Shown here piece by piece: positions 1 to 64,000 of a stretch of 64,000 bases of DNA. Location: positions 44,715-108,714 of the forward strand of contig JAGAPT010000022.1 in NCBI GenBank assembly GCA_017623115.1. Reading direction: 5' to 3'. The notes under the pieces are model-generated. The model did not search any database. It saw only the letters and a list, made by a program, of their open reading frames with translations, and had not been told where the DNA came from. Each line of letters starts with the position of its first letter. The first letter of the stretch is position 1. The stretch is from Alistipes sp. (GTDB taxonomy: Bacteria > Bacteroidota > Bacteroidia > Bacteroidales > Rikenellaceae). The position numbers were made by a program, and so were the translations under genes.

Positions 1-177
1 AATCATGATACGCTCGTTCCGATTTTAGAGGAGGCCGTAGCCTATGCCCTCTCGTTCGACCCCTACATGCCCCATCTGGAGGTCAACAAGCGCGTGACGG
101 TCGACCAATTTAACACGAAGATGGATAACTCGAAGTTCGTGACGGGTAAACGCCTCGGTTTCGACTTCGACCTTTAA
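1..177 (+). CDS. C-terminal fragment of an unidentified protein
   Basis: An open frame enters from the left edge and stops at TAA 175-177, giving 58 residues that end in GKRLGFDFDL. Codon use is the same as in neighbouring core genes. I do not recognise the family; no catalytic motif is visible in this tail. The stop lies 24 bp before the start of the next gene, so the two could share a transcript. Confidence 0.6.
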   Translation, partial: NHDTLVPILEEAVAYALSFDPYMPHLEVNKRVTVDQFNTKMDNSKFVTGKRLGFDFDL

Positions 178-201
178 TCAACCCCATACACAGCACACAC
201 C

Positions 202-2331
202 TTGATACGATTACTGCTCTGGGTCGCACTGCTCGTTATCGGCAACGGTGCCTATGCCCAAAACGAATATGCCGAGATTGCCCGCCTGCGTGCCATGAAC
301 GAATCGGTACGCGGCATCCGCTCGATGGCCGATGGCGAGCACTACACCATCCTCAAAGAGGGCGACATCCGTCGTTATCGCTACGACACGGCCTCCGAGG
401 GAGAGAGCCTGCTCCCCGCAGCGGCTCGTGAGCTGACCATCACCGACTATCGCTTCTCGGCCGATGAGCGTCAGATTCTCATCGCCTCGGGTGCCACCAC
501 CATCTACCGCCACTCCTACACGACGACCTACTACCTGGCCGCTGACGGGGTATTGCGCCCCATCATGGCCGATGCCTCGGCTCCGCGCGATGCCCGCTTC
601 ACACCCGATGGCCGCTCGATTATCTACTCCGACCGCAACGACCTCTACTGCTACGACATCGCCTCGCAGAAGAGCCGTCGCCTGACCGAGGATGGTGCCT
701 GGAACGAGGTCATCAACGGCACCACCGACTGGGTCTACGAAGAGGAGTTCGGCCATACATGCGCCTACGCCATCTCGCCCGACAGCCGTGAGGTGAGTTT
801 CCTGCGTTTCGACGAGAGCCGTGTGCCATGCTTTGCCATGATGCGCTACGACGGAGCACTCTACAACGAGCCCTTCACCTTCAAATACCCCAAGGCCGGC
901 GAGCAAAACTCGGTGGTCGAGGTGTGGAGCATCAACCTCGAGACGGGAGCCAAACGGCGTATCGACACCGGCAATGAGACCAACCAATACATCCCGCGTT
1001 TGGGCTACACGCCCGATGGCCGTCTGTGGTACTACCGTATCAATCGTCGCCAAAACTGCTTCGAGATGGTGATCTGTGAAGTCAATGGCGCCCAGCATGT
1101 CGCCTACGAAGAGCGGTCGCAACGCTACGTAGAGCGTGTCGACGAGAAGACCATCACCTTCCTCGATAAAAATCGCTTCATCGTGCGTCAAGAGAGTCAC
1201 ACGGGCTTCATGCACCTCTACCTCTACACCGTGCGTGGTGGCCTGCAAGGACCCATCACACGCGGTCAATGGGAGGTGACCGACCTTGTCGGTACGGACG
1301 GCAAGCGGGTGTGGTATCTCTCGACCGAGACCTCGCCTCTGCGTCGCCACCTCTATTCGGTACGCCTCGATGGCAAAGATAAGCAGCAACTCACCTCCGA
1401 CGAGGGGTTCTACACCATTGCCCCGAGCGTCGGCATGAAGTATTACATCTCGACCTACTCCTCGGCTACCACCCCCAACCGTGTGGAGATTGCCACGGGC
1501 GAGGGTGCGAAGGTGCGCACCTTGTGCGACAGCCGAGCCCTGCGTGAGGAGTTGCAATACACCCAACGCCCCACCAAGGAGTTCTTCACCTTCCGCACCG
1601 AGCGTGGCGATGAGCTCCATGCCTACCTCGTCAAGCCAACGCACTTCGATCCCACGAAACGCTACCCCGTCTTGCTGACCCAATATTCGGGCCCCGGCTC
1701 ACAAAGCGTGCAGGATCGCTGGTCGATGGATTGGGAGGATGCCCTGGCCGAGAAGGGCTATATCGTCGCCTGCACCGATGGCCGAGGCACCGGTTTTCGG
1801 GGTGAGCAGTTCAAAAAGCAGACCTACGGCCGTCTGGGCGCATTGGAGGTCGAAGACCAGCTCTCGTTTGCCCGCTATTTGGCCGAGCAGTCCTATGTCG
1901 ATGCCGACCGCATCGGTATCTACGGCTGGTCGTATGGCGGTTTCATGGCCTTGGGCTGCGCCCTGAAAGGATTGGGACTCTTCAAGATGGCCATTGCCGT
2001 TGCACCGGTTACCTCGTGGCGTTATTACGACACGATTTACACCGAGATTTACAACAACCTGCCCCAATACAACGCTGCGGGCTATGACGAAAACTCGCCC
2101 ATCCACTTCGCCCGCATGTTGGATGATAAGCGGACACGCCTCCTGATGATTCATGGCACGGCCGACGACAATGTCCACCTGCAAAACACCATCGAGATGG
2201 CTCGCGCACTGAATCGTGCCGGCAAGCAGTACGACATGATGATTTATCCCGACCAGAATCACTCGATGCGTCCCGATGACATGGCGCATATTCGCCAAAA
2301 GATGATCTCCTATACACTCGAGCATCTGTAA
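202..2331 (+). CDS. Dipeptidyl peptidase IV, exported (S9B)
   Basis: Serine peptidase that removes Xaa-Pro/Ala dipeptides from peptide N-termini, acting in the periplasm or at the outer membrane. The 709 residues begin with a signal peptide (about 1-19, cleaved after GNGAYA). An eight-bladed propeller follows, with the substrate-anchoring double-Glu motif YEEEFGH, then an alpha/beta-hydrolase domain from about residue 490. The triad is visible as Ser577 in GWSYGG, Asp in GTADDN (about 655) and His687 in DQNHSM. Length is normal for the bacterial family. The start is a TTG at 202, chosen because it begins the signal peptide directly and I see no ATG that would serve better. A strong hairpin terminator follows. 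In gut Bacteroidota such enzymes support peptide use and have been linked to turnover of incretin-like host peptides; that role here is inference. Confidence 0.93.
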   Translation: MIRLLLWVALLVIGNGAYAQNEYAEIARLRAMNESVRGIRSMADGEHYTILKEGDIRRYRYDTASEGESLLPAAARELTITDYRFSADERQILIASGATTIYRHSYTTTYYLAADGVLRPIMADASAPRDARFTPDGRSIIYSDRNDLYCYDIASQKSRRLTEDGAWNEVINGTTDWVYEEEFGHTCAYAISPDSREVSFLRFDESRVPCFAMMRYDGALYNEPFTFKYPKAGEQNSVVEVWSINLETGAKRRIDTGNETNQYIPRLGYTPDGRLWYYRINRRQNCFEMVICEVNGAQHVAYEERSQRYVERVDEKTITFLDKNRFIVRQESHTGFMHLYLYTVRGGLQGPITRGQWEVTDLVGTDGKRVWYLSTETSPLRRHLYSVRLDGKDKQQLTSDEGFYTIAPSVGMKYYISTYSSATTPNRVEIATGEGAKVRTLCDSRALREELQYTQRPTKEFFTFRTERGDELHAYLVKPTHFDPTKRYPVLLTQYSGPGSQSVQDRWSMDWEDALAEKGYIVACTDGRGTGFRGEQFKKQTYGRLGALEVEDQLSFARYLAEQSYVDADRIGIYGWSYGGFMALGCALKGLGLFKMAIAVAPVTSWRYYDTIYTEIYNNLPQYNAAGYDENSPIHFARMLDDKRTRLLMIHGTADDNVHLQNTIEMARALNRAGKQYDMMIYPDQNHSMRPDDMAHIRQKMISYTLEHL

Positions 2332-2353
2332 CGAGTCCATGCCGAGCATGCAA

Positions 2354-2396
2354 AGAGGGTACCCCACCATGTTTATCGGGGTACCCTCTCTGTTTA
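2354..2396. terminator. Bidirectional terminator between DPP IV and superoxide dismutase
   Basis: A perfect 12-bp stem (2354-2365 with 2378-2389) with a 12-nt loop sits between two converging genes and is followed by a T-rich stretch on the plus strand. It probably stops DPP IV transcription and may also serve the minus-strand SOD gene. Confidence 0.75.
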
Positions 2397-3050
2397 TTTG
2401 CGGATGCGCTTATAGCGTCGCTCCACCTTTTTCCAATCAATCAGATTCCACGCGGCAGCCACGGCATCGGCTCGTCGATTGCGATAATCGATGTAGTAGG
2501 CATGCTCCCACACATCCATACAGAGCAAGGGGCTGAGGCCGTGCCGAATCGGTGTGCCGGCATTGCGGGTCGAGAGGAGCGAGAGCTTTCCCGTTGCATC
2601 CTCCACGAGCCACACCCACCCCGAGCCAAAGAGGGCCGTTGCAGCCTTCGTCAATTCGCTTTTCAACCCCTCGACCGAGCCAAAGGCCTCATTGATGGCG
2701 TCGAGCAGCGGACCCGTAGGAGCCGAAGTTGCCCCGGGTGCAAATTGCTCGAAGTAGAACTCGTGGTTCCACGCCTGTGCCGCCTGGTTGAAAATGGAGC
2801 CGTCGGAGGTCAGCACAATCTCCTCGAGCGACTGCCCGGCATAGGGGGTGTCGGCAATCAGTTCGTTGAGTTTGGCCACATACCCCGCATAGTGTTTGTC
2901 GTGATGAAAACGCATCGTCTCCTCGGAGATGGCAGGTGCCAGGGCGTCGTAGGCATAGGGGAGCGCCTTGACCTCGATGGCGGTCGTGGTGGCGTTGGTT
3001 GTAGTGGTCATCATAAGCGCAAGCAATAAACAAAGAAAAAACATAACCAT
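2394..3050 (-). CDS. Fe/Mn superoxide dismutase with N-terminal export signal
   Basis: Dismutates superoxide to hydrogen peroxide and oxygen. All four metal ligands of the Fe/Mn family are in context: His in RFHHDKHY, His in WNHEFYF, and Asp and His in MDVWEHAYY. Unlike the usual cytosolic enzyme, the ATG chosen here (3048-3050) gives a hydrophobic N-terminus, MVMFFLCLLLALMM, then a Thr-rich stretch. This looks like a signal peptide or membrane anchor and points to a periplasmic enzyme. The frame stays open further upstream to 3131, but that extension overlaps the nhaD promoter and is unlikely to be translated. The final length is 218 residues. Metal specificity cannot be settled by eye. Confidence 0.9.
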   Translation of the reverse strand: MVMFFLCLLLALMMTTTTNATTTAIEVKALPYAYDALAPAISEETMRFHHDKHYAGYVAKLNELIADTPYAGQSLEEIVLTSDGSIFNQAAQAWNHEFYFEQFAPGATSAPTGPLLDAINEAFGSVEGLKSELTKAATALFGSGWVWLVEDATGKLSLLSTRNAGTPIRHGLSPLLCMDVWEHAYYIDYRNRRADAVAAAWNLIDWKKVERRYKRIRK

Positions 3051-3094
3051 GCAGAACAATTTCGATATATCCCTCACAAAATCGATGCCGAAAG

Positions 3095-3124
3095 TTGGTG
3101 TTTCTGTTTTTTTTGCTATCTTTG
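3095..3124 (+). promoter_or_regulatory. Bacteroidota-type promoter of nhaD
   Basis: A -7 box TATCTTTG at 3117-3124 is preceded at the expected distance by a TTG-type -33 element near 3095. The NhaD ATG is 28 nt downstream of the box. Confidence 0.75.
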
Positions 3125-3151
3125 GCAACATGAATTAATTCCTTGCAGCTT

Positions 3152-4525
3152 ATGTTTTTCTACTACCTGATGCCGATTATCTTCCTACTGGGGATTTTGG
3201 CCATTGCCTTCGAGGATGTCATCAAGGTCAATAAAGCCGCTACGGCTATCGGCATGCTGCTCCTTCTGTGGGTCATCTTCCTGCTCAATGCCGAAGAGTT
3301 CTTCATTGCCAATCCACCCAAACATATCCAAGAGTTCCTGGCGATGTTCCCCTCCCTGCAGGAGATGTCTACGCTGGAGTTGGCCTACGAATTCATCGAG
3401 CTGAAACTCATCCACGGCTTGGGAGACGTGGCCACCACCCTCTTCTTCGTGCTGGGCTCGATGGCCATCATCGACATCGTCGACTCGCATGGCGGATTTG
3501 GGGTCATCGCGCAGGCCATCACGACACGTGCTCCGCAGAAGATGCTGTGGGTGCTCGCCTTCACGACCTTCTTCATGTCGATTCTGCTGGGTAACCTCGC
3601 CACCGTGATCGTGATGATTGCCATTGCCCGCAAACTCATCCCCGAGCGTACTCATCGTCTGATTTTCAGTTCGATGATTATCATTGCAGCCAATGCCGGC
3701 GGCTCATGCTCGCCCATTGGCGATGTCACCACGCTGCTGCTCTGGACCGGTGGCAACATCTCGGCCGTGCATCAGATTGGCACGCTCTTCCTCCCCTCGA
3801 TGGTCATGATGCTCGTACCGCTGACCATTACGACCTGGCTGCTCCCGAAAGGTATCCTCCTGCAGCCAACGCAGGTCGCCACGACCGAGGAGCGTAACAT
3901 CAGCCCCCGGATGCGCAAAACGGTACTGTGGGTAGGTCTCTGCTCGCTGGCATTGGTACCGGTCTTGCAGACCTTGATTCAGTTGCCCCCCTTCATGACC
4001 GTGCTGCTGGGCTTGGTGGTGCTGTGGTTCATCACCGACCGTCGTTATGCCGAAGCGGAGGATGAGTCGCTGCAGGAGCTGCGCGTACACCGTGTCTTTG
4101 CCCGTGTCGATATCAGCACCGTCTTCTTCTTCCTCGGCATCCTGATGTCGGTGCAGGCACTCATCGTCACCGGCCAACTGGAGATTATGGCGAATTTCCT
4201 CAGCGAGACCTTCGCCCAAAACAATACCATCGCCTTCATTCTGGGTATCTGCTCCTCGTTCCTGGATAACGTAGCCCTGGTATCGGCTACGATGGGTATG
4301 TATCCCATTGAGGCTGTTGGCGAGTTTGCTGTTAATAGTTCATTCTGGACCTTCTTGGCCTACTGCGCCGTTACGGGAGGCAGCCTCTTGATTATCGGCT
4401 CGGCAGCCGGCGTTACGGTGATGGGCATGGAGAAGATTTCGTTCGGTTACTACCTGAAACGCTTCACCCTGCCGATTCTGCTGGGCTACCTGGCCGGTGC
4501 CGGTGTCTACCTGCTGATTGCGTAG
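3152..4525 (+). CDS. nhaD: NhaD-type Na+/H+ antiporter
   Basis: Inner-membrane sodium/proton antiporter of the ion-transporter superfamily, used for sodium extrusion and pH homeostasis. The 457 residues form about a dozen hydrophobic helices. Characteristic NhaD segments are visible: the helix-breaking GNLATV, SCSPIGDVTT in the first half, and SSFLDNVALVSA in the second half, the paired half-helix motifs of the fold. The ATG at 3152 is preferred over an in-frame TTG nine bases upstream because MFFYYLMPIIFLLG begins the first helix cleanly. It is monocistronic, with its own promoter and a following terminator. Confidence 0.92.
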   Translation: MFFYYLMPIIFLLGILAIAFEDVIKVNKAATAIGMLLLLWVIFLLNAEEFFIANPPKHIQEFLAMFPSLQEMSTLELAYEFIELKLIHGLGDVATTLFFVLGSMAIIDIVDSHGGFGVIAQAITTRAPQKMLWVLAFTTFFMSILLGNLATVIVMIAIARKLIPERTHRLIFSSMIIIAANAGGSCSPIGDVTTLLLWTGGNISAVHQIGTLFLPSMVMMLVPLTITTWLLPKGILLQPTQVATTEERNISPRMRKTVLWVGLCSLALVPVLQTLIQLPPFMTVLLGLVVLWFITDRRYAEAEDESLQELRVHRVFARVDISTVFFFLGILMSVQALIVTGQLEIMANFLSETFAQNNTIAFILGICSSFLDNVALVSATMGMYPIEAVGEFAVNSSFWTFLAYCAVTGGSLLIIGSAAGVTVMGMEKISFGYYLKRFTLPILLGYLAGAGVYLLIA

Positions 4526-4552
4526 CCGACACCTTATTCCTATAACAAAACG

Positions 4553-4583
4553 AGGATGACCCTTTCGGGGGTCATCCTTTTTT
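4553..4583 (+). terminator. Rho-independent terminator of nhaD
   Basis: A 10-bp stem (4553-4562 with 4569-4578) with a 6-nt loop is followed by a run of six T, 28 bp after the nhaD stop. Confidence 0.88.
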
Positions 4584-4655
4584 GAGAGCCGAACCCTCCA
4601 AACCTCCCTTTGATAAGGGGGAGGACTTCGGGGGTCCCGAGCTCTACCACCGTAT

Positions 4656-4694
4656 AAACAAAAAACAAGCGACAACCGGTTGGTTATCGCTTGT
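4656..4694 (-). terminator. Old tRNA-Thr terminator, now orphaned at the island's left edge
   Basis: A 13-bp stem with one G-U pair (4665-4677 with 4682-4694) and a T-run on the minus strand lies directly beyond the left copy of the tRNA 3' half. This is where the terminator of tRNA-Thr would have been before the island inserted. Confidence 0.7.
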
Positions 4695-4747
4695 TTTTGA
4701 GCCGAAACCGAGATTTGAACTCGGGACCCCTTCATTACGAGTGAAGT
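4694..4747 (-). repeat. Left attachment-site repeat: 3' half of tRNA-Thr(CGT)
   Basis: These 54 bp are identical to 20626-20679, the 3' part of the complete tRNA-Thr gene including the anticodon arm, T arm and acceptor 3' strand. The match ends abruptly at 4747/20679. Only the 3' half is present here, so this copy is not a working tRNA gene. It is the outer boundary of the inserted element. Confidence 0.93.
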
Positions 4748-4946
4748 TGAGCTTCATCCGTAATTACTTAAAAATCGAAAGGTTACAATTAAAAATCGGC
4801 TATCTTTTTTCCGTTGGTACAACATTAGGTCCAACAAACATTCCACACATCTGCTTACTAGTGAAACAATAGGTTAACAAATCCACCGAACGATTATTCG
4901 ATGGCTGAATAAAAGTTGGAGGTTTTGGGAATGAATTTTCGTCATG
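4748..4946. other. Left attachment arm of the island, no gene seen
   Basis: About 200 AT-rich bases between the left repeat and the first hairpin. It holds the integrase arm-like repeat at 4816-4836. I find no convincing coding frame, although a very small gene cannot be excluded. Confidence 0.5.
4816..4836 (+). repeat. Putative integrase arm-type site, left end
   Basis: GGTACAACATTAGGTCCAAC followed by A matches 20521-20541 at 19 of 21 positions in the same orientation. It contains two copies of a GGTnCAAC octamer spaced 12 bp apart. It lies 69 bp inside the left repeat, where arm-type integrase sites are expected. Function is inferred from position and repetition. Confidence 0.5.
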
Positions 4947-5000
4947 GACAGACTTTCCCCAAAGGGCTTTGATAAGGCCCTTGGGGAAAGTTTGTCTTTT
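4947..5000 (+). terminator. Long hairpin at the island's left end
   Basis: A nearly 20-bp imperfect stem (4947-4967 with 4976-4996) is followed by TTTT on the plus strand. It closely resembles, in inverted orientation, the hairpin at 19212-19267 that follows the integrase. It may block transcription entering the island from the left flank. Confidence 0.7.
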
Positions 5001-5001
5001 T

Positions 5002-5880
5002 CTAATAACTCCATTTTTCAGAGTCGAAGGTGTTCTTATGCGTCGTAAACGATCGACGAACAGAACCATAAGGACTGCGGATCTCTACGGCTATCGAATC
5101 GGAGGGGAAAACCTCTTCCCAATGCACATAACGGTCTTTCCAATAGTTCCCATTCTCATATTTATAGACCTCCCAGCCACCGCTCATCGCACCTCCCTCC
5201 GCATAGCAATAAATCTCCTTACGCTTGGGGGTTACCATAAACATATATGGCTCGATTGCTTCAAAAATCCTATTTTTGGCACGAAAGAGGGCTGTTGCTC
5301 GCATCGGTTTACCTGTATTGAAGGTGTAAATTTCCGTGTAGGCTGGCAAATCTCGCTGACTGCCTCCAAACGGGGAAACATCCGTAATCAACTCCTCAAC
5401 TCCATCAAAATCGATATCCGCAAAAAAGAACAGATCGTTGGGAGCACTTAAGACGCCCTGCTCATATCTTTCCATGTAGGTGCGCTTCTCTTGTTTTTGA
5501 TCGGATGCAATCAAATAAGTACACCCTCCGCTCACCATGAAATCGTATCCATTGCCTTTGAAATGCAACACAACATCCACATAGCCTTCCAAAAAATTAT
5601 TCGGCACAGCCCAACCTCGTACCTCATAACCTCGGATTGGCTTTGTGTAGCGAATTAGGATAGCATCACCTGTCGCAATCTTTTGCAACAACAACGAATC
5701 AATCGGCGGAAGCGGCTCGAGGGTTAATGACTGAGGTTGCCCCTCTTGCAATATATGCTCCTGTTCGTCAGATTTGGCTATCTGTTCCTTCTCGATAAAA
5801 GATTCTTGTGTTGTTGGATTAGTGCCCCAACATGCCACCGAAAACAGTAGAATAAGAGACGGAAATAGGATGCGTTTCAT
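5002..5880 (-). CDS. Island lipoprotein with DxDFDG motif, paralogue A
   Basis: A 292-residue predicted lipoprotein whose signal ends in a lipobox-like LFSVAC (Cys17). It belongs to a three-member family in this island. Shared features are a GY motif (YTKPIRGYEV) and an FFF-x-D-x-DFDG-xx-EL segment (FFADIDFDGVEELI) that resembles the calcium-loop of periplasmic XAC2610/FG-GAP-like proteins. The C-terminus FDSEKWSY is echoed by the remnant at 6178-6300, which shows duplication. It is the last gene of the island. Function is unknown; a periplasmic inhibitor or immunity role is a hypothesis based only on the motif and the tandem paralogues. Confidence 0.75.
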   Translation of the reverse strand: MKRILFPSLILLFSVACWGTNPTTQESFIEKEQIAKSDEQEHILQEGQPQSLTLEPLPPIDSLLLQKIATGDAILIRYTKPIRGYEVRGWAVPNNFLEGYVDVVLHFKGNGYDFMVSGGCTYLIASDQKQEKRTYMERYEQGVLSAPNDLFFFADIDFDGVEELITDVSPFGGSQRDLPAYTEIYTFNTGKPMRATALFRAKNRIFEAIEPYMFMVTPKRKEIYCYAEGGAMSGGWEVYKYENGNYWKDRYVHWEEVFPSDSIAVEIRSPYGSVRRSFTTHKNTFDSEKWSY

Positions 5881-5889
5881 GGTCGAGGT

Positions 5890-6173
5890 TTAATTGATAG
5901 TTTTGTGATGTTCGTTTGCGCAATCGGGAATCTTAAATGAATGCTTATCATGGCAGAGAATCCAGGCAATGAATGCATCTAAATCATCCGTATCAACCTC
6001 GCAATAGTTTCGATGCGTCTCACCTTGTATGCTGCCATAAGCCCATTTGCCATTATTAGAGCATTCCAATGTATAGTAAACGAAGGCCTTCTCTGTGGTA
6101 TTCACCAGTAAGGCTCCATATTTCGCCTCGGGAACAGCCTGAGGCTCGGGGAAGCGATAGATGTAAAGTTTGT
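5890..6173 (-). pseudogene. C-terminal remnant of the 429-aa zinc-cluster membrane protein gene
   Basis: This stretch, read on the minus strand, encodes about 94 residues from DKLYIYRFPEPQ to HHKTIN, closely matching the C-terminus of the protein at 8548-9837 (KLYIYRFPEPQ, GEVHRNYAEVDTDDLD). DNA identity is also high: 6105-6172 and 8763-8830 are almost the same. The match stops at about 6173, where unrelated sequence with an in-frame stop begins, so the remaining three quarters of the gene are gone. A short protein starting at 6105 could still be made, but a working function is unlikely. Confidence 0.8.
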
Positions 6174-6177
6174 CTTC

Positions 6178-6300
6178 TTAATATGTCCAACGCTCTTTGT
6201 CGAAAGTCTTTTTATCCGTGACGAAGGATCTACGAGGCAGGTTTTGCGGATCCCTACTGTAATCGGATCTACTGGAATTTCAGCAACACACAAAGGCGTA
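6178..6300 (-). pseudogene. 3' remnant of a fourth lipoprotein paralogue, frameshifted
   Basis: Read on the minus strand, the last codons give PRRSFVTDKKTFDKERWTY then TAA, clearly homologous to the end of the 292-aa lipoprotein (VRRSFTTHKNTFDSEKWSY). Further upstream the similarity (VAEIPVDPITV against IAVEIRSPYGSV) continues only in another frame, so there is a frameshift. No upstream portion survives beyond about 6300. It is joined directly to the remnant at 5890-6173. Confidence 0.75.
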
Positions 6301-6374
6301 TTTTACCACAATAAATGAATATCGCAACATATAGAAGAGACAATAACTTCTTCAGACTTTACCCTCATCGGTTG

Positions 6375-7217
6375 TTACTGTGTAATTCGTCTTGTACCTA
6401 TCAATTCCAACGGACGATAGGTATAAATCGTGTCCTCCTCACGTCGCTCGATTTTTCGCAATTCATACTCTTGGTCATCATTGGGTCGTTGGTAATATTC
6501 TTTAGTCCAATAAAAAGCACCGCTATGCGTATGAATGATAATTTGATCCTTCGTGATATCCGTTGAATCGTCGATGTGGCTATAGGGCCGTTCATGAGTA
6601 ATTTGGCCTAATCCGTTCTGAATGCAGGCACCATCATATTCCATTTTATAGAACTGATAGGCATGTTGGGCCTTTTGCCCTTCATGCCACATAGTTAACA
6701 CCAATTTCTCGTTACCATCCACAAAGAAAAAGGGAACATCGGCACGCAGATAACTCGTGCTCGCGGTCGTGTGATAGGTCACTTCATAGACCTTGTCGTA
6801 GTTGAATGAAAAATGCTCGCTTTTGCTGTTCCCTTGCTCGCCTTGTAGGAAGAAATGGCTATGTACCATCGAAAAAGCAACATCTTCCTTTTTGAAATAT
6901 AGGATAGCCTTGCCGATTATCTTTCCTTGATACCCCACATATTCGGGATGCCATAGTGCACTCACCCGATAACCATGAATGGGGTTACGGTAGCGAACGT
7001 GAACCAAGCCATTAAATGAGTCGGCATAGATGTTTCGCAAGGAGTCGATGGCGCGAAAATGGATTTGCTCTAACGAATCTGCACGATAGCTAGCTTGCGC
7101 ATAATTGATCGTTAAGGAGTCGAGTTGCCTACGAAGTTGCTCAATCTGTTTATTCTTGCTGCCTCCACATCCCACCAAAATGAGCAAGAGCAGAAGCGAA
7201 AATAGAATGCGTTTCAT
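6375..7217 (-). CDS. Island lipoprotein, paralogue B with degenerate metal loop
   Basis: A 280-residue predicted lipoprotein: hydrophobic signal and lipobox LILVGC (Cys17), then a short coiled coil rich in Gln, Leu and Asp (about 22-60). The family's GY motif is present (YRNPIHGYRV). The acidic loop is shortened to PFFFVDGNEKLVL, so if that loop binds a metal in the relatives it has probably lost the ability here. It ends 157 bp from the preceding remnant and starts 10 bp after the ADP-ribosylglycohydrolase remnant. Function is not known. Confidence 0.72.
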   Translation of the reverse strand: MKRILFSLLLLLILVGCGGSKNKQIEQLRRQLDSLTINYAQASYRADSLEQIHFRAIDSLRNIYADSFNGLVHVRYRNPIHGYRVSALWHPEYVGYQGKIIGKAILYFKKEDVAFSMVHSHFFLQGEQGNSKSEHFSFNYDKVYEVTYHTTASTSYLRADVPFFFVDGNEKLVLTMWHEGQKAQHAYQFYKMEYDGACIQNGLGQITHERPYSHIDDSTDITKDQIIIHTHSGAFYWTKEYYQRPNDDQEYELRKIERREEDTIYTYRPLELIGTRRITQ

Positions 7218-7227
7218 GACTGATATT

Positions 7228-7712
7228 TTATTTGCAAAAATTCTTCAAATCCCTGCCATCGAAGCGGTTGATGACGGCAAGCATATCTTCAGGGAGGTAG
7301 CCTACTGCTTTTTCAATCATCCAGTCGGGTATGCCATAGTAGGCGGCAGCGATACCTCCCGTCATACAGGCATTTGTGTCGCTGTCGCCACCCAACGAGA
7401 TTGCCAAGCGGATTGCAGACTCGTAGTCGGTGCTCTCCAAGAAGGCAATAATCGCCTCGGGGCAAGAGCCTTGACAAGTTTCGTCAAACTCATATGCGGG
7501 ACGTATATCATCGCAAGTGCGCTGCAAGTCATAGCCAAAATTTGCTCTATATATCGGCGAATATCCTCTTTGCGAGTATGCTGGCGAGCGAGGAAGATTG
7601 CGGAAGCAATTGCTTGCGCACCCTTTATCCCTTCGGGATGGTTATGTGATACCTCTGCTGACTGCTTGGCCGTTTTCTTACCGCCAAAAAGTTTTGATAT
7701 AAAGTTTCTCAT
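7228..7712 (-). pseudogene. ADP-ribosylglycohydrolase (DraG/ARH family) remnant, truncated and frameshifted
   Basis: Two frames together encode the C-terminal half of a DraG-type hydrolase, which removes ADP-ribose from modified proteins or related substrates. The first frame, from ATG 7712, carries SHNHPEGIKGAQA and runs to YIEQ; the second carries LQRTCDDIRPAYEFDETCQGS and the metal-binding GGDSDTNA motif. Adding one A in the CAAATTTT run near 7543 would join them as EQNFGYDLQRTC. The N-terminal half with the first metal site is missing, replaced by about 20 unrelated residues (MRNFISKLFGGKK). It is thus doubly damaged and probably inactive. Confidence 0.85.
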
Positions 7713-7738
7713 TGTTTCAATCCCTTCATAGAGAGTTC

Positions 7739-8539
7739 TTATCGTTCGCCGTAACGACCGCTTTCAAGTACAATGGATGTAGATTCTATGCCTTGCTTAA
7801 TGATTCGGTAGATATCGTAGGCCCCATCCCTGCTCCATGTGTGAATAGTGTGTTGCTTTTTATCAAAGCAGGCGAATCGCCCCACCAGATAATCAAAGGG
7901 CGGATAGGTCATGCGCTTAGCCGAGCGACCCCCGCACGATAGTTCTATATTGAAGCACTCGAAGCAATTATATCTGTTGTATGCAAAATCCTTATATCGA
8001 CAGACAATCAACTCATCTTCCCCGTCGAAATCGACATCTCCAAAGAAGAAAGGTGACTCTTCGATACCCGTTACCGACTCTTCATCAGAAAGACTATATG
8101 TTTTATTGAAATTATAGGGTATATAGGTATAACTATCCTTTGTTGCCTCATTATTTTCCCATTCCTGCTGAAGAATATGCTGAACATTAAAACTTGGCGC
8201 AAACACCTGAAACTTTGAGCCATCTTGATGTTCAAATGTTAGCAATACAGCACATGCCGAAGATGTTTGTTGTGGCTGTGATATTTCTTCTATTGACAGT
8301 CGTTTTGTTATCCGATAGACCGACACCTGATAACCATGGATTCGGCCTGCATAGTGAAACCAATATGTTGTGTCGGCAACAGATAAATCAATCGGTTTTT
8401 CTTTACGCAAGGTTGCGGTATTTTCCAGGGAAGCCATCCCTTTATAGTTGGCAAGAGTCTGTTCATGTGCACTCTTTGCGGTTTGATTGCTGCGGCAAGC
8501 CGTGCAACCCAACAACAGGATTATCCATAGCCATTTCAT
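7739..8539 (-). CDS. Island lipoprotein with DxDFDG motif, paralogue C
   Basis: A 266-residue predicted lipoprotein with the lipobox GCTAC (Cys15). It shares the GY motif (YAGRIHGYQV) and an intact FFFGDVDFDGEDELIV loop with the 292-residue paralogue. The start ATG lies 8 bp after the stop of the 429-residue membrane protein, so the two are surely co-transcribed. The same order (429-type gene, then a lipoprotein) recurs in decayed form at 5002-6173, which suggests the pair is a functional unit. Biochemical role unknown. Confidence 0.75.
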   Translation of the reverse strand: MKWLWIILLLGCTACRSNQTAKSAHEQTLANYKGMASLENTATLRKEKPIDLSVADTTYWFHYAGRIHGYQVSVYRITKRLSIEEISQPQQTSSACAVLLTFEHQDGSKFQVFAPSFNVQHILQQEWENNEATKDSYTYIPYNFNKTYSLSDEESVTGIEESPFFFGDVDFDGEDELIVCRYKDFAYNRYNCFECFNIELSCGGRSAKRMTYPPFDYLVGRFACFDKKQHTIHTWSRDGAYDIYRIIKQGIESTSIVLESGRYGER

Positions 8540-8547
8540 ATAGTTAT

Positions 8548-9837
8548 TTAATTTACAGATGTGGTTTTACAATTTACACAGTCGGTGATATACGCAAGTT
8601 GCTTGTCGTGGCTAAAAATCCACTCAATGAATTTATCCAAATCATCGGTATCCACCTCGGCATAGTTGCGATGCACCTCACCTTGCATACTCCCATAGAC
8701 CCACTTCCCATTATAGGAGAGCTCCAGCGTATAGTAATCGAAGGTTTTGGCTGTAGTGTTCAGGAGTACGGCTCCATATTTCGCCTCGGGAACAACTTGA
8801 GGCTCGGGGAAGCGATAGATGTAAAGTTTGTAATCGCCATATCGCTCCACGCGTTCGATGCGGAACGACTCCCACAACGAGCGATCTTCCTCGGCGAGTC
8901 TGCTTTGGATCCTATTTCGAATCCACGCTTCATCGGTCAAGGCCTCAATAGGCACCTCCCCACCGCAATAGGCTTGAACGAGTTGAGGCAACCAATAGAA
9001 CGCAGGAATATAAACCTCGTTGCGGCGAGGAGGCTCGTTGTCGGCCTGTTCTTCGGCTACACGCTGATGTATCAAAGACAGTCCGTGCAGATAACGCTTT
9101 TTGGCTGTTTCTATGATTTGAACATAGATTGCAAAGAATGGAGTCAAGGCATCAACCGTGTCGATTAGATTCTCTATTGAGAGGGTAATATCTTGCAGAT
9201 TGGGATCCTCATCATTTTTCTGCACCCACACCTTTACCATCACCAGTTTCTCCATTACCCACATAGCAGCCAAATGCGCATTGATTGAGTCGGTTTCTAT
9301 AGGGAAATCGTGGCGTAGTGTAAATTTTGATTTGTTATAACTAATCACATACGCCTCACCTTGTCGCTTAAACATAATCGTATTGTCATACATCTTTTGA
9401 GGATAATATCCCTCTGCGCGAAGTATCTTTTCGAGAATCTCGAGGTTAAGAGGTATCGCTTTGGATGCGGATTGTTGAGCCTTGCGCCCCTTCACATAGC
9501 CATAGGCGAGCATTACGAGAGCCATGGACAAAAGGATTGACCCTATCACAAGTAATAGGCGCATTGGTTGCGTTGATCCATCAAGCATAAATGCATAAAA
9601 AACGAAAACACAAAAAACAGCAACAAAAACAAACGGCAAATTGACCCCTTCTTCGATATGGGAAGCGGTTGCTTTTGCTTGCTGTTGAGTAAGGTAATGT
9701 TGGCTTGCCACAAACTGTGGACAGTCGCCTTCAAAGTCAGCATATTCATTTGTGAGGCCACACACCATACCACGGTCAATGTCGCGTTTGCAGTGAGTGC
9801 AAATCTCACATAATTTCAATCGTTCTTCTCGTGTCAT
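8548..9837 (-). CDS. Membrane protein with N-terminal Cys cluster, unknown function
   Basis: A 429-residue protein. Residues 10-40 hold a CEICTHC...CGLTNEYADFEGDCPQF cysteine cluster of a kind common in Bacteroidota proteins and probably zinc-binding. Two adjacent transmembrane helices (about 66-85 and 92-113) follow, and then about 310 soluble residues. The C-terminal 95 residues are duplicated as a remnant at 5890-6173. It heads an operon with a lipoprotein (8-bp gap). I do not recognise the soluble domain. The pairing with a lipoprotein and the repetition within the island suggest an envelope-related task. Confidence 0.75.
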   Translation of the reverse strand: MTREERLKLCEICTHCKRDIDRGMVCGLTNEYADFEGDCPQFVASQHYLTQQQAKATASHIEEGVNLPFVFVAVFCVFVFYAFMLDGSTQPMRLLLVIGSILLSMALVMLAYGYVKGRKAQQSASKAIPLNLEILEKILRAEGYYPQKMYDNTIMFKRQGEAYVISYNKSKFTLRHDFPIETDSINAHLAAMWVMEKLVMVKVWVQKNDEDPNLQDITLSIENLIDTVDALTPFFAIYVQIIETAKKRYLHGLSLIHQRVAEEQADNEPPRRNEVYIPAFYWLPQLVQAYCGGEVPIEALTDEAWIRNRIQSRLAEEDRSLWESFRIERVERYGDYKLYIYRFPEPQVVPEAKYGAVLLNTTAKTFDYYTLELSYNGKWVYGSMQGEVHRNYAEVDTDDLDKFIEWIFSHDKQLAYITDCVNCKTTSVN

Positions 9838-9890
9838 ATGGATATCAATTTTACCCCCTCACCGAGAGGTTTGCATGTAGCATTATCGAA

Positions 9891-10343
9891 TTACTCAATC
9901 CGCTTGAAATAGATATAGTTTGGATATTGTCCCAATACAAACAGCGTGACAGGGCAGAGCCACACATCCGAAAATCGTTCGCCGCTATCGTAGTACGCAC
10001 CTCCCATCAGGCTGCTGTGCTTTTGCGATAGTGTCACACACCCACGGTGCACCTTGTACTTGTTGCCAAATGCGACCTGGAAGGTGACATAGTCCTCCTC
10101 GCCCGCTTGTTCCTGAATCAGCAACGATGCATCGCCCACCATCACCGCATTGGGGAAATAGATCTGCGGCCAGCCTGGGATATCGCAGTACCACGCCCCT
10201 CTGACACGCTTGAAGGAGACTTTGAGTGACTTTCGGAACAGCGTATAGGCGCGTACCTTACATAGAATCCAAAGCACTTTCAGGTTGTCCCTCCAATAGC
10301 CCTTAATGACAAAATTTCGCCAAATTTCAAACATCATATTCAT
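9891..10343 (-). CDS. Hypothetical protein of 150 residues
   Basis: A 150-residue basic protein with an aromatic-rich beta-type composition (WYCDIPGWPQIYF near the middle, GGAYYDSGERF later). It lacks a clear signal peptide. The gene has its own promoter-like box TAACTTTG 47 bp upstream on the minus strand, and is followed 53 bp later by the 429-residue membrane protein gene. No function recognised. Confidence 0.65.
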   Translation of the reverse strand: MNMMFEIWRNFVIKGYWRDNLKVLWILCKVRAYTLFRKSLKVSFKRVRGAWYCDIPGWPQIYFPNAVMVGDASLLIQEQAGEEDYVTFQVAFGNKYKVHRGCVTLSQKHSSLMGGAYYDSGERFSDVWLCPVTLFVLGQYPNYIYFKRIE

Positions 10344-10389
10344 CGTTGATTTCCAATAGGGCTTCCCTCGAGAGGGAAATTAGCTTTCC

Positions 10390-10397
10390 CAAAGTTA
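10390..10397 (-). promoter_or_regulatory. -7 box upstream of the 150-aa gene
   Basis: Minus-strand TAACTTTG fits the TAnnTTTG consensus and lies 46 bp before the ATG at 10343. A small inverted repeat (10363-10368 with 10373-10378) lies between box and start and could be an operator. Confidence 0.45.
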
Positions 10398-10432
10398 GCA
10401 AATCCCGATTGACTTTTTCTATATCTCTTCAA

Positions 10433-11290
10433 TTAAAAGATCTCTTTCAGCCATTGCCATGCCCGATACTGCCATTGCCAACGCGTGAGGCTGTTGTTGG
10501 TCGATTCGATGGTCGTATGTGGCGGATTGGTCATGCGCAACCAAATCGGAGCCTGCGCCGAAGGACTAATAAGGAAGGCTGCCATCTGGGGACGACGGTA
10601 CAACACCTTGTGATAAGTATTGCTATCAACCGAGTCGGCTTGCAACACCTCAAAGACAGAGCAGTCTCGTCTGCCAATGGCATAGATGTCTGTATGGGTC
10701 GGCGTGGCATCCGTGTTGAGATATAACTTTACATCGTTTCCCGTAACGAACCCGATATTCGGAAAGGCAATGGCAAATACGAACAACAAAGTTGCTCCAT
10801 GGAAAAGGACTCGGCCAACAACCGCTACAGCATTCGCATGCAGCTTCATGCCATATTTCAAGGAGTGCTTTGGACGACCAACTTTTACAATCACCAGCGA
10901 ATCGTTCCACGCCTCAAATCGTGCAACGAACATGGGTAGTAGCGCAGCAATCCCTATACAGAGATAGGCAAAGCCGTGACGCAATGTGCTGTATAGCTCA
11001 TGTGCTACACCCCAAGGCCCCCATGTGTAGCCCTCCAGCTTGAATGCGAGCATCAGCATCGCAAAACCTGCCAAATATATGGCGAGGGTGTAATGGCGAA
11101 TTGGTCGCCCATACCCCCGCAAATTGAGTCCAATCAATCCAAGGGCGAGCAGGAAATGAAAGATGCCTTCACGCGTAGTGCCGTAGAGCCACATCGGGAT
11201 GATGTTGCATTCAGCAAGAAAAACATAACCTCCACAAATGCCTACGCTCAAAGCGATGCGGAGGAGTTGTTGTTTACGAGTTGGTTGCAT
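10433..11290 (-). CDS. Polytopic membrane protein with a C-terminal soluble domain, unknown
   Basis: A 285-residue protein with about five hydrophobic helices (near 10-30, 40-56, 66-82, 103-123 and 160-180) and then about 100 soluble residues that probably face the periplasm. No family recognised. It starts 13 bp after the stop of the 167-residue gene, in one transcription unit with it and the zinc-ribbon gene upstream. Confidence 0.7.
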   Translation of the reverse strand: MQPTRKQQLLRIALSVGICGGYVFLAECNIIPMWLYGTTREGIFHFLLALGLIGLNLRGYGRPIRHYTLAIYLAGFAMLMLAFKLEGYTWGPWGVAHELYSTLRHGFAYLCIGIAALLPMFVARFEAWNDSLVIVKVGRPKHSLKYGMKLHANAVAVVGRVLFHGATLLFVFAIAFPNIGFVTGNDVKLYLNTDATPTHTDIYAIGRRDCSVFEVLQADSVDSNTYHKVLYRRPQMAAFLISPSAQAPIWLRMTNPPHTTIESTNNSLTRWQWQYRAWQWLKEIF

Positions 11291-11303
11291 AGCTGACTGT
11301 TTT

Positions 11304-11807
11304 TTAGTATTTTTGGAAGATTATGTGCCACTTCAATTGTTCGTTGTTCGGATCGCGAACATATAAGGTCATGGATGCCGAGACTCCCATAAAGGATCTA
11401 CTGCAACGCAACCAAAAGCTCGTACGATACGGATTTATTTCGGATTTCTTCGAGACATACAAACACTCAACAATGTAGTCGGGAATAAACCATTCTTTGC
11501 GGCACGGGAAGAACAGCTCCCACTCATAGTTCAACATAGGGTGGAAGGCGCCCATATCCGATTTTGCCGTCAAACTCACCTTGCCATCAGCCGTGTATTC
11601 CAGATGAACAACTGATCCAATCGCAGGAGGCGTACATGCTACCACAGACTTGACACTGTCAACGGCAGGTGTTATCTCCCATTCAATCAGCTTATAATCA
11701 CCCGACAAGAGAACAGGGATCTCATCGTCCGCAATGCGGCATTTCCACACATAGGCACCAACGCCCAATACAACAAGGGCTAGGAAAGAGAGAAGTAGTT
11801 TTTTCAT
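11304..11807 (-). CDS. Small exported or membrane-anchored hypothetical protein
   Basis: A 167-residue protein with an N-terminal hydrophobic segment (MKKLLLSFLALVVLGVGAYVW) that is a signal peptide or single anchor. The rest looks like a small beta-rich domain similar in pattern to lipocalin-like or META-type proteins of the phylum, but I cannot assign it. The start lies 20 bp after the zinc-ribbon gene and the stop 13 bp before the polytopic protein gene. Confidence 0.65.
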   Translation of the reverse strand: MKKLLLSFLALVVLGVGAYVWKCRIADDEIPVLLSGDYKLIEWEITPAVDSVKSVVACTPPAIGSVVHLEYTADGKVSLTAKSDMGAFHPMLNYEWELFFPCRKEWFIPDYIVECLYVSKKSEINPYRTSFWLRCSRSFMGVSASMTLYVRDPNNEQLKWHIIFQKY

Positions 11808-11827
11808 ATGGGGTTAGAAGGGTGTTG

Positions 11828-13354
11828 TTATATTTCGTTATTGCTTTCTATTTCTAATGTATATGGATTATTCCATTGCTCCTGTATGGTGTTTAGTATA
11901 TATTTTATTCGATTGTTTTTACTAAAAGCGGTTGTCAATGGGAAGATACCGCCATATAATCGGTAGTTTTCGCAAGCAGAATTGTTACAAACATATATGA
12001 GGGTATCGTCCGTTCCCGAATTGTTGGAAGAATTATACAGCCTTGCAGGTTGTAATTTTAATCCACATTTAGGACAATAAAACTCTCGCCTTTCCAAATG
12101 CAATCGGTTGTTGTTTTCAGCTAAAAGTTGTGAGCTGCGATTCCCCAATAATGCGCCCGTAGGGCTCTTTCTCGCAAACTGTTGATAACTGCAACAAACA
12201 CCACACTTTTGACATATCACAAAACCATTTGGGCATCTCGCAGCCGTGCGACTATCAATAACACTATTGCATTTTTCCGTGAAACAATGATTGAGGTATA
12301 TCGTCTCGGAATGTTTCTGACACACATTATTCGGGCATCTAAAATAAGTTATTCGATGGGCATTTCTGTATGGTCTCTCGGCGGCGGGTTCAAGCATGGA
12401 GTCGCATTCATAACAAAAGAGATGCTCCAAATACAGATTAAACCAATTTAGTTTACCATAGAAGAAACTCATCTGTTGGTCATTTATCGTTAACTGTAAT
12501 ATGTTAAGCATATCAAATATCGTGTATTGTTGATATGCCTCATGCCTACAAATCCCAGCGCAACCAAAGCGGGCGCGTCCTCCGCACCAATGATATGATG
12601 CCTTCAATAATGGATGAGGCGTTTTACTTTTAACACCCTCGCAGAAGAACATTTGCTTATAAGGAGCCTGATGCACAAAGGTAAAAATGCCTTTAGCGGT
12701 GTTAGTGTTGAATTTGCTAAAGTCGAGCACACAATTCCAACGCATTAAAAAGCCTATGAGGTTAGTGTAACTTTCTGGAGGAATGATAAATACCTTTCGT
12801 ACACTATCGTATTTTCTTGTTGGAATAAACTCTTTTAATGTCTCTGTGATAGTTTGAAGATCTGCTCGATCTATTCCAGTTACATCAATTTGTAATTCTG
12901 CAGAGCAATCTTTATTGATGGATGCCCTTATGACTGCAGACTTTGTAGTTCGAGTGAGAACAAAAGGCTTTTCATGCTCTACAGCGTCTTTTGCGCCACA
13001 AGCAGTAAATAGCGGGGATTTACAGACCTTTTTCCATAAATCCATAGCCTCAGACTTATTCTTCGCGTCAAATTGACGAAGTATTGCATACAACTCATTG
13101 TCATAAGGGAAACGGGAAAACTGTTTATACAGCAATATGCTCTCGATGACTATATACAAACTAATATCGATCTTCCCCTGCTGGATGCGCTTAAGCATGT
13201 TAGGGGTAAGAGCGCACTGCTGTAAACGATATGATTCTATAAGTTTGCGCAGAAAAAGCTCTTGGTTGTCACCACTTAAAGTCCCAACCTTGTCTAGCAT
13301 CTCATCCTCAAACCCTTCAAAAGAAGGGCTGTTTACCCATTCATGAATTGTCAT
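11828..13354 (-). CDS. Multi-zinc-ribbon protein of the island, unknown
   Basis: A 508-residue protein. The first ~230 residues are helical and without clear motifs. The C-terminal half carries at least three cysteine clusters that look like zinc ribbons: CYECDSML...CPNNVC (about 340), CFTEKC...CPNGFVICQKCGVCC (about 375-410) and FYCPKCGLKL...CNNSAC (about 445-475). An extra Cys pair near WCGGRARFGCAGIC may form another. I recall similar ribbon arrays in unassigned Bacteroidota mobile-element proteins. Nucleic-acid binding is a reasonable inference. It heads a short operon with two envelope-linked proteins, an odd pairing. Confidence 0.72.
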   Translation of the reverse strand: MTIHEWVNSPSFEGFEDEMLDKVGTLSGDNQELFLRKLIESYRLQQCALTPNMLKRIQQGKIDISLYIVIESILLYKQFSRFPYDNELYAILRQFDAKNKSEAMDLWKKVCKSPLFTACGAKDAVEHEKPFVLTRTTKSAVIRASINKDCSAELQIDVTGIDRADLQTITETLKEFIPTRKYDSVRKVFIIPPESYTNLIGFLMRWNCVLDFSKFNTNTAKGIFTFVHQAPYKQMFFCEGVKSKTPHPLLKASYHWCGGRARFGCAGICRHEAYQQYTIFDMLNILQLTINDQQMSFFYGKLNWFNLYLEHLFCYECDSMLEPAAERPYRNAHRITYFRCPNNVCQKHSETIYLNHCFTEKCNSVIDSRTAARCPNGFVICQKCGVCCSYQQFARKSPTGALLGNRSSQLLAENNNRLHLERREFYCPKCGLKLQPARLYNSSNNSGTDDTLIYVCNNSACENYRLYGGIFPLTTAFSKNNRIKYILNTIQEQWNNPYTLEIESNNEI

Positions 13355-13379
13355 GACTATGTTGTTATTTGTTTGTGCT

Positions 13380-13853
13380 CTATCTCGTTGTTTTCAGTTT
13401 GATAATCTTGTCTTTGAGTCGTTGGTTTTCCCTTTCTAGTTCTTGCACCTGTTTGGTTAGGCGATATGTGTCAAAACTTTCATACTCGCCAACCTTCTGC
13501 AAAAATTTCATAACGCTACCGATAGGCATTTTTGAATCCTCCCAAGTGGTTAAATCGCATTTGTATAAATTACCTGTCCTTCGATCCTTAAACTCTACGC
13601 GCAAATAGAAATTGTACGAATTGCCCGTAGTGAAAAATTTGAGCACTTCGTAGTCCCCAATAATCATACTCGATGGCTCTCGCTGTTCGTTAATAATGTC
13701 GTAAGTTGCATGGATTCCATATCCATATATTGCTCCGTATGTTTTGGCAATTGTGCAACAAGCTTGTTCTTTGTGCAACCTATTCCAGTCATCAGAGTGT
13801 GTATAACCTCCGTTTGCGAAAACTGCGTAAAATACAACATCTCCTGCTTTCAT
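13380..13853 (-). CDS. Hypothetical protein with C-terminal coiled coil
   Basis: A 157-residue protein starting at MKAGDVVFYAVF. The N-terminal ~115 residues look beta-rich, and a Leu/Glu/Lys heptad pattern (VQELERENQRLKDKIIKL) ends the protein. An AAGGAGG lies upstream of the ATG, and the frame could extend to a TTG at 13883. The -7 box TAACTTTG at 14100-14107 may drive it. The stop lies 25 bp before the zinc-ribbon gene start, so the two may be co-transcribed. No function recognised. Confidence 0.65.
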   Translation of the reverse strand: MKAGDVVFYAVFANGGYTHSDDWNRLHKEQACCTIAKTYGAIYGYGIHATYDIINEQREPSSMIIGDYEVLKFFTTGNSYNFYLRVEFKDRRTGNLYKCDLTTWEDSKMPIGSVMKFLQKVGEYESFDTYRLTKQVQELERENQRLKDKIIKLKTTR

Positions 13854-14470
13854 GATCTTTAATTCCTTGCAGCCTCCTTTCAACCCACAGAAGACGGTTA
13901 GTAGTAAAAAGAAAGCGCAGGGTTGATGGCTTATTTGTAGAGAGGCTCTGGTAATGCCCTGCGATAAATAAGCAACAACCCCGCGCCTATATCCTGACGG
14001 ATACGACGGGAGATGCGGTCGCCTATTCTCATCGCATTGAAATTTACCAGATTTCTCTACGAGAATAAACTTACGCTTCCGTAAATTTTATGTCACCTAC
14101 AAAGTTAAGTGACATTTCCCGAAAACGCAATACGACAACACCTCTTTTTTCGGGGTTGTTGCAAAATTTTTTCTTACAGCAAAGGTCTGCAAAAGAAGCC
14201 GACTTTACAAGAGGGCAACAGCAGGTTTGTAAATTTTGTTATTTGTACCTTGGGGAACAATATCTTGGCCAAATAGGTAAATGTCGATTATGAGACTTAA
14301 CGCACACTTAAACGCTATTTTTTGCGCCCAAGAGCGTATTACAAAACGCAACGACCTGAAAATCAACTAACATTTGTGCATAATAGATAGTAACTCCGTG
14401 ATATTCCCCGCAACAACACCCCCACCACTTATCAAGCAGTAGGGGTGTCGTTCTACGCGAAATGGGGCAA
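13854..14470. other. Non-coding gap between cargo and replication modules of the island
   Basis: About 600 bp without a supported gene. It contains a minus-strand -7 box at 14100-14107, an inverted repeat AAATTTAC/GTAAATTT (14040-14047 with 14081-14088) that could be an operator, and weak hairpins near 14133-14160 and 14416-14448 after the DUF3871 stop. One 67-codon plus-strand frame exists but has no supporting features. This may be the control region of the cargo genes. Confidence 0.5.
14100..14107 (-). promoter_or_regulatory. -7 box for the island cargo operon
   Basis: Minus-strand TAACTTTG matches the TAnnTTTG consensus, about 250 bp before the 157-residue gene. The inverted repeat at 14040-14088 lies just downstream of the box, a typical place for a repressor. 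Confidence 0.4.
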
Positions 14471-15529
14471 TTACTCGATAAACCACCGATAGGTGTCGTC
14501 ACCCTGCAAGGCACGCCCAACACCCGAAACTAGTTCGGTGGCATTGAGCGAACGATCCAAGAAGGTGTCGATGTAGCTCGATTTATTCGCCCCCGTAAAG
14601 AGGTTGTAAAGCCTCCAAAGGTCTATCTCGGAGTTCGCATCGCGGGAAAAATGTTCATCCCCGTAATATGCCTTGGCTACCGCATTGATATGGCAATCGG
14701 TAAACTCCATAGCGGGCAATCGCTTCCGCTCTGTAGAGGGCAGATACTGATAGAGGCGGGTTTTCCCGATCAATTGCGCAAATTGATGCTCCGTCAGCCC
14801 TTGTTCCTGCAACCGAGCCATCTGGCGCACATGCCGTTCGGCATCGTAGTGCTCAAAGAGGGATAATGCTGTCCCGAAGAGATCTTGGGCGCTCATTGCA
14901 CGCAGTTCGCGCTGAAACCCGTCGGTTGAAACGCATAGGTTGCAACAGACCAGATTCTTAAAGCCGATGAACACCTTGAACTTTTCAGCTGTCTTTCTCG
15001 AATAGAGATTTTCGTGGTTATAGGCTCGCACCCCACCGATGGAGAGGTTGAGCCGACAACCCGCCACCTCTTGATAAATGGTGGGTATCTCGAAGCAGAA
15101 GGCCATGCGCTCGTAGTAGATCGTCTTATCCGATTCGAGCAACTGATGCACGGGCTTGTGAATGGCCTCGGGGATACGCCCTTTGATAATGTGAGATACC
15201 ACAATGTCTGGGGCATCAAACACCTCGCGCGGAAACATCCGATAGGCTGCACCCAGCACCGTCTCTATAAAGGTCTGATGCGAGATGGTCACCTCATTAT
15301 CCTTGTTGAAGACGGGCACGACACAATCGTTACGCAGATGAGCAATATCGACAGCGTGTGTGTTGGCTTCGATAAAGTGGCGACTATGACGCACACCCAG
15401 AGGAATAACGGGTGTAATAGGTCGTTCTTCGCTAATCGAGGCCTCCTCGACAAAGGGAGTTAGCGCAAAACGAGTGTCGAAATCCTGACCCGAAGCCACG
15501 GACATGGCGGGTTGATAGTTAGGCCGCAT
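14471..15529 (-). CDS. DUF3871 family protein
   Basis: A 352-residue protein of the DUF3871 family, typical of Bacteroidota mobile elements and usually next to a RecA-like ATPase. Recognisable segments include VPVFNKDNEVTISHQTFIE, VSHIIKGRIPEAIHKP, GGVRAYNHENLYS and TGANKSSYIDTFLDRS. The start at 15529 (MRPNYQPAMS) overlaps the ATPase stop by 11 bp, which suggests translational coupling; an upstream in-frame start at 15598 would overlap far more and is less likely. The molecular role is not established; given the context I infer a part in DNA replication or recombination of the element, as with single-strand annealing or ssDNA-handling partners. Confidence 0.85.
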   Translation of the reverse strand: MRPNYQPAMSVASGQDFDTRFALTPFVEEASISEERPITPVIPLGVRHSRHFIEANTHAVDIAHLRNDCVVPVFNKDNEVTISHQTFIETVLGAAYRMFPREVFDAPDIVVSHIIKGRIPEAIHKPVHQLLESDKTIYYERMAFCFEIPTIYQEVAGCRLNLSIGGVRAYNHENLYSRKTAEKFKVFIGFKNLVCCNLCVSTDGFQRELRAMSAQDLFGTALSLFEHYDAERHVRQMARLQEQGLTEHQFAQLIGKTRLYQYLPSTERKRLPAMEFTDCHINAVAKAYYGDEHFSRDANSEIDLWRLYNLFTGANKSSYIDTFLDRSLNATELVSGVGRALQGDDTYRWFIE

Positions 15530-16226
15530 AAGACTCCGTGTTTTGAGGTTGTACCGAGGGTTGTGCGAGGTTACACCAGCGCAGAATGGCTTGCCCAACG
15601 GCAGGCGTAATCGTAAATTCAGGATGTCCCGTAAAAAGACCCGTGCGATCTTTTGAGGTTGTTGCCTTGTGATTCATGGCAATATCCAACACGGCGGTAA
15701 ACTCGTAGTCTACATTATCGCGCTGCACAGCTTTCAATCCAACCTTCTCAGGCACCATTTTGCCGTTCTTATCCGAGAGGACATAATCCTGCTTCGAGCG
15801 CATCGTGCTGATAATATGAGCCGAAGAGGTCAGAATACGCTGGATAAAGGCATTTTGTCGTGGTGTAACCTTTGCCCAATTGGCGAACGAGTTACCTTGG
15901 AGGTTGGCGTGGAAATCAAGCAGGTAATCCCAACAGTGGGAGATGCTGTCGATGATAATCACTTCGGCACCTGCACGCTCACAGATACCAATAGCCTCGA
16001 TGTAGGTTTCAGGGGCGTAGTTCTCCAAGGTCAGCACCTGATAAGGCCCTAGGTGGGCATAAAGATCTGCTGAGCAGTTCTCTGAATCGATTACGGCGAT
16101 CTTCGACCAGTCGCCCGTCATACCATAGGCAATAAGCAGCGAAGAATAGGTCTTGCCACTTCCGCTTGCCCCTGCAAGAGCCAACCTCATTTTGGCTGCT
16201 CTGCGCATTGATTGTCTTAGTTGCAT
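15519..16226 (-). CDS. RecA-like AAA ATPase (Sak4-type)
   Basis: A 235-residue RecA-fold NTPase with the Walker A GASGSGKT near residue 18, a Walker B-like VIIIDSISH near 90, and a short C-terminal tail. Size and layout match the phage Sak4 and related single-strand-annealing recombinases that work with an SSB or a replisome. It lacks the N- and C-terminal domains of full RecA. It is translationally coupled to DUF3871 downstream. Seen: ATPase motifs; family assignment as Sak4-like is inference. Confidence 0.82.
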   Translation of the reverse strand: MQLRQSMRRAAKMRLALAGASGSGKTYSSLLIAYGMTGDWSKIAVIDSENCSADLYAHLGPYQVLTLENYAPETYIEAIGICERAGAEVIIIDSISHCWDYLLDFHANLQGNSFANWAKVTPRQNAFIQRILTSSAHIISTMRSKQDYVLSDKNGKMVPEKVGLKAVQRDNVDYEFTAVLDIAMNHKATTSKDRTGLFTGHPEFTITPAVGQAILRWCNLAQPSVQPQNTESYAA

Positions 16227-16365
16227 AGTTCTACAAATTAAAGGTTGTTAAATAATTACACTAAGAACAAGTCGGAAGTTTAGGTTGTAAAAAGTATTTC
16301 CCCATATACAGCAGGGAGGGGGTTGTTTTGGAGAGTATCTCCTCCAATAAGTGATACACTTAAAT

Positions 16366-16391
16366 GCAAAAAAGAGTCCCGAAGGACTCTT
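16366..16391 (-). terminator. Terminator after the helicase-like gene
   Basis: An 8-bp stem with a CGAA/TTCG tetraloop (16372-16379 with 16384-16391) is followed by a T-run on the minus strand, 9 bp after the helicase-like stop. This separates it from the ATPase-DUF3871 pair. Confidence 0.88.
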
Positions 16392-16399
16392 GTGTAAGG

Positions 16400-18166
16400 T
16401 TATTGTTTGGGATGTCGCCTTTTGTTGAGCAGTTGGATACATCTTGCTCCTTTGCGTTTCCCCTCCCTAATTTTGAAGAATAGTTCTATGTAGCGTTTGT
16501 CGACTCTCCCATAAGGTTCTATCGAGTGTTGATCGAGTAATTTCTTCATGGTTGAGTTGATTTGTGCCACGGTTTCGACCTTGCCTTGTTGAAAGATGCG
16601 GTGAACATCATCCCATAATTCCGATTTGACTCGTAGAAGATGCTCTTTCTGCTGAACGGCCTTTTTGATAGCACTTTCTTTGTAGTTTAGCCGTTCAATC
16701 TCCTTCGCCGAGATTAGGAAACAACTGTGTATTTTATCCCTATATGGCTCCCCGATTATTTTGACCATCTCTTCTTCTGTTACTTGGCCGCCTTTCTTTT
16801 TGTAAATCTTTCTGGCGGCTCGGATAACATCTCGCCATAGCGCTGTTTTACTTTTGGAAGGTGAATCTAAACTAAACCTCTCCGCATCTGTCAAGTCGCA
16901 TTGCTTTGTATAGGTTTTTACATGGAAGGGAGCTTTTGAGTAAGCCCATTTCAAATTCTCCTTTGTTTGGTAATAGGCCTTGATTCGCTCATCATCAAAG
17001 GCGTTATCCCACATGAAGTAATTTCGCTTTCCTTGGGGTGTCATATAGATTTTGTGCTTCATCCCCTGTAAAGCCTGCTTCTTTGCCTCAAATTCATTGC
17101 GATTTTGAGCAGGCAGTGCATATATCTGTTGATACACTTTTTCATGGCTTTCCAATCGTTTTGTTAAGTCGGCTTTGGATAGGGCTACCATTTTGGGGGC
17201 TAAATTGGTGATGTGGCAGATACTAGCTGTTCCCTTTCTAAATCGGCCGATCGCTTGCACAACCTCTGTTGCAGGATCAATAGCTGAGAAAGGCGCACCA
17301 ATGACCTCGGACAAGATGACAACATACGGTTTGTAGGGCAACTCAATATCAACAGCCGAATAGAAACGGCTGGTAAAGAAACAAATCTCTGCAAATTGAT
17401 CTTGCAAGATATCGTAACAGCGATTATAGCCTTTCTCCCGCAACTTTTTTACACTTTTCTCGCTACAGTATACTTGGCTTCGCTCCTCCAAATGTAATCG
17501 TTCGATGATACGGAGGATAGTATCCGTAGAGTTGATAAAGACACAGATGTGTTCTTTGTGCTTAGCTATAAAGCGATCCAGCACTTCCACGGTGTTATTC
17601 GTAAAGCATAGGTTAAGGTGTTGTTTGTAGTCATATGTCGGCTGTATTTTCACCACCGAGAAGCCCTGCTCTCTAAAACGAGGATCGCTTGGTATGATTG
17701 GGGTTGCTGAAACCATCGCCTTCTTTGAGAAGGCAAAGAAATCATCGATTGGTAAAGCTATATCACCTCGATAGCCAACATCTTGGATGATCTTCTCGCA
17801 TTCGTCAAAGAGCAGGAAGAAGTCTTGTTGATAGTTCGGCCATACTTTTTCTAGAGCGGGGCGGACTTTACTGCCGAAACCCTCAGGGGTTGTGACTATT
17901 TTACGCCACCCCTCTTTTTGAAGATACGCTACCACTTGTTCCATTGAAATCGCCTCATATACGGGTAGCACATGAGGATGTTTTTCAGCCTTACCTCGTA
18001 TCACAGGCACATTCGGCTCGATGATAATCGAGTGCCTCGGGGCATTAATTTCAAGTGTCGTTGCGCCACATCCAGTGATTTGCTTGTTCAAGAGAACATT
18101 GCTTGGAATCTGATCCAGTACATCGGACAAGTATTGTCCGAGATTGATAGGTATGATCTGTCCCAT
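16400..18166 (-). CDS. SF2 helicase-like protein with a Lys-less Walker A
   Basis: A 588-residue protein with an SF2 helicase layout: motif I-like QITGCGATTLEI (about 29-40), motif II LLFDECEKI (about 120), motif III MVSATP, and a motif VI-like QAIGRFRKG near 310. About 270 residues of unrecognised C-terminal region follow. The P-loop reads GCGATT rather than GxGKT, so the usual catalytic Lys is an Ala. The Walker B and arginine-finger regions look intact. It has its own TACTTTTG promoter and a terminator. It may be an initiator or remodelling factor of the element; ATPase ability is doubtful. Confidence 0.78.
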   Translation of the reverse strand: MGQIIPINLGQYLSDVLDQIPSNVLLNKQITGCGATTLEINAPRHSIIIEPNVPVIRGKAEKHPHVLPVYEAISMEQVVAYLQKEGWRKIVTTPEGFGSKVRPALEKVWPNYQQDFFLLFDECEKIIQDVGYRGDIALPIDDFFAFSKKAMVSATPIIPSDPRFREQGFSVVKIQPTYDYKQHLNLCFTNNTVEVLDRFIAKHKEHICVFINSTDTILRIIERLHLEERSQVYCSEKSVKKLREKGYNRCYDILQDQFAEICFFTSRFYSAVDIELPYKPYVVILSEVIGAPFSAIDPATEVVQAIGRFRKGTASICHITNLAPKMVALSKADLTKRLESHEKVYQQIYALPAQNRNEFEAKKQALQGMKHKIYMTPQGKRNYFMWDNAFDDERIKAYYQTKENLKWAYSKAPFHVKTYTKQCDLTDAERFSLDSPSKSKTALWRDVIRAARKIYKKKGGQVTEEEMVKIIGEPYRDKIHSCFLISAKEIERLNYKESAIKKAVQQKEHLLRVKSELWDDVHRIFQQGKVETVAQINSTMKKLLDQHSIEPYGRVDKRYIELFFKIREGKRKGARCIQLLNKRRHPKQ

Positions 18167-18200
18167 ATAAATATTGAATGTTAAACATTAATATATGGCA

Positions 18201-18208
18201 CAAAAGTA
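18201..18208 (-). promoter_or_regulatory. -7 box of the helicase-like gene
   Basis: Minus-strand TACTTTTG 34 bp before the ATG at 18166. Confidence 0.55.
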
Positions 18209-18293
18209 CGGCAAGAAAATGGCTACAAAGAATCCATTTAGGAGAAGAACATAGACTGATTTTTTAGGGATTTTTCTTCAAAAATGAGGGAAC

Positions 18294-19175
18294 TTATGAA
18301 TATAGATCCTCGTACTCTTTTAGGGGCACTTTCCCTAAATCTTCAAGGCTACAAGGTCGGTAAAGATCCAAAGACGGCTCTATGGCGATGGACAAAGCAT
18401 GATTTAGGCGTGTTCGGATACTTTTGATAGCCATTTTTTCCTCCTGAAATTGATAAAAGGAACTATCAAAACAGCGTATGAGACGATAAATAAAACGGCA
18501 AATACCATTGCTAATGGCGGTTGTTTCCCGTGAGAATTGTTTCAGAAGTTTATAGGTCCCCACCATCACATCTGTAATAAATTTATCGTCTTGCGGACGC
18601 CCTCCTTTCTTATTCTTAAGAGCTTTATATTTCATTTGAACATTGGGCACATGTTCCTCGCAGTATTTTTTGAGCGCCCGACACAGATAATTGTCGTAGT
18701 TGTTTAACACTATTTTCTCGCTCGTTTGCGAAATCAACTCAATCCGTTGTTCGGTATGCCGTTTTTTTTGCATCGAAACACAGAATCTATACAATCGTAT
18801 CAATTCATCTTCTATACGATCTCGGTAGAAGTGATCGATATCCCAATTGAATGAATTTTCATCAGCATAGGCTTTTTCTAAGATGCTCTTTGCAAGGTAA
18901 CACATATATACTCCTTGCACCGCACTCAGTATGGACTGTTGACCACACATATCAATTCCCGCTTTCTGGAAATAACAGCAAATGGTTGTTTCTGCAAATA
19001 GTTCTCCTATTTCTGTTGAAGCCCACAGTTGCACGGTTTCGGGCGGGATAGAACCTTTGTAGTCCTCATAATTGACCAGAAAAGAGAGGTTGGAAGTTAT
19101 TCCGTAAAATTGCGAGGTGAGTTGCTTCATCTGTTGAAACTCATCCCATGTAAGCGTTAGTTTAATGATCGCCAT
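18294..19175 (-). CDS. Hypothetical island protein of 293 residues
   Basis: A 293-residue, mainly helical, soluble protein with no signal peptide. A basic patch KNKKGGRPQDDKF sits near residue 190. I do not recognise the family. It is alone between the integrase terminator and the helicase-like gene, with its own TACCTTTG promoter box 20 bp upstream. A place next to the integrase suggests a role in control or maintenance of the element, but nothing in the sequence proves this. Confidence 0.65.
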   Translation of the reverse strand: MAIIKLTLTWDEFQQMKQLTSQFYGITSNLSFLVNYEDYKGSIPPETVQLWASTEIGELFAETTICCYFQKAGIDMCGQQSILSAVQGVYMCYLAKSILEKAYADENSFNWDIDHFYRDRIEDELIRLYRFCVSMQKKRHTEQRIELISQTSEKIVLNNYDNYLCRALKKYCEEHVPNVQMKYKALKNKKGGRPQDDKFITDVMVGTYKLLKQFSRETTAISNGICRFIYRLIRCFDSSFYQFQEEKMAIKSIRTRLNHALSIAIEPSLDLYRPCSLEDLGKVPLKEYEDLYS

Positions 19176-19195
19176 AGCTGGATTGTTGGTGCAAT

Positions 19196-19203
19196 CAAAG
19201 GTA
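19196..19203 (-). promoter_or_regulatory. -7 box of the 293-aa gene
   Basis: Minus-strand TACCTTTG lies 20 bp before the ATG at 19175. Confidence 0.55.
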
Positions 19204-19211
19204 CAAAAAAA

Positions 19212-19267
19212 AAGGACAAACTTTACCGAGGGGCCTTAAAAAAGCCCCTACGGCAAAGTCCGTCCTT
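19212..19267 (-). terminator. Integrase terminator, mirror image of the left-end hairpin
   Basis: A long imperfect stem (19212-19233 with 19244-19267), overlapping the integrase stop codon, is followed by nine T on the minus strand. Its sequence resembles 4947-4996 read on the opposite strand, including the arms GGACAAACTTT and AAAGTCCGTCC. Confidence 0.82.
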
Positions 19268-20477
19268 ACAGCAAATGTTGCATCGCCTCATTAATCTGCT
19301 CATTTTCGAATGAGTCGAGATAGATTTGAGTTGTTGACAGGTTGGAGTGTCCAAGAGATTCGCTGATTAACGCAACACTTACTCCCGATCGTTTGAGAAC
19401 AGTTGCATAGGTATGACGGGCCACATAGGTCGTGAGCGGAAAATCTAAGCCGATTTGCTTGCCCAAAATTCTCAAAGCACAATTGACCTTGCGGAGCGTC
19501 TTGTGAATACGATCATACACTTGTTGCGGTGTTCTGTGGTTGGATCGATCAAGAATTGGGAATATATAGTCTTCGGAGTCGTGCTCCGTATGGCTATATC
19601 TTTCAACAATTGTAGTTGCAATGGGGGTTAGTTGCAACGAAATAAGGCGTTGTGTTTTATGACGATAATAACTCACCCTTCCCTGCGTAATGTTTAGATA
19701 GCGTAGTCGTGCAATATCTCCAAAATTCATTCCTGCGGTAAAGTAGGAGAAGACAAAAAGATCTCTGGCTAAGCGAGAATAATGATTTTGGGAATTTGAT
19801 GGAATGGAAAGCTCTATTAGTCTGCGCACATCATCTTTGGCGATTGCTCGCTTGCGGGTGGTTGTCCACAAAGCACCTACCTGAAAAAGGTTAAACGGAT
19901 TTTGTTGAACGGCAAATTTTCCCGTTTTAATCGCTTTATTATAGATTGCTTTTAAGATGGCAAAACGAGTTGCAATACTGTTGGACTGATTGCCGCGTTC
20001 TCTAAAAAAACGCTCTAAATTCTGTAAATAAGTCAGATCTATTTGTTCCAGAGCCATTTGGACTGATTGAAATTCCGACAGCACTTTCAATGCATAGCGA
20101 TGTTTGTTGGCAGATTGAATTTTCCCAAGCGCATTCAGTCGCTCGATTTCTGCCACAAAACCATCTTCAATAGTCATCCCCAAATTGCGTTCTTTCGATT
20201 CCAAGAGTGTTTGGAATGTAATGGGAATATCCAACGCTTCGAGGCGTTGCATCTTTTTCTGATAGGCGGAGACCTGTTTGTCGAGCAGGCTCTGTAACGC
20301 AGCCCTATTCGGACAATCGGGCAAAAGCATTTCGCTCTCTTGATTCCAATAGCAGGCCTCCACAGATACCCCTAAGGAGACCATTTTTGTGGTGCGATTG
20401 TGACTAAAACGCAACATCAACGGCGATTGTCCATCTTTGTTTCTCTTTTGCGTTCGTAAAATAACTTTGATTTTCAT
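19266..20477 (-). CDS. Tyrosine recombinase (island integrase)
   Basis: A 403-residue site-specific recombinase of the Bacteroidota phage-integrase type. Arm-binding and SAM-like core-binding domains occupy about 1-200, and the catalytic domain follows. Catalytic residues in view: Lys in YYRHKTQ, HxxR in ARHTYA, His in LGHSNLSTT and nucleophile Tyr in IYLDSF. The first Arg position reads AGMNFGDIARLRY, with Asn in place of Arg, a substitution I associate with a subgroup of this phylum's integrases such as the IntDOT relatives. Start taken at the ATG 20477; a TTG at 20498 is possible. It lies 149 bp inside the tRNA repeat, so it is the enzyme that integrated the island. Confidence 0.93.
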   Translation of the reverse strand: MKIKVILRTQKRNKDGQSPLMLRFSHNRTTKMVSLGVSVEACYWNQESEMLLPDCPNRAALQSLLDKQVSAYQKKMQRLEALDIPITFQTLLESKERNLGMTIEDGFVAEIERLNALGKIQSANKHRYALKVLSEFQSVQMALEQIDLTYLQNLERFFRERGNQSNSIATRFAILKAIYNKAIKTGKFAVQQNPFNLFQVGALWTTTRKRAIAKDDVRRLIELSIPSNSQNHYSRLARDLFVFSYFTAGMNFGDIARLRYLNITQGRVSYYRHKTQRLISLQLTPIATTIVERYSHTEHDSEDYIFPILDRSNHRTPQQVYDRIHKTLRKVNCALRILGKQIGLDFPLTTYVARHTYATVLKRSGVSVALISESLGHSNLSTTQIYLDSFENEQINEAMQHLL

Positions 20478-20520
20478 TGACTTGCAATCTTTCAGCAAGC
20501 GAATGTGTGATGTGATTTTG

Positions 20521-20541
20521 GGTACAACTTTAGGTACAACA
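20521..20541 (+). repeat. Putative integrase arm-type site, right end
   Basis: Two copies of GGTACAAC, 12 bp apart, in the same orientation as the near-identical copy at 4816-4836. They lie 85 bp inside the right repeat and upstream of the integrase start, so they could also take part in autoregulation. Confidence 0.5.
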
Positions 20542-20592
20542 TTTCCCTAAGAAGAGCCTTTTTTACCCCTATTTGAGTCGATTTTCCCAAAC

Positions 20593-20622
20593 AAAAAAGG
20601 AGTTACATTGCTGTAACTCCTT
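20593..20622 (-). terminator. Island-supplied terminator of tRNA-Thr
   Basis: A perfect 10-bp stem (20597-20606 with 20613-20622) followed by T residues on the minus strand, 10 bp downstream of the tRNA 3' end. It lies inside the island and replaces the original one now at 4656-4694. Confidence 0.85.
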
Positions 20623-20625
20623 GAT

Positions 20626-20679
20626 TTTTTGAGCCGAAACCGAGATTTGAACTCGGGACCCCTTCATTACGAGTGAAGT
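20626..20679 (-). repeat. Right attachment-site repeat inside tRNA-Thr
   Basis: Identical over 54 bp to 4694-4747. This copy completes the tRNA gene, so the insertion is neutral for tRNA function. Confidence 0.93.
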
Positions 20680-20703
20680 GCTCTACCGCTGAGCTATTTC
20701 GGC
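20632..20703 (-). tRNA. tRNA-Thr (anticodon CGT)
   Basis: A 72-nt cloverleaf on the minus strand: acceptor GCCGAAA paired with TTTCGGC, discriminator T, D arm GCTC/GAGC, anticodon arm CTTCA-CTCGTAA-TGAAG with anticodon CGT, 5-nt variable loop, T arm CCGAG-TTCAAAT-CTCGG. CCA is not encoded. It decodes ACG. Its 3' half was provided by the island, as shown by the duplicate at 4694-4747. Confidence 0.97.
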
Positions 20704-20795
20704 CTGTCGGGACTCGTGTTCCCGTTTCGGTGTGCAAATATCGAAAAAAAATTTAATTCCCACAACTTTTTTGTAAAAAAATGCACTTTTCTTCT

Positions 20796-20803
20796 TATCT
20801 TCG
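20796..20803 (+). promoter_or_regulatory. -7 box of the CstA-like gene
   Basis: TATCTTCG, a one-base variant of TATCTTTG, 17 bp before the ATG at 20821. Confidence 0.55.
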
Positions 20804-20820
20804 CTCAAAATTGCTGTTCC

Positions 20821-22248
20821 ATGATTACTTTTTTCATCTGTTTAGCCCTATTGGTAACGGCTTATTTCACCTATGGCCGCTACTTGGAGCGTCAGGTGGG
20901 CATTGATCCCAATGCACAGACCCCCTGTCATCGACTGGCGGATGGTGTCGACTACATCCATCTCCCTCGCTGGCGCGTTTTCCTGATTCAACTCCTCAAC
21001 ATCGCCGGCACAGGTCCCATCTTTGGTGCGATTCTGGGTGCCTGCTATGGCCCCGTAGCCTTCCTGTGGATTACCCTCGGCGGTATTTTGATGGGGGCTA
21101 TGCACGATTTTCTCTCGGGCGTGATTCTCGTGCGCCACGACGGGCAGAGCATCCCCGAGGTCATTGGGCACTATTTGGGCGGTGGTGTGCGCCAATTTGT
21201 CCGCCTCGGCTCGGTTATCCTGCTGATTCTGGTGGGTGCCGTCTTTCTGTTGAGCCCCGCACAACTGCTCTCCGGCATGACCCCCGCCATTTCGACCTCA
21301 ACGTGGGTATGGATCATTCTGGCCTACTACATCATCGCCACGATGCTCCCCATCGACAAGGTCATCGGACGCATCTACCCCCTCTTTGGTATCGCACTGA
21401 TCGGCATGGCACTCGGACTGCTGGGGGCCGTCATCATTGGCGACTACTCGATTCCCGAACTCACGACGCTGCGCAATTTCCAACTCAACACCGAGAAGTT
21501 ACCCATCGTTCCCACCCTCTTCATCACCATCGCCTGCGGTGCTATCTCCGGCTTTCATGCCACACAATCTCCGCTGATGGCACGTTGCGTGGGTAACGAA
21601 CGCGAGTGTCGCCCCGTCTTCTACGGTGCAATGATCTCCGAGAGCATCATTGCCCTGATTTGGGCAGCCGTAGCGATGGCCTTCTTCGGAGGGGTCGAGG
21701 AGTTGGGGCTCCAACTCAAAGAGCATGGTGGCAGTGCCGCATGGGCCGTCGACACCATCTCTTCGGGCATGCTGGGCATTGCCGGAGGCATCTTGGCACT
21801 GCTCGGCGTGGTCGCTGCACCCATCACCTCGGGCGATACAGCCTTCCGCTCGGCACGTCTGATTATTGCCGATGTGCTCCACATCGACCAACGCCCCTTG
21901 TGGAAGCGTTTCGCCATCTGCATTCCTATTTTCATCATCGGCTACTGGATTACGACCATCAACTTCGATGTCGTATGGCGTTATTTCGCCTGGTCGAATC
22001 AGACATTGGCTGTCTTTGTATTGTGGACCATCACGGTCTATCTGGCACGTCGCAAGGCGAATCATTACATTGCCCTGCTACCGGCGATCCTGATGACCTT
22101 CATCTGCGCCTCGTTCCTCTTCGTGTCGGATCAATTCTTCGGCATGGAGAATCGCACCATAGCCTACCTACTGGGAGCCGTGCTGACCCTGTTTATCACC
22201 ATTATCATGCTTCGCAAACTCTGCCATGACACCAAGAGCGCAGCTTAA
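20821..22248 (+). CDS. cstA: CstA-family transporter (carbon starvation protein A)
   Basis: An inner-membrane transporter of the CstA/BtsT family, which takes up peptides or pyruvate by proton symport under nutrient limitation. The 475 residues have about 13 hydrophobic helices. Family signatures seen are the early TYGRYLERQVG, HFLIQLLNIAG-type segment (VFLIQLLNIAGTGPIFGAIL), the acidic MHDFLSGVI, DGQSIPEVIG, and SGFHATQSPLMARC in the middle. The ATG at 20821 was preferred to an upstream in-frame ATG at 20716 because it directly follows the promoter. It is shorter than the 700-residue E. coli CstA, as is usual for the compact form in this phylum. The substrate here is not known. Confidence 0.88.
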   Translation: MITFFICLALLVTAYFTYGRYLERQVGIDPNAQTPCHRLADGVDYIHLPRWRVFLIQLLNIAGTGPIFGAILGACYGPVAFLWITLGGILMGAMHDFLSGVILVRHDGQSIPEVIGHYLGGGVRQFVRLGSVILLILVGAVFLLSPAQLLSGMTPAISTSTWVWIILAYYIIATMLPIDKVIGRIYPLFGIALIGMALGLLGAVIIGDYSIPELTTLRNFQLNTEKLPIVPTLFITIACGAISGFHATQSPLMARCVGNERECRPVFYGAMISESIIALIWAAVAMAFFGGVEELGLQLKEHGGSAAWAVDTISSGMLGIAGGILALLGVVAAPITSGDTAFRSARLIIADVLHIDQRPLWKRFAICIPIFIIGYWITTINFDVVWRYFAWSNQTLAVFVLWTITVYLARRKANHYIALLPAILMTFICASFLFVSDQFFGMENRTIAYLLGAVLTLFITIIMLRKLCHDTKSAA

Positions 22249-22915
22249 CCCCACTCCGGATCAAACCTTCGAGCTCATTGGCTCGGGGCCCTACGACTTT
22301 AATAAGGTATTGACCGATGCCCGCACGCTCCAGGAGCGGGGCGAGGTCGAGGCAGCCTGCAACCATCGCTACCAAGCCTTCCAACGCCTGATGGCTCTCC
22401 TGCCCGATGACGAGGAGGTCATCCTGGAATGGAACCACCGCAATTCGCGTGCAGCACTCGAGCTGCTGCATGCCTCGGCCATTGACCACTTCCTGATTGG
22501 CGATTTCGAGATGTCGGCAGCCCTGCTGGAGTTGCTGCTCGAACTCGACCCCGAGGACCATTTGGAGGGGAGCACCCTCTTGGCCTTCGACTACCAGGCG
22601 ATGGACGAGCAGGAGCTCTTCGATGAGGTGATCAACGACGTATCGGACAAGCAGGCCGAGCGGGTCATTCTGATGCTGTGGGCAGGATTTCAACGGGAGG
22701 GGCACCTGCCCGAGGGGGAGCTGATTCGCCTGCGCGACCGTTTTGCCCCCTACTATCGGGAGTTCCGTGCCGACGAGCATCCGGCCGACGAGGCCTATCT
22801 CCGCTCCATTGAGAGCGAACGTCCGACCCCCGAAGCCGAGGCGCGCGAGTTGTGGTTGCGCACCGAATCGCTCTGGGCGCGCTTCCCCGACTTTATCGAG
22901 GCACTCAAACAATAA
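22226..22915 (+). CDS. Helical-repeat (TPR-like) hypothetical protein
   Basis: A 229-residue acidic, soluble, mainly helical protein. Spaced Ala/Leu/Glu helix pairs such as AIDHFLIGDFEMSAALLELLLELDPED resemble a tetratricopeptide repeat, suggesting protein-protein contacts. No catalytic motif or signal seen. It starts at ATG 22226, overlapping the end of cstA by 23 bp, so the two are probably translationally coupled, followed by a strong terminator. Whether it serves the transporter is unknown. Confidence 0.7.
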   Translation: MTPRAQLNPTPDQTFELIGSGPYDFNKVLTDARTLQERGEVEAACNHRYQAFQRLMALLPDDEEVILEWNHRNSRAALELLHASAIDHFLIGDFEMSAALLELLLELDPEDHLEGSTLLAFDYQAMDEQELFDEVINDVSDKQAERVILMLWAGFQREGHLPEGELIRLRDRFAPYYREFRADEHPADEAYLRSIESERPTPEAEARELWLRTESLWARFPDFIEALKQ

Positions 22916-22922
22916 GCATACA

Positions 22923-22958
22923 ACAAGCGGGGCTGTTCAAGAGAACAGCCCCGCTTGT
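22923..22958. terminator. Bidirectional terminator between the TPR-like gene and asd
   Basis: A perfect 16-bp stem (22923-22938 with 22943-22958) with an AAGA loop lies between converging genes. Confidence 0.88.
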
Positions 22959-22972
22959 TATCCAGCTATACA

Positions 22973-23965
22973 TTAAATCAGCGACTCGAGAATCTGCACT
23001 GCATTGAGTGCCGCGCCCTTACGAATCTGATCGCTTACGCACCAGAACGTAAGCCCGTTCTCCGTTGCAATATCTTTGCGAATACGCCCCACATAGACCG
23101 GATCACACCCGGCCAGGAAGAGTGGCATGGGATACTGCTTCGCTGCGGGCTCATCCATCACCACGACACCGGGTGCCGAAGCAAAGGCCTCACGCGCCTC
23201 CTCAACCGAGATAGCACGCTCGGTCTCGACCCAGATGCTCTCCGAGTGGGCACGCATCACCGGCACACGCACACAGGTCGCCGACACAGCGACATCCGAG
23301 TGCATGATTTTTCGGGTTTCGTGATACATCTTCATCTCCTCCTTCGTGTAGTCGTTCTCCGTAAAGACATCGATGTGCGGAATCACGTTATAGGCGAGCT
23401 GGAAGGCAAATTTCTCCACCGTAGGCTCCTTACCCTCGACCAACTCGGCATACTGCTGCTCCAATTCGGCCATCGCCGAGGCACCGGCACCCGAAGCTGA
23501 TTGGTAGGTCGATACATGCACCCGCTTGATGTGCGACAGCCGCTCGATGGCATTCAGGGCCACCACCATCTGAATCGTCGTGCAGTTCGGGTTAGCAATG
23601 ATTCGACGCGGTGCATGCTTGGCATCGGCCGCATTGACCTCGGGGACTACAAGGGGGACATCCGCCTCCATACGGAAAGCCGACGAGTTGTCAATCATGA
23701 TCGTTCCATGCTTGGTAATAGTCTCGGCAAACTCACGCGAGGTCGAAGCCCCGGCCGAGGTGAGGGCAAAGTCGATGCCCTTAAAATCGTCGTTGTGCTG
23801 CAACAATTTCACGGTCAGTTCACGACCACGAAATTGGTAGGTTGTACCGGCACTGCGCGGCGAACCAAACAGCACCAACTCGTCAATTGGCAAATCGCGA
23901 TGCTCCAAGATACGCAGGAACTCCTGCCCCACAGCACCCGAAACGCCCACAATGGCTACTTTCAT
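22973..23965 (-). CDS. asd: Aspartate-semialdehyde dehydrogenase
   Basis: Reduces aspartyl phosphate to aspartate semialdehyde with NADPH, the branch point to Lys/diaminopimelate, Thr and Met. The 330 residues have the N-terminal nucleotide loop [11 protein letters not shown], the SAGASTS turn, the catalytic Cys in [16 protein letters not shown], and the catalytic His in [11 protein letters not shown]. Length is normal. The gene follows PBP1A by 25 bp on the same strand, which joins a supply step for diaminopimelate to cell-wall polymerisation; the pairing is seen, its meaning inferred. Confidence 0.97.
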
Positions 23966-23990
23966 CTTCTATCTTTCTCTTTAGGGTTTA

Positions 23991-26405
23991 TTACTCAAAA
24001 AACTCATCCTCCAGATGCGCCGGATTTAGCTCCTCCGCATCGGGCTCCACCGACATCTCGCAATCGTAGTCGGGCATCATCGGCGGGCGCACAAAGCGAT
24101 CCATGCGGCTTATGCCGAGCGAGCCGTCGTCGTAGACCCGCTTGAGGAAATCGCCCACAATCGGCAGGGCCACCACCGAGCCCTCGCCACGCGCTGTGAG
24201 GTGCACCTGCTGGTCCTCACCACCAACCCACGCTCCGGCAACGATGCGGGGGGCAACGCCCATAAACCAGGCATCGCGGTTTTCGTTCGACGTACCCGTC
24301 TTACCACCCAACTCGACATCATCCAGCCCGAACATCCACTTCAGACGACCGGCCGTACCTCCCGTCACCACACGCTTGAGCATCGTCAGCATCGTATAGG
24401 CCGTGCGCTCGCTGATGGCATCCTGCGACTGGGGGATAAACGAGGCGATGAGGTTACCCTGACGGTCCTCGATACGGGTTACGAAGATGGCATCGTTGTG
24501 TACGCCTCCGTTGGCAAAGGTCGAGAAGGCACTCGTCAGTTCATAGACATTCGATTCCGACGAGCCGACACAGAGGGCCGGCACCGGATCGATGAAGCTA
24601 CGAATCCCCATGTTGTGGATAAAGTCCGAAACGGCTTGCGGCTCTTTGGCCTGCTTCATAATCCATGCCGAGTAGTTATTGCGGCTCATGGCCAAGCCCC
24701 ACATCAGCGGATGCAGCACCCCGTCATACTCCACCTTACCGGCCTCCTTGGGCGACCAGGCAGTACCATTGGCCGTCTCGATCGTAACCGGCAGATTCGG
24801 CACCATCGTACAGGGCGTGAGGCCCAGGTGGTCGATGGCAAAGGTGTAAACAAAGGGTTTGATGGTCGAGCCGATTTGACGCTTACCCTGCTTGGCCATA
24901 TCGTACTTGAAGTAGCGGAAGTTCGGGCCACCGACATAGGCCTTGACAAAACCCGTTCGGGGGTCGAGTGCCACAAACGAAGCACGCAGAATGCGCTTGT
25001 GGTGCAGAATCGAGTCCATCGGCGAGAGCAACGTGTCGCGCTCCCCCTTGTAGGTAAAGACCTTCATCGGGCAGGGCTTGCGGAAGGCCTCGTCAATCTC
25101 CTGCTGCGTAAAACCGGCCTCCTTCATCTCACGATAGCGGTCCGAGCCGATCACCGCACGACGCAGGATACGCTCGCGCTCCTCGGGCTCCGTATCAACA
25201 AAGAGTTGGCGCGTGAGGCGATATTGCGCATCCATCTTGGGCTGAATCTCCCGCTCCATCTGACGCTGCACGGCCTCCTCGGCATAGTGCTGCATCTTCG
25301 AGTTGATGGTCGTGTAGATTTTCAAGCCATCACGATAGATGTTGTAGGGCGTACCATCGGCCTTCGTATTCTTGTGGCACCAGCCGATGAGCGGATTCTC
25401 CTCGTATTGACGCAGGGCTTCTTTGTAATCCCACTCGGCGTAGAAGTGGTTGCGACGCGGCTTATGCGCCGTCATCGTCAGACGCAACATCTCACGGAAG
25501 TAGGTGGCTGTACCCTCGTTGTGCGAAATCGGCTTATAGTTCAGCACAATGGGAAGTGCCGAAATCGAGTCGCAGGCACTGCGTGTGAGTGCCCCTGCCA
25601 CAGCCATACGCGAGAGCACCAAGTTGCGACGTGCCAACGCATTCTCGGGGTTACGCACCGGCGAGTAGCGGGTCGGCGCATTGACCACACCGACCAACAC
25701 GGCCGCCTCCTGCACCGAGAGTTCATGCGGCTCCTTACCGAAGAAGGTCTGGGCAGCCGATTTGATGCCGTAGGCATTCGAGCCATACTCGACCGTATTG
25801 AGATACATCGTTGCAATCTCCTCCTTCGTGTAGTTGTATTCGAGTTTGAGGGCTGTAATCCACTCCTTGAACTTCGACATCACCAGTTTCGTCGTCTTGA
25901 CGATTTTTCCGCGATTACGCACCGTATCACGCGGGAAGAGGTTCTTGGCCAGCTGCTGCGTGATGGTCGAGCCACCACCCTGCGACGAGCGTTGCAGCAG
26001 CACAGTCTTTACGGCCACACGCACCAGCGACGGAATGTCAATACCCGAGTGGGAGCGGAATCGCACATCCTCGGTAGCAATCAATGCCGCCACCACAGGA
26101 GGCACGTGGTGTCCTGCGAGGTGGATATGCGCCGTCGAATCCTGCGGGAAGAGGTCGGCATACTGCACATAGGAGCGATTCTGGATGAAGAAGGTCGAGA
26201 GCACCTTACCATCCTCCGAATAGATCTCCGTAGCCAGATTCGACTTCGGATTCTCCAGCTCCTCGAACGACGGCATCCGCCCGAAGACACCCAACGCTGT
26301 CAGCGTGAGCATCACCGCAAGCAGTGCCACCGGAGCGAAGCAAATCACCCATATCCAACGAATCGTGCGAGCAGAGACCTGCCCCTTTGCACTCTTTTTT
26401 GCCAT
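23991..26405 (-). CDS. Bifunctional penicillin-binding protein 1A (GT51 and transpeptidase)
   Basis: Polymerises lipid II into glycan strands and cross-links them. An 804-residue, single-pass membrane protein: cytosolic basic tail, helix at about 18-40, GT51 domain with catalytic Glu112 in ATEDVRFRSHSG and QGGGSTITQQLAKNLF, and a transpeptidase domain with SxxK as GSTIKPF, SxN as MSRNNYS and KTG as GGKTGTS. An acidic tail ends it (EELNPAHLEDEFFE). It is the first gene of the unit with asd and has a TATCTTTG promoter. All catalytic motifs are intact. Confidence 0.95.
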   Translation of the reverse strand: MAKKSAKGQVSARTIRWIWVICFAPVALLAVMLTLTALGVFGRMPSFEELENPKSNLATEIYSEDGKVLSTFFIQNRSYVQYADLFPQDSTAHIHLAGHHVPPVVAALIATEDVRFRSHSGIDIPSLVRVAVKTVLLQRSSQGGGSTITQQLAKNLFPRDTVRNRGKIVKTTKLVMSKFKEWITALKLEYNYTKEEIATMYLNTVEYGSNAYGIKSAAQTFFGKEPHELSVQEAAVLVGVVNAPTRYSPVRNPENALARRNLVLSRMAVAGALTRSACDSISALPIVLNYKPISHNEGTATYFREMLRLTMTAHKPRRNHFYAEWDYKEALRQYEENPLIGWCHKNTKADGTPYNIYRDGLKIYTTINSKMQHYAEEAVQRQMEREIQPKMDAQYRLTRQLFVDTEPEERERILRRAVIGSDRYREMKEAGFTQQEIDEAFRKPCPMKVFTYKGERDTLLSPMDSILHHKRILRASFVALDPRTGFVKAYVGGPNFRYFKYDMAKQGKRQIGSTIKPFVYTFAIDHLGLTPCTMVPNLPVTIETANGTAWSPKEAGKVEYDGVLHPLMWGLAMSRNNYSAWIMKQAKEPQAVSDFIHNMGIRSFIDPVPALCVGSSESNVYELTSAFSTFANGGVHNDAIFVTRIEDRQGNLIASFIPQSQDAISERTAYTMLTMLKRVVTGGTAGRLKWMFGLDDVELGGKTGTSNENRDAWFMGVAPRIVAGAWVGGEDQQVHLTARGEGSVVALPIVGDFLKRVYDDGSLGISRMDRFVRPPMMPDYDCEMSVEPDAEELNPAHLEDEFFE

Positions 26406-26437
26406 CTTCAGACTCTTTTATTACATGTATAACGCGA

Positions 26438-26445
26438 CAAAGATA
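26438..26445 (-). promoter_or_regulatory. -7 box of the PBP1A-asd unit
   Basis: Minus-strand TATCTTTG 33 bp before the PBP1A ATG at 26405. Confidence 0.75.
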
Positions 26446-26455
26446 CGACTTATTT

Positions 26456-29383
26456 TTAGAACGGCAGTCCCAACGAAGCAGAAATCCACGTATCGGACTT
26501 CGAGGTACGGAATACCGAGAGGGTCAGCGACGAGGTTGCCGAGGCGGGCATGCGTAACACATTGAAGTCGAACGAGAGTTCGCCACCCACCGACCACGCA
26601 TCGATGCGCGAACCGAGGTAATCGAACGAGGCGGTGTCGTAACCCACTCCCAAGCGGATGCGCTTGATGTAGAGCACCGACGGAATACCCCCCTCGGGAT
26701 AGCACAACGGCAGGCGGTAGTTGGCCGAGAAGGCTCGATAATTCTCCGAGAGGAACTCTGCCGACGAGAAACCACGGGGCACCAGCAGGGTCGGATTAAA
26801 CGCCAATGGGCGATAGCCGCTCGGCAGGCTGTACCCACCCGAGGAGTTCTCCACGGCAAACGAGAGTTGCAACGAGTTGTGCGGTGCAACACCCGGCAGG
26901 TAGAGGTTGCCATAGAGCGACCAGAGGTTGGCAAAGTCATCGTTCGAGGGCTCGGTGGCAACACGGGTTACGACCGAAAAGCCCAAGCGGGGCAGAAAAT
27001 CGCGGTGCGAGAGGATGGCCTGGTCCGAAAATCCGGCACTGAACGCAAGGCGATGCAACCCATGCTCATAGCCCAACGCATCGAGGTTCGTGACCACGCC
27101 CTCCTTGTTCCACTCGAGGCGGTCGATGCGCGACACCATGCTGTTCGAGTAGGACCACGAGGCAGCCAGTGTCAGCCCCTGCACATGCGAGCCACGGTCA
27201 AAGAGGAGCGGCAAGGTGGCTCCCAGACCCACTGCATAGTAGGTTTCGGGGGTCGGCAGCGGCTGACGCAGCACCTGGTCCTTCTCTTCATCGTAACTAC
27301 TCACACGGCCATAGACCAGGCGGTCGCCACCATAGCGGGCATCGAGACTCAACACCACCCCGAGGCCGTTATAGCGCACACCGCCATCCACGACCGAGCC
27401 CTGCTCATTGCTCCAACCATAGGAGAGGTAACCCTCGGTATTCGAAAGGAGGTTTTGCGAGAGGAGCGTTGCACCCAGATTCATCTCGATTTCATGCTCG
27501 TCGATGACCTGATAGGGGTTAAAAGCGATGGGAGCCCAACTGTGGATGCGGGGCATGTGCCAAAGTTGACGATAGCGTTTCGCCGGCGACTCCTCGGCTT
27601 GGCGAGCGGCCACAGCTCGGGTATAACGCACCGTGTCGAGGTTGATGGTGGCCCATCCGCGACGTGACGGGTTGACCACATTGAGTGGTGTGGCACGTGC
27701 CTCCACAGGCTCCATAAGCGACTCTTCGAGGCGTTCCACACGATAGCCTCGCCTATCATAACGGGTGATCAGCACCCCATCTCCGCTCGGAGCGGGGTCG
27801 AAAGCACCATATTTCGATTGCGAGAGACGATATTCACGACGTGCCATGAGGTCGTAGCAGTGCACCTCATCACGCCCCGAAGCGATCGAGCCGAAATAGA
27901 GATGTCCGTCTGCCGCCCGCAGATCGCTCAACGTGATGTAGGCCGGCCGATGGAGCGGATGCAACCCCTCGGCATCGATGCGGGCGAGGTACATACCGTC
28001 GTCATCGGTAACAATCGTATAGAAGGCTTGGGTCGTCTGCTCCCATGCCAGGCCGTGCAGTTCCACGCCTATCGGCAGCAACACCCGTTCCTGCCGCTCA
28101 ACCATCAGGGCATAACGGCCCTCGGGGCGATATTCGACCCACGCCAACCCCTCCTCCGAGGAGGTAGGATAGAGTGCCTGACGCACACCTCGCACCTGCT
28201 TGGGGCGTTCGGTGGCCGGGTCAAGCATCCAGAGTTGCGACCCCTCCCGCTCCTCGAAGAGTTGCGAACGACGATATTGCGTCCAGTAAAGCACCCCTTC
28301 GTGCAGCGCAGGGCGTGAGGTCAGGTTACCGACATGGGCTACGACACGCTCCGTACCCTCCGCATCGATGGTTACCAGCCGAGCCGTGCGGGCCAGATCC
28401 TCCTTCACAGCCAGCACCTCCGCTTCGCTCCACTGCAACGGCCAGCGATAGGTCGTGTAGTTCTTCGCCGCCATCTCGACCAACGTGTAGCCCTGCTCCT
28501 CGACCTCGGCCAAAGGAGCCCACAGGGCATTCAGTGTCGCAAAGTTCTCCGTAAAGAGGTTCCGCACCGAGGTGTCGTAATACTTTTTCAACCCCAAATG
28601 GGTCGTAGCAAAGAGGTAGGGATTGCGTACCCCGTAACGACCGACCTTATTCCAGACATTCTCCCCATAGCGATCATAGGCATAGGTACTGAGCTGATAA
28701 CCCAGTTCATAGTGGTCGGGGATATAATCCCGATAGGAGCCACAGAACCAGCGGTCGATATTTTTGCGCACACGGCCACGATGGTCGCGCCCAATCTGCT
28801 CGCCCAGCGCACGATACCCCATCGAGAAGGAGGGTTGCAGGCCTCGGCCATAGCTCGACATGAGCGTTTCGTTCATCACGGCATCGCCCTCCAAGGCCCA
28901 CAGCGGCATGAAGAGCAGGCTCGTCACCGACCCCTGCTCGCCCAAAAACCAACTCAAGACCCGAGGTACCCCCCGATTCAGGTTGGCATATTGCGCTGCA
29001 TGGCGATATTCATGTGCCACCAACTGTTTGATCCACGGCATGGAGTAGCTCTCAATAGCCGGTGCCGAGAGGAACTCGACACGCTTCGGGAGATACATCA
29101 CCAGACCATTCGAGGCCATATTCTCGGGGTGGATGACAAAGGGAATCTTCAAGGGCTCGTAACGGAAACCCTCGGCAATGGAGGGTTGCACGGCATGGAT
29201 GTAGTGCAGGGTGCGTGCCGCCACCTGCTGTGCCGTATCGGGCGCGATGACGCTCACGCGATGGCCCTTCATCTGCTGCCACCGCATCGGCGCATCAGCA
29301 CCCCATGTATAATATTGAGCAGAAGCCTGATGCGCAACGAGGCCCATCACTACTGCCAGCAACCATCTTCGTATTGTACCCAT
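26456..29383 (-). CDS. Outer-membrane protein: metallopeptidase-like, propeller and beta-barrel domains
   Basis: A 975-residue exported protein. The signal peptide ends in VAHQASAQ. Residues about 35-330 include an HExxH zinc motif (VAHEYRHAAQ) in a peptidase-MA-like setting with downstream LWALEGDAV, whose Glu could be the third ligand. Repeated blade-like segments (about 340-580) resemble the TolB/WD40 propeller. The last ~330 residues alternate in a beta-barrel pattern and end in LGLPF, with the terminal Phe typical of outer-membrane proteins. The start was taken at ATG 29383 rather than the upstream TTG. It follows the SUI1 gene by 14 bp. Substrate unknown; the fold order suggests a surface or barrel-anchored periplasmic protease. 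Confidence 0.78.
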   Translation of the reverse strand: MGTIRRWLLAVVMGLVAHQASAQYYTWGADAPMRWQQMKGHRVSVIAPDTAQQVAARTLHYIHAVQPSIAEGFRYEPLKIPFVIHPENMASNGLVMYLPKRVEFLSAPAIESYSMPWIKQLVAHEYRHAAQYANLNRGVPRVLSWFLGEQGSVTSLLFMPLWALEGDAVMNETLMSSYGRGLQPSFSMGYRALGEQIGRDHRGRVRKNIDRWFCGSYRDYIPDHYELGYQLSTYAYDRYGENVWNKVGRYGVRNPYLFATTHLGLKKYYDTSVRNLFTENFATLNALWAPLAEVEEQGYTLVEMAAKNYTTYRWPLQWSEAEVLAVKEDLARTARLVTIDAEGTERVVAHVGNLTSRPALHEGVLYWTQYRRSQLFEEREGSQLWMLDPATERPKQVRGVRQALYPTSSEEGLAWVEYRPEGRYALMVERQERVLLPIGVELHGLAWEQTTQAFYTIVTDDDGMYLARIDAEGLHPLHRPAYITLSDLRAADGHLYFGSIASGRDEVHCYDLMARREYRLSQSKYGAFDPAPSGDGVLITRYDRRGYRVERLEESLMEPVEARATPLNVVNPSRRGWATINLDTVRYTRAVAARQAEESPAKRYRQLWHMPRIHSWAPIAFNPYQVIDEHEIEMNLGATLLSQNLLSNTEGYLSYGWSNEQGSVVDGGVRYNGLGVVLSLDARYGGDRLVYGRVSSYDEEKDQVLRQPLPTPETYYAVGLGATLPLLFDRGSHVQGLTLAASWSYSNSMVSRIDRLEWNKEGVVTNLDALGYEHGLHRLAFSAGFSDQAILSHRDFLPRLGFSVVTRVATEPSNDDFANLWSLYGNLYLPGVAPHNSLQLSFAVENSSGGYSLPSGYRPLAFNPTLLVPRGFSSAEFLSENYRAFSANYRLPLCYPEGGIPSVLYIKRIRLGVGYDTASFDYLGSRIDAWSVGGELSFDFNVLRMPASATSSLTLSVFRTSKSDTWISASLGLPF

Positions 29384-29397
29384 CTTTGTAGCCTTTA

Positions 29398-29745
29398 TCA
29401 ACCTCCTGCCTTTTTACAACGATAACCGCTCTTCGTGAGAATCTCCACCACGCGGTCACGGTGGTCGCCTTGGATGAGGATTTCACCCGCTTTGGCAGCA
29501 CCCCCTACACCGCATTTCGTTTTGAGCAGGCGGGCCAACTCGGCCAAATCGTCGCTCGACCCCACAAAACCCTTGACAAGGGTCACCACCTTACCCCCAC
29601 GCTGTTTGCGGTCGAGCCACACACGCAGGTTCTGTTCGGCCGGAGCCAACGTCTCGGGCTCCTTTTCCTCGGCCGTTGTATACTGAAAATCGGGGTTGGT
29701 CGAGTAGACCATCCCGAGCCGTGCTTTCCAATCGTTCTCTGCCAT
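29398..29745 (-). CDS. SUI1/eIF1-like translation factor (YciH family)
   Basis: A 115-residue protein with the SUI1 fold: VWLDRKQRGGKVVTLVKGF, LLKTKCGVGGAAK and the ending GDHRDRVVEILTKSGY. Related to archaeal/eukaryotic initiation factor 1 and to E. coli YciH, which influence start-codon selection and may bind the small ribosomal subunit. The N-terminal 40 residues are linker-like. It is the first gene of a unit with the large outer-membrane protein and has its own promoter. Its role in bacteria is not firmly settled. Confidence 0.92.
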   Translation of the reverse strand: MAENDWKARLGMVYSTNPDFQYTTAEEKEPETLAPAEQNLRVWLDRKQRGGKVVTLVKGFVGSSDDLAELARLLKTKCGVGGAAKAGEILIQGDHRDRVVEILTKSGYRCKKAGG

Positions 29746-29782
29746 TTGTATCGTTTTGTGGCGAAAAATGCGCCTATTGGTG

Positions 29783-29790
29783 CAAAAATA
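29783..29790 (-). promoter_or_regulatory. -7 box of the SUI1 gene
   Basis: Minus-strand TATTTTTG 38 bp before the ATG at 29745. Confidence 0.6.
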
Positions 29791-30109
29791 GTAAAAATTA
29801 AGTTAATATATCACAGGTTGACACTAAAACAATCTATCTTATTGGTAATCATTTCAATAGATGAGATTGTTCCCAGCTATATGTTTATTATTATTAATTA
29901 CTTCTTACTAATCTCTCTAATTCTCTATAATTCACCAAGTTAAATTTAACACACATTTGGATATTATTGGAATGATTGGCATCTTTGTGGGATGCTGGGT
30001 GAGAGTTAGATGAAACTCCGTGTACACCTTGAGCATATTCATTGAGTTTTTTGTATATTTGTAGCATAAACCCGAAGAAATCTTAAAACACCCAAAACAA
30101 GCACTTGTT
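29791..30109. other. AT-rich intergenic region upstream of the GH3 gene
   Basis: About 320 bp between divergent genes, strongly AT-rich in its left half, with no coding frame or hairpin I would support. The only clear element is the GH3 promoter near its right end. Confidence 0.55.
30054..30061 (+). promoter_or_regulatory. -7 box of the GH3 glycosidase gene
   Basis: TATATTTG 48 bp before the ATG at 30110, preceded by a TTGAG-type -33 element. Confidence 0.7.
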
Positions 30110-32548
30110 ATGAAAAAATGGAGTATCTTACTGCTTGCGCTCGTCGGGGTGACGACGCTGTCGGCACAACCGATTACCGAGGAGGCCAAGCAACGCGCCG
30201 CCGAGTTGGTTGCCAAGATGACCCTTGATGAGAAATTGGAGTATATCGGAGGTTATAATTCGTTCTATATCCGCGCCATACCGCGTTTGGGAATCCCCGA
30301 GATCCGCATGGCCGATGGTCCGCAGGGGGTACGCAACAATACGCAGAGTACGCTCTATGCGTCGGGTGTTGCCGCAGCTGCTACATGGAATCGTGAGGCG
30401 GTTTATAACATGGGTGTCGGTCTGGGTCAGGATTGCCGCGCACGCGGGGTGCATATCCTGCTCGGTCCGGGTGTCAATATCTATCGCTCGCCCCTTTGCG
30501 GTCGCAACTTCGAGTACTATGGCGAAGACCCCTATCTGGCCGGACAAACAGCCATTCAGTATATCAAGGGTGTGCAGAGTCAGGGCGCCATGGCCTGCGT
30601 GAAACACTACGCGGCGAACAATCAGGAGTGGAGCCGCCACCACGCCTCGTCGGATATCGATGAGCGTACGCTGCACGAGATCTACCTGCCGGCGTTCCGT
30701 GCCGCGGTTGAGGAGGCCGGCGTGGGAGCGATCATGACCTCGTACAACCTCATCAACAATGTGCATGGAGCCGAGAACCGCTATCTGAACATCGAGGTGT
30801 TGCGCGAGATGTGGGGCTTCGAGGGCATTGTGATGTCGGATTGGAACTCCACCTATTCGGCTATCAACTCCGCAAACGGCGGTCTTGACCTCGAAATGCC
30901 GAGTGGAAAACTGATGAACAAGAACTTCTTGGCACAGCCGATTGCCGACGGCATCGTCGATGTGCGCACGATTGACCAAAAGGTACAACACATTTTGCAG
31001 ACACTGATTGCTTTTGGTTTCTTCGATCGCCCGCAGAAGGATGAGCGTTTTTCGGAGCGCAATCCCTTCTCCGACCAAGCCGCCTTGGAACTCGCCCGCA
31101 ACAGTGCCGTGTTGCTCAAAAACGACGGCATCCTGCCCCTCAAAAAGGGCAAGGTGACGACGATGGGCATCAACACGCTGCGCATTCCGACGGGTGGCGG
31201 CAGTGGCTATGTACACCCCTTCGAGGTCTGTTCGGTGTTCGAGGGTTTGCAGCAGATGAAGGGCTACAAGGTGGTGTCGATCGAGCAGCTGGCTCAGAAA
31301 CACTTTGGCGAGCGATTCTTCACCTCGGCCGAGATGAACGAGTCGGGATTCAAGGCCGACTACTTCAACAACGAAAAGTTGTCGGGAACGCCGGTGTTGA
31401 GTCGCGTGGAGAAGGCGATCGATTACGAGTGGCGCAACGGCTCGGAGGCCAAACCGAGTGTAGTCAATGACGACCACTTCTCGGTGCGATGGAGCGGTGT
31501 TTTTTGCAGTCCGAAGCGCGAGAAAATCGAATTCGGATTCCGTGGCGACGATGGCTATCGCCTCTTCATCGATGACAAGGAGGTGGTGTCGAAATGGGAA
31601 AAAAGCGGCAACAATCAAACAACCTATCTCTTTGAGGCAGAGGCGAATCGCAAATACAACTTCCGCATCGAATATTTCGAGGGCACGGGTGTTGCGAGCC
31701 TTCACCTGACCACTTACGACTTGGAGAACAACACCGAGTTGTTGCGCAACGCCGATGTGGTTGTCATGGGTGTAGGATTTGACTCGACCACAGAGAAAGA
31801 GGGCTATGATCGTCGTTTCGAGATGCCCTTCGAGCAAGGCAATCTGATTCGTGAGGTGGCCAAAATCAACCCCAATGTCGTGGTGGTTGTGAATAGTGGT
31901 GGCGGTTTTGAGATGGCCAGCTGGATGGAGAGCGCCCGCGCCATTCTCCTGGCGTGGTATCCGGGTCAGGAGGGCGGTCAGGCTGTGGCCGAGATTATCT
32001 CCGGCAAGATTGCCCCATCGGGACGCCTGCCGATGTCGATCGAGCGCGAACTGAAAGACAACCCCACCTACGGCAACTACTACCACAATTTGGAGGTCGA
32101 TGTGCGTAAAAACCCCTACAAGCGTGTGGCCTACAAGGAGGGAATATTCCTTGGCTATCGCGGTTACGACCGCAAAGAGGTGAAGCCCCTTTTCCCGTTT
32201 GGTTTCGGCCTGAGTTATACCACCTTCCATTACGACAATTTGCAGGTTTCGGAGGGCGCGGAGGGCTATCTGGTCGAGTTTGATGTAACCAACACGGGCA
32301 AGATGGATGCTGCCGAGGTGGCACAGGTCTATATCGGCTACAACGACACCAAAATCCCCCACCCCGTCAAGGAGTTGAAGGGCTACGACAAGGCGTTGAT
32401 CAAGCAGGGCGAAAGCCGCCATTTTGCAATCGAAATTCCCTTCCGTTCATTGGCCTACTACGACCTTGTAAGCCGAAAAATGGTACAAGACAAGGAGGTG
32501 CGTTTCTATGTTGGTGCCTCAGCCGAGGATATCAAATTGACGAAATAA
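30110..32548 (+). CDS. GH3 beta-glycosidase with PA14 insert, exported
   Basis: Retaining exo-beta-glycosidase, likely beta-glucosidase or a related activity. Of the 812 residues, 1-19 are a signal peptide (TLSA before Gln). The GH3 TIM barrel includes RMADGPQGVR and the nucleophile Asp in GIVMSDWNST; KHYAANNQE marks the substrate pocket. The second domain is interrupted by a PA14 domain (about 415-550, with FGFRGDDGYRLFID), and a fibronectin III-like domain ends the protein. The acid/base Glu is not obvious by eye. It is monocistronic and lacks SusC/D neighbours, so this is not a polysaccharide-utilisation locus. Substrate not determinable. Confidence 0.92.
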   Translation: MKKWSILLLALVGVTTLSAQPITEEAKQRAAELVAKMTLDEKLEYIGGYNSFYIRAIPRLGIPEIRMADGPQGVRNNTQSTLYASGVAAAATWNREAVYNMGVGLGQDCRARGVHILLGPGVNIYRSPLCGRNFEYYGEDPYLAGQTAIQYIKGVQSQGAMACVKHYAANNQEWSRHHASSDIDERTLHEIYLPAFRAAVEEAGVGAIMTSYNLINNVHGAENRYLNIEVLREMWGFEGIVMSDWNSTYSAINSANGGLDLEMPSGKLMNKNFLAQPIADGIVDVRTIDQKVQHILQTLIAFGFFDRPQKDERFSERNPFSDQAALELARNSAVLLKNDGILPLKKGKVTTMGINTLRIPTGGGSGYVHPFEVCSVFEGLQQMKGYKVVSIEQLAQKHFGERFFTSAEMNESGFKADYFNNEKLSGTPVLSRVEKAIDYEWRNGSEAKPSVVNDDHFSVRWSGVFCSPKREKIEFGFRGDDGYRLFIDDKEVVSKWEKSGNNQTTYLFEAEANRKYNFRIEYFEGTGVASLHLTTYDLENNTELLRNADVVVMGVGFDSTTEKEGYDRRFEMPFEQGNLIREVAKINPNVVVVVNSGGGFEMASWMESARAILLAWYPGQEGGQAVAEIISGKIAPSGRLPMSIERELKDNPTYGNYYHNLEVDVRKNPYKRVAYKEGIFLGYRGYDRKEVKPLFPFGFGLSYTTFHYDNLQVSEGAEGYLVEFDVTNTGKMDAAEVAQVYIGYNDTKIPHPVKELKGYDKALIKQGESRHFAIEIPFRSLAYYDLVSRKMVQDKEVRFYVGASAEDIKLTK

Positions 32549-32574
32549 AAGGGTCTATACTCCTCCGAATTTTG

Positions 32575-32616
32575 ACAACAACACGGTCTGTGAGGGCTGT
32601 GTTGTTGTTTTTTTTG
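32575..32616 (+). terminator. Terminator of the GH3 gene
   Basis: A 10-bp stem (32575-32584 with 32599-32608) followed by a T-run of eight. Confidence 0.88.
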
Positions 32617-32680
32617 GACAAGCTGTCGTATTTCGGATAACTTTTGTATCATTGTAAATGAGAAAATCTTTAAAAATTAC

Positions 32681-32688
32681 TATCTTTG
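32681..32688 (+). promoter_or_regulatory. -7 box of the DUF4435 gene
   Basis: TATCTTTG only 8 bp before the ATG at 32697, so the transcript starts at or next to the start codon. Confidence 0.7.
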
Positions 32689-32696
32689 TAGATAGT

Positions 32697-33788
32697 ATGG
32701 CATACAATCTCCCCAAAAAACTGAAATGGCTCAACCCCTTTGGGAAGCCGGAGCGCAACCCCGGACTTCCAGAACCGCTGCCCGACACCTCCGAAAAGCG
32801 GCTCGTGAAGGTCTATGTCGAGGGGTATGAGGATGTCGCCTTTTGGCGAGCCATCTTCGACCACTTCCGCAACCCCTATATCCGTTTTGAGATTTCGGTG
32901 CCCGACCGAGGCGACCTGCCCAAAGGCAAGAAGGTGGTCATGAGCATGATTCCACGCTCGTCGGAGGAGCTGTTGCTGTGCGTCGATTCGGACTTCGACT
33001 ACCTCTTCGACGGCGCCACCGAAACGGCACGGCTGGTCAACGACTCGCCCTACCTGTTTCACACCTACGCCTATGCCACGGAGAATTACCTCTGCTACGC
33101 ACCCTCGTTACACAATGTTTGTGTCAAGGCGACGAAGAACGACACCCGCATCTTCGATTTCGTGCATTTCATGGAGGGATATTCCCGCACCATCTACCCC
33201 CTCTTCGTGTGGTATGCCTTCTCGGCGTTGCAATCCGAGGAGCACATCTTCCCGTTAGCCGACTTCAAGGCAGCGGTTCGCCTCGGGTATCTCGACCTGA
33301 GCAACAATGGCGATAACACACTGCTCTGGCTGGGTCGCAATGTCCTGCGCCGCGAACGGATGTTGCGCGAAAAGAATCCGCAGATGATTGCCCCCATGCA
33401 GCGTTTCGAGCAGTTGCTGGCCACGCGCGGTGTCACCCCCGAGACGACCTATCTCTATATGCACGGCCACACGCTGATGGACAACGTGGTGATGGTCTGC
33501 CTGGAAACCGTCTGCGGCAAATTACGCGAGATGTCGTTAGCCCGCATCCATGCCTCGGAGAAACAAGGGGTTGCCCTGAAAAACGAATTGGCCAATTACA
33601 ACAACTCGTTGCGCTCGATACGCGACGTGCTGCTCGACAACGAAAACTACACCGAGTGCCCGCTCTACGAGCGATTGCGTGGCGACATCGAACGCTACCT
33701 GACACACGCCATCAGCCACCTGCTCCAACAGCCGGGCACCGAGCCCGAGAAAAAAAATCCCGGTATGAAATTTGGCAACTCAGCCTAA
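32697..33788 (+). CDS. DUF4435 (TOPRIM-like) protein
   Basis: A 363-residue cytosolic protein whose N-terminal half fits the DUF4435 family: VKVYVEGYEDVAFWRAIFDHF (residues about 36-56) and LLLCVDSDFDYLF near 95-107, the Glu and Asp-x-Asp pattern of a TOPRIM-like metal site. DUF4435 is found in OLD-nuclease-related and ABC-ATPase-associated proteins; here it is alone, with no ATPase beside it. The start at 32697 follows the promoter directly. A role in DNA or RNA handling is inferred from the fold only. Confidence 0.82.
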   Translation: MAYNLPKKLKWLNPFGKPERNPGLPEPLPDTSEKRLVKVYVEGYEDVAFWRAIFDHFRNPYIRFEISVPDRGDLPKGKKVVMSMIPRSSEELLLCVDSDFDYLFDGATETARLVNDSPYLFHTYAYATENYLCYAPSLHNVCVKATKNDTRIFDFVHFMEGYSRTIYPLFVWYAFSALQSEEHIFPLADFKAAVRLGYLDLSNNGDNTLLWLGRNVLRRERMLREKNPQMIAPMQRFEQLLATRGVTPETTYLYMHGHTLMDNVVMVCLETVCGKLREMSLARIHASEKQGVALKNELANYNNSLRSIRDVLLDNENYTECPLYERLRGDIERYLTHAISHLLQQPGTEPEKKNPGMKFGNSA

Positions 33789-33794
33789 AGTGGC

Positions 33795-33802
33795 TATCTT
33801 TG
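33795..33802 (+). promoter_or_regulatory. -7 box of the SlyD-type gene
   Basis: TATCTTTG 48 bp before the ATG at 33851, right after the previous stop codon. Confidence 0.75.
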
Positions 33803-33850
33803 TCGCCCCGAAACGAAGCTAAGAATTAGTAAATTAATAGACAAGCAAGT

Positions 33851-34402
33851 ATGAAAGTAGAAGCAAACAAGATGGTGGCTGTTGATTACAAGCTCACCGT
33901 TGATGGTCAGATTGCCGACCAGTCGCGTCCGGGTCAGCCCCTGGAGTTCATTTGTGGCACGGGTATGCTGCTCCCGAAGTTCGAGGCAGCTATCGAGGGC
34001 AAGGAGCCCGGCGAGAAGGTGTCGTTCACCCTGGAGCCGAAGGATGGATACGGTGAGGTGATTCCCGAGGCGATTGTCGAGTTGCCGAAGACGATTTTCA
34101 TGGTCGATGGCAAGATTGCCGAGGATATTCTCTTCGAGGGTTCGCAGATTCCGATGGCCGATGCACAGGGCAACCGCATGATGGGCCTCGTGAAGGAGGT
34201 TGGCGAGGAGAGCGTCAAGATGGACTTCAACCACCCGATGGCCGGCAAGACCCTCAACTTCGAGGTGGAGGTAGTCTCGGTACGTGACGTTACGCCCGAG
34301 GATTTGCAGGGCAGCTGCTCGTGCGGCCACTGCGGTGGCGAGGGCGATTGCAACTGCGAGGGCGATCACCACGAGGGCTGCGATTGCGGCCACTGCCACT
34401 AA
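33851..34402 (+). CDS. slyD: SlyD-type FKBP peptidyl-prolyl isomerase with metal-binding tail
   Basis: A 183-residue cytosolic prolyl isomerase and chaperone. The FKBP domain (residues about 1-70 and 125-155) encloses an insert-in-flap region (70-125), the SlyD layout; typical segments are VDYKLTVDGQ, EFICGTGMLLPKFE and MDFNHPMAGKTL. The last 30 residues are Cys/His-rich (SCGHCGG, GDHHEGCDCGHCH), like the nickel/zinc-binding tail of E. coli SlyD that helps hydrogenase and metal homeostasis. No hydrogenase genes are in this window. Confidence 0.93.
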   Translation: MKVEANKMVAVDYKLTVDGQIADQSRPGQPLEFICGTGMLLPKFEAAIEGKEPGEKVSFTLEPKDGYGEVIPEAIVELPKTIFMVDGKIAEDILFEGSQIPMADAQGNRMMGLVKEVGEESVKMDFNHPMAGKTLNFEVEVVSVRDVTPEDLQGSCSCGHCGGEGDCNCEGDHHEGCDCGHCH

Positions 34403-34410
34403 ACCATTTG

Positions 34411-34449
34411 AAGGGTGTATCCAACAAGCTGTGAGGACACACCCTTTTT
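34411..34449 (+). terminator. First terminator after slyD
   Basis: An 8-bp stem (34411-34418 with 34439-34446) followed by TTT. Confidence 0.7.
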
Positions 34450-34455
34450 CTTTGG

Positions 34456-34496
34456 AGTTGTCTAACAAGGCTGCTTTGTTAGACAACTTCTTTTTC
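34456..34496 (+). terminator. Second hairpin after slyD
   Basis: A 13-bp perfect stem (34456-34468 with 34476-34488) followed by TCTTTTTC. Together with the previous hairpin it insulates the next cluster. Confidence 0.78.
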
Positions 34497-34529
34497 ACCC
34501 ATTCTCACGCCTCGCATCACCATTTCTCC

Positions 34530-35672
34530 GTGTTTACCCTACGCCAATACCTCTTCTCGCTCATCGACCCCTACGGACTGACACGCACCCTGCGCGAGGT
34601 GTCGTTGTGCCGTGACGAAGCGGGACGAGCTATCTATTCGGCAGGGAACTCGGCCGTCGTCTTTCGTATCCGCCATGCCGATGGCGAGGGGGCTCTCCGT
34701 TGCTACCTGCGCCCCAACCCACGCCTCAAAGCCTTGTATGGCGAGCAGGTGCTTGAGCAGGAGCTCTTCATCTACGAAACACCCACCACGGGGCGTTGGG
34801 TCGATGTTGTGCTGACCGAGTGGCGGGAGGGTATCACCCTGCAAGCGGCTATCGAAGAGGCTGCCCGAGCGCACGATGCCGTGCAGCTGGGTCGCTTGGC
34901 CAAGGCCTTCGACCAACTGGCCTGCCAACTCGTGGCCGACGATTGGGCACACGGCGGCCTGAAGCCCGACAATCTGATTCTCGACCCTGCGGGGCAGTTG
35001 CACCTCATCGACTTTGATGCCTGCTACCTCCCCTCGATGCAGGGACTTCACGCCATCGAATTGGGGACACGCGCTTTTCAACACCCCAAGCGCACGGCTC
35101 AAGATTTCAACGAGCGGTTAGACGACTACCCGGCCACGCTGATCACGATCGCCCTGCATGCGCTGGCAATGGACCCCTCGCTTTACGATCGCTACGGAAC
35201 GCGCGACGGCCTGCTCCTCGACCCGCATCGGCTGGAGGGAGATCCGGCCTACGAAGAGCTCTTATCGCTCTTTGAGTGCGCAGGCGATGCCCGTCTTTAT
35301 CGCATGGCATGCGCCTTGCGACATCCGTTGGCTGACAATCCGGCACTCGTCGGATTATTTCAAGCACCCGAGCCTTACAACGACCCGACGGGCGCATCGC
35401 TCGAGCTCTTTGCCGAATGGGGCTTGTGGGGTTTTCGGTGCAAGGAGCGGGTGGTCATTCCACCCCGCTACGACAACGGCTTCGACTTCAGCGAAGGGGT
35501 AGCAGCCGTGCAGGTCGGTCGTCGCTGGCACTTTATCGACCCCTCGGGGCGTGTAGTGCTGCATGTGCCACCCTGCGAAGCGGTTAAACCGTTCCGCAAC
35601 GGACGGGCTACCTTTCTCCACCACGGCACCCGCCAAGCAATCGACATCACGGGGCGAATATTTGATATTTAA
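34530..35672 (+). CDS. Pseudokinase with C-terminal WG repeats (A)
   Basis: A 380-residue protein. The N-terminal ~240 residues have a protein-kinase fold: glycine-loop region YSAGNSAVVFRI, catalytic-loop-like HGGLKPDNLIL and metal-loop-like LHLIDFDAC. The HRD Asp is Gly (HGG), and the VAIK Lys position appears to be Arg, so phosphotransfer is doubtful. The last ~90 residues hold WG (KWG) beta repeats (WGFRCKERVVIPPRYDNGFDFSEG, WHFIDPSGRVV), a ligand- or protein-binding module. The start is a GTG at 34530 right after the double terminator. It precedes DUF4954 by 46 bp, and a related protein lies two genes on. Function unknown. Confidence 0.75.
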   Translation: MFTLRQYLFSLIDPYGLTRTLREVSLCRDEAGRAIYSAGNSAVVFRIRHADGEGALRCYLRPNPRLKALYGEQVLEQELFIYETPTTGRWVDVVLTEWREGITLQAAIEEAARAHDAVQLGRLAKAFDQLACQLVADDWAHGGLKPDNLILDPAGQLHLIDFDACYLPSMQGLHAIELGTRAFQHPKRTAQDFNERLDDYPATLITIALHALAMDPSLYDRYGTRDGLLLDPHRLEGDPAYEELLSLFECAGDARLYRMACALRHPLADNPALVGLFQAPEPYNDPTGASLELFAEWGLWGFRCKERVVIPPRYDNGFDFSEGVAAVQVGRRWHFIDPSGRVVLHVPPCEAVKPFRNGRATFLHHGTRQAIDITGRIFDI

Positions 35673-35683
35673 GTACAAATCAC

Positions 35684-35691
35684 TATATTTG
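35684..35691 (+). promoter_or_regulatory. -7 box of the DUF4954 gene
   Basis: TATATTTG 27 bp before the ATG at 35719. Confidence 0.68.
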
Positions 35692-35718
35692 CAGATAATT
35701 TAGCACACAAATGCATCG

Positions 35719-37440
35719 ATGAGAAGGCTGACACATACCGAAATAGAGGCCGTCAAGGCATTGGGAAACTATGCCGAAGATTGGTCGGAGGTCTATGTAT
35801 CGGAGGATTTCCGCCCCGAGCAACTGCAACAAAGCCGGTTGAGCGGTCGCGTAGAACTCGCTTCGGAGGCCCGCATCATCGGCTCGACGGTTGCCAACTA
35901 CCGCATCGGCGAGCGCACGCTCATTGAGCAGGTAACGGCTCTGCAATGCCGCCACCGCAGCACGTTCGGCAATGGCGTGAAGGTGGCCACGATGAACGAA
36001 AATGGTGGGCGCACAGTCAAAATCTGCGACACACTGAGTGCCCAGGTCGCCTACATGATGGCACTCTACCGCCATCGCCCCCAACTCATCGAAGCCCTCG
36101 AAAAACTCGTCGACCAAGTGGCCGAGGAGCGTGCTGACACCCTCGGCACCGTGGGAGCCGATTGCACGTTGCAAGGTACACGTTTCATCCGCGAGATGCG
36201 CATCGGCGACCGTGTTACGGTCGATGGTGCTTCGATACTCGAAAATGGTTCATTATGCGACGACTGCCACATCGGCGTTGATGTCAAAGCCTACGACTTC
36301 ATCGTTGCCGAAGGAGCCCACATCGCCAATGGGGTAACCATCGAGCATTGTTTCGTCGGCGAGAGTTGCATCCTCGACAAGGGATTCACCGCAGCCGAAT
36401 CGCTCTTCTTTGCCAATTCACACTGCGAGAATGGCGAGGCCGCCTCGATTTTTGCCGGTCCCTACACCGTCTCGCACCACAAATCCTCGTTGCTCATTGC
36501 CGGTATGTTCTCCTTTTTCAATGCCGGCAGTGCCTCAAACCAGAGCAACCACCTCTTCAAGAGCGGAGCCGTCCACCAGGCCATCCATCCGCGCGGCTGT
36601 AAGTTTGCCAGCGGTGCCTACATCATGGCTCCGGCCGTCGAGGGTGCCTTCACGATGGTCATGGGACACCATTCGCGCCACCACGACACCTCGGCCTTCC
36701 CCTACTCCTACCTCTTGGAGCGGGAGGAGCGCACCTTCCTCTTGCCGGCCGTCAACCTAACGAGCTATGGCACGGTGCGCGACCTGGAGAAGTGGCCGCA
36801 ACGCGACCGCCGTCAGGTGATGCGCGATGTCATCAACTTCGAAGCCCATAACCCCTATACGACCGGGAGCATGATGCGGGCCGTCGAGATTCTCCACTCC
36901 CTCGAGGAGCTCAACCCCGACAGCCCCGTCTATAGTTATAACCGCGTTCAGATTCGTGCTGCCGCCCTGCAACGGGGCATCACGCTCTACAATCGGGCTA
37001 TCGTCGCCTCGCTCGGCATGATGCTGGCTCGTGGCACAACGGAGGCGCACTACAACGGCTCGGGTCGTTGGGTCGACATGGCCGGACAATACATTGCCAA
37101 GACGGTGGTTGAACGCCTCCTCGACAGCATCGAACGGGGAGAGATCACCTCGCTCACGGCTATCGACAACGAACTGCGCGTCTTTGCCATCCACTACGAC
37201 GACTACGCCCACAGCTGGGCCGAGCAGGTCTACGCCTCACTTCTCGGACATCTGCCCACCGACGAGGAGATTCGCGAAGCCATCGAGGCGGGGCACAATG
37301 CGCAAGAAAAGATGCTCCACCTGACCGAAATCGATCGCAAGCGGGACTATGCTCCCGAGATGGCGGTTGGCTATGGCATCGATGGCGAAAGCTCCGAAGA
37401 GCGCATTTCCGATTTCCGCCAGGTGCGCAACCTGCATTAA
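35719..37440 (+). CDS. DUF4954 left-handed beta-helix protein
   Basis: A 573-residue protein of the Bacteroidota family DUF4954. Residues about 130-320 show hexapeptide-like turns typical of a left-handed beta-helix, as in sugar-nucleotide acyl- and pyrophosphoryl-transferases, with GVTIEHCFVGESCILDKG and IHPRGCKFASGAYIMAP. Both ends are helical and without known motifs. HHSRHHDTS is a notable His cluster near residue 315. The reaction is not known. It has its own promoter and sits between the two pseudokinase/WG genes, 11 bp before the vWA gene. Confidence 0.85.
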   Translation: MRRLTHTEIEAVKALGNYAEDWSEVYVSEDFRPEQLQQSRLSGRVELASEARIIGSTVANYRIGERTLIEQVTALQCRHRSTFGNGVKVATMNENGGRTVKICDTLSAQVAYMMALYRHRPQLIEALEKLVDQVAEERADTLGTVGADCTLQGTRFIREMRIGDRVTVDGASILENGSLCDDCHIGVDVKAYDFIVAEGAHIANGVTIEHCFVGESCILDKGFTAAESLFFANSHCENGEAASIFAGPYTVSHHKSSLLIAGMFSFFNAGSASNQSNHLFKSGAVHQAIHPRGCKFASGAYIMAPAVEGAFTMVMGHHSRHHDTSAFPYSYLLEREERTFLLPAVNLTSYGTVRDLEKWPQRDRRQVMRDVINFEAHNPYTTGSMMRAVEILHSLEELNPDSPVYSYNRVQIRAAALQRGITLYNRAIVASLGMMLARGTTEAHYNGSGRWVDMAGQYIAKTVVERLLDSIERGEITSLTAIDNELRVFAIHYDDYAHSWAEQVYASLLGHLPTDEEIREAIEAGHNAQEKMLHLTEIDRKRDYAPEMAVGYGIDGESSEERISDFRQVRNLH

Positions 37441-37451
37441 ACCCACAAGGC

Positions 37452-38312
37452 ATGTACACACAAAGCATCACACGCGCACATCGTACAGCCTTTGTGCTGT
37501 TAATTGATGCCTCGGGGTCCATGGCCGAGACCATTCAGTTTCGCAACACCTACTGCTCCAAAGCCGAGGTAGTTGCCTCGCTGACCAACGAACTGCTCTT
37601 CGAACTAATCGAACGAGCCCGACGCACGGAGGGGATTCGGGACTACTACGATGTAGCCCTTATCGGCTACTCGGACGACGACCGTGTCTACTCGTTACCC
37701 GATGGGGGCGAGCCCCGTTTTCGTTCCATCTGCGAGTTGGCCGACCTGCCGAAGTCCATCAACCGCACCCTCTATGAGGTGCGCCAACCCGACGGCTCGA
37801 TTGCGCTGCGCACCTTCGACACCCCGCAATGGGTGGAGCCGCAGGCTGCCGGCCAGACCCCGATGATTGAGGCACTGCGTGTCGCCCGCGACCTGCTTTC
37901 GAAATGGTGCGCCGAGCCGACACACGGCCACAGTTTTCCGCCCATCATCTTCAACATCACCGATGGCGAAGCCACGGATGGCGACGAGGAGGAGTTACGC
38001 CATGTCGCCGAGCAAATCCGCTCGTTGGGGACGACCGATGGAACGGCTTTGTTGCTCAACATCCACATCACCTCGACCGAGGGCGAGCGCACGCTCTGTT
38101 TCCCGGGTGTCGAGGAGTTGTTACCCGAGCAACGCTACGCCCGTCTGCTCTATGATTGCTCGAGCGAGATGCCGGCCTGCTTCAACGAGGCTATCCTGGC
38201 CATGAAGCGCACGATGGCTCTGCCTCCGTTTCGCGGCATGAGTTTCAATGCCTCGCCAACCGAACTCATGGCGATGCTCAACATAGGTTCCATCAGCGTC
38301 AAGACCGAGTAA
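37452..38312 (+). CDS. von Willebrand factor A domain protein (TerY-like)
   Basis: A 286-residue cytosolic protein with one vWA domain. The metal-ion-dependent adhesion site is complete: DASGSMAE near residue 19, Thr in AGQTPMIEAL and Asp in NITDGEATDGD. No signal or transmembrane segment. Size and start resemble TerY-like vWA proteins, which pair with kinase- and phosphatase-like partners in stress or signalling modules. The stop is separated from the next pseudokinase gene by one base, so they are co-translated. Confidence 0.88.
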   Translation: MYTQSITRAHRTAFVLLIDASGSMAETIQFRNTYCSKAEVVASLTNELLFELIERARRTEGIRDYYDVALIGYSDDDRVYSLPDGGEPRFRSICELADLPKSINRTLYEVRQPDGSIALRTFDTPQWVEPQAAGQTPMIEALRVARDLLSKWCAEPTHGHSFPPIIFNITDGEATDGDEEELRHVAEQIRSLGTTDGTALLLNIHITSTEGERTLCFPGVEELLPEQRYARLLYDCSSEMPACFNEAILAMKRTMALPPFRGMSFNASPTELMAMLNIGSISVKTE

Positions 38313-38313
38313 G

Positions 38314-40245
38314 ATGGCTGCTACCCTGACCTGCTTCCAGCAAGCGTTGTTGAGCCCTGCATTCGGCTTTCGCACGCTCCGCAACTTCGAGGTAATGATC
38401 ACCACGGAGGGGTTGCCTGCGCTGCATCGCACGAGTCGTTTCGTCGAAGCCGAACTGCGCATCGATGGCGCACACTACCTCTTGGCCATGCCCCTAACAT
38501 GGACCATCGAGCAACAAAGCGAACCCATTTTACGTCGCATACAAACCCTCCGCTACGATTTTGTAGCCTCCGTAACCCTACTTCCCGGCGAGTTATGTGC
38601 ACAAGAGTGCGGAAATACACAGCCCATCACGCTTGTGCTGCAGGCACTGCCCGGTGTACCCCTCCTCGAAGGGGCCGCCCGCCTCACGCTCGACGAGCGT
38701 CTTGAGGCACTGAACGCCTTGGAGCAAGCGATGCGCCAAAACCACTTTGCCCACAACAACCTCAAGGAGGAGAATCTGCGCATGGTCGGGCGACGACTGG
38801 TGCTGATTCGCTGTTTCGATGCTACGACCAACGGCTCCACCGAGGCCGATGCCCGCGCCTTTGAAGAGTTGCGCACCTGGCTGGGGGCTACACCCACGCC
38901 CTCGCCCTGCGAGCCGACAACAAGGGCACAAGCAACGGATCAACCATCTTCACACCCCGATCGACGGATGGGATATGCATCCGAGGGGCTGATTTGCTTC
39001 GAGCAGGCGTCGAAATTTGGCTATATGGATACGGCCGGTCGGGTGGTTATCGAACCTTGTTTTCGACGTGCAGACGACTTCCACGAGAATCGTGCGGTCG
39101 TCGAGGGCGAGAAGGGGACAGGCGTCATCGACTGTGAGGGGCACTACATTCTGCCGGCCTGCTACGAGGCCATCGACTACGACATTGCCCGAAGCCGATT
39201 CCGTGTGACCCGCAACGACCGACAAGCATGGTTTGACTACCTCGGCGAGCAACTCACCGACTGGGAGCCCATCCACAACACAACCCCCTATTTTTCAAAC
39301 GACAATAAACAAAACAATAGCCTTATGGAACATGTAAAGACCTTGATTATCGGTAGTGGACCGGCAGGATATACGGCCGCCATCTACCTCTCGCGCGCCA
39401 ATCTGCAACCCGTACTCTACGAAGGATTGCAGCCGGGCGGACAGCTCACGACGACCACCCTGATTGAGAACTATCCGGGCTTCGCCCATGGCGTGGATGC
39501 CAACGAACTGATGGCTGCCATGCGTCAGCAGGCCGAAAACCTCGGCACGACGATTCGCTCGGGCTGCATCACGAAAGTAGACCTCTCGGCACGTCCGTTC
39601 CACATCACGGTCGAGGATGGCACCGAAATCGAAGCCGAGAGCCTCATTGTCGCCACGGGAGCCACGGCCAAATACCTCGGTCTACCCTCCGAGTTGCAGT
39701 TCCGTGGTCAGGGTGTCAGTGCCTGTGCCACCTGCGACGGATTCTTCTACCGCAAGCGCGACGTAGCCGTCGTAGGCGGTGGCGACACGGCTTGTGAGGA
39801 GGCCACCTACCTCGCCTCGCTCTGCCGTCAGGTCTACATGATTGTCCGCAAGCCTTTCCTGCGTGCCTCACAGGCGATGCAGCAGCGCGTCTTCGACACA
39901 CCGAACATCGAGGTGCTGTTCGAGTACAACACGGCCGAGGTGCTGGGCGACGAGAGCGGTGTTACGGGAGTCCGTGTCCGCAAGACGGACGGCACGGAGC
40001 GTACGCTCGATGTAGCCGGCTTCTTCCTGGCCATTGGCCACCACCCCAACACCGACCTCTTTACAGGGCAGTTGGCAACCGACGATGAGGGTTACATCCA
40101 AGTCGAGCCGGGCACCTCGAAGACCTCGGTCGAGGGCGTCTTTGCTGCCGGCGATGTGAAAGACCCGCACTACCGTCAAGCGATTGCCGCTGCCGGTTCG
40201 GGCTGCATGGCCGCTTTGGATTGCGAACGCTTCTTACGCCAATAA
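38314..40245 (+). CDS. trxB: Pseudokinase/WG protein (B) in frame with thioredoxin reductase
   Basis: One uninterrupted frame of 643 codons. Residues 1-337: degenerate kinase-like domain (HNNLKEENLRM in place of HRDLKPEN, RCFDAT in place of DFG) and WG repeats (FGYMDTAGRVVIEP, GTGVIDCEGHYILP). Residues 338-643: complete thioredoxin reductase starting at MEHVKTLIIGSGPAGYTA, with redox pair CATC (CATCDGFFYR), NADPH loop GGGDTACEEA and FAD motif GVFAAGDVKD. The reductase reduces thioredoxin with NADPH. The linker TTPYFSNDNKQNNSL reads like a translated 5' UTR, so either a stop codon has been lost or both a fusion and a free reductase (ATG 39325, possible -7 box TATTTTTC at 39290) are made. Confidence 0.85.
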   Translation: MAATLTCFQQALLSPAFGFRTLRNFEVMITTEGLPALHRTSRFVEAELRIDGAHYLLAMPLTWTIEQQSEPILRRIQTLRYDFVASVTLLPGELCAQECGNTQPITLVLQALPGVPLLEGAARLTLDERLEALNALEQAMRQNHFAHNNLKEENLRMVGRRLVLIRCFDATTNGSTEADARAFEELRTWLGATPTPSPCEPTTRAQATDQPSSHPDRRMGYASEGLICFEQASKFGYMDTAGRVVIEPCFRRADDFHENRAVVEGEKGTGVIDCEGHYILPACYEAIDYDIARSRFRVTRNDRQAWFDYLGEQLTDWEPIHNTTPYFSNDNKQNNSLMEHVKTLIIGSGPAGYTAAIYLSRANLQPVLYEGLQPGGQLTTTTLIENYPGFAHGVDANELMAAMRQQAENLGTTIRSGCITKVDLSARPFHITVEDGTEIEAESLIVATGATAKYLGLPSELQFRGQGVSACATCDGFFYRKRDVAVVGGGDTACEEATYLASLCRQVYMIVRKPFLRASQAMQQRVFDTPNIEVLFEYNTAEVLGDESGVTGVRVRKTDGTERTLDVAGFFLAIGHHPNTDLFTGQLATDDEGYIQVEPGTSKTSVEGVFAAGDVKDPHYRQAIAAAGSGCMAALDCERFLRQ

Positions 40246-40249
40246 CGCG

Positions 40250-41173
40250 TTGAGTTTCACGGTTACCATATTGGGCTCGGCCTCGGCACGCCCCACTCCC
40301 AACCGACACCCCTCGGGGCAGTTGGTCAACATCCACGAGCAATACTATCTGGTGGATGCCGGGGAGGGTGTGCAGCAGCAGCTCATCAAATATGGCATCA
40401 ACCCACTCAAAATCAGGGAGGTCTTCATCTCACACCTCCATGGCGACCATCTCTATGGGCTCTTTCCGCTCATCTCGACCCTCGGGCTCTATGGGCGACG
40501 CACCCCGCTGAAGGTCTATGCTCCGGCACCCTTTGGCGAGATGTTAGCGGCTCACCTGCGCTACTTCGACACGCAACTACCCTACGAGGTGGTTTGGGTC
40601 GAGGTCGACACGACAAAGCATCGGCTGCTGCTGGAGAATCGTTCCATCGAGGTGTGGAGCATTCCGTTACGTCATCGGGTGCCCTGTGCGGGGTATCTGT
40701 TCCGCGAAAAGGAGCCGGCCCTCAACATCGAGAAGTACAAAATCGAAAAATACGGGCTCTCGATTGCCCAGATCACGGCAGCCAAGCGCGGCGAGGATGT
40801 CGTCTTGGCGGATGGCGAGGTGATTCCCAACGCGGAACTCACCTATCGTCCCTATGCGCCACGCTCCTATGCCTACCTCTCGGATACGAACTACTCGGCC
40901 AAAGCGGCTACGCTCTGCCGAGGGGTAGACCTGCTCTACCATGAGGCAACCTATGCCGCTGCCGAACAACGCTCGGCACGCGACCGAGGCCACTCGACCA
41001 CCCTCGATGCCGCCAAAGCTGCCCTCAAAGCCGAGGCACGAAGATTGCTCATCGGCCACTACTCGTCACGCTACAAGCAACTGGAGCCACTCATCGAGGA
41101 GGCTCGCACGCTCTTTCCCGAGACCTATGCCACGGTCGAGGGCGAAACCTTTACCATTGAGAAACAACGATGA
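40250..41173 (+). CDS. rnz: Ribonuclease Z
   Basis: Endonuclease that trims tRNA 3' ends. Metallo-beta-lactamase fold of 307 residues: opening TVTILGSASARPTPNRHPSG, zinc motif SHLHGDH, LSDTNYS, HEATYA and ending GHYSSRY. The TTG at 40250 is chosen because it places SFTVTILGS at the usual N-terminus; the frame is open further upstream into trxB. It starts 4 bp after the trxB stop and overlaps the methyltransferase gene by 4 bp (ATGA). Confidence 0.94.
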   Translation: MSFTVTILGSASARPTPNRHPSGQLVNIHEQYYLVDAGEGVQQQLIKYGINPLKIREVFISHLHGDHLYGLFPLISTLGLYGRRTPLKVYAPAPFGEMLAAHLRYFDTQLPYEVVWVEVDTTKHRLLLENRSIEVWSIPLRHRVPCAGYLFREKEPALNIEKYKIEKYGLSIAQITAAKRGEDVVLADGEVIPNAELTYRPYAPRSYAYLSDTNYSAKAATLCRGVDLLYHEATYAAAEQRSARDRGHSTTLDAAKAALKAEARRLLIGHYSSRYKQLEPLIEEARTLFPETYATVEGETFTIEKQR

Positions 41174-41910
41174 CCAAAGCAGAAATTCAACTCATCCGTT
41201 CGCTCGGCGACAAACGTGGGCGTAGCGAGACGGGGCTCTTTGTAGCCGAAGGCGAGAAGCTCATCTCGGAGATTCGCTCCTCGCAACTCCGCATCCGCAA
41301 AATCTTTGCGCTTGAAGGGCTCTTCACAGGGCCCGACGTGGAGATTGTCTCGACCAAAGAGATGGAGCGTCTGTCGTTGCTGAAAACCCCCTCAAAGGCA
41401 TTGGCAATCGTCGAGATACCGCACCACCGCCTCGACGTGGGAGCATTCGACAAACACCTTGTGCTGGCACTCGACGAGGTGCAAAATCCGGGCAACCTGG
41501 GCACCATCATCCGCCTGGCCGATTGGTTCGGCATCACCGATATCCTCTGCTCACACGACTCGGCCGACTGCTTCAATCCCAAGGTGGTGCAGGCCACGAT
41601 GGGAGCCATCCTGCGTGTCCGTGTCCACTACGTCGATTTACCGGCTTTGCTCCACGAGGCTCGGCAAGCCTCGATACCGATTTACGGCACCTTCCTCGAG
41701 GGGGAGAATCTCTACCACACACCGCTCACACCGCATGGCATTCTGGTCATGGGCAACGAGGGGCGCGGCATCTCGACCGAGGTCGGGAAGCAGGTTACGC
41801 ACAAACTCCTCATACCGCCCTATCCGGCTGATTGCCGCACCTCCGAGTCACTCAACGTGGCGATGGCCACGGGCATCATCTGCGCCGAGTTCCGTCGCCG
41901 TCAGGGTTAA
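41170..41910 (+). CDS. SpoU/TrmH-family RNA 2'-O-methyltransferase
   Basis: A 246-residue SPOUT enzyme that methylates a ribose 2'-OH in rRNA or tRNA with S-adenosylmethionine. A short substrate-binding domain (about 1-90) is followed by the knotted catalytic domain with the three motifs NPGNLGTIIRLADW, MGNEGRGI and SESLNVAMA. It overlaps the rnz stop (ATGA), consistent with coupled translation of RNA-processing genes. The exact target nucleotide cannot be told. Confidence 0.93.
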   Translation: MTKAEIQLIRSLGDKRGRSETGLFVAEGEKLISEIRSSQLRIRKIFALEGLFTGPDVEIVSTKEMERLSLLKTPSKALAIVEIPHHRLDVGAFDKHLVLALDEVQNPGNLGTIIRLADWFGITDILCSHDSADCFNPKVVQATMGAILRVRVHYVDLPALLHEARQASIPIYGTFLEGENLYHTPLTPHGILVMGNEGRGISTEVGKQVTHKLLIPPYPADCRTSESLNVAMATGIICAEFRRRQG

Positions 41911-41924
41911 CCATCTTCGCTTAC

Positions 41925-42311
41925 GTGAAACGATTCCTGCTGATTGGGTTAGGGGCATTGAGCCTTGCGTTGGGCATCGTCGGCATCTTCCTGCCGCTTC
42001 TCCCCACCACACCCTTTCTGTTGCTCACGGCAACCCTCTGGCTGCGCTCCTCCGAACGGCTTTATGCATGGCTGCTGGCTCATCGCCAATTGGGGCCCTA
42101 CATCCGTACTTTCCGCGAGCACCGAGCCATTCCGTTGCGCGCCAAAATCTACGCCCTGGCACTGCTGTGGGGCACGATGCTCTACTGCATATTCGGCCTC
42201 TTTGCCTCTTGCCGCTGGATGCAAGCGTTGCTCGCGGTGCTCCTCGTGGGCATCACGTGGCACATCTGCTCCTACCGCACCCTGCGTGCTCCAAAAAGTC
42301 CCGAGAAATAG
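41925..42311 (+). CDS. DUF454 (YbaN-like) inner-membrane protein
   Basis: A 128-residue protein with three or four hydrophobic helices and the family's opening LSLALGIVGIFLPLLPTTPFLLL. E. coli YbaN is the same size. Start is a GTG at 41925, 14 bp after the methyltransferase stop. Function of the family is not known. Confidence 0.87.
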   Translation: MKRFLLIGLGALSLALGIVGIFLPLLPTTPFLLLTATLWLRSSERLYAWLLAHRQLGPYIRTFREHRAIPLRAKIYALALLWGTMLYCIFGLFASCRWMQALLAVLLVGITWHICSYRTLRAPKSPEK

Positions 42312-42391
42312 TCCGACTCCTCATTCCGGCGGATAAACGATTTTTTGTGTGATTTTTTTCTTTCAAACTATTTCATTTCACGCTTTTTGCG

Positions 42392-42399
42392 TATATTTG
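42392..42399 (+). promoter_or_regulatory. -7 box of pdxA
   Basis: TATATTTG 19 bp before the ATG at 42419. Confidence 0.72.
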
Positions 42400-42418
42400 C
42401 TCTTTGAAACAGTTACTT

Positions 42419-43576
42419 ATGTCAGAACAACGACTCAAAATAGGCATCACACAAGGTGACCCGAACGGCATCGGCTGGGAGGTTATCCTGAAAACCCTGG
42501 CCGATACGCGCATGTTGGAACTCTGCACCCCCGTGGTGTATGGTGCTCCGGATGCCATGGGCCACTACCGCAAACTCCTTCCCGAGTGCGAGCACGTCTA
42601 CTTCCAGACCGTATATTCGGCTCGCGAGGCTCGTGCCGGCCAAAACAACCTCGTCATCTGCGGAAAGACTGACTCCATCGAACCCGGAAAGGCCTCGAAA
42701 GAGGCAGGCCAGGCAGCCGTCGAGGCGCTGGAACGCGCCACGGCCGACCTGAAAGCAGGTACGCTCGATGCGGTGGTGACGGCACCCTTCGACAAGGAGA
42801 TGGTGCAGAGCGAGGCGTTCGGTTTCACGGGACACACGGAGTTCTTCGGTGCCGCCTTCGAGGGCGAGCCGATGATGATTATGTGCAGCGAGCGGCTGCG
42901 TGTGGGACTGGTCACGAAGCACCTGCCCATCGCCGAGATTCCGAAGCACATCACCCGCGAGAAGATTGTAGCCGACCTCGAGCGATTCAAAGCATCGCTT
43001 GTGGCCGATTTCGGCATCGTTGCTCCACGCATTGCCGTCCTGGCCCTCAACCCCCATGCCGGTGACGGAGGTCTGCTCGGCTCGGAGGAGCAGGAGATTA
43101 TCCGTCCGGCCATCGAGGAGGCCTTCGAGAAGGGCGTTTTGGCTTTTGGCCCCTTTGCGGCCGACGGGCTCTTTGCCAGCGGCAGCTATACGAAGTACGA
43201 TGGTGTGCTGGCGATGTACCACGACCAGGGCTTGGCACCCTTCAAGACCCTGTCGCCCGATGGCGTAAATTTCACAGCCGGTCTGTCGGAGGTACGCACC
43301 TCGCCCGACCATGGCACGGCATTCGACATCGCCGGCGAGGGCAAAGCCGACCCGCAGTCGATGCGCAACGCCATCTATACGGCTGTCGACATCGTGCGCA
43401 ACCGCCGTGCCTGGGAGGAGTGGAGTGCCAATCCGCTGCCCAAAGCCGAGCGCGAGCGTTCACGTCGTGAGCCCTCCGAGCGTTTTGAGCGTGGCGAGCG
43501 ATTCGAGCGCCATGAGCGTCACGACCGCCACGAAGTAGCCGAAGCAGCCGAAGCAGCTGAAATACCCAACGCATAG
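42419..43576 (+). CDS. pdxA: 4-hydroxythreonine-4-phosphate dehydrogenase with charged repeat tail
   Basis: Oxidises 4-phosphohydroxy-threonine in the DXP-dependent pathway to vitamin B6. Family features: GITQGDPNGIGWEV, TAPFDKEMV, metal-binding His in FTGHTEFF, LNPHAGDGG and YHDQGLAPFK. The normal protein would end near residue 340; here about 45 further residues follow, a low-complexity Arg/Glu/His tail (FERGERFERHERHDRH, then EVAEAAEAAE). Starts at ATG 42419, with a TTG 15 bp upstream as a weaker option. The tail is unusual and its role unknown. Confidence 0.94.
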   Translation: MSEQRLKIGITQGDPNGIGWEVILKTLADTRMLELCTPVVYGAPDAMGHYRKLLPECEHVYFQTVYSAREARAGQNNLVICGKTDSIEPGKASKEAGQAAVEALERATADLKAGTLDAVVTAPFDKEMVQSEAFGFTGHTEFFGAAFEGEPMMIMCSERLRVGLVTKHLPIAEIPKHITREKIVADLERFKASLVADFGIVAPRIAVLALNPHAGDGGLLGSEEQEIIRPAIEEAFEKGVLAFGPFAADGLFASGSYTKYDGVLAMYHDQGLAPFKTLSPDGVNFTAGLSEVRTSPDHGTAFDIAGEGKADPQSMRNAIYTAVDIVRNRRAWEEWSANPLPKAERERSRREPSERFERGERFERHERHDRHEVAEAAEAAEIPNA

Positions 43577-43672
43577 CGAACAAAAAAGAAACCGAGTCGC
43601 CGATAGATGTATTCCGTCTCGTAATTGTGGAAGCATCGAAAGCACTCACAATACTAAACTTAATACACACTT

Positions 43673-45622
43673 ATGATCAAAATCACCTTTCCCGATGGCT
43701 CGGTAAGAGAGTATGCCAAAGGGAGTACTGCGTTCGACGTTGCATCGAGCATCAGCCCTCGTTTAGCTGCTGACTCGCTGGCAGCCTCGATTGACGGCCA
43801 GACCGTCGACATGATGCGTCCCATCGAGCAGGATGCGGCCATCAAATTCTACAAATGGGATGACGCCGAGGGCAAGCACGCCTTCTGGCACACCTCGTCG
43901 CACCTCTTGGCCGAGGCCCTCGAATCGCTCTACCCGGGCATCAAATTCGGTATCGGCCCCGCCATCGAAAACGGCTTCTACTACGACGTAGACTGCCCCA
44001 CTCCGATTACCGAGGGCGACCTGCAAAAGATTGAAAACAAAATGCTCGAGCTGGCACGTCAGAAGGAGGAACTGATCCGCCGTGAGGTGCCGAAGGCCGA
44101 AGCACTCGCCACCTTCACCGAGAAGGGCGACCAATATAAAGTGGAGCTGATCAGCGACCTCGATGATGGCACGATTTCGTTCTACACGAATGGTGCATTC
44201 ACCGACCTGTGTCGTGGTCCTCACCTCCCGAATACGGGATTCATCAAGGCCATCAAACTGCTGTCGGTGGCCGGTGCCTACTGGCGTGGCAACGAGAAGA
44301 ACAAGATGCTCACGCGCATCTACGGCATCTCGTTCCCCAAGAAGTCGATGCTCGACGAGTACCTGGTGATGCTCGAGGAGGCCAAGAAACGCGACCACCG
44401 CAAGTTGGGCAAGGAGCTCGAGTTGTTCACCTTCTCGCAGCGTGTAGGCCAGGGTCTGCCGTTGTGGTTGCCGAAGGGCACCGAGTTGCGTGACCGCCTG
44501 GAGCAGTTCCTGCGCAAGGTGCAGAAGCAACACGGCTATCAGCAGGTGATCACCCCGCCGATTGGCAACAAGGAGCTCTACATCACCTCGGGACACTATG
44601 CCAAGTATGGCAAAGACTCGTTCCAGCCGATTCAGACTCCCATCGAGGGCGAGGAGTACTTCCTCAAGCCGATGAACTGTCCCCACCACTGCGAGATTTA
44701 CCGTTCGAAGCCCCGTTCGTACAAGGATCTGCCCGTTCGTCTGGCCGAGTTCGGTACGGTATGCCGCTACGAGCAGTCGGGTGAGTTGCACGGCTTGACC
44801 CGTGTACGTTCGTTCACGCAGGACGATGCCCACCTCTTCGTGCGTCCCGACCAGCTGCTCGAGGAGTTCGAGCGTGTCATCGACATCGTGCTCTACATCT
44901 TCAAGACGCTCAAATTCGAGAACTACACGGCACAAGTATCGCTGCGCGATAAGGTAAACCGTGAGAAGTATATCGGTTCGGACGAGAATTGGGAGAAGGC
45001 CGAGCAGGCCATCATCCAGGCTGCCCAGGAGAAGGGCTTGAACACGGTCGTTGAGTATGGCGAGGCTGCCTTCTATGGTCCGAAGCTCGACTTCATGGTG
45101 AAGGATGCGCTGGGTCGCTCGTGGCAGCTCGGCACGATTCAGGTGGACTACAACCTGCCCGAGCGTTTCGACCTGACCTACAAGGGTGCCGACGATAAGC
45201 TGCACCGCCCGATTATGATTCACCGTGCCCCGTTCGGCTCGATGGAGCGTTTCGTGGCCGTGTTGCTGGAGCATACGGCCGGCAAGTTCCCGATGTGGCT
45301 CTCGCCCGACCAGGTGGTTGTACTGCCCATCTCGGAGAAGTTCAACGACTATGCCCGCAAGGTGGTGGAGTACCTGAATCAGAACGACGTTCGCGCCCAT
45401 ATCGACGACCGCAACGAGAAGATTGGCCGCAAGATCCGCGACAACGAGCTCAAACGCATCCCCTACCTGCTCATCGTGGGTGAGAAGGAGGAGGCCGAGG
45501 GCTTGGTATCGGTACGTGCACAAGGCGAGGGCGACAAGGGACAGATGACCTGCGAGGAGTTCAAGCAGTTCATTCTGAATCTGGTAGCCCAGGAGATTGA
45601 GGCCAACAAGATGCGCAACTAA
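43673..45622 (+). CDS. thrS: Threonyl-tRNA synthetase
   Basis: Charges tRNA-Thr, including the tRNA at 20632-20703. 649 residues: TGS domain (1-60), editing domain with [10 protein letters not shown] and a second Cys/His site near LCRGPHLP, class II catalytic core with motif 2 ([28 protein letters not shown]) and motif 3 ([15 protein letters not shown]), and an anticodon-binding C-terminus. Zinc ligand Cys in PMNCPHHCE. Upstream 95 bp shows no T-box or leader peptide I can support. Followed by infC after 39 bp. Confidence 0.97.
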
Positions 45623-45661
45623 CGACAACGGATTTTCATTAACCCTTTAATCCATACAACT

Positions 45662-46276
45662 ATCGCAACAACAAAACCGTTCCCGCCGAGGCCGTTTAAC
45701 CCCGGGAACAACCGACCGAAACCTGCCGGTGCACAGGGCCGTCCGGGCCGCATCGAGAAGGAGAACCCGCATCGCATCAACGACGCCATCACGGCACCCC
45801 AGGTGCGTGTTGTGGGTGAGAATGTGCCCGAGGCACAGGTCATGTCGATTCGCGACGCCCTGCGTCTGGCCGATGAGATGGAGCTCGATTTGATTGAGAT
45901 TTCGCCCAAGGCCGATCCCCCGGTATGTCGCATTGCCGATTACCAGAAGTTCCTCTACCAGCTCAAACGCAAGGCAAAGGAGATCAAGGCTAATCAGACG
46001 AAGGTAGTCATCAAGGAGATTCGTTTTGGCCCGCAGACCGACGACCACGACTACAACTTCAAACTCAAGCACGCCCAGAACTTCCTGAAGGAGGGTGCCA
46101 AGGTGAAGGCCTATGTCTTCTTCCGTGGTCGCTCGATTGTCTTCAAGGAGCAGGGTGAGATTCTGCTGTTGCGCTTCGCCACGGACCTCGAAGAGTTGGC
46201 CAAGGTGGAGATGATGCCGAAACTCGACGGCAAGAAGATGAACATGATTCTTGCTCCGAAGGGTTCGAAGAAGTAA
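45662..46276 (+). CDS. infC: Translation initiation factor IF-3, probable AUC start
   Basis: IF-3 binds the 30S subunit, prevents early 50S joining and proofreads the start codon. The conserved body runs from [18 protein letters not shown] to the end ([14 protein letters not shown]), with [17 protein letters not shown] and [15 protein letters not shown]. The reading frame continues upstream through a basic Pro-rich stretch ([17 protein letters not shown]) and there is no ATG, GTG or TTG that would include the N-terminal domain start; GTG 45803 would remove part of it. The likely initiator is ATC at 45662 (ATT at 45638 or 45632 are alternatives). Non-canonical starts are the known basis of IF-3 autoregulation in E. 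coli (AUU). 204 residues result. Confidence 0.9.
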
Positions 46277-46287
46277 TTTGAACAACG

Positions 46288-46331
46288 AAAAGAGGGGGAG
46301 GGAAGCGCAAAAGCCCAACCCCCTCTTTTTT
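46288..46331 (+). terminator. Terminator of the thrS-infC unit
   Basis: An 11-bp stem (46288-46298 with 46319-46329) whose 3' arm runs into a T-tract. It ends the unit before any rpmI-rplT genes. Confidence 0.85.
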
Positions 46332-46363
46332 ATGGCGTTTGTGGTTTTTCAAAAACGAGAAGG

Positions 46364-47344
46364 ATGGAGAAGATTGACTTTGTCATCTTGTGGGTCGATG
46401 GTGCCGACCCTGCATGGCGCGAGGAGTTCGGACACTATCGTCGTCAGGCAGGCATGGATGCCTCGGAGAGTCGCTACCGCGACTGGCGCACGTTGCACTA
46501 TTGGTTTCGTGCCGTCGAGGCCTATGCCCCATGGGTCAACAAGATTCACCTCGTCACGTGGGGACACCTTCCTGCGTGGCTCAATCGTGAACACCCCAAA
46601 CTCCACATCGTGCACCACAGCGACTACATCCCCGCCGAGTGGTTGCCGACCTTCAACACCAACACCTTGGAGTTGAATCTCCACCGCATCGAGGGGCTCG
46701 CAGAGCACTTTGTGCTCTTCAACGACGACACCTTCCTGACGCGCCCCTGCCGTGAGGAGGATTTCTTCCGCGAGGGGTTGCCCTGCGACATGGCTCGTTT
46801 GAGCATCGTGCGCCCTTCGTCCATCGGGCAGTTGATTCTGAACAACCTGAAGTTGATTAACGAACGCCACTCGCACAAGGTGCTCTATCGCCATTTCAGC
46901 AAATGGATAGCCCCCTGCTATGGGCTGTCGAACATCTTGAAAACCTTACTGCTGCTGCCGTGGAGTTTCATTCCGGGATTCTACGACCCCCACCAACCAC
47001 AACCCTACCGCAAGAGCGATTTCGCGCGTGGCTGGGAACAGTGGGGCGAGCAGATGGCGGCGACCTGCCGCACCCGCTTCCGCGACCTCGGCAATCTCTC
47101 CGAGTGGCTCATCCGCTATGACACGCTCTGCCGTGGCGAGTTCATTCCCCAGTCGAAACGGGATGGCCGCATGGTGACGCTCACCGACCAATCGGCAGCC
47201 GAGATTGCTTCCCTCATCGCCTCACAGGCACAACGCCTGCTCTGTATCCACGATGAGGCATGCGACGATTTCGAGGCGACGTGCGCCACGCTGCACCGAG
47301 GATTCGAGACCCTGCTACCCGAAAAATCGAGCTATGAGCGTTAA
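46364..47344 (+). CDS. Stealth-family sugar-phosphotransferase
   Basis: A 326-residue cytosolic or membrane-peripheral enzyme of the Stealth family, which transfers hexose-1-phosphate to glycans, as in capsule phosphopolymers. Conserved regions are visible: CR1 IDFVILWVDGADPAW at the N-terminus, CR2 with SRYRDWRTLHYWFRAVE...PWVNKIHLVTWGH and NTNTLELNLHRI...FNDDTF. It overlaps the glycosyltransferase gene by 11 bp. These two alone are likely part of an envelope glycan or capsule pathway whose other genes are elsewhere. Confidence 0.9.
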   Translation: MEKIDFVILWVDGADPAWREEFGHYRRQAGMDASESRYRDWRTLHYWFRAVEAYAPWVNKIHLVTWGHLPAWLNREHPKLHIVHHSDYIPAEWLPTFNTNTLELNLHRIEGLAEHFVLFNDDTFLTRPCREEDFFREGLPCDMARLSIVRPSSIGQLILNNLKLINERHSHKVLYRHFSKWIAPCYGLSNILKTLLLLPWSFIPGFYDPHQPQPYRKSDFARGWEQWGEQMAATCRTRFRDLGNLSEWLIRYDTLCRGEFIPQSKRDGRMVTLTDQSAAEIASLIASQAQRLLCIHDEACDDFEATCATLHRGFETLLPEKSSYER

Positions 47345-48260
47345 ATTCTCGGTCGTCATTCCGCTCTACAACAAGAGCCGCAGCATTGCGGCCACCCTGC
47401 AATCGGTGGCCGCACAACGCTATGCGCCCCACGAAATCATCGTCGTCGATGATGGTTCGACCGATGAGAGCCAGGCAGTGGTACGTGCACTCAATATCCC
47501 TTCGCTACGCCTCATCTGCCAACCCAACGGAGGGGTTTCGCGTGCCCGCAACCGCGGTATCGAGGCCGCTTCGGGGGATTACATCGCCCTGCTCGATGCC
47601 GATGACCTCTGGGAGGAGGGCTTTTTGGAGGAGATTGCTGCGCTGATTGCCGACTACCCTGCCTGCGGGCTCTACTGCACCGCCTTCCGGGTGGTAGCCG
47701 AAAACGGGCTCTTCGATGCGCCATGCCCGAGTGAGCGAGGCGTGGTCGAGCACTTCTTCCGCGACTCGGCGCACCGCTACATTGCCATTCCCTCGACGAC
47801 CGTCATCCCCCGCACCACCCTCAACGAGGTGGGGCTCTTTCCTGCAGGGATGAAGATTGGCGAGGACCTCCACCTCTGGATTCGCATCGCCCGCCGCTAC
47901 CGGGTTGCCTTCTCGCCCCGCCGATTGGTACGCTACTCACGGGTTGCGGAGAACCGCTCGACCAGCATCTACACGCCGGAGCAGTGCGACACCTCGTTTG
48001 AGGCGCTCTACAACCCGGAAGCACCGCTCGACGAGCGGGAGTTCGTCGCCCGTGCCGCCTTGGGCAAGGCACTGATTCTCTCGGCCAAGGGCGACACCGA
48101 AGCGGGCCAAAGAGCCATCCGTACCTTTGGATTCACGAAGACCTATCGTCGCACGCTACGTAAGTTACAACTGCTCAACAGCCTTCCCGTCGGTTGGCGA
48201 CAACCGCTCCTCGACGGGTACAATTGGCTGGCATGGCGACTGGCAAAAAAAGGACTTTGA
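47334..48260 (+). CDS. GT2 family glycosyltransferase
   Basis: A 308-residue GT-A-fold inverting transferase: SVVIPLYNKSRSIAATLQS, VDDGSTDES, NGGVSRARNRGIE and the metal-binding DADD (ALLDADDLWEE). C-terminal basic region and no transmembrane helix. Starts at ATG 47334 inside the end of the Stealth gene, so the pair is translationally coupled. Donor and acceptor sugars unknown. Confidence 0.92.
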   Translation: MSVKFSVVIPLYNKSRSIAATLQSVAAQRYAPHEIIVVDDGSTDESQAVVRALNIPSLRLICQPNGGVSRARNRGIEAASGDYIALLDADDLWEEGFLEEIAALIADYPACGLYCTAFRVVAENGLFDAPCPSERGVVEHFFRDSAHRYIAIPSTTVIPRTTLNEVGLFPAGMKIGEDLHLWIRIARRYRVAFSPRRLVRYSRVAENRSTSIYTPEQCDTSFEALYNPEAPLDEREFVARAALGKALILSAKGDTEAGQRAIRTFGFTKTYRRTLRKLQLLNSLPVGWRQPLLDGYNWLAWRLAKKGL

Positions 48261-48280
48261 CCGCTGTCAAAGTCCTTTTT
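48247..48280. terminator. Terminator between the GT2 gene and clpB
   Basis: A perfect 15-bp stem (48247-48261 with 48266-48280) with A/T tracts on both sides, fitting bidirectional termination of the converging genes. It overlaps the GT2 stop. Confidence 0.88.
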
Positions 48281-48306
48281 AGTTATCAGTTATCAGTATT
48301 CAGTTT

Positions 48307-50904
48307 TCAGTTTACGAAGCGCAGGCCATCCGTATCGGCATCAATGCGTATCGGACGCGCGCGATCGACATCGCCCGCCAAGATGCGTTTCGAGAGGTCG
48401 TTAATCACCGCTCGCTGAATGGTACGCTTCACGGGACGTGCACCGAATAGCGGATCATACCCTGCAGTGGCAATCCAGCGACGTGCTGCCTCGGTGTATT
48501 CGAGCGTAATGCCGTTCTGCGCCAACATCCGACGCACCTGTCCGAGTTGCATATCGACAATCTGCTCAATATCACGATGCGACAACGGCTCGAAGAGCAA
48601 AATCTCATCAACACGATTCAGGAACTCGGGTTTGAGTTGTTGTTTCAGCAGTTCGATCACCTCATTCCGTGTCTGCTCGATGACCTCGGGTGCCAAATAG
48701 TCGCCATCGAAGGCTGCCGTCAACCGCTCCTGAATCAGATGTGCCCCCATGTTCGAGGTCATGATGATAATCGTATTGCGGAAATCGACCGTGCGCCCCT
48801 TGTTGTCGGTCAGACGGCCATCGTCCAACACCTGCAGCAGGATGTTGAAGACATCGGGGTGAGCCTTCTCAATCTCATCGAGCAACACCACCGAATAGGG
48901 CTTGCGGCGTACCGCCTCGGTGAGCTGACCACCCTCGTCATATCCGACATATCCCGGAGGGGCTCCGACCAGTCGTGAAACGGCATGTCGCTCTTGATAC
49001 TCGCTCATATCGATACGGGTCATCAACTGGTCATCGTTGAAGAGGAACTCGGCCAACGCCTTGGCCAGCTCGGTCTTGCCGACGCCCGTCGTACCGAGGA
49101 AGATGAACGAGCCAATCGGGCGACGCGGGTCACTCAATCCGGCACGGGAACGACGCACGGCATCTGCCACCGCTGCAATGGCGGCCTCCTGTCCTACGAC
49201 ACGACGATGCAACTCGGCCTCCAGGTGGAGTAACTTCTCCCGCTCCGAGGCCAGCATGCGGTTCACGGGGATACCCGTCCAGCGCGACACCACCTCGGCC
49301 ACATCCTCCGACGAGACCTCCTCCTTGATCATCGGCTCGTTGTTCGAGGCCGCTTTATACTCCTCCTCGTAGCGGCTGATGGCCTGCTGTGCCTCGGCTA
49401 TCTTGCCATAGCGAATCTCGGCCACACGCCCATAATCGCCTTGACGCTCCGCCTCCGAAGCCTCGACCTTCAGCTGTTCGATGCGCTCCTTCTCGGTCTG
49501 AATCTTTCCCAGCAGGTCCCGCTGCGACTGCCAGCGGGCTCGCTTCTCGCTTTCGCGTGCCTTCAGTTCGTCAATCTCCTGCGTCAGTTGTTCGATGCGC
49601 TCCGTATCCTTCTCCCGACGAATCGCCTCCCGCTCGATTTCGAGTTGGCGCACCCGACGATCGAGCGTATCGATCTCCTCGGGCACGGAGTTCATCTCCA
49701 GACGCAGACGCGAGGCGGCCTCATCAATCAGGTCGATGGCCTTGTCAGGCAGGAATCGGGAGGTGATATAACGGGTCGAGAGCTCCACAGCCGCAATAAT
49801 CGCCTCATCCTTGATGCGCACACGGTGGTGATTCTCGTAGCGCTCCTTCAAACCACGCAGAATCGAGATGGCGTCCTCGACCGAGGGCTCGTTGACCATC
49901 ACCTTCTGGAAACGGCGTTCGAGGGCCTTGTCCTGCTCGAAATATTTCTGGAACTCATCGAGGGTCGTGGCACCAATCGTGCGCAGTTCACCACGTGCCA
50001 AGGCAGGTTTGAGGATGTTGGCCGCATCCATTGCCCCCGACGACTTGCCGGCTCCGACCAGCGTGTGAATCTCGTCGATGAAGAGCAATATCTCGCCTTC
50101 GGAGCTCTTTACCTCCTCGACTACAGCCTTCAATCGCTCCTCAAATTCGCCCTGATACTTCGCACCGGCAATCAGCGCACCCATGTCGAGCGAATAGATC
50201 GACTTCGACCGCAGGTTCTCGGGGACATCCCCGTCGATGATGCGTCGGGCAATACCCTCGGCAATGGCGGTCTTACCGACACCCGCCTCACCAACCAAAA
50301 TCGGGTTGTTCTTCGTGCGCCGCGAGAGAATCTGCAAGACACGACGAATCTCCTCATCGCGGCCAATGACCGGATCGAGTTTTCCTTGGCGAGCCTGCTC
50401 ATTGAGGTTGATGGCATATTTGCCCAGTGCATCGAACTCCTGCGAGGCGGTCGGCGAATCGACCTTGGTACCCCGACGGAAGGTACGAATAGCCTCAACG
50501 AGCTCCTTCTCGCTCACACCGGCCCGTTTCAGCAGATCGGCTGCCGCCGTGCGCTCCGCCACAAGGCCCAACAACAGGTGCTCGACCGAGGCATATTTAT
50601 CGCCAAAGCTCTTTGTAAAGTCCACGCCCCGTTGTACGACCCGCGAAAGGTCGGACGAGAAATAGGGATTTGCGCCCCCCTCCACCCGAGGCAGGCTCTG
50701 CAACGAACGCTCCACCTCCTCACGCAAAGCCTGTCGATTGACCCCGACACGGCCAAGCAAAAACGAGCCGAGCGAATCCTCCTCACGGGTCAGCACCTGC
50801 AACAGATGTATCGGCTCGACAGCCTGCTGCCCGCGCTCCTGCGCCAACGACACCGCCCCTTGCAGTGCCTCCTGCGCCTTGATGGTAAGTGTGTTAATGT
50901 TCAT
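48307..50904 (-). CDS. clpB: ClpB disaggregase
   Basis: AAA+ chaperone that, with DnaK, rescues aggregated proteins. 865 residues: Clp-N repeats (1-145), first AAA with [13 protein letters not shown], the long coiled-coil M domain (about 400-530, which distinguishes ClpB from ClpA/C), second AAA with [14 protein letters not shown] and the C-terminal small domain. Both Walker B motifs are intact ([20 protein letters not shown]). No heat-shock operator was identified upstream. A short array of CAGTTATCAG-like repeats lies just after the stop. Confidence 0.97.
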
Positions 50905-51164
50905 AATTTATATAGGTATTATTGTTTGCCTGTTTGTGATGTTGCTCCGCAAATCGTTTGCCAAGCCCCCATGAAGCGACAAGGTGGCATTTTTTGTCGC
51001 ATTTCGGCAGTCGGTTTGCGACAAAAACCGCCAAAGTGACAATTTTTTTTCGTATCTTTGAGATAAATCTCGAAGATACTTGCGCTCGCTGTGAAAAATA
51101 TTCAAGTAAACTTGATATTTCTCGCTCGCTTATGCGTATCTTTGACAAAATCAAACCGACAAGC
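50905..51164. other. Divergent control region between clpB and the alcohol dehydrogenase
   Basis: About 260 bp between divergent genes. It holds two plus-strand -7 boxes (51053-51060 and 51137-51144) and AT-rich sequence; no other element recognised. Confidence 0.6.
51137..51144 (+). promoter_or_regulatory. Proximal -7 box of the alcohol dehydrogenase gene
   Basis: TATCTTTG 20 bp before the ATG at 51165. A second identical box at 51053-51060 may give a longer transcript. Confidence 0.72.
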
Positions 51165-52349
51165 ATGAAAGACTTTGTATTTTGCACCCCTACCGAGGTG
51201 GTATTCGGTAAAAATGCCGAATCGAAAATCGCATCCCGCATCCAGAAATATGGTGGCACAAAGGTGTTGCTGCACTACGGCGGTCGCAGTGCCGAGCAAT
51301 CGGGACTCCTGCCCCAAATCCGTGAGCACCTCGCCCAACACAACCTCCCGTTCATCGAGTTGGGTGGCGTGGTACCCAATCCGCGCCTTTCGTTGGTGCG
51401 TGAGGGTATCGACCTATGCCGCCGCGAGGGCATCGACTTCATCCTCGCCGTGGGTGGAGGCAGTGTCATCGACTCGGCCAAGGCAATTGCCTTCGGCACA
51501 CGCTATCCGAACGACGTCTGGGAGCTCTTCGACGGCAAGGGCAAGGTTACCGAGTGTCTTCCTCTCGGTACCGTACTGACCATTCCGGCAGCCGGCAGCG
51601 AGATGTCGGACGGTTGCGTCATCACCAACGAGGAGGGATGGCTCAAGCGCGGTTACTCGACCAACCTCGCACGCTGCCGCTTTGCCATCATGAACCCCGA
51701 ACGCACCTTCACGCTGCCTGCCTACCAGACAGCTTGCGGTGTAACGGATATCATGATGCATACCATGGAGCGTTACTTCTCACTCGAGGACGACATGACG
51801 GTTACAGATGCTATTGCCGAGGCGATTCTGCGCACGGTGATGGAGGCTGCACCGATTGTGCTGAACAATCCGAACGACTACCGCTGGCGTGCCCAAATCA
51901 TGTGGGCCGGTTCGCTGGCACACAACGACCTGACGGGTTGCGGCACGGTGGGCGATTGGGCAACCCACCACCTCGAACATGAGCTCAGTGCCATGTTCGA
52001 CGTGGCGCATGGTGCCGGACTGGCCGCCTTGTGGGGCAGCTGGGCACGCTATGTGATGTCGGTGCGCGTATCCCGCTTCGTGCGCTTTGCCGTCAATGTG
52101 ATGGGCGTCGAGAACGACTTCACCGACCCCGAAGGCACCGCCTTGCGCGGTATCGAGCGCATGGAGGCCTTCTATCGCTCGATTGGCATGCCGACCTCCA
52201 TCCCCGAACTCATCGGCCGCCCGGCCACCGAGGAGGAGATTCTGACCTTAGCCGACAAATGCTGCCGTCAGGACACGCACACCGAAGGAAACTTCAAGGT
52301 GCTCTATCGCAAAGAGATGGAAGCCGTCTACCGATTGGCCAATAAATAA
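51165..52349 (+). CDS. Iron-containing alcohol dehydrogenase (BDH/YqhD type)
   Basis: NAD(P)H-dependent, group III alcohol dehydrogenase for butanal-type or other aldehydes. 394 residues: nucleotide-binding VGGGSVIDSAKAIA, PAAGSEMSDGCV, and metal-site segments DIMMHTMERYF and DVAHGAGLAAL. The start at 51165 was taken because it follows the promoter and gives the family N-terminus FVFCTPTEVVFGK; the frame is open further upstream. Physiological substrate not determinable; detoxification or fermentation are both plausible. Confidence 0.93.
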   Translation: MKDFVFCTPTEVVFGKNAESKIASRIQKYGGTKVLLHYGGRSAEQSGLLPQIREHLAQHNLPFIELGGVVPNPRLSLVREGIDLCRREGIDFILAVGGGSVIDSAKAIAFGTRYPNDVWELFDGKGKVTECLPLGTVLTIPAAGSEMSDGCVITNEEGWLKRGYSTNLARCRFAIMNPERTFTLPAYQTACGVTDIMMHTMERYFSLEDDMTVTDAIAEAILRTVMEAAPIVLNNPNDYRWRAQIMWAGSLAHNDLTGCGTVGDWATHHLEHELSAMFDVAHGAGLAALWGSWARYVMSVRVSRFVRFAVNVMGVENDFTDPEGTALRGIERMEAFYRSIGMPTSIPELIGRPATEEEILTLADKCCRQDTHTEGNFKVLYRKEMEAVYRLANK

Positions 52350-52383
52350 CAAGAATTGACCCTTTAGGCAGCACTTTCTACAA

Positions 52384-52413
52384 AACGACCTCCATGCGGG
52401 GGTCGTTTTTTTA
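52384..52413 (+). terminator. Terminator of the alcohol dehydrogenase gene
   Basis: A stem of 7 bp plus inner pairs (52384-52390 with 52401-52407) followed by T7. Confidence 0.85.
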
Positions 52414-52653
52414 TTGCGCCTTTAGCCGGTCTATCCCCCTAATTGTCAGCAGGAAACAAAACTTTTTGGCAATTATAGCACTATTACAGCCCGACTTTTC
52501 AGCATATAAATTTGTCTAAACGCCTTGTTTATAGATAATTTTGCTATCTTTGCAATTTCAAAAGATAGACACACGGGTTAGGTTAAGGACTTTTAGGACA
52601 AAAAAATTACACTTTTTAACAATCAATTCATTACAAATTCAAACATTACAATT
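52414..52653 (+). promoter_or_regulatory. Upstream region and promoter of the TonB receptor operon
   Basis: A 240-bp AT-rich leader. A TTG -33 element (52525-52527) and -7 box TATCTTTG (52545-52552) are followed by a leader of about 95 nt. No inverted repeats or recombinase sites that would suggest an invertible promoter were seen, and no riboswitch. Confidence 0.7.
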
Positions 52654-55606
52654 ATGAAGCATCTATCCGCAAATTCCCGTATGACGGGTAGAGGTCTTCG
52701 TGCAGCAAGCCACCTGCTGTGTGGCCTCATGCTGACATTGGGTTGCATGGCTCCGACCGAGAGCCTGTGGGCCCAGACCTCGAACAGTAGAAGCATGCAA
52801 CAAGCAGCTCGCGCCGTGCAGGGTACGATTACTGCCGACTCGGAGCAGGGTGAGGTGATTCCCTACGCCGTTGTATCGTTCACCGACGTGCGTGCTACCA
52901 TCGCCGGCAAAGAGGGTGAGTACACCTTGGAGAACATCCAGCCGGGCACCTATGAGGTGGAGATTTCGTCGCTCGGTTACGAGACGCTGAAGACCACCGT
53001 CACGATTGTTGCCAGCAAGAGCAACTACGACTTCAAACTCAAACCGGCCAACTTCTACGTCGAGGATGTCGTCGTATCGGCTCGCGCCTCGTCGGTAGGT
53101 GCTGCAACCGCTTCGACCATCTCGCGTACGGCCATCGACCACTTGCAGGCCAACTCGCTGGCCGATGTCATGCAGCTCATCCCGGGTGCCGACATCACGA
53201 GCGACGTCTTCAAGCCCGATATGACCAGCATCAAGACCCCGACGATTCGTGGTGGTGCGGCTCTCGGTACGGCCATCATCATGGATGGTGCACCCATCTC
53301 GAACACGGCCAACTTGCAGGAGATGGCCGGTGCAGCAGGTGGTGAGGGTACCGGTACGCGTGCCATCGACCCGACGAGCGGTATTGACATGCGTACGATT
53401 ACGACCGACAACATCGAGTCGATTGAGGTCATCCGCGGTGTCGCTTCGGCCGAGTATGGCGATGCAGCCTCGGGTGCTGTGATCATCAACACGAAGGCCG
53501 GTCGTGAGCCCCTGGCCGTGCGTTTCAACACCAACCCCAACGTCTATTCGTTGGCTTTGAATCATGGTATCGCCCTGGGTCAGAAGAAGGGTTTCCTGAA
53601 CTATGGCGCCGACTACGCCTACTCGACCTTCGACCCGCGCGAGTCGTATGACACCTACCAGCGTGCCACGGCCCGTGTAGCCTACTCGAACACCTTCCTG
53701 CGTGGTCGCTTGAGCACGAACACCTCGCTCTCGTTCCTCCACACGAAGGATGAGGCCGAGCCGAACCCCGATGACGAGTACGACTACACGACCCACAACC
53801 AGAAGGACTGGGGCATCCGCTTCGCCACGAACGGTACCTTCACGCTCGGCAAGGGGGGGGGGTCAGAAGTGGTCTAAATCACTGAAATACAGCCTCTCGT
53901 TCAACTACACCGACCGTACGAGCTACTATGCCGACAAGGCCTCGAATGCTCGTTCTCCCTACACCAACGCCATGGTCGATGGCACGGTAATTTCCAGCAT
54001 CGCCGGTAAAGAGTTCACCGATATCGACGGCAACAAGATTACCAATTTCGACCCCTCGATGAGCGACCAGCGTGCTTGGGTGACCCAAGACACCTACGAC
54101 TACCACTACAACGTCTATGGTCAGGAGCTCAACACCTACGCCAAGCTCACCGCAAACTTTGCCGGTAACCTCGGCAGCACCCGCCACCGCATCGTCATTG
54201 GTGGCGAATTCCGCAGCGACGGTAACGTCGGCGATGGTAAGGTCTACGACGTAGACAACCCGCCCTACCGTCCTATCTCCTACAACTATGCATCGCGTCG
54301 CGAGCGCGCCTACAAGGACATCCCCTTCATGAACCAACTCTCGGCCTTCGCCGAGGAGACCTTCCGCATGAAGGTGCTTCAGCGTGAGCTGGAGGTGGTT
54401 GCCGGTGTGCGTTACGACCACCTGTTCGACTTCGGTGGTGAGTTCTCGCCCCGTTTCAACGCTTCGTATGAGCTGATTCCCGAGCGTCTGGCTATCCGCG
54501 GTGCCTTCGGTATTACGCACAAGGCCCCCTCGTTGGCCTTCGTGCACCCCGAAAATGCCTACTTCGACTACACGAACTTCGACAACTCCAACGCCTGGAA
54601 TATAAAGGGCGATGCCCAGAAGTTCCAGATCATCACGACCCACGCCTACGACATCAAGAACCACGACCTCGAGATGGCCAAGACCACCAAGCAGGAGATT
54701 GGCCTCGACTTCACGTGGAAGAAGATGCGTTTCAGCGTAACGGCCTATCGTGACGAGAGCCACAATGGTTACAGCTACGCCATCAATCCGGAGAATGTAA
54801 AGTGGGTTGATTACAAGCAGTATAAGATTAGCGGTTCGTACAACGCCGATGGTGTAACGCTGCCCGACCTGATGGTTGACGCCTCGAAGACGAAGAAGAT
54901 GTTCCTCGAGTACACCTCGCCGGCCAATACGGCTGCCTACGAGCGTCAGGGTATCGAGTTCGACCTCGACTTTGGTCGCGTCGATGCCATCCGCACCTCG
55001 TTCATCCTCAATGGTGAGTTCTACGACAACAAGAGCTGGGACGAGGGCTTCATGCTCTACAACTTCAAGAGCCAGGATCCGCATGTCGATCAGGGTATCT
55101 ACTCGTCGAAAATCAGCAATGGTATCCGTCGTTCGCAGAACCTGATTACGAACCTCATCGTAACCCACAACATCCCGAAGATCGGTTTCGTCATCACGAT
55201 GACGGCCAACGTCAACTGGCGTCAGAAGTCGTGGCGTACTTATGGTCTCAACCCCGACATTCCGTTGCAGTACCTCTCGATTGCCGATGGCAAAATCCAC
55301 GAGTTCGACCCCGCATGGGCCAATCCCGCTTCGGATCGCTACGCCGAGTTCCAGCAGATTCTCTACAACAAGGAGAATGGCGGCATGAACGACAAGGATT
55401 ACTTCATCGAGCCTTCGTATGATCCCGTGATGACCATCAACCTCAACCTGACGAAGCAGTTCCGCAATTTCGATGTGTCGTTCTTTGCGCACAACCTCTT
55501 CCGCTCGACTCCGGTGCAGGCTGTGAAGAAATACCCCGGTCAATACACCCGTCGCAACTCCGATGTCTACTTCTTCGGTTTGCAGCTGACGGCCAAGATT
55601 AAATAA
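52654..55606 (+). CDS. TonB-dependent receptor, out of frame at a G10 tract
   Basis: An outer-membrane receptor split in two frames. The first (52654-53877) holds a signal peptide (to about residue 40, SLWAQ), a carboxypeptidase-like domain (VQGTITADSE to FKLKP), and the plug (TPTIRGGAALGTAIIMDGAP, IEVIRGVASAEYGDAASGAVI). The second, from about 53860 to 55606, encodes the remaining beta strands and ends in LQLTAKIK. The frames join at G10 (53853-53862): with nine G the sequence reads LGKGGGQKWSKSLKYSLSF and gives 983 residues; with ten it stops at 53875-53877 after 407. It heads a four-gene operon. The imported ligand is unknown. A sequencing error is the main alternative. Confidence 0.9.
53853..53862 (+). 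repeat. G10 homopolymer, candidate phase-variation switch
   Basis: Ten consecutive G inside the receptor gene. Nine would keep the reading frame. Gly codons elsewhere in this gene are nearly all GGT or GGC, so three GGG in a row are out of keeping with the gene. Confidence 0.85.
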
Positions 55607-55626
55607 CACGCATAAGATTTAACGCT

Positions 55627-56931
55627 ATGAAAAGCATGATGAAATATCGCATCAGTGGGCTGATGGCCGCCTTGGCACTCCTCTGCACCTCGTGTATCGA
55701 CATGATGGAGGATGTGAAGGATGTCGAGAAGGTGCAGCCCGTGGAGGTTTCGTTCCAGGTGAACGCCACCACGCAGTTCGTACCCTTCGATGGTACGATT
55801 ACCCCCGACCCGAACTTCTCGACCGAGGGGCTCGAGGTAACCTTTACCAATTCGAAGACCTCGCAAATCTACAAAGGCACGACCGATGCCGAGGGTATCG
55901 TGACGATGAACGTGGACCCGGGTGTCTACAACATTGCCGCCTATGGTATTGCCGAGTTCAACGGCTCGGACTACCTGATTAATGGTGCGCTCAGCAGCAT
56001 CTCGCTCATTAAGAATATCACGCGCGAGGAGGCCAAGGAGAGCAAAGATCGCATCGTGACGCGCCCTGCGAAGGTGGGTTCGCTCATGATTAGCGAGATC
56101 TACTATTGTGGTAGCAAGCACCCCGATGATGGTACCTGGTTCCGCGACCAGTCCTACCGCATCTACAACAATGGTGATGAGGTGGAGTACCTCGATGGCG
56201 TCTGCTTTGCGCAAATCAATACGCAGAATCCCAGCGTAACGGTTCCGACCTACCCCGAAGAGGATGGTCTGGGCAACTTCGTTTATGCCATCCTCGTGTG
56301 GAAGATTCCGGGAAGCGGTACAGAGTATCCGTTGCAGCCGGGCGAGTCGGTGGTACTCGTACAGGAGGCTGCCGACCACACCGTCAGCAACAGTGCCTCG
56401 TTCGACAACTCGAAGGCTACCTGGGAGTGTTGGTCGGGCAACGACAGCCGTGACAACGGATTGGTTCCCAACATTCCTTACATCTATTGGCTTTCGCCCA
56501 ATAAGTCGCAGTGGAATTGCGGTGTTCAGGGTCCTGCCTTTGTCCTGTTCCGTGCGCCGAAGGAGGTAACCCTCAATGAAGATTACTACCGTAATGGTGG
56601 TCCGAATGTCATCCTGCAGACCAACGACAAGTATGGGGAGAACTTCACCGCCCGCATTCCGGCCGATTGGGTTTTGGATGCAGTAGAGGCACTCGCCAAC
56701 AAGGATCAGCTGGCTCGCAAGCGTATCCCGAGCTACATGGATGCCGGTGCTACCACGACCGGTAGCATCTATGCAACGACGGCTCTCTGCCGCAAGGTAG
56801 CCTCGACGCGCGCCGACGGCACGCCGATTTATCAGGACACGAACAACTCGACCAACGACTTCGAGCCGCAGACCGAGCTGATGCTGCGTCGTCACGGCGA
56901 GAAGGCTCCCGCTTGGAGCAACTGGCAATAG
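55627..56931 (+). CDS. DUF4876 lipoprotein
   Basis: A 434-residue lipoprotein of the Bacteroidota family DUF4876. The lipobox is LLCTSC (Cys23). A beta-sandwich-like N-terminal domain (QVNATTQFVPFDG to VYNIAAYG) is followed by a segment with SLMISEIYYCGSKHPDDGTWFRDQSY. Families of this type sit next to a TonB receptor and probably act as a surface partner or lid for ligand capture, as SusD does for SusC; this is inferred. It starts 20 bp after the receptor stop. Confidence 0.88.
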   Translation: MKSMMKYRISGLMAALALLCTSCIDMMEDVKDVEKVQPVEVSFQVNATTQFVPFDGTITPDPNFSTEGLEVTFTNSKTSQIYKGTTDAEGIVTMNVDPGVYNIAAYGIAEFNGSDYLINGALSSISLIKNITREEAKESKDRIVTRPAKVGSLMISEIYYCGSKHPDDGTWFRDQSYRIYNNGDEVEYLDGVCFAQINTQNPSVTVPTYPEEDGLGNFVYAILVWKIPGSGTEYPLQPGESVVLVQEAADHTVSNSASFDNSKATWECWSGNDSRDNGLVPNIPYIYWLSPNKSQWNCGVQGPAFVLFRAPKEVTLNEDYYRNGGPNVILQTNDKYGENFTARIPADWVLDAVEALANKDQLARKRIPSYMDAGATTTGSIYATTALCRKVASTRADGTPIYQDTNNSTNDFEPQTELMLRRHGEKAPAWSNWQ

Positions 56932-56949
56932 TGTTAGACCAAAAAACGT

Positions 56950-58536
56950 ATGAAAACAATGAAACACATCATAACAAGTACGATGGCGGTGTTGCTCTTC
57001 GGCCTTTGCGCCATGCCGGCTGCACAGGCACAAAACACCTCCTCGTCCATCGAAAAGAGCAAGAGCGAGAGTCTGTGGACCTCGACGACCGACAATGCTG
57101 CCGGTGGTATGATTGACGCGCAGGAGAAGTATGCCACGGCCAACTTCGGTTTCGAGCGCGAGCAGGGCGACTTCAAACCGACCCAAATCGGTGATGACAA
57201 CACCGCCTTCACCTTCCACACCGAGGGTGGCGGTATCTACAAGCAGGTCAACAACATGTACCTGTGGGGCTCATTCACCTACACGCGTGACGACATCGAG
57301 GATGCCCGCTGGAATGCCACGCTCCTCGACCCGCTGCGCGGTATGCCCTTCTTCCTGGCCGACGAGAACTACAGCGACTGGAAGAATCAGTCCTATGAGC
57401 TCGCTTTCAAAGCCGGTTTCCCGAAACTCTGGGATCGCCTTTATGTCGGTATCGGTGCCACCTACAAGGCTGCACAGGGTGCCAAGCAGATTGACCCCCG
57501 CCCGCTGACCAAGCTGTCGGATTTCAGCGTAACCCCCTCGATTGTCGTTGATTTGGGCAAGCAGCACCATGTAGGTGCCAACTTCCTCTATCGCAGCTAT
57601 CGCGAGGATGGTACGGCCAGCTGTTTGAATCCGCTCAGCCATCAGGTCTACGAGATGGTAGCCCCGGGCTTCTTCTCGCCCGGAACGCTGAGCAACCTCT
57701 CCAACTCGGCCAACGCATTGCGCAGCTACAACGCCAACACGCTGGGTGGTGGTCTGCAGTATGGCTACTCGCAGGATAACTTCGAGGTGGTGCTCTCGGG
57801 CAACTACGCCTACAAGGTGGAGGATGTCTTCTGCAACTACATGCACCCCCAGATGTCGGGTACGGTGAAGGAGCACCAGTGGGATCTCACGCTGGCCGGC
57901 AACTACCATTTCGACAATGGCAACCTGCTCTCGCTGACCTTCAAGCACAGCGACCGTGACTATGTCGGTATCGAGTACTTCCAGACCTTCTACAACACGG
58001 CCGAGCGTCAGGAGTGGATTACCGATGCCGTCTACGAGCGTTCGAACTTCCAAATCAGCGACCAGATGCTCAAGATCGACTACATGGTAGCCGACGAGGA
58101 GCTCGCCTACCGTTGGATGTTTGGCTTGGAGGGTCATCTGAACGACGACTACTACATCTACTACCTGCCCGAGTCGGTACGCGAGGTGAAGACCGCAACC
58201 CTCTCGGCCTACGCAAAGCGTAACATTGCGCTTGCCGAGCGTCACTCGTTGCAGATTCAGGTACGTGGTGGCTTCAGCTCGAACCTCGAGGGTTCGTTCA
58301 CCTATGCCGGCACACGTGGCGAGAGCATCGCCTACACGGAGTTCGCCGTAGCCGATTATGAGTATATGTGCACGGACTACACCACCTTTGGTGGTGAGTT
58401 GGCCTACACCTTCAAGGGTCTCTTCAAGAAGACCGCCTCGCTCTTTGCCTCGGCAAGCTACGACCACATCTCACCCTCGGGCAATTACTTCGACAAGCGC
58501 AATGTAATGCTCTTCAAGGTGGGTCTGAACTTCTAA
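56950..58536 (+). CDS. DUF6850 outer-membrane beta-barrel protein
   Basis: A 528-residue exported protein of the DUF6850 type. Signal peptide ends AAQAQ (about residue 28). The rest alternates in beta-barrel style (GGGIYKQVNNMYLWGSFTYTRDD, LTFKHSDRDYVG) and ends in FKVGLNF with the terminal Phe expected for insertion by the Bam machinery. It is regularly found with DUF4876 and a TonB receptor. It starts 18 bp after DUF4876 and ends 12 bp before the protease. Function unknown; the barrel may help move a ligand or product. Confidence 0.86.
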   Translation: MKTMKHIITSTMAVLLFGLCAMPAAQAQNTSSSIEKSKSESLWTSTTDNAAGGMIDAQEKYATANFGFEREQGDFKPTQIGDDNTAFTFHTEGGGIYKQVNNMYLWGSFTYTRDDIEDARWNATLLDPLRGMPFFLADENYSDWKNQSYELAFKAGFPKLWDRLYVGIGATYKAAQGAKQIDPRPLTKLSDFSVTPSIVVDLGKQHHVGANFLYRSYREDGTASCLNPLSHQVYEMVAPGFFSPGTLSNLSNSANALRSYNANTLGGGLQYGYSQDNFEVVLSGNYAYKVEDVFCNYMHPQMSGTVKEHQWDLTLAGNYHFDNGNLLSLTFKHSDRDYVGIEYFQTFYNTAERQEWITDAVYERSNFQISDQMLKIDYMVADEELAYRWMFGLEGHLNDDYYIYYLPESVREVKTATLSAYAKRNIALAERHSLQIQVRGGFSSNLEGSFTYAGTRGESIAYTEFAVADYEYMCTDYTTFGGELAYTFKGLFKKTASLFASASYDHISPSGNYFDKRNVMLFKVGLNF

Positions 58537-58548
58537 TTGCGGAGACGT

Positions 58549-61359
58549 ATGAAACGCATGATGCATCTCTTTATCGGCATATTGGCCGGTGCGATGTGCC
58601 TCCTCGGGGAGGCCATCGCCCAGCCGTTGCCCGTAGACCCTGCGTTGCGTGTCGGTCGCCTCGAGAATGGCATGACCTACTACGTGCGTGCAAACCAGAA
58701 ACCGGCCAAGCAGGCCGATTTCTACATCCTGCACAACGTCGGTGCCATCCAAGAGGAGGATTCGCAACAGGGATTGGCTCACTTTCTCGAGCACATGGCC
58801 TTCAACGGCACGGTCAATTACCCGAAAAAGAATCTGATTAACTACCTGGAGACCATCGGCGTAAAGTTTGGTGCCAACCTCAATGCCTTTACCAGCATGG
58901 AGGTCACCTGTTACAACATCTCCAACGTGCCGATGTTGCGTGAGCCGATTATCGACTCGGCCCTGCTCATCCTGCACGACTGGTCCCACTTCATCGCTCT
59001 CGAGGAGGCCGAGATTGACTCCGAGCGCGGTGTGATTATCGAGGAGTTGCGCACGCGCAATACGGCAGCACGCCGCATCAACGAGCAGCAGGCTCCGGCC
59101 GTCTACAACAACAGCAAATATGCCGAGCGCAATATCATCGGCCACCTGGAGGGGTTGCGTAGTTTCCACTACGACGAGATTCGCAACTTCTACCACCGTT
59201 GGTATCGTCCCGACCTGCAAGCCGTTATCGTGGTGGGCGACTTCGATCCCGACCAGATGGTCGAGAAGATTCGCCGTGTGATGGCCGACATTCCGGCTGT
59301 CGAGAATCCCGAACCGAAACGTGCCATCGAGGTACCGTTCCACGAGGAGACAAAGGTGGTCTTTGCCTCCGATCCCGAGCAAACGGTGCTGCGTGGTAAC
59401 CTGATGATTAAACGCAAGGCTACCCCCATTGCCGAGAACAACACGGTGCAGGCCGAGCGTCAAAGCCTCGCCCTCTCGATGTTGCGTTTCATGTCGGGTC
59501 TGCGCTTCCAGGAGGTGCAGCAGAAACCCGACTCGCCCTTCATGGAGGCTTCGTTTGGCAATGGTGCGCTCACCTCGACCTGCGACATGCTCTTTGGCTC
59601 GTATCTCTGTCGGGATGGCCGCGTGATGGAGGGTTTCGAGGCCTTCTACACCGAAATCGAACGCATCCGTCGCTTTGGTTTCACGGCTGCCGAGTTCAAT
59701 CTGGCACAAAAGCAGATGATGAGCGGTGTCCGCCAAACCTACAAGAGCAGCGTCGATCGTCGTAACAACTACTACGTGCGTCGTTACATGGCGGCCTTCC
59801 GTGCCAACATTCCGGTTTTCTCGGCCGAGGATGAGTGGAAGACGGACAGCCTGCTCGTCAACGAGATTACGCTCGACGAGGTAAATCGCTTAGCCGGTGA
59901 ACTCATCACCGAGAAGAATGCCGTGGTAGCCTTTGCGCTCCCCGAGCGTGAGATGGCTACGGCACCTTCACAGGAGGCTATCTTGGCCAAGATGAAGGAG
60001 ATTCGAGCAAAGGAGTTGGCCGCACCCGTCAATCGCGCGGTGAAGAACACCCTCTTGCCCGACGACGTACGTCTGAAGCGCACGAAGGTGCGCAAGAGCG
60101 AAACCGACCGCTTTGGTGCTACCGTGTGGGAGCTGAAGAATGGTGCCAAGGTCATTGCCATGCCGACGAAGCATGCAGCAGATGATGTGCTGACCTACTT
60201 CACCTCGGAGGGTGGTACCTCCATCGTCTCCGACGAGGATTACCTGACGGCCTATTTCCTGGCCGACATCATGCAGGCCTCGGGTGTCGCCGACATGGAC
60301 AAAATCGAGTTGCGCCACCGCCTGGCCGGCAAGAATGCCGCCATCAGCCCCTTGACCGGTGAGTTCCATGCCTCGTTCAGTGGCAGCTGCTCGCCCAAGG
60401 ATCTGGAGTCGCTCCTGCAGCTCTTCTACCTGCAGATGACCGCACCTCGTTTCAATCACCACGACTTCGAGACGCTTGTCAGCCAGAATGTGACCTACTA
60501 CAAGAACCGCGCAAAGGACCCGAAGGTCATCTATGCCGATTCGGTAGCCGCCACGCTCTATCCGAACGATAAGCGCGCCCGTTCGATACAGGCCGAGGAT
60601 ATGGAGAAAATCGACTTCGAGCGACTCGCGCCGCTCCACAAGCAGCTCTTCAGCGGTATTCAGAACTACCAGCTCTACTTCGTGGGCGACTTCGACCTCG
60701 ACGCGCTGAAGCCTTTGGTGGAGCGTTATATCGGTTCGATTCCCACGACCAAGGAGCGTCGCACATGGCTCGACCGTGGCAATCGCATGCCGAAGGGTGA
60801 GCACGAGAATCGTTTCGCTGCCGAGATGCGCATGCCGAAGACCTCGGTGATGTTTGCCTTCTCGGGCGAGATGGAGTACACACCCGAGAACCAACTCACA
60901 ATCAATGCCTTGTCGCAGGTGATGCGCATGCGCTATACACAGAAGATTCGTGAGGAGAAGGGCGGCTCGTATGGCGTAGGATGCAGCGGCTCGCTGCGTC
61001 ACATGCCGGCCGAGGAGTACCTCCTGCGCGTGGCCTTTGACACGAACAAGGAGCAATCGAACGAGTTGATGCAGATTGTTACCGACGAGCTGGCAGCCTT
61101 CGCCAAGGAGGGACCCTCGGAGGAGGATATCGCCAAGATTCGCAAGTATCTGCTCAAGCAGTACGACGACCAGATGAAGAGCAATGTCACCTGGATGTAC
61201 TACCTGCGTGCACTCCATCGCTACGGCCAGGACAACTATTCGGACTACCACCGCCTCATCGAGGAGCTCTCGCCCGAGAAGGTGCGTGCCATGGCTGCCA
61301 AGATTGTTGCCGACGGCAATATCGCCCGCATTGTCATGGACCCCAAAACGTCCAAATAG
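58549..61359 (+). CDS. M16 zinc peptidase, exported (PqqL/FusC-like)
   Basis: A 936-residue periplasmic peptidase of the pitrilysin family. Signal peptide ends GEAIAQ. The inverted zinc motif HxxEH appears as AHFLEHMAFNG with downstream Glu in ERGVIIEEL. Four homologous M16 domains follow, the second pair (GSYGVGCSGSLRH near 810) without zinc ligands, which is normal. Length and layout match PqqL and FusC, proteases that cut a protein ligand brought in by a TonB receptor to release iron. The start is ATG 58549 after a CGGAGA; a TTG lies 12 bp upstream. Last gene of the receptor operon. Confidence 0.92.
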   Translation: MKRMMHLFIGILAGAMCLLGEAIAQPLPVDPALRVGRLENGMTYYVRANQKPAKQADFYILHNVGAIQEEDSQQGLAHFLEHMAFNGTVNYPKKNLINYLETIGVKFGANLNAFTSMEVTCYNISNVPMLREPIIDSALLILHDWSHFIALEEAEIDSERGVIIEELRTRNTAARRINEQQAPAVYNNSKYAERNIIGHLEGLRSFHYDEIRNFYHRWYRPDLQAVIVVGDFDPDQMVEKIRRVMADIPAVENPEPKRAIEVPFHEETKVVFASDPEQTVLRGNLMIKRKATPIAENNTVQAERQSLALSMLRFMSGLRFQEVQQKPDSPFMEASFGNGALTSTCDMLFGSYLCRDGRVMEGFEAFYTEIERIRRFGFTAAEFNLAQKQMMSGVRQTYKSSVDRRNNYYVRRYMAAFRANIPVFSAEDEWKTDSLLVNEITLDEVNRLAGELITEKNAVVAFALPEREMATAPSQEAILAKMKEIRAKELAAPVNRAVKNTLLPDDVRLKRTKVRKSETDRFGATVWELKNGAKVIAMPTKHAADDVLTYFTSEGGTSIVSDEDYLTAYFLADIMQASGVADMDKIELRHRLAGKNAAISPLTGEFHASFSGSCSPKDLESLLQLFYLQMTAPRFNHHDFETLVSQNVTYYKNRAKDPKVIYADSVAATLYPNDKRARSIQAEDMEKIDFERLAPLHKQLFSGIQNYQLYFVGDFDLDALKPLVERYIGSIPTTKERRTWLDRGNRMPKGEHENRFAAEMRMPKTSVMFAFSGEMEYTPENQLTINALSQVMRMRYTQKIREEKGGSYGVGCSGSLRHMPAEEYLLRVAFDTNKEQSNELMQIVTDELAAFAKEGPSEEDIAKIRKYLLKQYDDQMKSNVTWMYYLRALHRYGQDNYSDYHRLIEELSPEKVRAMAAKIVADGNIARIVMDPKTSK

Positions 61360-61384
61360 GAGGCCGGTTCAATCTATTTAACAC

Positions 61385-61420
61385 AACAAAAAAGAGAAGC
61401 GATTGCTTCTCTTTTTTGTT
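61385..61420 (+). terminator. Terminator of the TonB receptor operon
   Basis: A perfect 16-bp stem (61385-61400 with 61405-61420), the 3' arm containing TTTTTT, 25 bp after the protease stop. Confidence 0.9.
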
Positions 61421-61457
61421 GCTTGATAGCACGCTTTTGAGCGTTTTGGGCAACTCT

Positions 61458-61483
61458 CAAAATTCCCAAAATTCCCAAAATTC
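61458..61483 (+). repeat. Three 9-bp tandem repeats CAAAATTCC
   Basis: CAAAATTCC occurs nearly three times head to tail between the operon terminator and dnaX. It is non-coding. No function is apparent. Confidence 0.8.
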
Positions 61484-61617
61484 AACGCCATTGGCCGCAG
61501 CCGCCATCATCACCTTCAGCGTGGCTGAAGGGCTCCACAAAAAACGCTATTGCTCAAATCGTTGGTTGGGCCGTTGCGTTTTTTTGCCAAATTTTTGGCA
61601 TTGCGCTCGGCTTTCAC

Positions 61618-61625
61618 TATCTTTG
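61618..61625 (+). promoter_or_regulatory. -7 box of dnaX, almost abutting the start codon
   Basis: TATCTTTG ends 6 bp before the ATG at 61632. The transcription start should lie at or within a base or two of the A of ATG, so the dnaX mRNA may be leaderless. Confidence 0.72.
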
Positions 61626-61631
61626 TCACCT

Positions 61632-63434
61632 ATGAGCGATTTTATTGTCAGTGCACGCAAGTATCGTCCCGCAACCTTTGCCTCGGTTGTCGGGCAAAAG
61701 CACATCACCTCGACGCTGAAAAATGCTATCGAGCGTGGTCAGTTGGCGCATGCCTACCTCTTCTGCGGTCCGCGCGGTGTGGGTAAGACCACCTGTGCCC
61801 GCATCTTTGCCAAGGCGATCAACTGCCTCGACCCGCAGGGTGCCGAGGCGTGCAACACCTGCGAATCGTGCCGCTCGTTCAACGAGGGACGCTCACTGAA
61901 CATCCACGAGCTCGATGCCGCATCGAACAACTCGGTCGAGGATATCCGCACGCTCATCGAACAGGTGCGCATCATTCCGCAGATAGGTCGCTACTCGGTA
62001 TTCATCATCGATGAGGTGCACATGCTCTCGGCTGCCGCCTTCAATGCCTTCCTCAAGACGCTTGAAGAGCCGCCCCAGCACGCCATCTTCATCCTCGCCA
62101 CCACCGAGAAGCACAAAATCATCCCAACGATTCTCTCGCGTTGCCAGATCTACGATTTCAACCGCATCCGTGTCGAGGATTCGGTCGAGTATCTGCGTTA
62201 CATCGCTTCACAGGAGGGTGTTACGGCCGATGAGGAGTCGTTGAACCTCATCGCCCAGAAGGCTGACGGAGGTATGCGTGATGCCCTCTCGATGTTCGAC
62301 AAGGCGGTTTCGTTCTGCGGCACGCAACTCGACTATCGCTCCGTAGCCCAGACCCTCAACGTGCTGGACTACGACACCTACTTCCACCTGACCGAACTGC
62401 TGACTGCGGGACGTTATGCCGAGTCGCTCGTTGCCTTCGACGAGGTGCTCTCGAAGGGTTTCTCGGGACAAACCTTCATGGCCGGCATGAATCGCCATAT
62501 GCGCGACCTGCTGATGGCCAAACGCCCCGAGACACTTCCGCTCATCGAGATGACCGGAGCCCTGCTCGACCGCTACCGCCTGCAGGCCGAGACGTGTGAT
62601 GCCGAGTTCCTCTTCGGAGCCATCGCCATCCTCACGGAACTCGACGGGAAGATACGACAATCCTCAAACGGACGGTTGTTGGTGGAGCTGGGTCTGATGA
62701 AAATCGCAAGACTCGGCCAAAAAAAAAAGGATGATGTAGGGTTCGACGAGGAGTACCTGCTCCCCGAGCTGACGCCCGAGCAGACACCCGCCGAACCGGT
62801 AACGGCAAAAGCCCCTGCGCAGGAGAAGCCTGTAACCCCGACCACGGTGCAGCCACCGCAGGTCGCAGCGACGAAACCGGCTCCATCCTCGGTCACGCCG
62901 ACACCGGCTCGCCAAGAGCCCCCCTCGGCACCGACACCGACGACACGACCTGCGGGTACGACCCCGATACGTCGTTCGCCCCTCGGAGCCTCGCTCACGG
63001 CGATGATGGCCGAGCAGCAGGCTCCCCGCCCAGCTGAGACAGCAACCCGGGAGGTACAGCCGACGCTCCGCACCATCGATCCTCGGTGTGCCGAGAAGAT
63101 TGAGGAGCATCGCTACGAGGTGTTGGCTCTCATTCGGGAGCAACGCCCCCGCTTCGTGCCAACCTTCGAGCAGATGACCCTGCAAGGGAACACGATTCGC
63201 CTCAGCGTTCCGTCACAGGAGCTGCACGACGAGATACAGCGCAACCGCACGTTGCTCCTGACCGGCATCGCCCGGACGGCCAACGTCGAGGGGAGCATCG
63301 AACTAGAGGTAACCATCAACGAGGAGTTGCGTGCCGCCCGCCCCATCAAATTGGAGGATCGCGTACGCTACATTACCGAGAAGAACCCCCTGCTCGGCGA
63401 CCTGCGCAAAGCACTCGACATGGAGGTCGAGTAA
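61632..63434 (+). CDS. dnaX: DNA polymerase III tau/gamma subunit
   Basis: Clamp-loader ATPase of the replicase. 600 residues: P-loop GPRGVGKTTCARIFAKA, four zinc Cys (NCLDPQGAEACNTCESC), Walker B DEVH, SRC motif (LSRCQIYDF), domain III ending near LLVELGLMKIAR, then a Pro/Thr/Ala-rich linker (about 380-470) and a C-terminal tau domain. An A10 tract (62719-62728) at residues 363-366 marks the exact border of domain III; both other frames stop within two to four codons, giving a 367-residue gamma-like product if slippage occurs. Starts at ATG 61632. Confidence 0.96.
   Translation: MSDFIVSARKYRPATFASVVGQKHITSTLKNAIERGQLAHAYLFCGPRGVGKTTCARIFAKAINCLDPQGAEACNTCESCRSFNEGRSLNIHELDAASNNSVEDIRTLIEQVRIIPQIGRYSVFIIDEVHMLSAAAFNAFLKTLEEPPQHAIFILATTEKHKIIPTILSRCQIYDFNRIRVEDSVEYLRYIASQEGVTADEESLNLIAQKADGGMRDALSMFDKAVSFCGTQLDYRSVAQTLNVLDYDTYFHLTELLTAGRYAESLVAFDEVLSKGFSGQTFMAGMNRHMRDLLMAKRPETLPLIEMTGALLDRYRLQAETCDAEFLFGAIAILTELDGKIRQSSNGRLLVELGLMKIARLGQKKKDDVGFDEEYLLPELTPEQTPAEPVTAKAPAQEKPVTPTTVQPPQVAATKPAPSSVTPTPARQEPPSAPTPTTRPAGTTPIRRSPLGASLTAMMAEQQAPRPAETATREVQPTLRTIDPRCAEKIEEHRYEVLALIREQRPRFVPTFEQMTLQGNTIRLSVPSQELHDEIQRNRTLLLTGIARTANVEGSIELEVTINEELRAARPIKLEDRVRYITEKNPLLGDLRKALDMEVE
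62719..62728 (+). promoter_or_regulatory. A10 slippage or frameshift site in dnaX
   Basis: Sequence CAA AAA AAA AAG GAT. In the -1 frame the codon after the A-tract is GGA then TGA; in the +1 frame AGG ATG ATG TAG. The equivalent site makes gamma by -1 ribosomal frameshift in E. coli and by transcriptional slippage at A9 in Thermus. No stimulatory stem-loop or upstream Shine-Dalgarno was confirmed. Confidence 0.65.
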
Positions 63435-63467
63435 CCATAACGATTACTAAAAACTGAAAATAATAGC

Positions 63468-64000
63468 ATGGCTACAAAGAATTTCATCGAAGAACTCGAA
63501 TGGCGTGGTATGATTCACACCATCATGCCCGGTGCCAAAGAGCAGCTCGAGAAGGAGCTGACCACAGCCTACCTGGGTATCGACCCCACGGCCGACTCGT
63601 TGCACATCGGCCACCTGGTGGGTGTCATGATTCTGAAACACTTCCAGCTCTGCGGCCACCGTCCGCTGGCCCTCATCGGAGGTGCTACGGGTATGATTGG
63701 CGACCCCTCGGGTAAATCGCAGGAGCGCAACCTGCTCGACGAGCAGACCCTGCGCCACAATCAGGAGGCGATTCGCGCCCAGCTGGCCAAGCTGCTCGAC
63801 TTCGACTCGGATGCACCGAATGCAGCTCGTCTGGTGAACAACTACGACTGGATGAAGGAGTTCTCGTTCCTCGACTTTGCCCGCGACATCGGTAAGTGCA
63901 TCACCGTGAATTACATGATGGCCAAAGATTCGGTCAAGAAGCGTTTCAACGGCGAGGGAGAGGGCATGTCCTTCACCGAGTTCACCTACCAGCTGCTGCA
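63468..64000 (+). CDS. tyrS: Tyrosyl-tRNA synthetase, N-terminal part
   Basis: Class I synthetase cut by the right edge; 177 codons are visible. Family markers are [19 protein letters not shown] with the HIGH motif, [32 protein letters not shown] and the beginning of FTYQLL. The KMSKS loop lies beyond the window. It starts at ATG 63468, 33 bp after dnaX. Confidence 0.97.

What the first reader, a model, noticed from the sequence alone, without database searches (positions are those of the whole stretch)
53853..53862. G10 tract puts a TonB-dependent receptor out of frame: probable phase-variable switch
Seen: two overlapping frames cover one 983-residue receptor and join perfectly if one G is removed from a run of ten. 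The plug, carboxypeptidase-like domain and barrel show no other damage. GGG codons are otherwise avoided in this gene, so the run looks kept for a reason. Known: long G tracts switch surface proteins by slipped-strand mispairing in many bacteria, but in this phylum the well-known switches are invertible promoters. Inference: the receptor operon is OFF in the sequenced cell and can turn ON by losing one G. Transcriptional slippage could also give partial expression.
Basis: partly seen in the sequence, partly recalled or inferred. Interest (0 to 1): 0.8.

Follow-up and report, generated by a model that had tools for sequence, protein, structure and literature searches.

The report
Poly-G switch in a nutrient receptor
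A run of ten Gs splits an outer-membrane receptor gene into two reading frames, and the same genome carries about forty such runs, several at surface-protein genes, so this bacterium, probably one of the Bacteroidales, may flip surface genes on and off by slippage at G runs, a trick better known from Campylobacter and Neisseria.

Summary
G10 lies at 53853-53862 between two frames of one TonB-dependent receptor (983 codons in phase). No other damage is visible; none of 68 Gly codons outside the tract is GGG. The run is not isolated: the assembly holds 40 runs of G9 or longer (34 G9, 4 G10, 2 G11) but only 10 G8. Seven lie inside TonB-receptor genes: five at nine in frame, two at ten out of frame. 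All six copies found of one lipoprotein-gene 5' end have a tract upstream (8 to 11 Gs). Receptor tracts recur in four other species of the genus. Slipped-strand phase variation is the best explanation. Corrections: the receptor is not SusC-type (its C-half resembles FepA-like receptors, in a DUF4876 operon that the literature links to iron limitation); the tract is a lineage-specific insertion absent from 28 of 28 orthologues; most tracts are intergenic, and receptor enrichment was seen in two of five species. No reads or isolates could be examined, so switching is unproved and an assembly miscount (true G9) stays open. The mechanism is known; a poly-G phasome in this phylum did not appear in the literature listings seen.

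The parts
52525..52552 (+). promoter-like element (TTG, 17 nt, TATCTTTG) ahead of the receptor operon
   Evidence: read from the sequence; the Bacteroidetes consensus is recalled, not from a call; a sigma-70-type scan gives only a different weak site at 52512-52539, and fewer sites than shuffles (1 against a mean of 4.3)
52654..53877 (+). first frame: N-terminus, CarboxypepD_reg-like domain, TonB Plug domain; stop codon at 53875-53877, 12 nt after the tract
53853..53862 (+). G10 homopolymer, the frame junction
53867..55606 (+). second frame: barrel half, in a different frame from the first; weak resemblance to FepA-type siderophore receptors
   Evidence: 28 orthologues run through this place in one frame
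55627..56931 (+). DUF4876 gene, same operon by position
   Evidence: PF16215, E 1.7e-43; same order in L071 and L076
56950..58536 (+). DUF6850 gene, same operon by position
   Evidence: PF21012, E 3.7e-89; same order in L071 and L076
58537..61359 (+). M16-family peptidase gene directly behind; may belong to the operon
   Evidence: PF05193 and PF00675; membership of the transcript is inference

Best explanation
The G10 is a contingency tract. During replication the poly-G run gains or loses single Gs by slipped-strand mispairing, which moves the two halves of the receptor gene in and out of one frame. At nine Gs the halves agree and the full receptor can be made; at ten, as assembled, translation stops 12 nt after the tract and leaves a 407-residue fragment with the plug but no barrel. 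The receptor is one of a set: about 40 G9-centred tracts in this genome, seven in TonB-receptor genes (six SusC/RagA and this one, which is not SusC), and tracts (five of the 40 plus one G8) upstream of the six copies found of one lipoprotein gene, would give subpopulations with different receptor and lipoprotein repertoires. Shown: tract, frames, sister tracts, recurrence in other species. Inferred: slippage, reversibility, ON and OFF states in living cells, and the benefit (hedging over iron or glycan sources, or escape from phages and immunity that use these proteins).
For: Runs of G9 and longer far above decay, peaked at nine. Of the 40 runs of G9+ (39 fetched, one in the window), 10 lie in frames called coding by a crude caller and 7 of those are TonB receptors, which make up about 4.0% of the genome (P about 9e-4 for 7 of 40, about 4e-8 for 7 of 10 coding). 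In this genome 5 of 5 receptor tracts at nine are in frame and 2 of 2 at ten (window, L038) are out of frame; in one of the five (L063) an ATG just behind the tract could serve as start, so its frame may not matter. Over four species, 19 of 22 receptor tracts are in frame against one third expected if frame did not matter. A homologous SusC pair in two species (L044, L117; 175 of 316 residues identical after the tract) carries C9 at the same signal-peptide place. All 6 copies found of the DUF6562-like 5' end have a tract upstream: G8, G9, G9, G10, G11, G11. Other tract-bearing coding genes in a three-species sample are mostly lipoprotein-like proteins, enzymes and regulators.
Against: No length variation was observed within one species: no reads, no isolates. 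The tract is absent from 28 of 28 orthologues, where the site never varies in length; even in frame it adds four residues there, so full function of the nine-G form is not assured. 30 of the 40 tracts are intergenic and many have no obvious target, for example between convergent gene ends. By coordinates, receptor enrichment is absent in G105 (4 of 51 listed runs, P 0.51; a fifth, L110, turned up later), G023 (2 of 64 listed, P 0.85) and G062 (0 of 48 listed; P 0.28 computed for 45), with truncated tract or Plug lists. Nine as the mode, also outside genes, points to a mutational equilibrium that needs no function.
Confidence: 0.6

Rival explanations
1. Assembly or sequencing miscount: the true tract is G9 and the receptor is intact. 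The run would still be slippage-prone, but no OFF state was caught.
For: A 60-contig assembly; 34 of its 40 long runs are exactly nine, and every in-frame receptor tract of this genome is nine.
Against: Six of 40 runs are longer than nine, so the assembly does not force nine; the lipoprotein set spans 8 to 11.
Confidence: 0.17
2. Mutational by-product: in this genus G runs drift to about nine by biased slippage; the frame break is an ordinary, possibly permanent loss of the receptor without selected switching.
For: 30 of 40 tracts are intergenic; nine is the mode in and outside genes; all 61 genus genomes sampled have G9s, in very different numbers (1 to 153 9-mers); no receptor enrichment by coordinates in three of five species; no tract in 28 orthologues.
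Against: Tracts inside genes favour receptors, lipoprotein-like proteins and regulators; 6 of 6 lipoprotein-gene copies found bear one; no second lesion is seen in the receptor (open frames; conserved blocks on both sides).
Confidence: 0.16
3. Slippage of RNA polymerase or the ribosome at G10 yields a fraction of full-length receptor, so the gene is dimmed rather than switched.
For: Long homopolymers can cause slippage (recalled); the downstream frame is open and intact.
Against: No evidence either way was gathered; sister genes at nine are in frame without help.
Confidence: 0.04
4. The G9 runs are a chromosome-scale polar motif, perhaps one that guides replication or segregation, and those inside genes are bystanders.
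For: In the G105 chromosome 47 of the 51 listed runs follow one strand up to 1.2 Mb and the other beyond, although the stretches held from the first part mostly lean to C on that strand.
Against: Only 57 of 135 9-mer rows of that genome were listed; no run of 7 or more was found in 60 kb of the related G085, which suggests fast turnover, unlike an essential motif.
Confidence: 0.03

Closest known systems
HmbR and HpuAB haemoglobin receptors of Neisseria meningitidis
   Same: TonB-dependent iron-uptake systems switched by a poly-G tract in a reading frame (hmbR and hpuA; PMC3786947, abstract and passages seen).
   Different: Different phylum and receptor; here switching is inferred, and the tract is absent from orthologues.
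Campylobacter poly-G/C phasome
   Same: Tens of genome-wide G/C tracts, coding and intergenic; PhasomeIt counts seven or more G or C (PMC6321876, passages); 29 loci of seven or more in C. jejuni NCTC11168 (PMC4965091, start of abstract in the listing).
   Different: Another phylum; coding targets here are SusC/TonB receptors and lipoprotein-like genes; 30 of 40 tracts are intergenic.
Invertase-switched SusC/SusD and capsule loci of Bacteroides
   Same: Phase variation of outer-membrane proteins in the same phylum (PMC11868660, passages and a reference title).
   Different: DNA inversion rather than slippage; no convincing inverted repeat pair at this promoter.
DUF4876 / TonB-receptor loci of the iron stimulon (P. 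gingivalis PG1019-22, B. thetaiotaomicron BT3625-33)
   Same: DUF4876 gene listed with a TonB-dependent receptor among iron-depletion-induced loci (PMC10434189, passages); a DUF4876 gene is among hemin-responsive genes of P. gingivalis (PMC10470040, one passage).
   Different: Sequence orthology to those receptors was not tested; no tract is mentioned in the passages seen.

Membership tests
simple-sequence-repeat contingency locus (phase-variable gene) | repeat tract above the length used for phase variation (seven or more G/C in PhasomeIt) | tested here: met
   G10; cut-off seen
simple-sequence-repeat contingency locus (phase-variable gene) | unit loss or gain shifts the frame of an otherwise intact gene | tested here: met
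   two open frames meet at the tract; 28 orthologues run through the site in one frame
simple-sequence-repeat contingency locus (phase-variable gene) | several such tracts at surface genes of the same genome | tested here: met
   7 TonB-receptor genes and 6 copies of a lipoprotein gene
simple-sequence-repeat contingency locus (phase-variable gene) | tract kept in orthologues | tested here: not met
   0 of 28 orthologues of this receptor; one other receptor pair shares its tract. Supporting rather than strictly defining
simple-sequence-repeat contingency locus (phase-variable gene) | length polymorphism in the population and reversible switching | not testable with these tools
   one genome per species, no reads
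SusC/RagA family receptor | score above the TIGR04056 cut-off | tested here: not met
   N-terminal piece 69.5 bits against 368.25, C-terminal piece no match (pieces scored apart); the six sister receptors score 808.6 to 930.4
FepA-type TonB-dependent siderophore receptor | score above the family cut-off | tested here: not met
   best piece E 9e-13, 47.3 bits against 583: resemblance only, pieces scored apart
DUF4876 iron-stimulon locus | TonB receptor followed by a DUF4876 gene | tested here: met
   also in L071 and L076
DUF4876 iron-stimulon locus | induction by iron limitation | not testable with these tools
   no expression data
invertible-promoter switch of Bacteroidales | inverted repeats flanking the promoter | tested here: not met
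   52300-52900: one terminator-like hairpin and one imperfect 11-nt pair whose second arm lies inside the gene

The most novel reading that the evidence does not exclude
A whole genus, probably of gut Bacteroidales, carries a Campylobacter-like poly-G phasome centred on nine Gs. It switches the nutrient-receptor repertoire (SusC/RagA and an iron-type TonB receptor), some regulators and enzymes of those systems, and a multicopy lipoprotein family through upstream tracts, in a phylum whose described switches are DNA inversions.
Probability: 0.4. Interest if true: 0.78.

Novelty: new variant of a known kind. Interest (0 to 1): 0.58.

Why it matters
If true, these bacteria diversify what they import and display by a mutation-driven switch that inversion-finding software does not look for. 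Consensus assemblies would record such genes as broken or intact by accident of the majority length, so receptor repertoires inferred from metagenome-assembled genomes would be partly wrong. The seven receptor tracts and six lipoprotein tracts are ready-made loci to test in metagenomic reads.

Tried and rejected
Considered and rejected or left open: (1) Invertible promoter: no suitable repeats in 52300-52900. (2) Other tandem repeats in the gene: one imperfect 15-nt unit, 1.9 copies, at 54216-54244, not pursued. (3) SusC membership of this receptor: rejected on NCBIfam score. (4) RNA genes behind the contig-end tracts: of seven loci scanned only L045 gave a hit, a tRNA, and it lies before its tract. 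(5) Base composition as the cause of tract polarity in G105: not supported by the stretches held, which mostly lean to C on the + strand. (6) Conservation of the window tract: not found. (7) The G105 SusC tract family was sought in 180 genus genomes; only G085 and G168 also matched at E 1e-90, and at most 11 first-look candidates per genome were scored in the rows shown; G085 reads G5 at that place without length change. (8) Structure of an orthologous receptor: never run, machine busy. (9) The genus was not named: a PDB search with the threonyl-tRNA synthetase gave no clue; the order is inferred from the titles of the orthologue contigs. (10) Mismatch-repair genes were not searched.

Literature searches on homopolymer or poly-G phase variation in Bacteroidales, Bacteroidetes, Alistipes, Capnocytophaga, Porphyromonas or Flavobacterium. 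I saw the listings only (the top 6 to 20 rows; up to 250 papers held the terms), and no listed title or abstract start reports such a system. Most subscription papers and all bioRxiv preprints are missing from the library, so this is weak evidence of absence.

Full report
What is there. The tract is G10 at 53853-53862. The frame that starts at 52654 carries a CarboxypepD_reg-like domain and a TonB Plug domain; its stop codon is at 53875-53877, 12 nt past the tract. The frame that ends at 55606 carries the barrel half. The two frames differ by one position at the tract; arithmetic gives 983 codons in phase at nine Gs. Outside the tract, 0 of 68 Gly codons of the gene are GGG, against 26 of 264 in seven other window genes. 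The window holds no other G or C run of 7 or more.

Is it more than chance? By dinucleotide shuffles of the window alone, only weakly: 15 of 100 shuffles hold a G10. The genome answers better. G/C runs fall off as 5588, 1317, 284, 24 and 0 for lengths 3 to 7 in the 337 kb held (this sample is centred on long runs, which should matter little for lengths 3 to 7). The whole assembly (2,187,607 bases) has 10 runs of exactly eight (two of them near the first bases of a contig), 34 of nine, 4 of ten and 2 of eleven (counted). Extrapolated decay predicts 0.1 to 1.7 runs of nine.

Where the sister tracts lie. I fetched stretches around the 39 other runs of nine or more and around eight of the ten runs of eight. 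With a crude codon-based gene caller, 10 of the 40 runs of nine or more, the window's included, lie in predicted coding frames, 30 between genes. Seven of the ten are TonB-dependent receptors (and the window). The other three are a pectate-lyase-like ORF (below Pfam's cut-off), a histidine kinase where the tract may lie before the true start, and an AraC/XylR-like regulator. NCBIfam places six of the receptors in SusC/RagA, well above cut-off. The window receptor, scored in two pieces, is not of that family (69.5 bits against 368); its C-terminal half is nearest to FepA-type siderophore receptors (E 9e-13, far below the family cut-off). The assembly has 31 Plug matches, 30 over the cut-off, about 4.0% of the genome. 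Seven of 40 in 4.0% has P about 9e-4; seven of 10 coding, about 4e-8.

Frames. In this genome the five receptor tracts at nine (L031, L044, L050, L063, L065) are in frame and the two at ten (window, L038) are out of frame. In L038 the tract lies at the end of a signal peptide whose frame differs from that of the mature receptor. In L063 an ATG directly behind the tract precedes the hydrophobic part of the signal peptide, so that gene may not depend on its tract. In G013, G105 and G023 I found 15 more receptor genes with a tract by comparing tract and Plug coordinates (lists truncated) and fetched them. All 15 tracts are nine long; 14 are in frame, and one (L134, at a contig start) has its signal-peptide ATG out of frame with the mature part. 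Over the 22 receptors, 19 are in frame (P about 4e-7 against one third). Three more receptor genes with an in-frame tract appeared in the first loci of G105 and G107 (L110, L117, L120). Most tracts sit in the signal peptide or the N-terminal domain; those of the window, L065, L133, L140 and L142 lie further in.

Conservation. The window tract is not conserved. I compared the site in 28 of 28 orthologues: 15 named Bacteroidia/Bacteroidales contigs, eight of whose titles name a ruminant forestomach, and 13 from the same genus. All have 3 nt between the conserved blocks, in frame, with no G or C run over 3. The window has 16 nt there (53851-53866; the script prints 15 because it counts from 53851), that is 13 more. 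So the tract is an insertion in this lineage, at a place that otherwise does not vary in length. Within the genus only 14 of 180 genomes, this one included, have the receptor at E 1e-100. Elsewhere one homologous SusC pair (L044 here, L117 in G107; 175 of 316 identical residues after the tract) has C9 at the same signal-peptide position. For the G105 SusC L139, the relative in G085 reads G5 with no length change.

A second class. Six tracts lie upstream of near-identical 5' ends of a lipoprotein gene. A DNA search of the own genome with that 5' end found 6 copies, and all 6 have a tract (G8, G9, G9, G10, G11, G11) within about 160 nt before the start codon. Every copy runs to a contig end, as expected for a repeated gene. 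The longest fragment matches DUF6562 weakly (21.4 bits, cut-off 25). Several copies have a TAnnTTTG-like element between tract and start; that promoter motif is recalled.

The genus. All 61 genus genomes sampled have G9s, from 1 to 153 9-mers. In a draw of 119 genomes of the same order, 99 had a match, mostly at low counts, some high. By coordinates, receptor enrichment holds in G000 (7 of 40) and G013 (9 of 42, P about 3e-4) but not in G105 (4 of 51 listed), G023 (2 of 64 listed) or G062 (0 of 48 listed). Plug rows were truncated for the four relatives, tract rows for G105 and G023, and gene lengths were assumed, so these figures are rough lower bounds; one more G105 receptor (L110) turned up later. 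In a sample of 27 tracts from G105, G107 and G062, the first ones for which the tool laid loci, 10 were called coding. The genes were four TonB receptors, two lipoprotein-like proteins (DUF4929, BACON), a sulfatase, a histidine kinase, an ECF-type sigma factor and a glycosyltransferase, the last with an uncertain frame.

The operon. Behind the receptor come DUF4876, DUF6850 and an M16 peptidase. Receptor, DUF4876 and DUF6850 keep this order in L071 and L076, the two relatives checked. In passages of PMC10434189, loci with DUF4876 and a TonB receptor are listed among iron-depletion-induced genes of P. gingivalis (PG1019-22, 20.8- to 214.5-fold) and B. thetaiotaomicron (BT3631-33, 112- to 128-fold). 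A role in iron, heme or siderophore uptake is thus a fair inference, not a test.

How it most likely works. Replication slippage changes the tract by one G; the full receptor is possible at nine and not at ten. Shown here: tract, frames, sister tracts, recurrence. Inferred: slippage, reversibility, population mixture, benefit. The strongest doubts are that no within-species length variation could be seen, that a true G9 misread as ten cannot be excluded, and that a mutational equilibrium near nine would create many tracts without function. A working parallel is the meningococcal haemoglobin receptors, TonB-dependent systems with poly-G tracts in reading frames (PMC3786947). The genome-wide pattern is like the Campylobacter phasome (PMC6321876). 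A 2025 review of phase variation mentions, in the passages seen, invertase systems for Bacteroides and no repeat-based switch in this phylum (PMC11868660).

Noticed in passing
L039 (1-410), L042 (4937-5333), L045 (3501-3728), L053 (3501-4356), L066 (3501-3736), L069 (3001-3223): own-genome contig ends C9, C10, C13, C32, C60, C35: A DUF6562-like lipoprotein gene whose six copies found all have a G8 to G11 tract upstream; most copies share an upstream block resembling GATTATCAGT, and each runs to a contig end. Looks like phase-variable promoters.
   Followed up: partly
G105 contig C5 (3.79 Mb), 42 kb to 1.74 Mb: Listed G9+ runs are strand-polar: 34 of 37 on + before 1.2 Mb, 13 of 14 on - after it, although most stretches held from the first part lean to C on +. 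Replication-linked slippage bias or a polar chromosomal motif.
   Followed up: partly
own genome: 337 kb held, and the whole assembly for runs of eight or more: Run lengths are bimodal: 24 runs of six G or C and none of seven in 337 kb, but 34 of nine in the assembly; the mode at nine is also seen outside genes.
   Followed up: partly
L038:3485-6502: A second receptor gene (SusC/RagA) of this genome is out of frame at a ten-base tract, at the end of its signal peptide.
   Followed up: yes
L148-L150 (G085, 60 kb): No G or C run of 7 or more, although this species is related to the G9-rich G105: perhaps fast turnover of tracts.
   Followed up: no
L043:3480-3560 and L057:9440-9500: Some intergenic G9 runs look like the 5' arm of terminator-like hairpins just behind genes (read by eye).
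   Followed up: no
G062:C2:769062-769200: Seven G runs of 9 to 20 within 139 bases.
   Followed up: no
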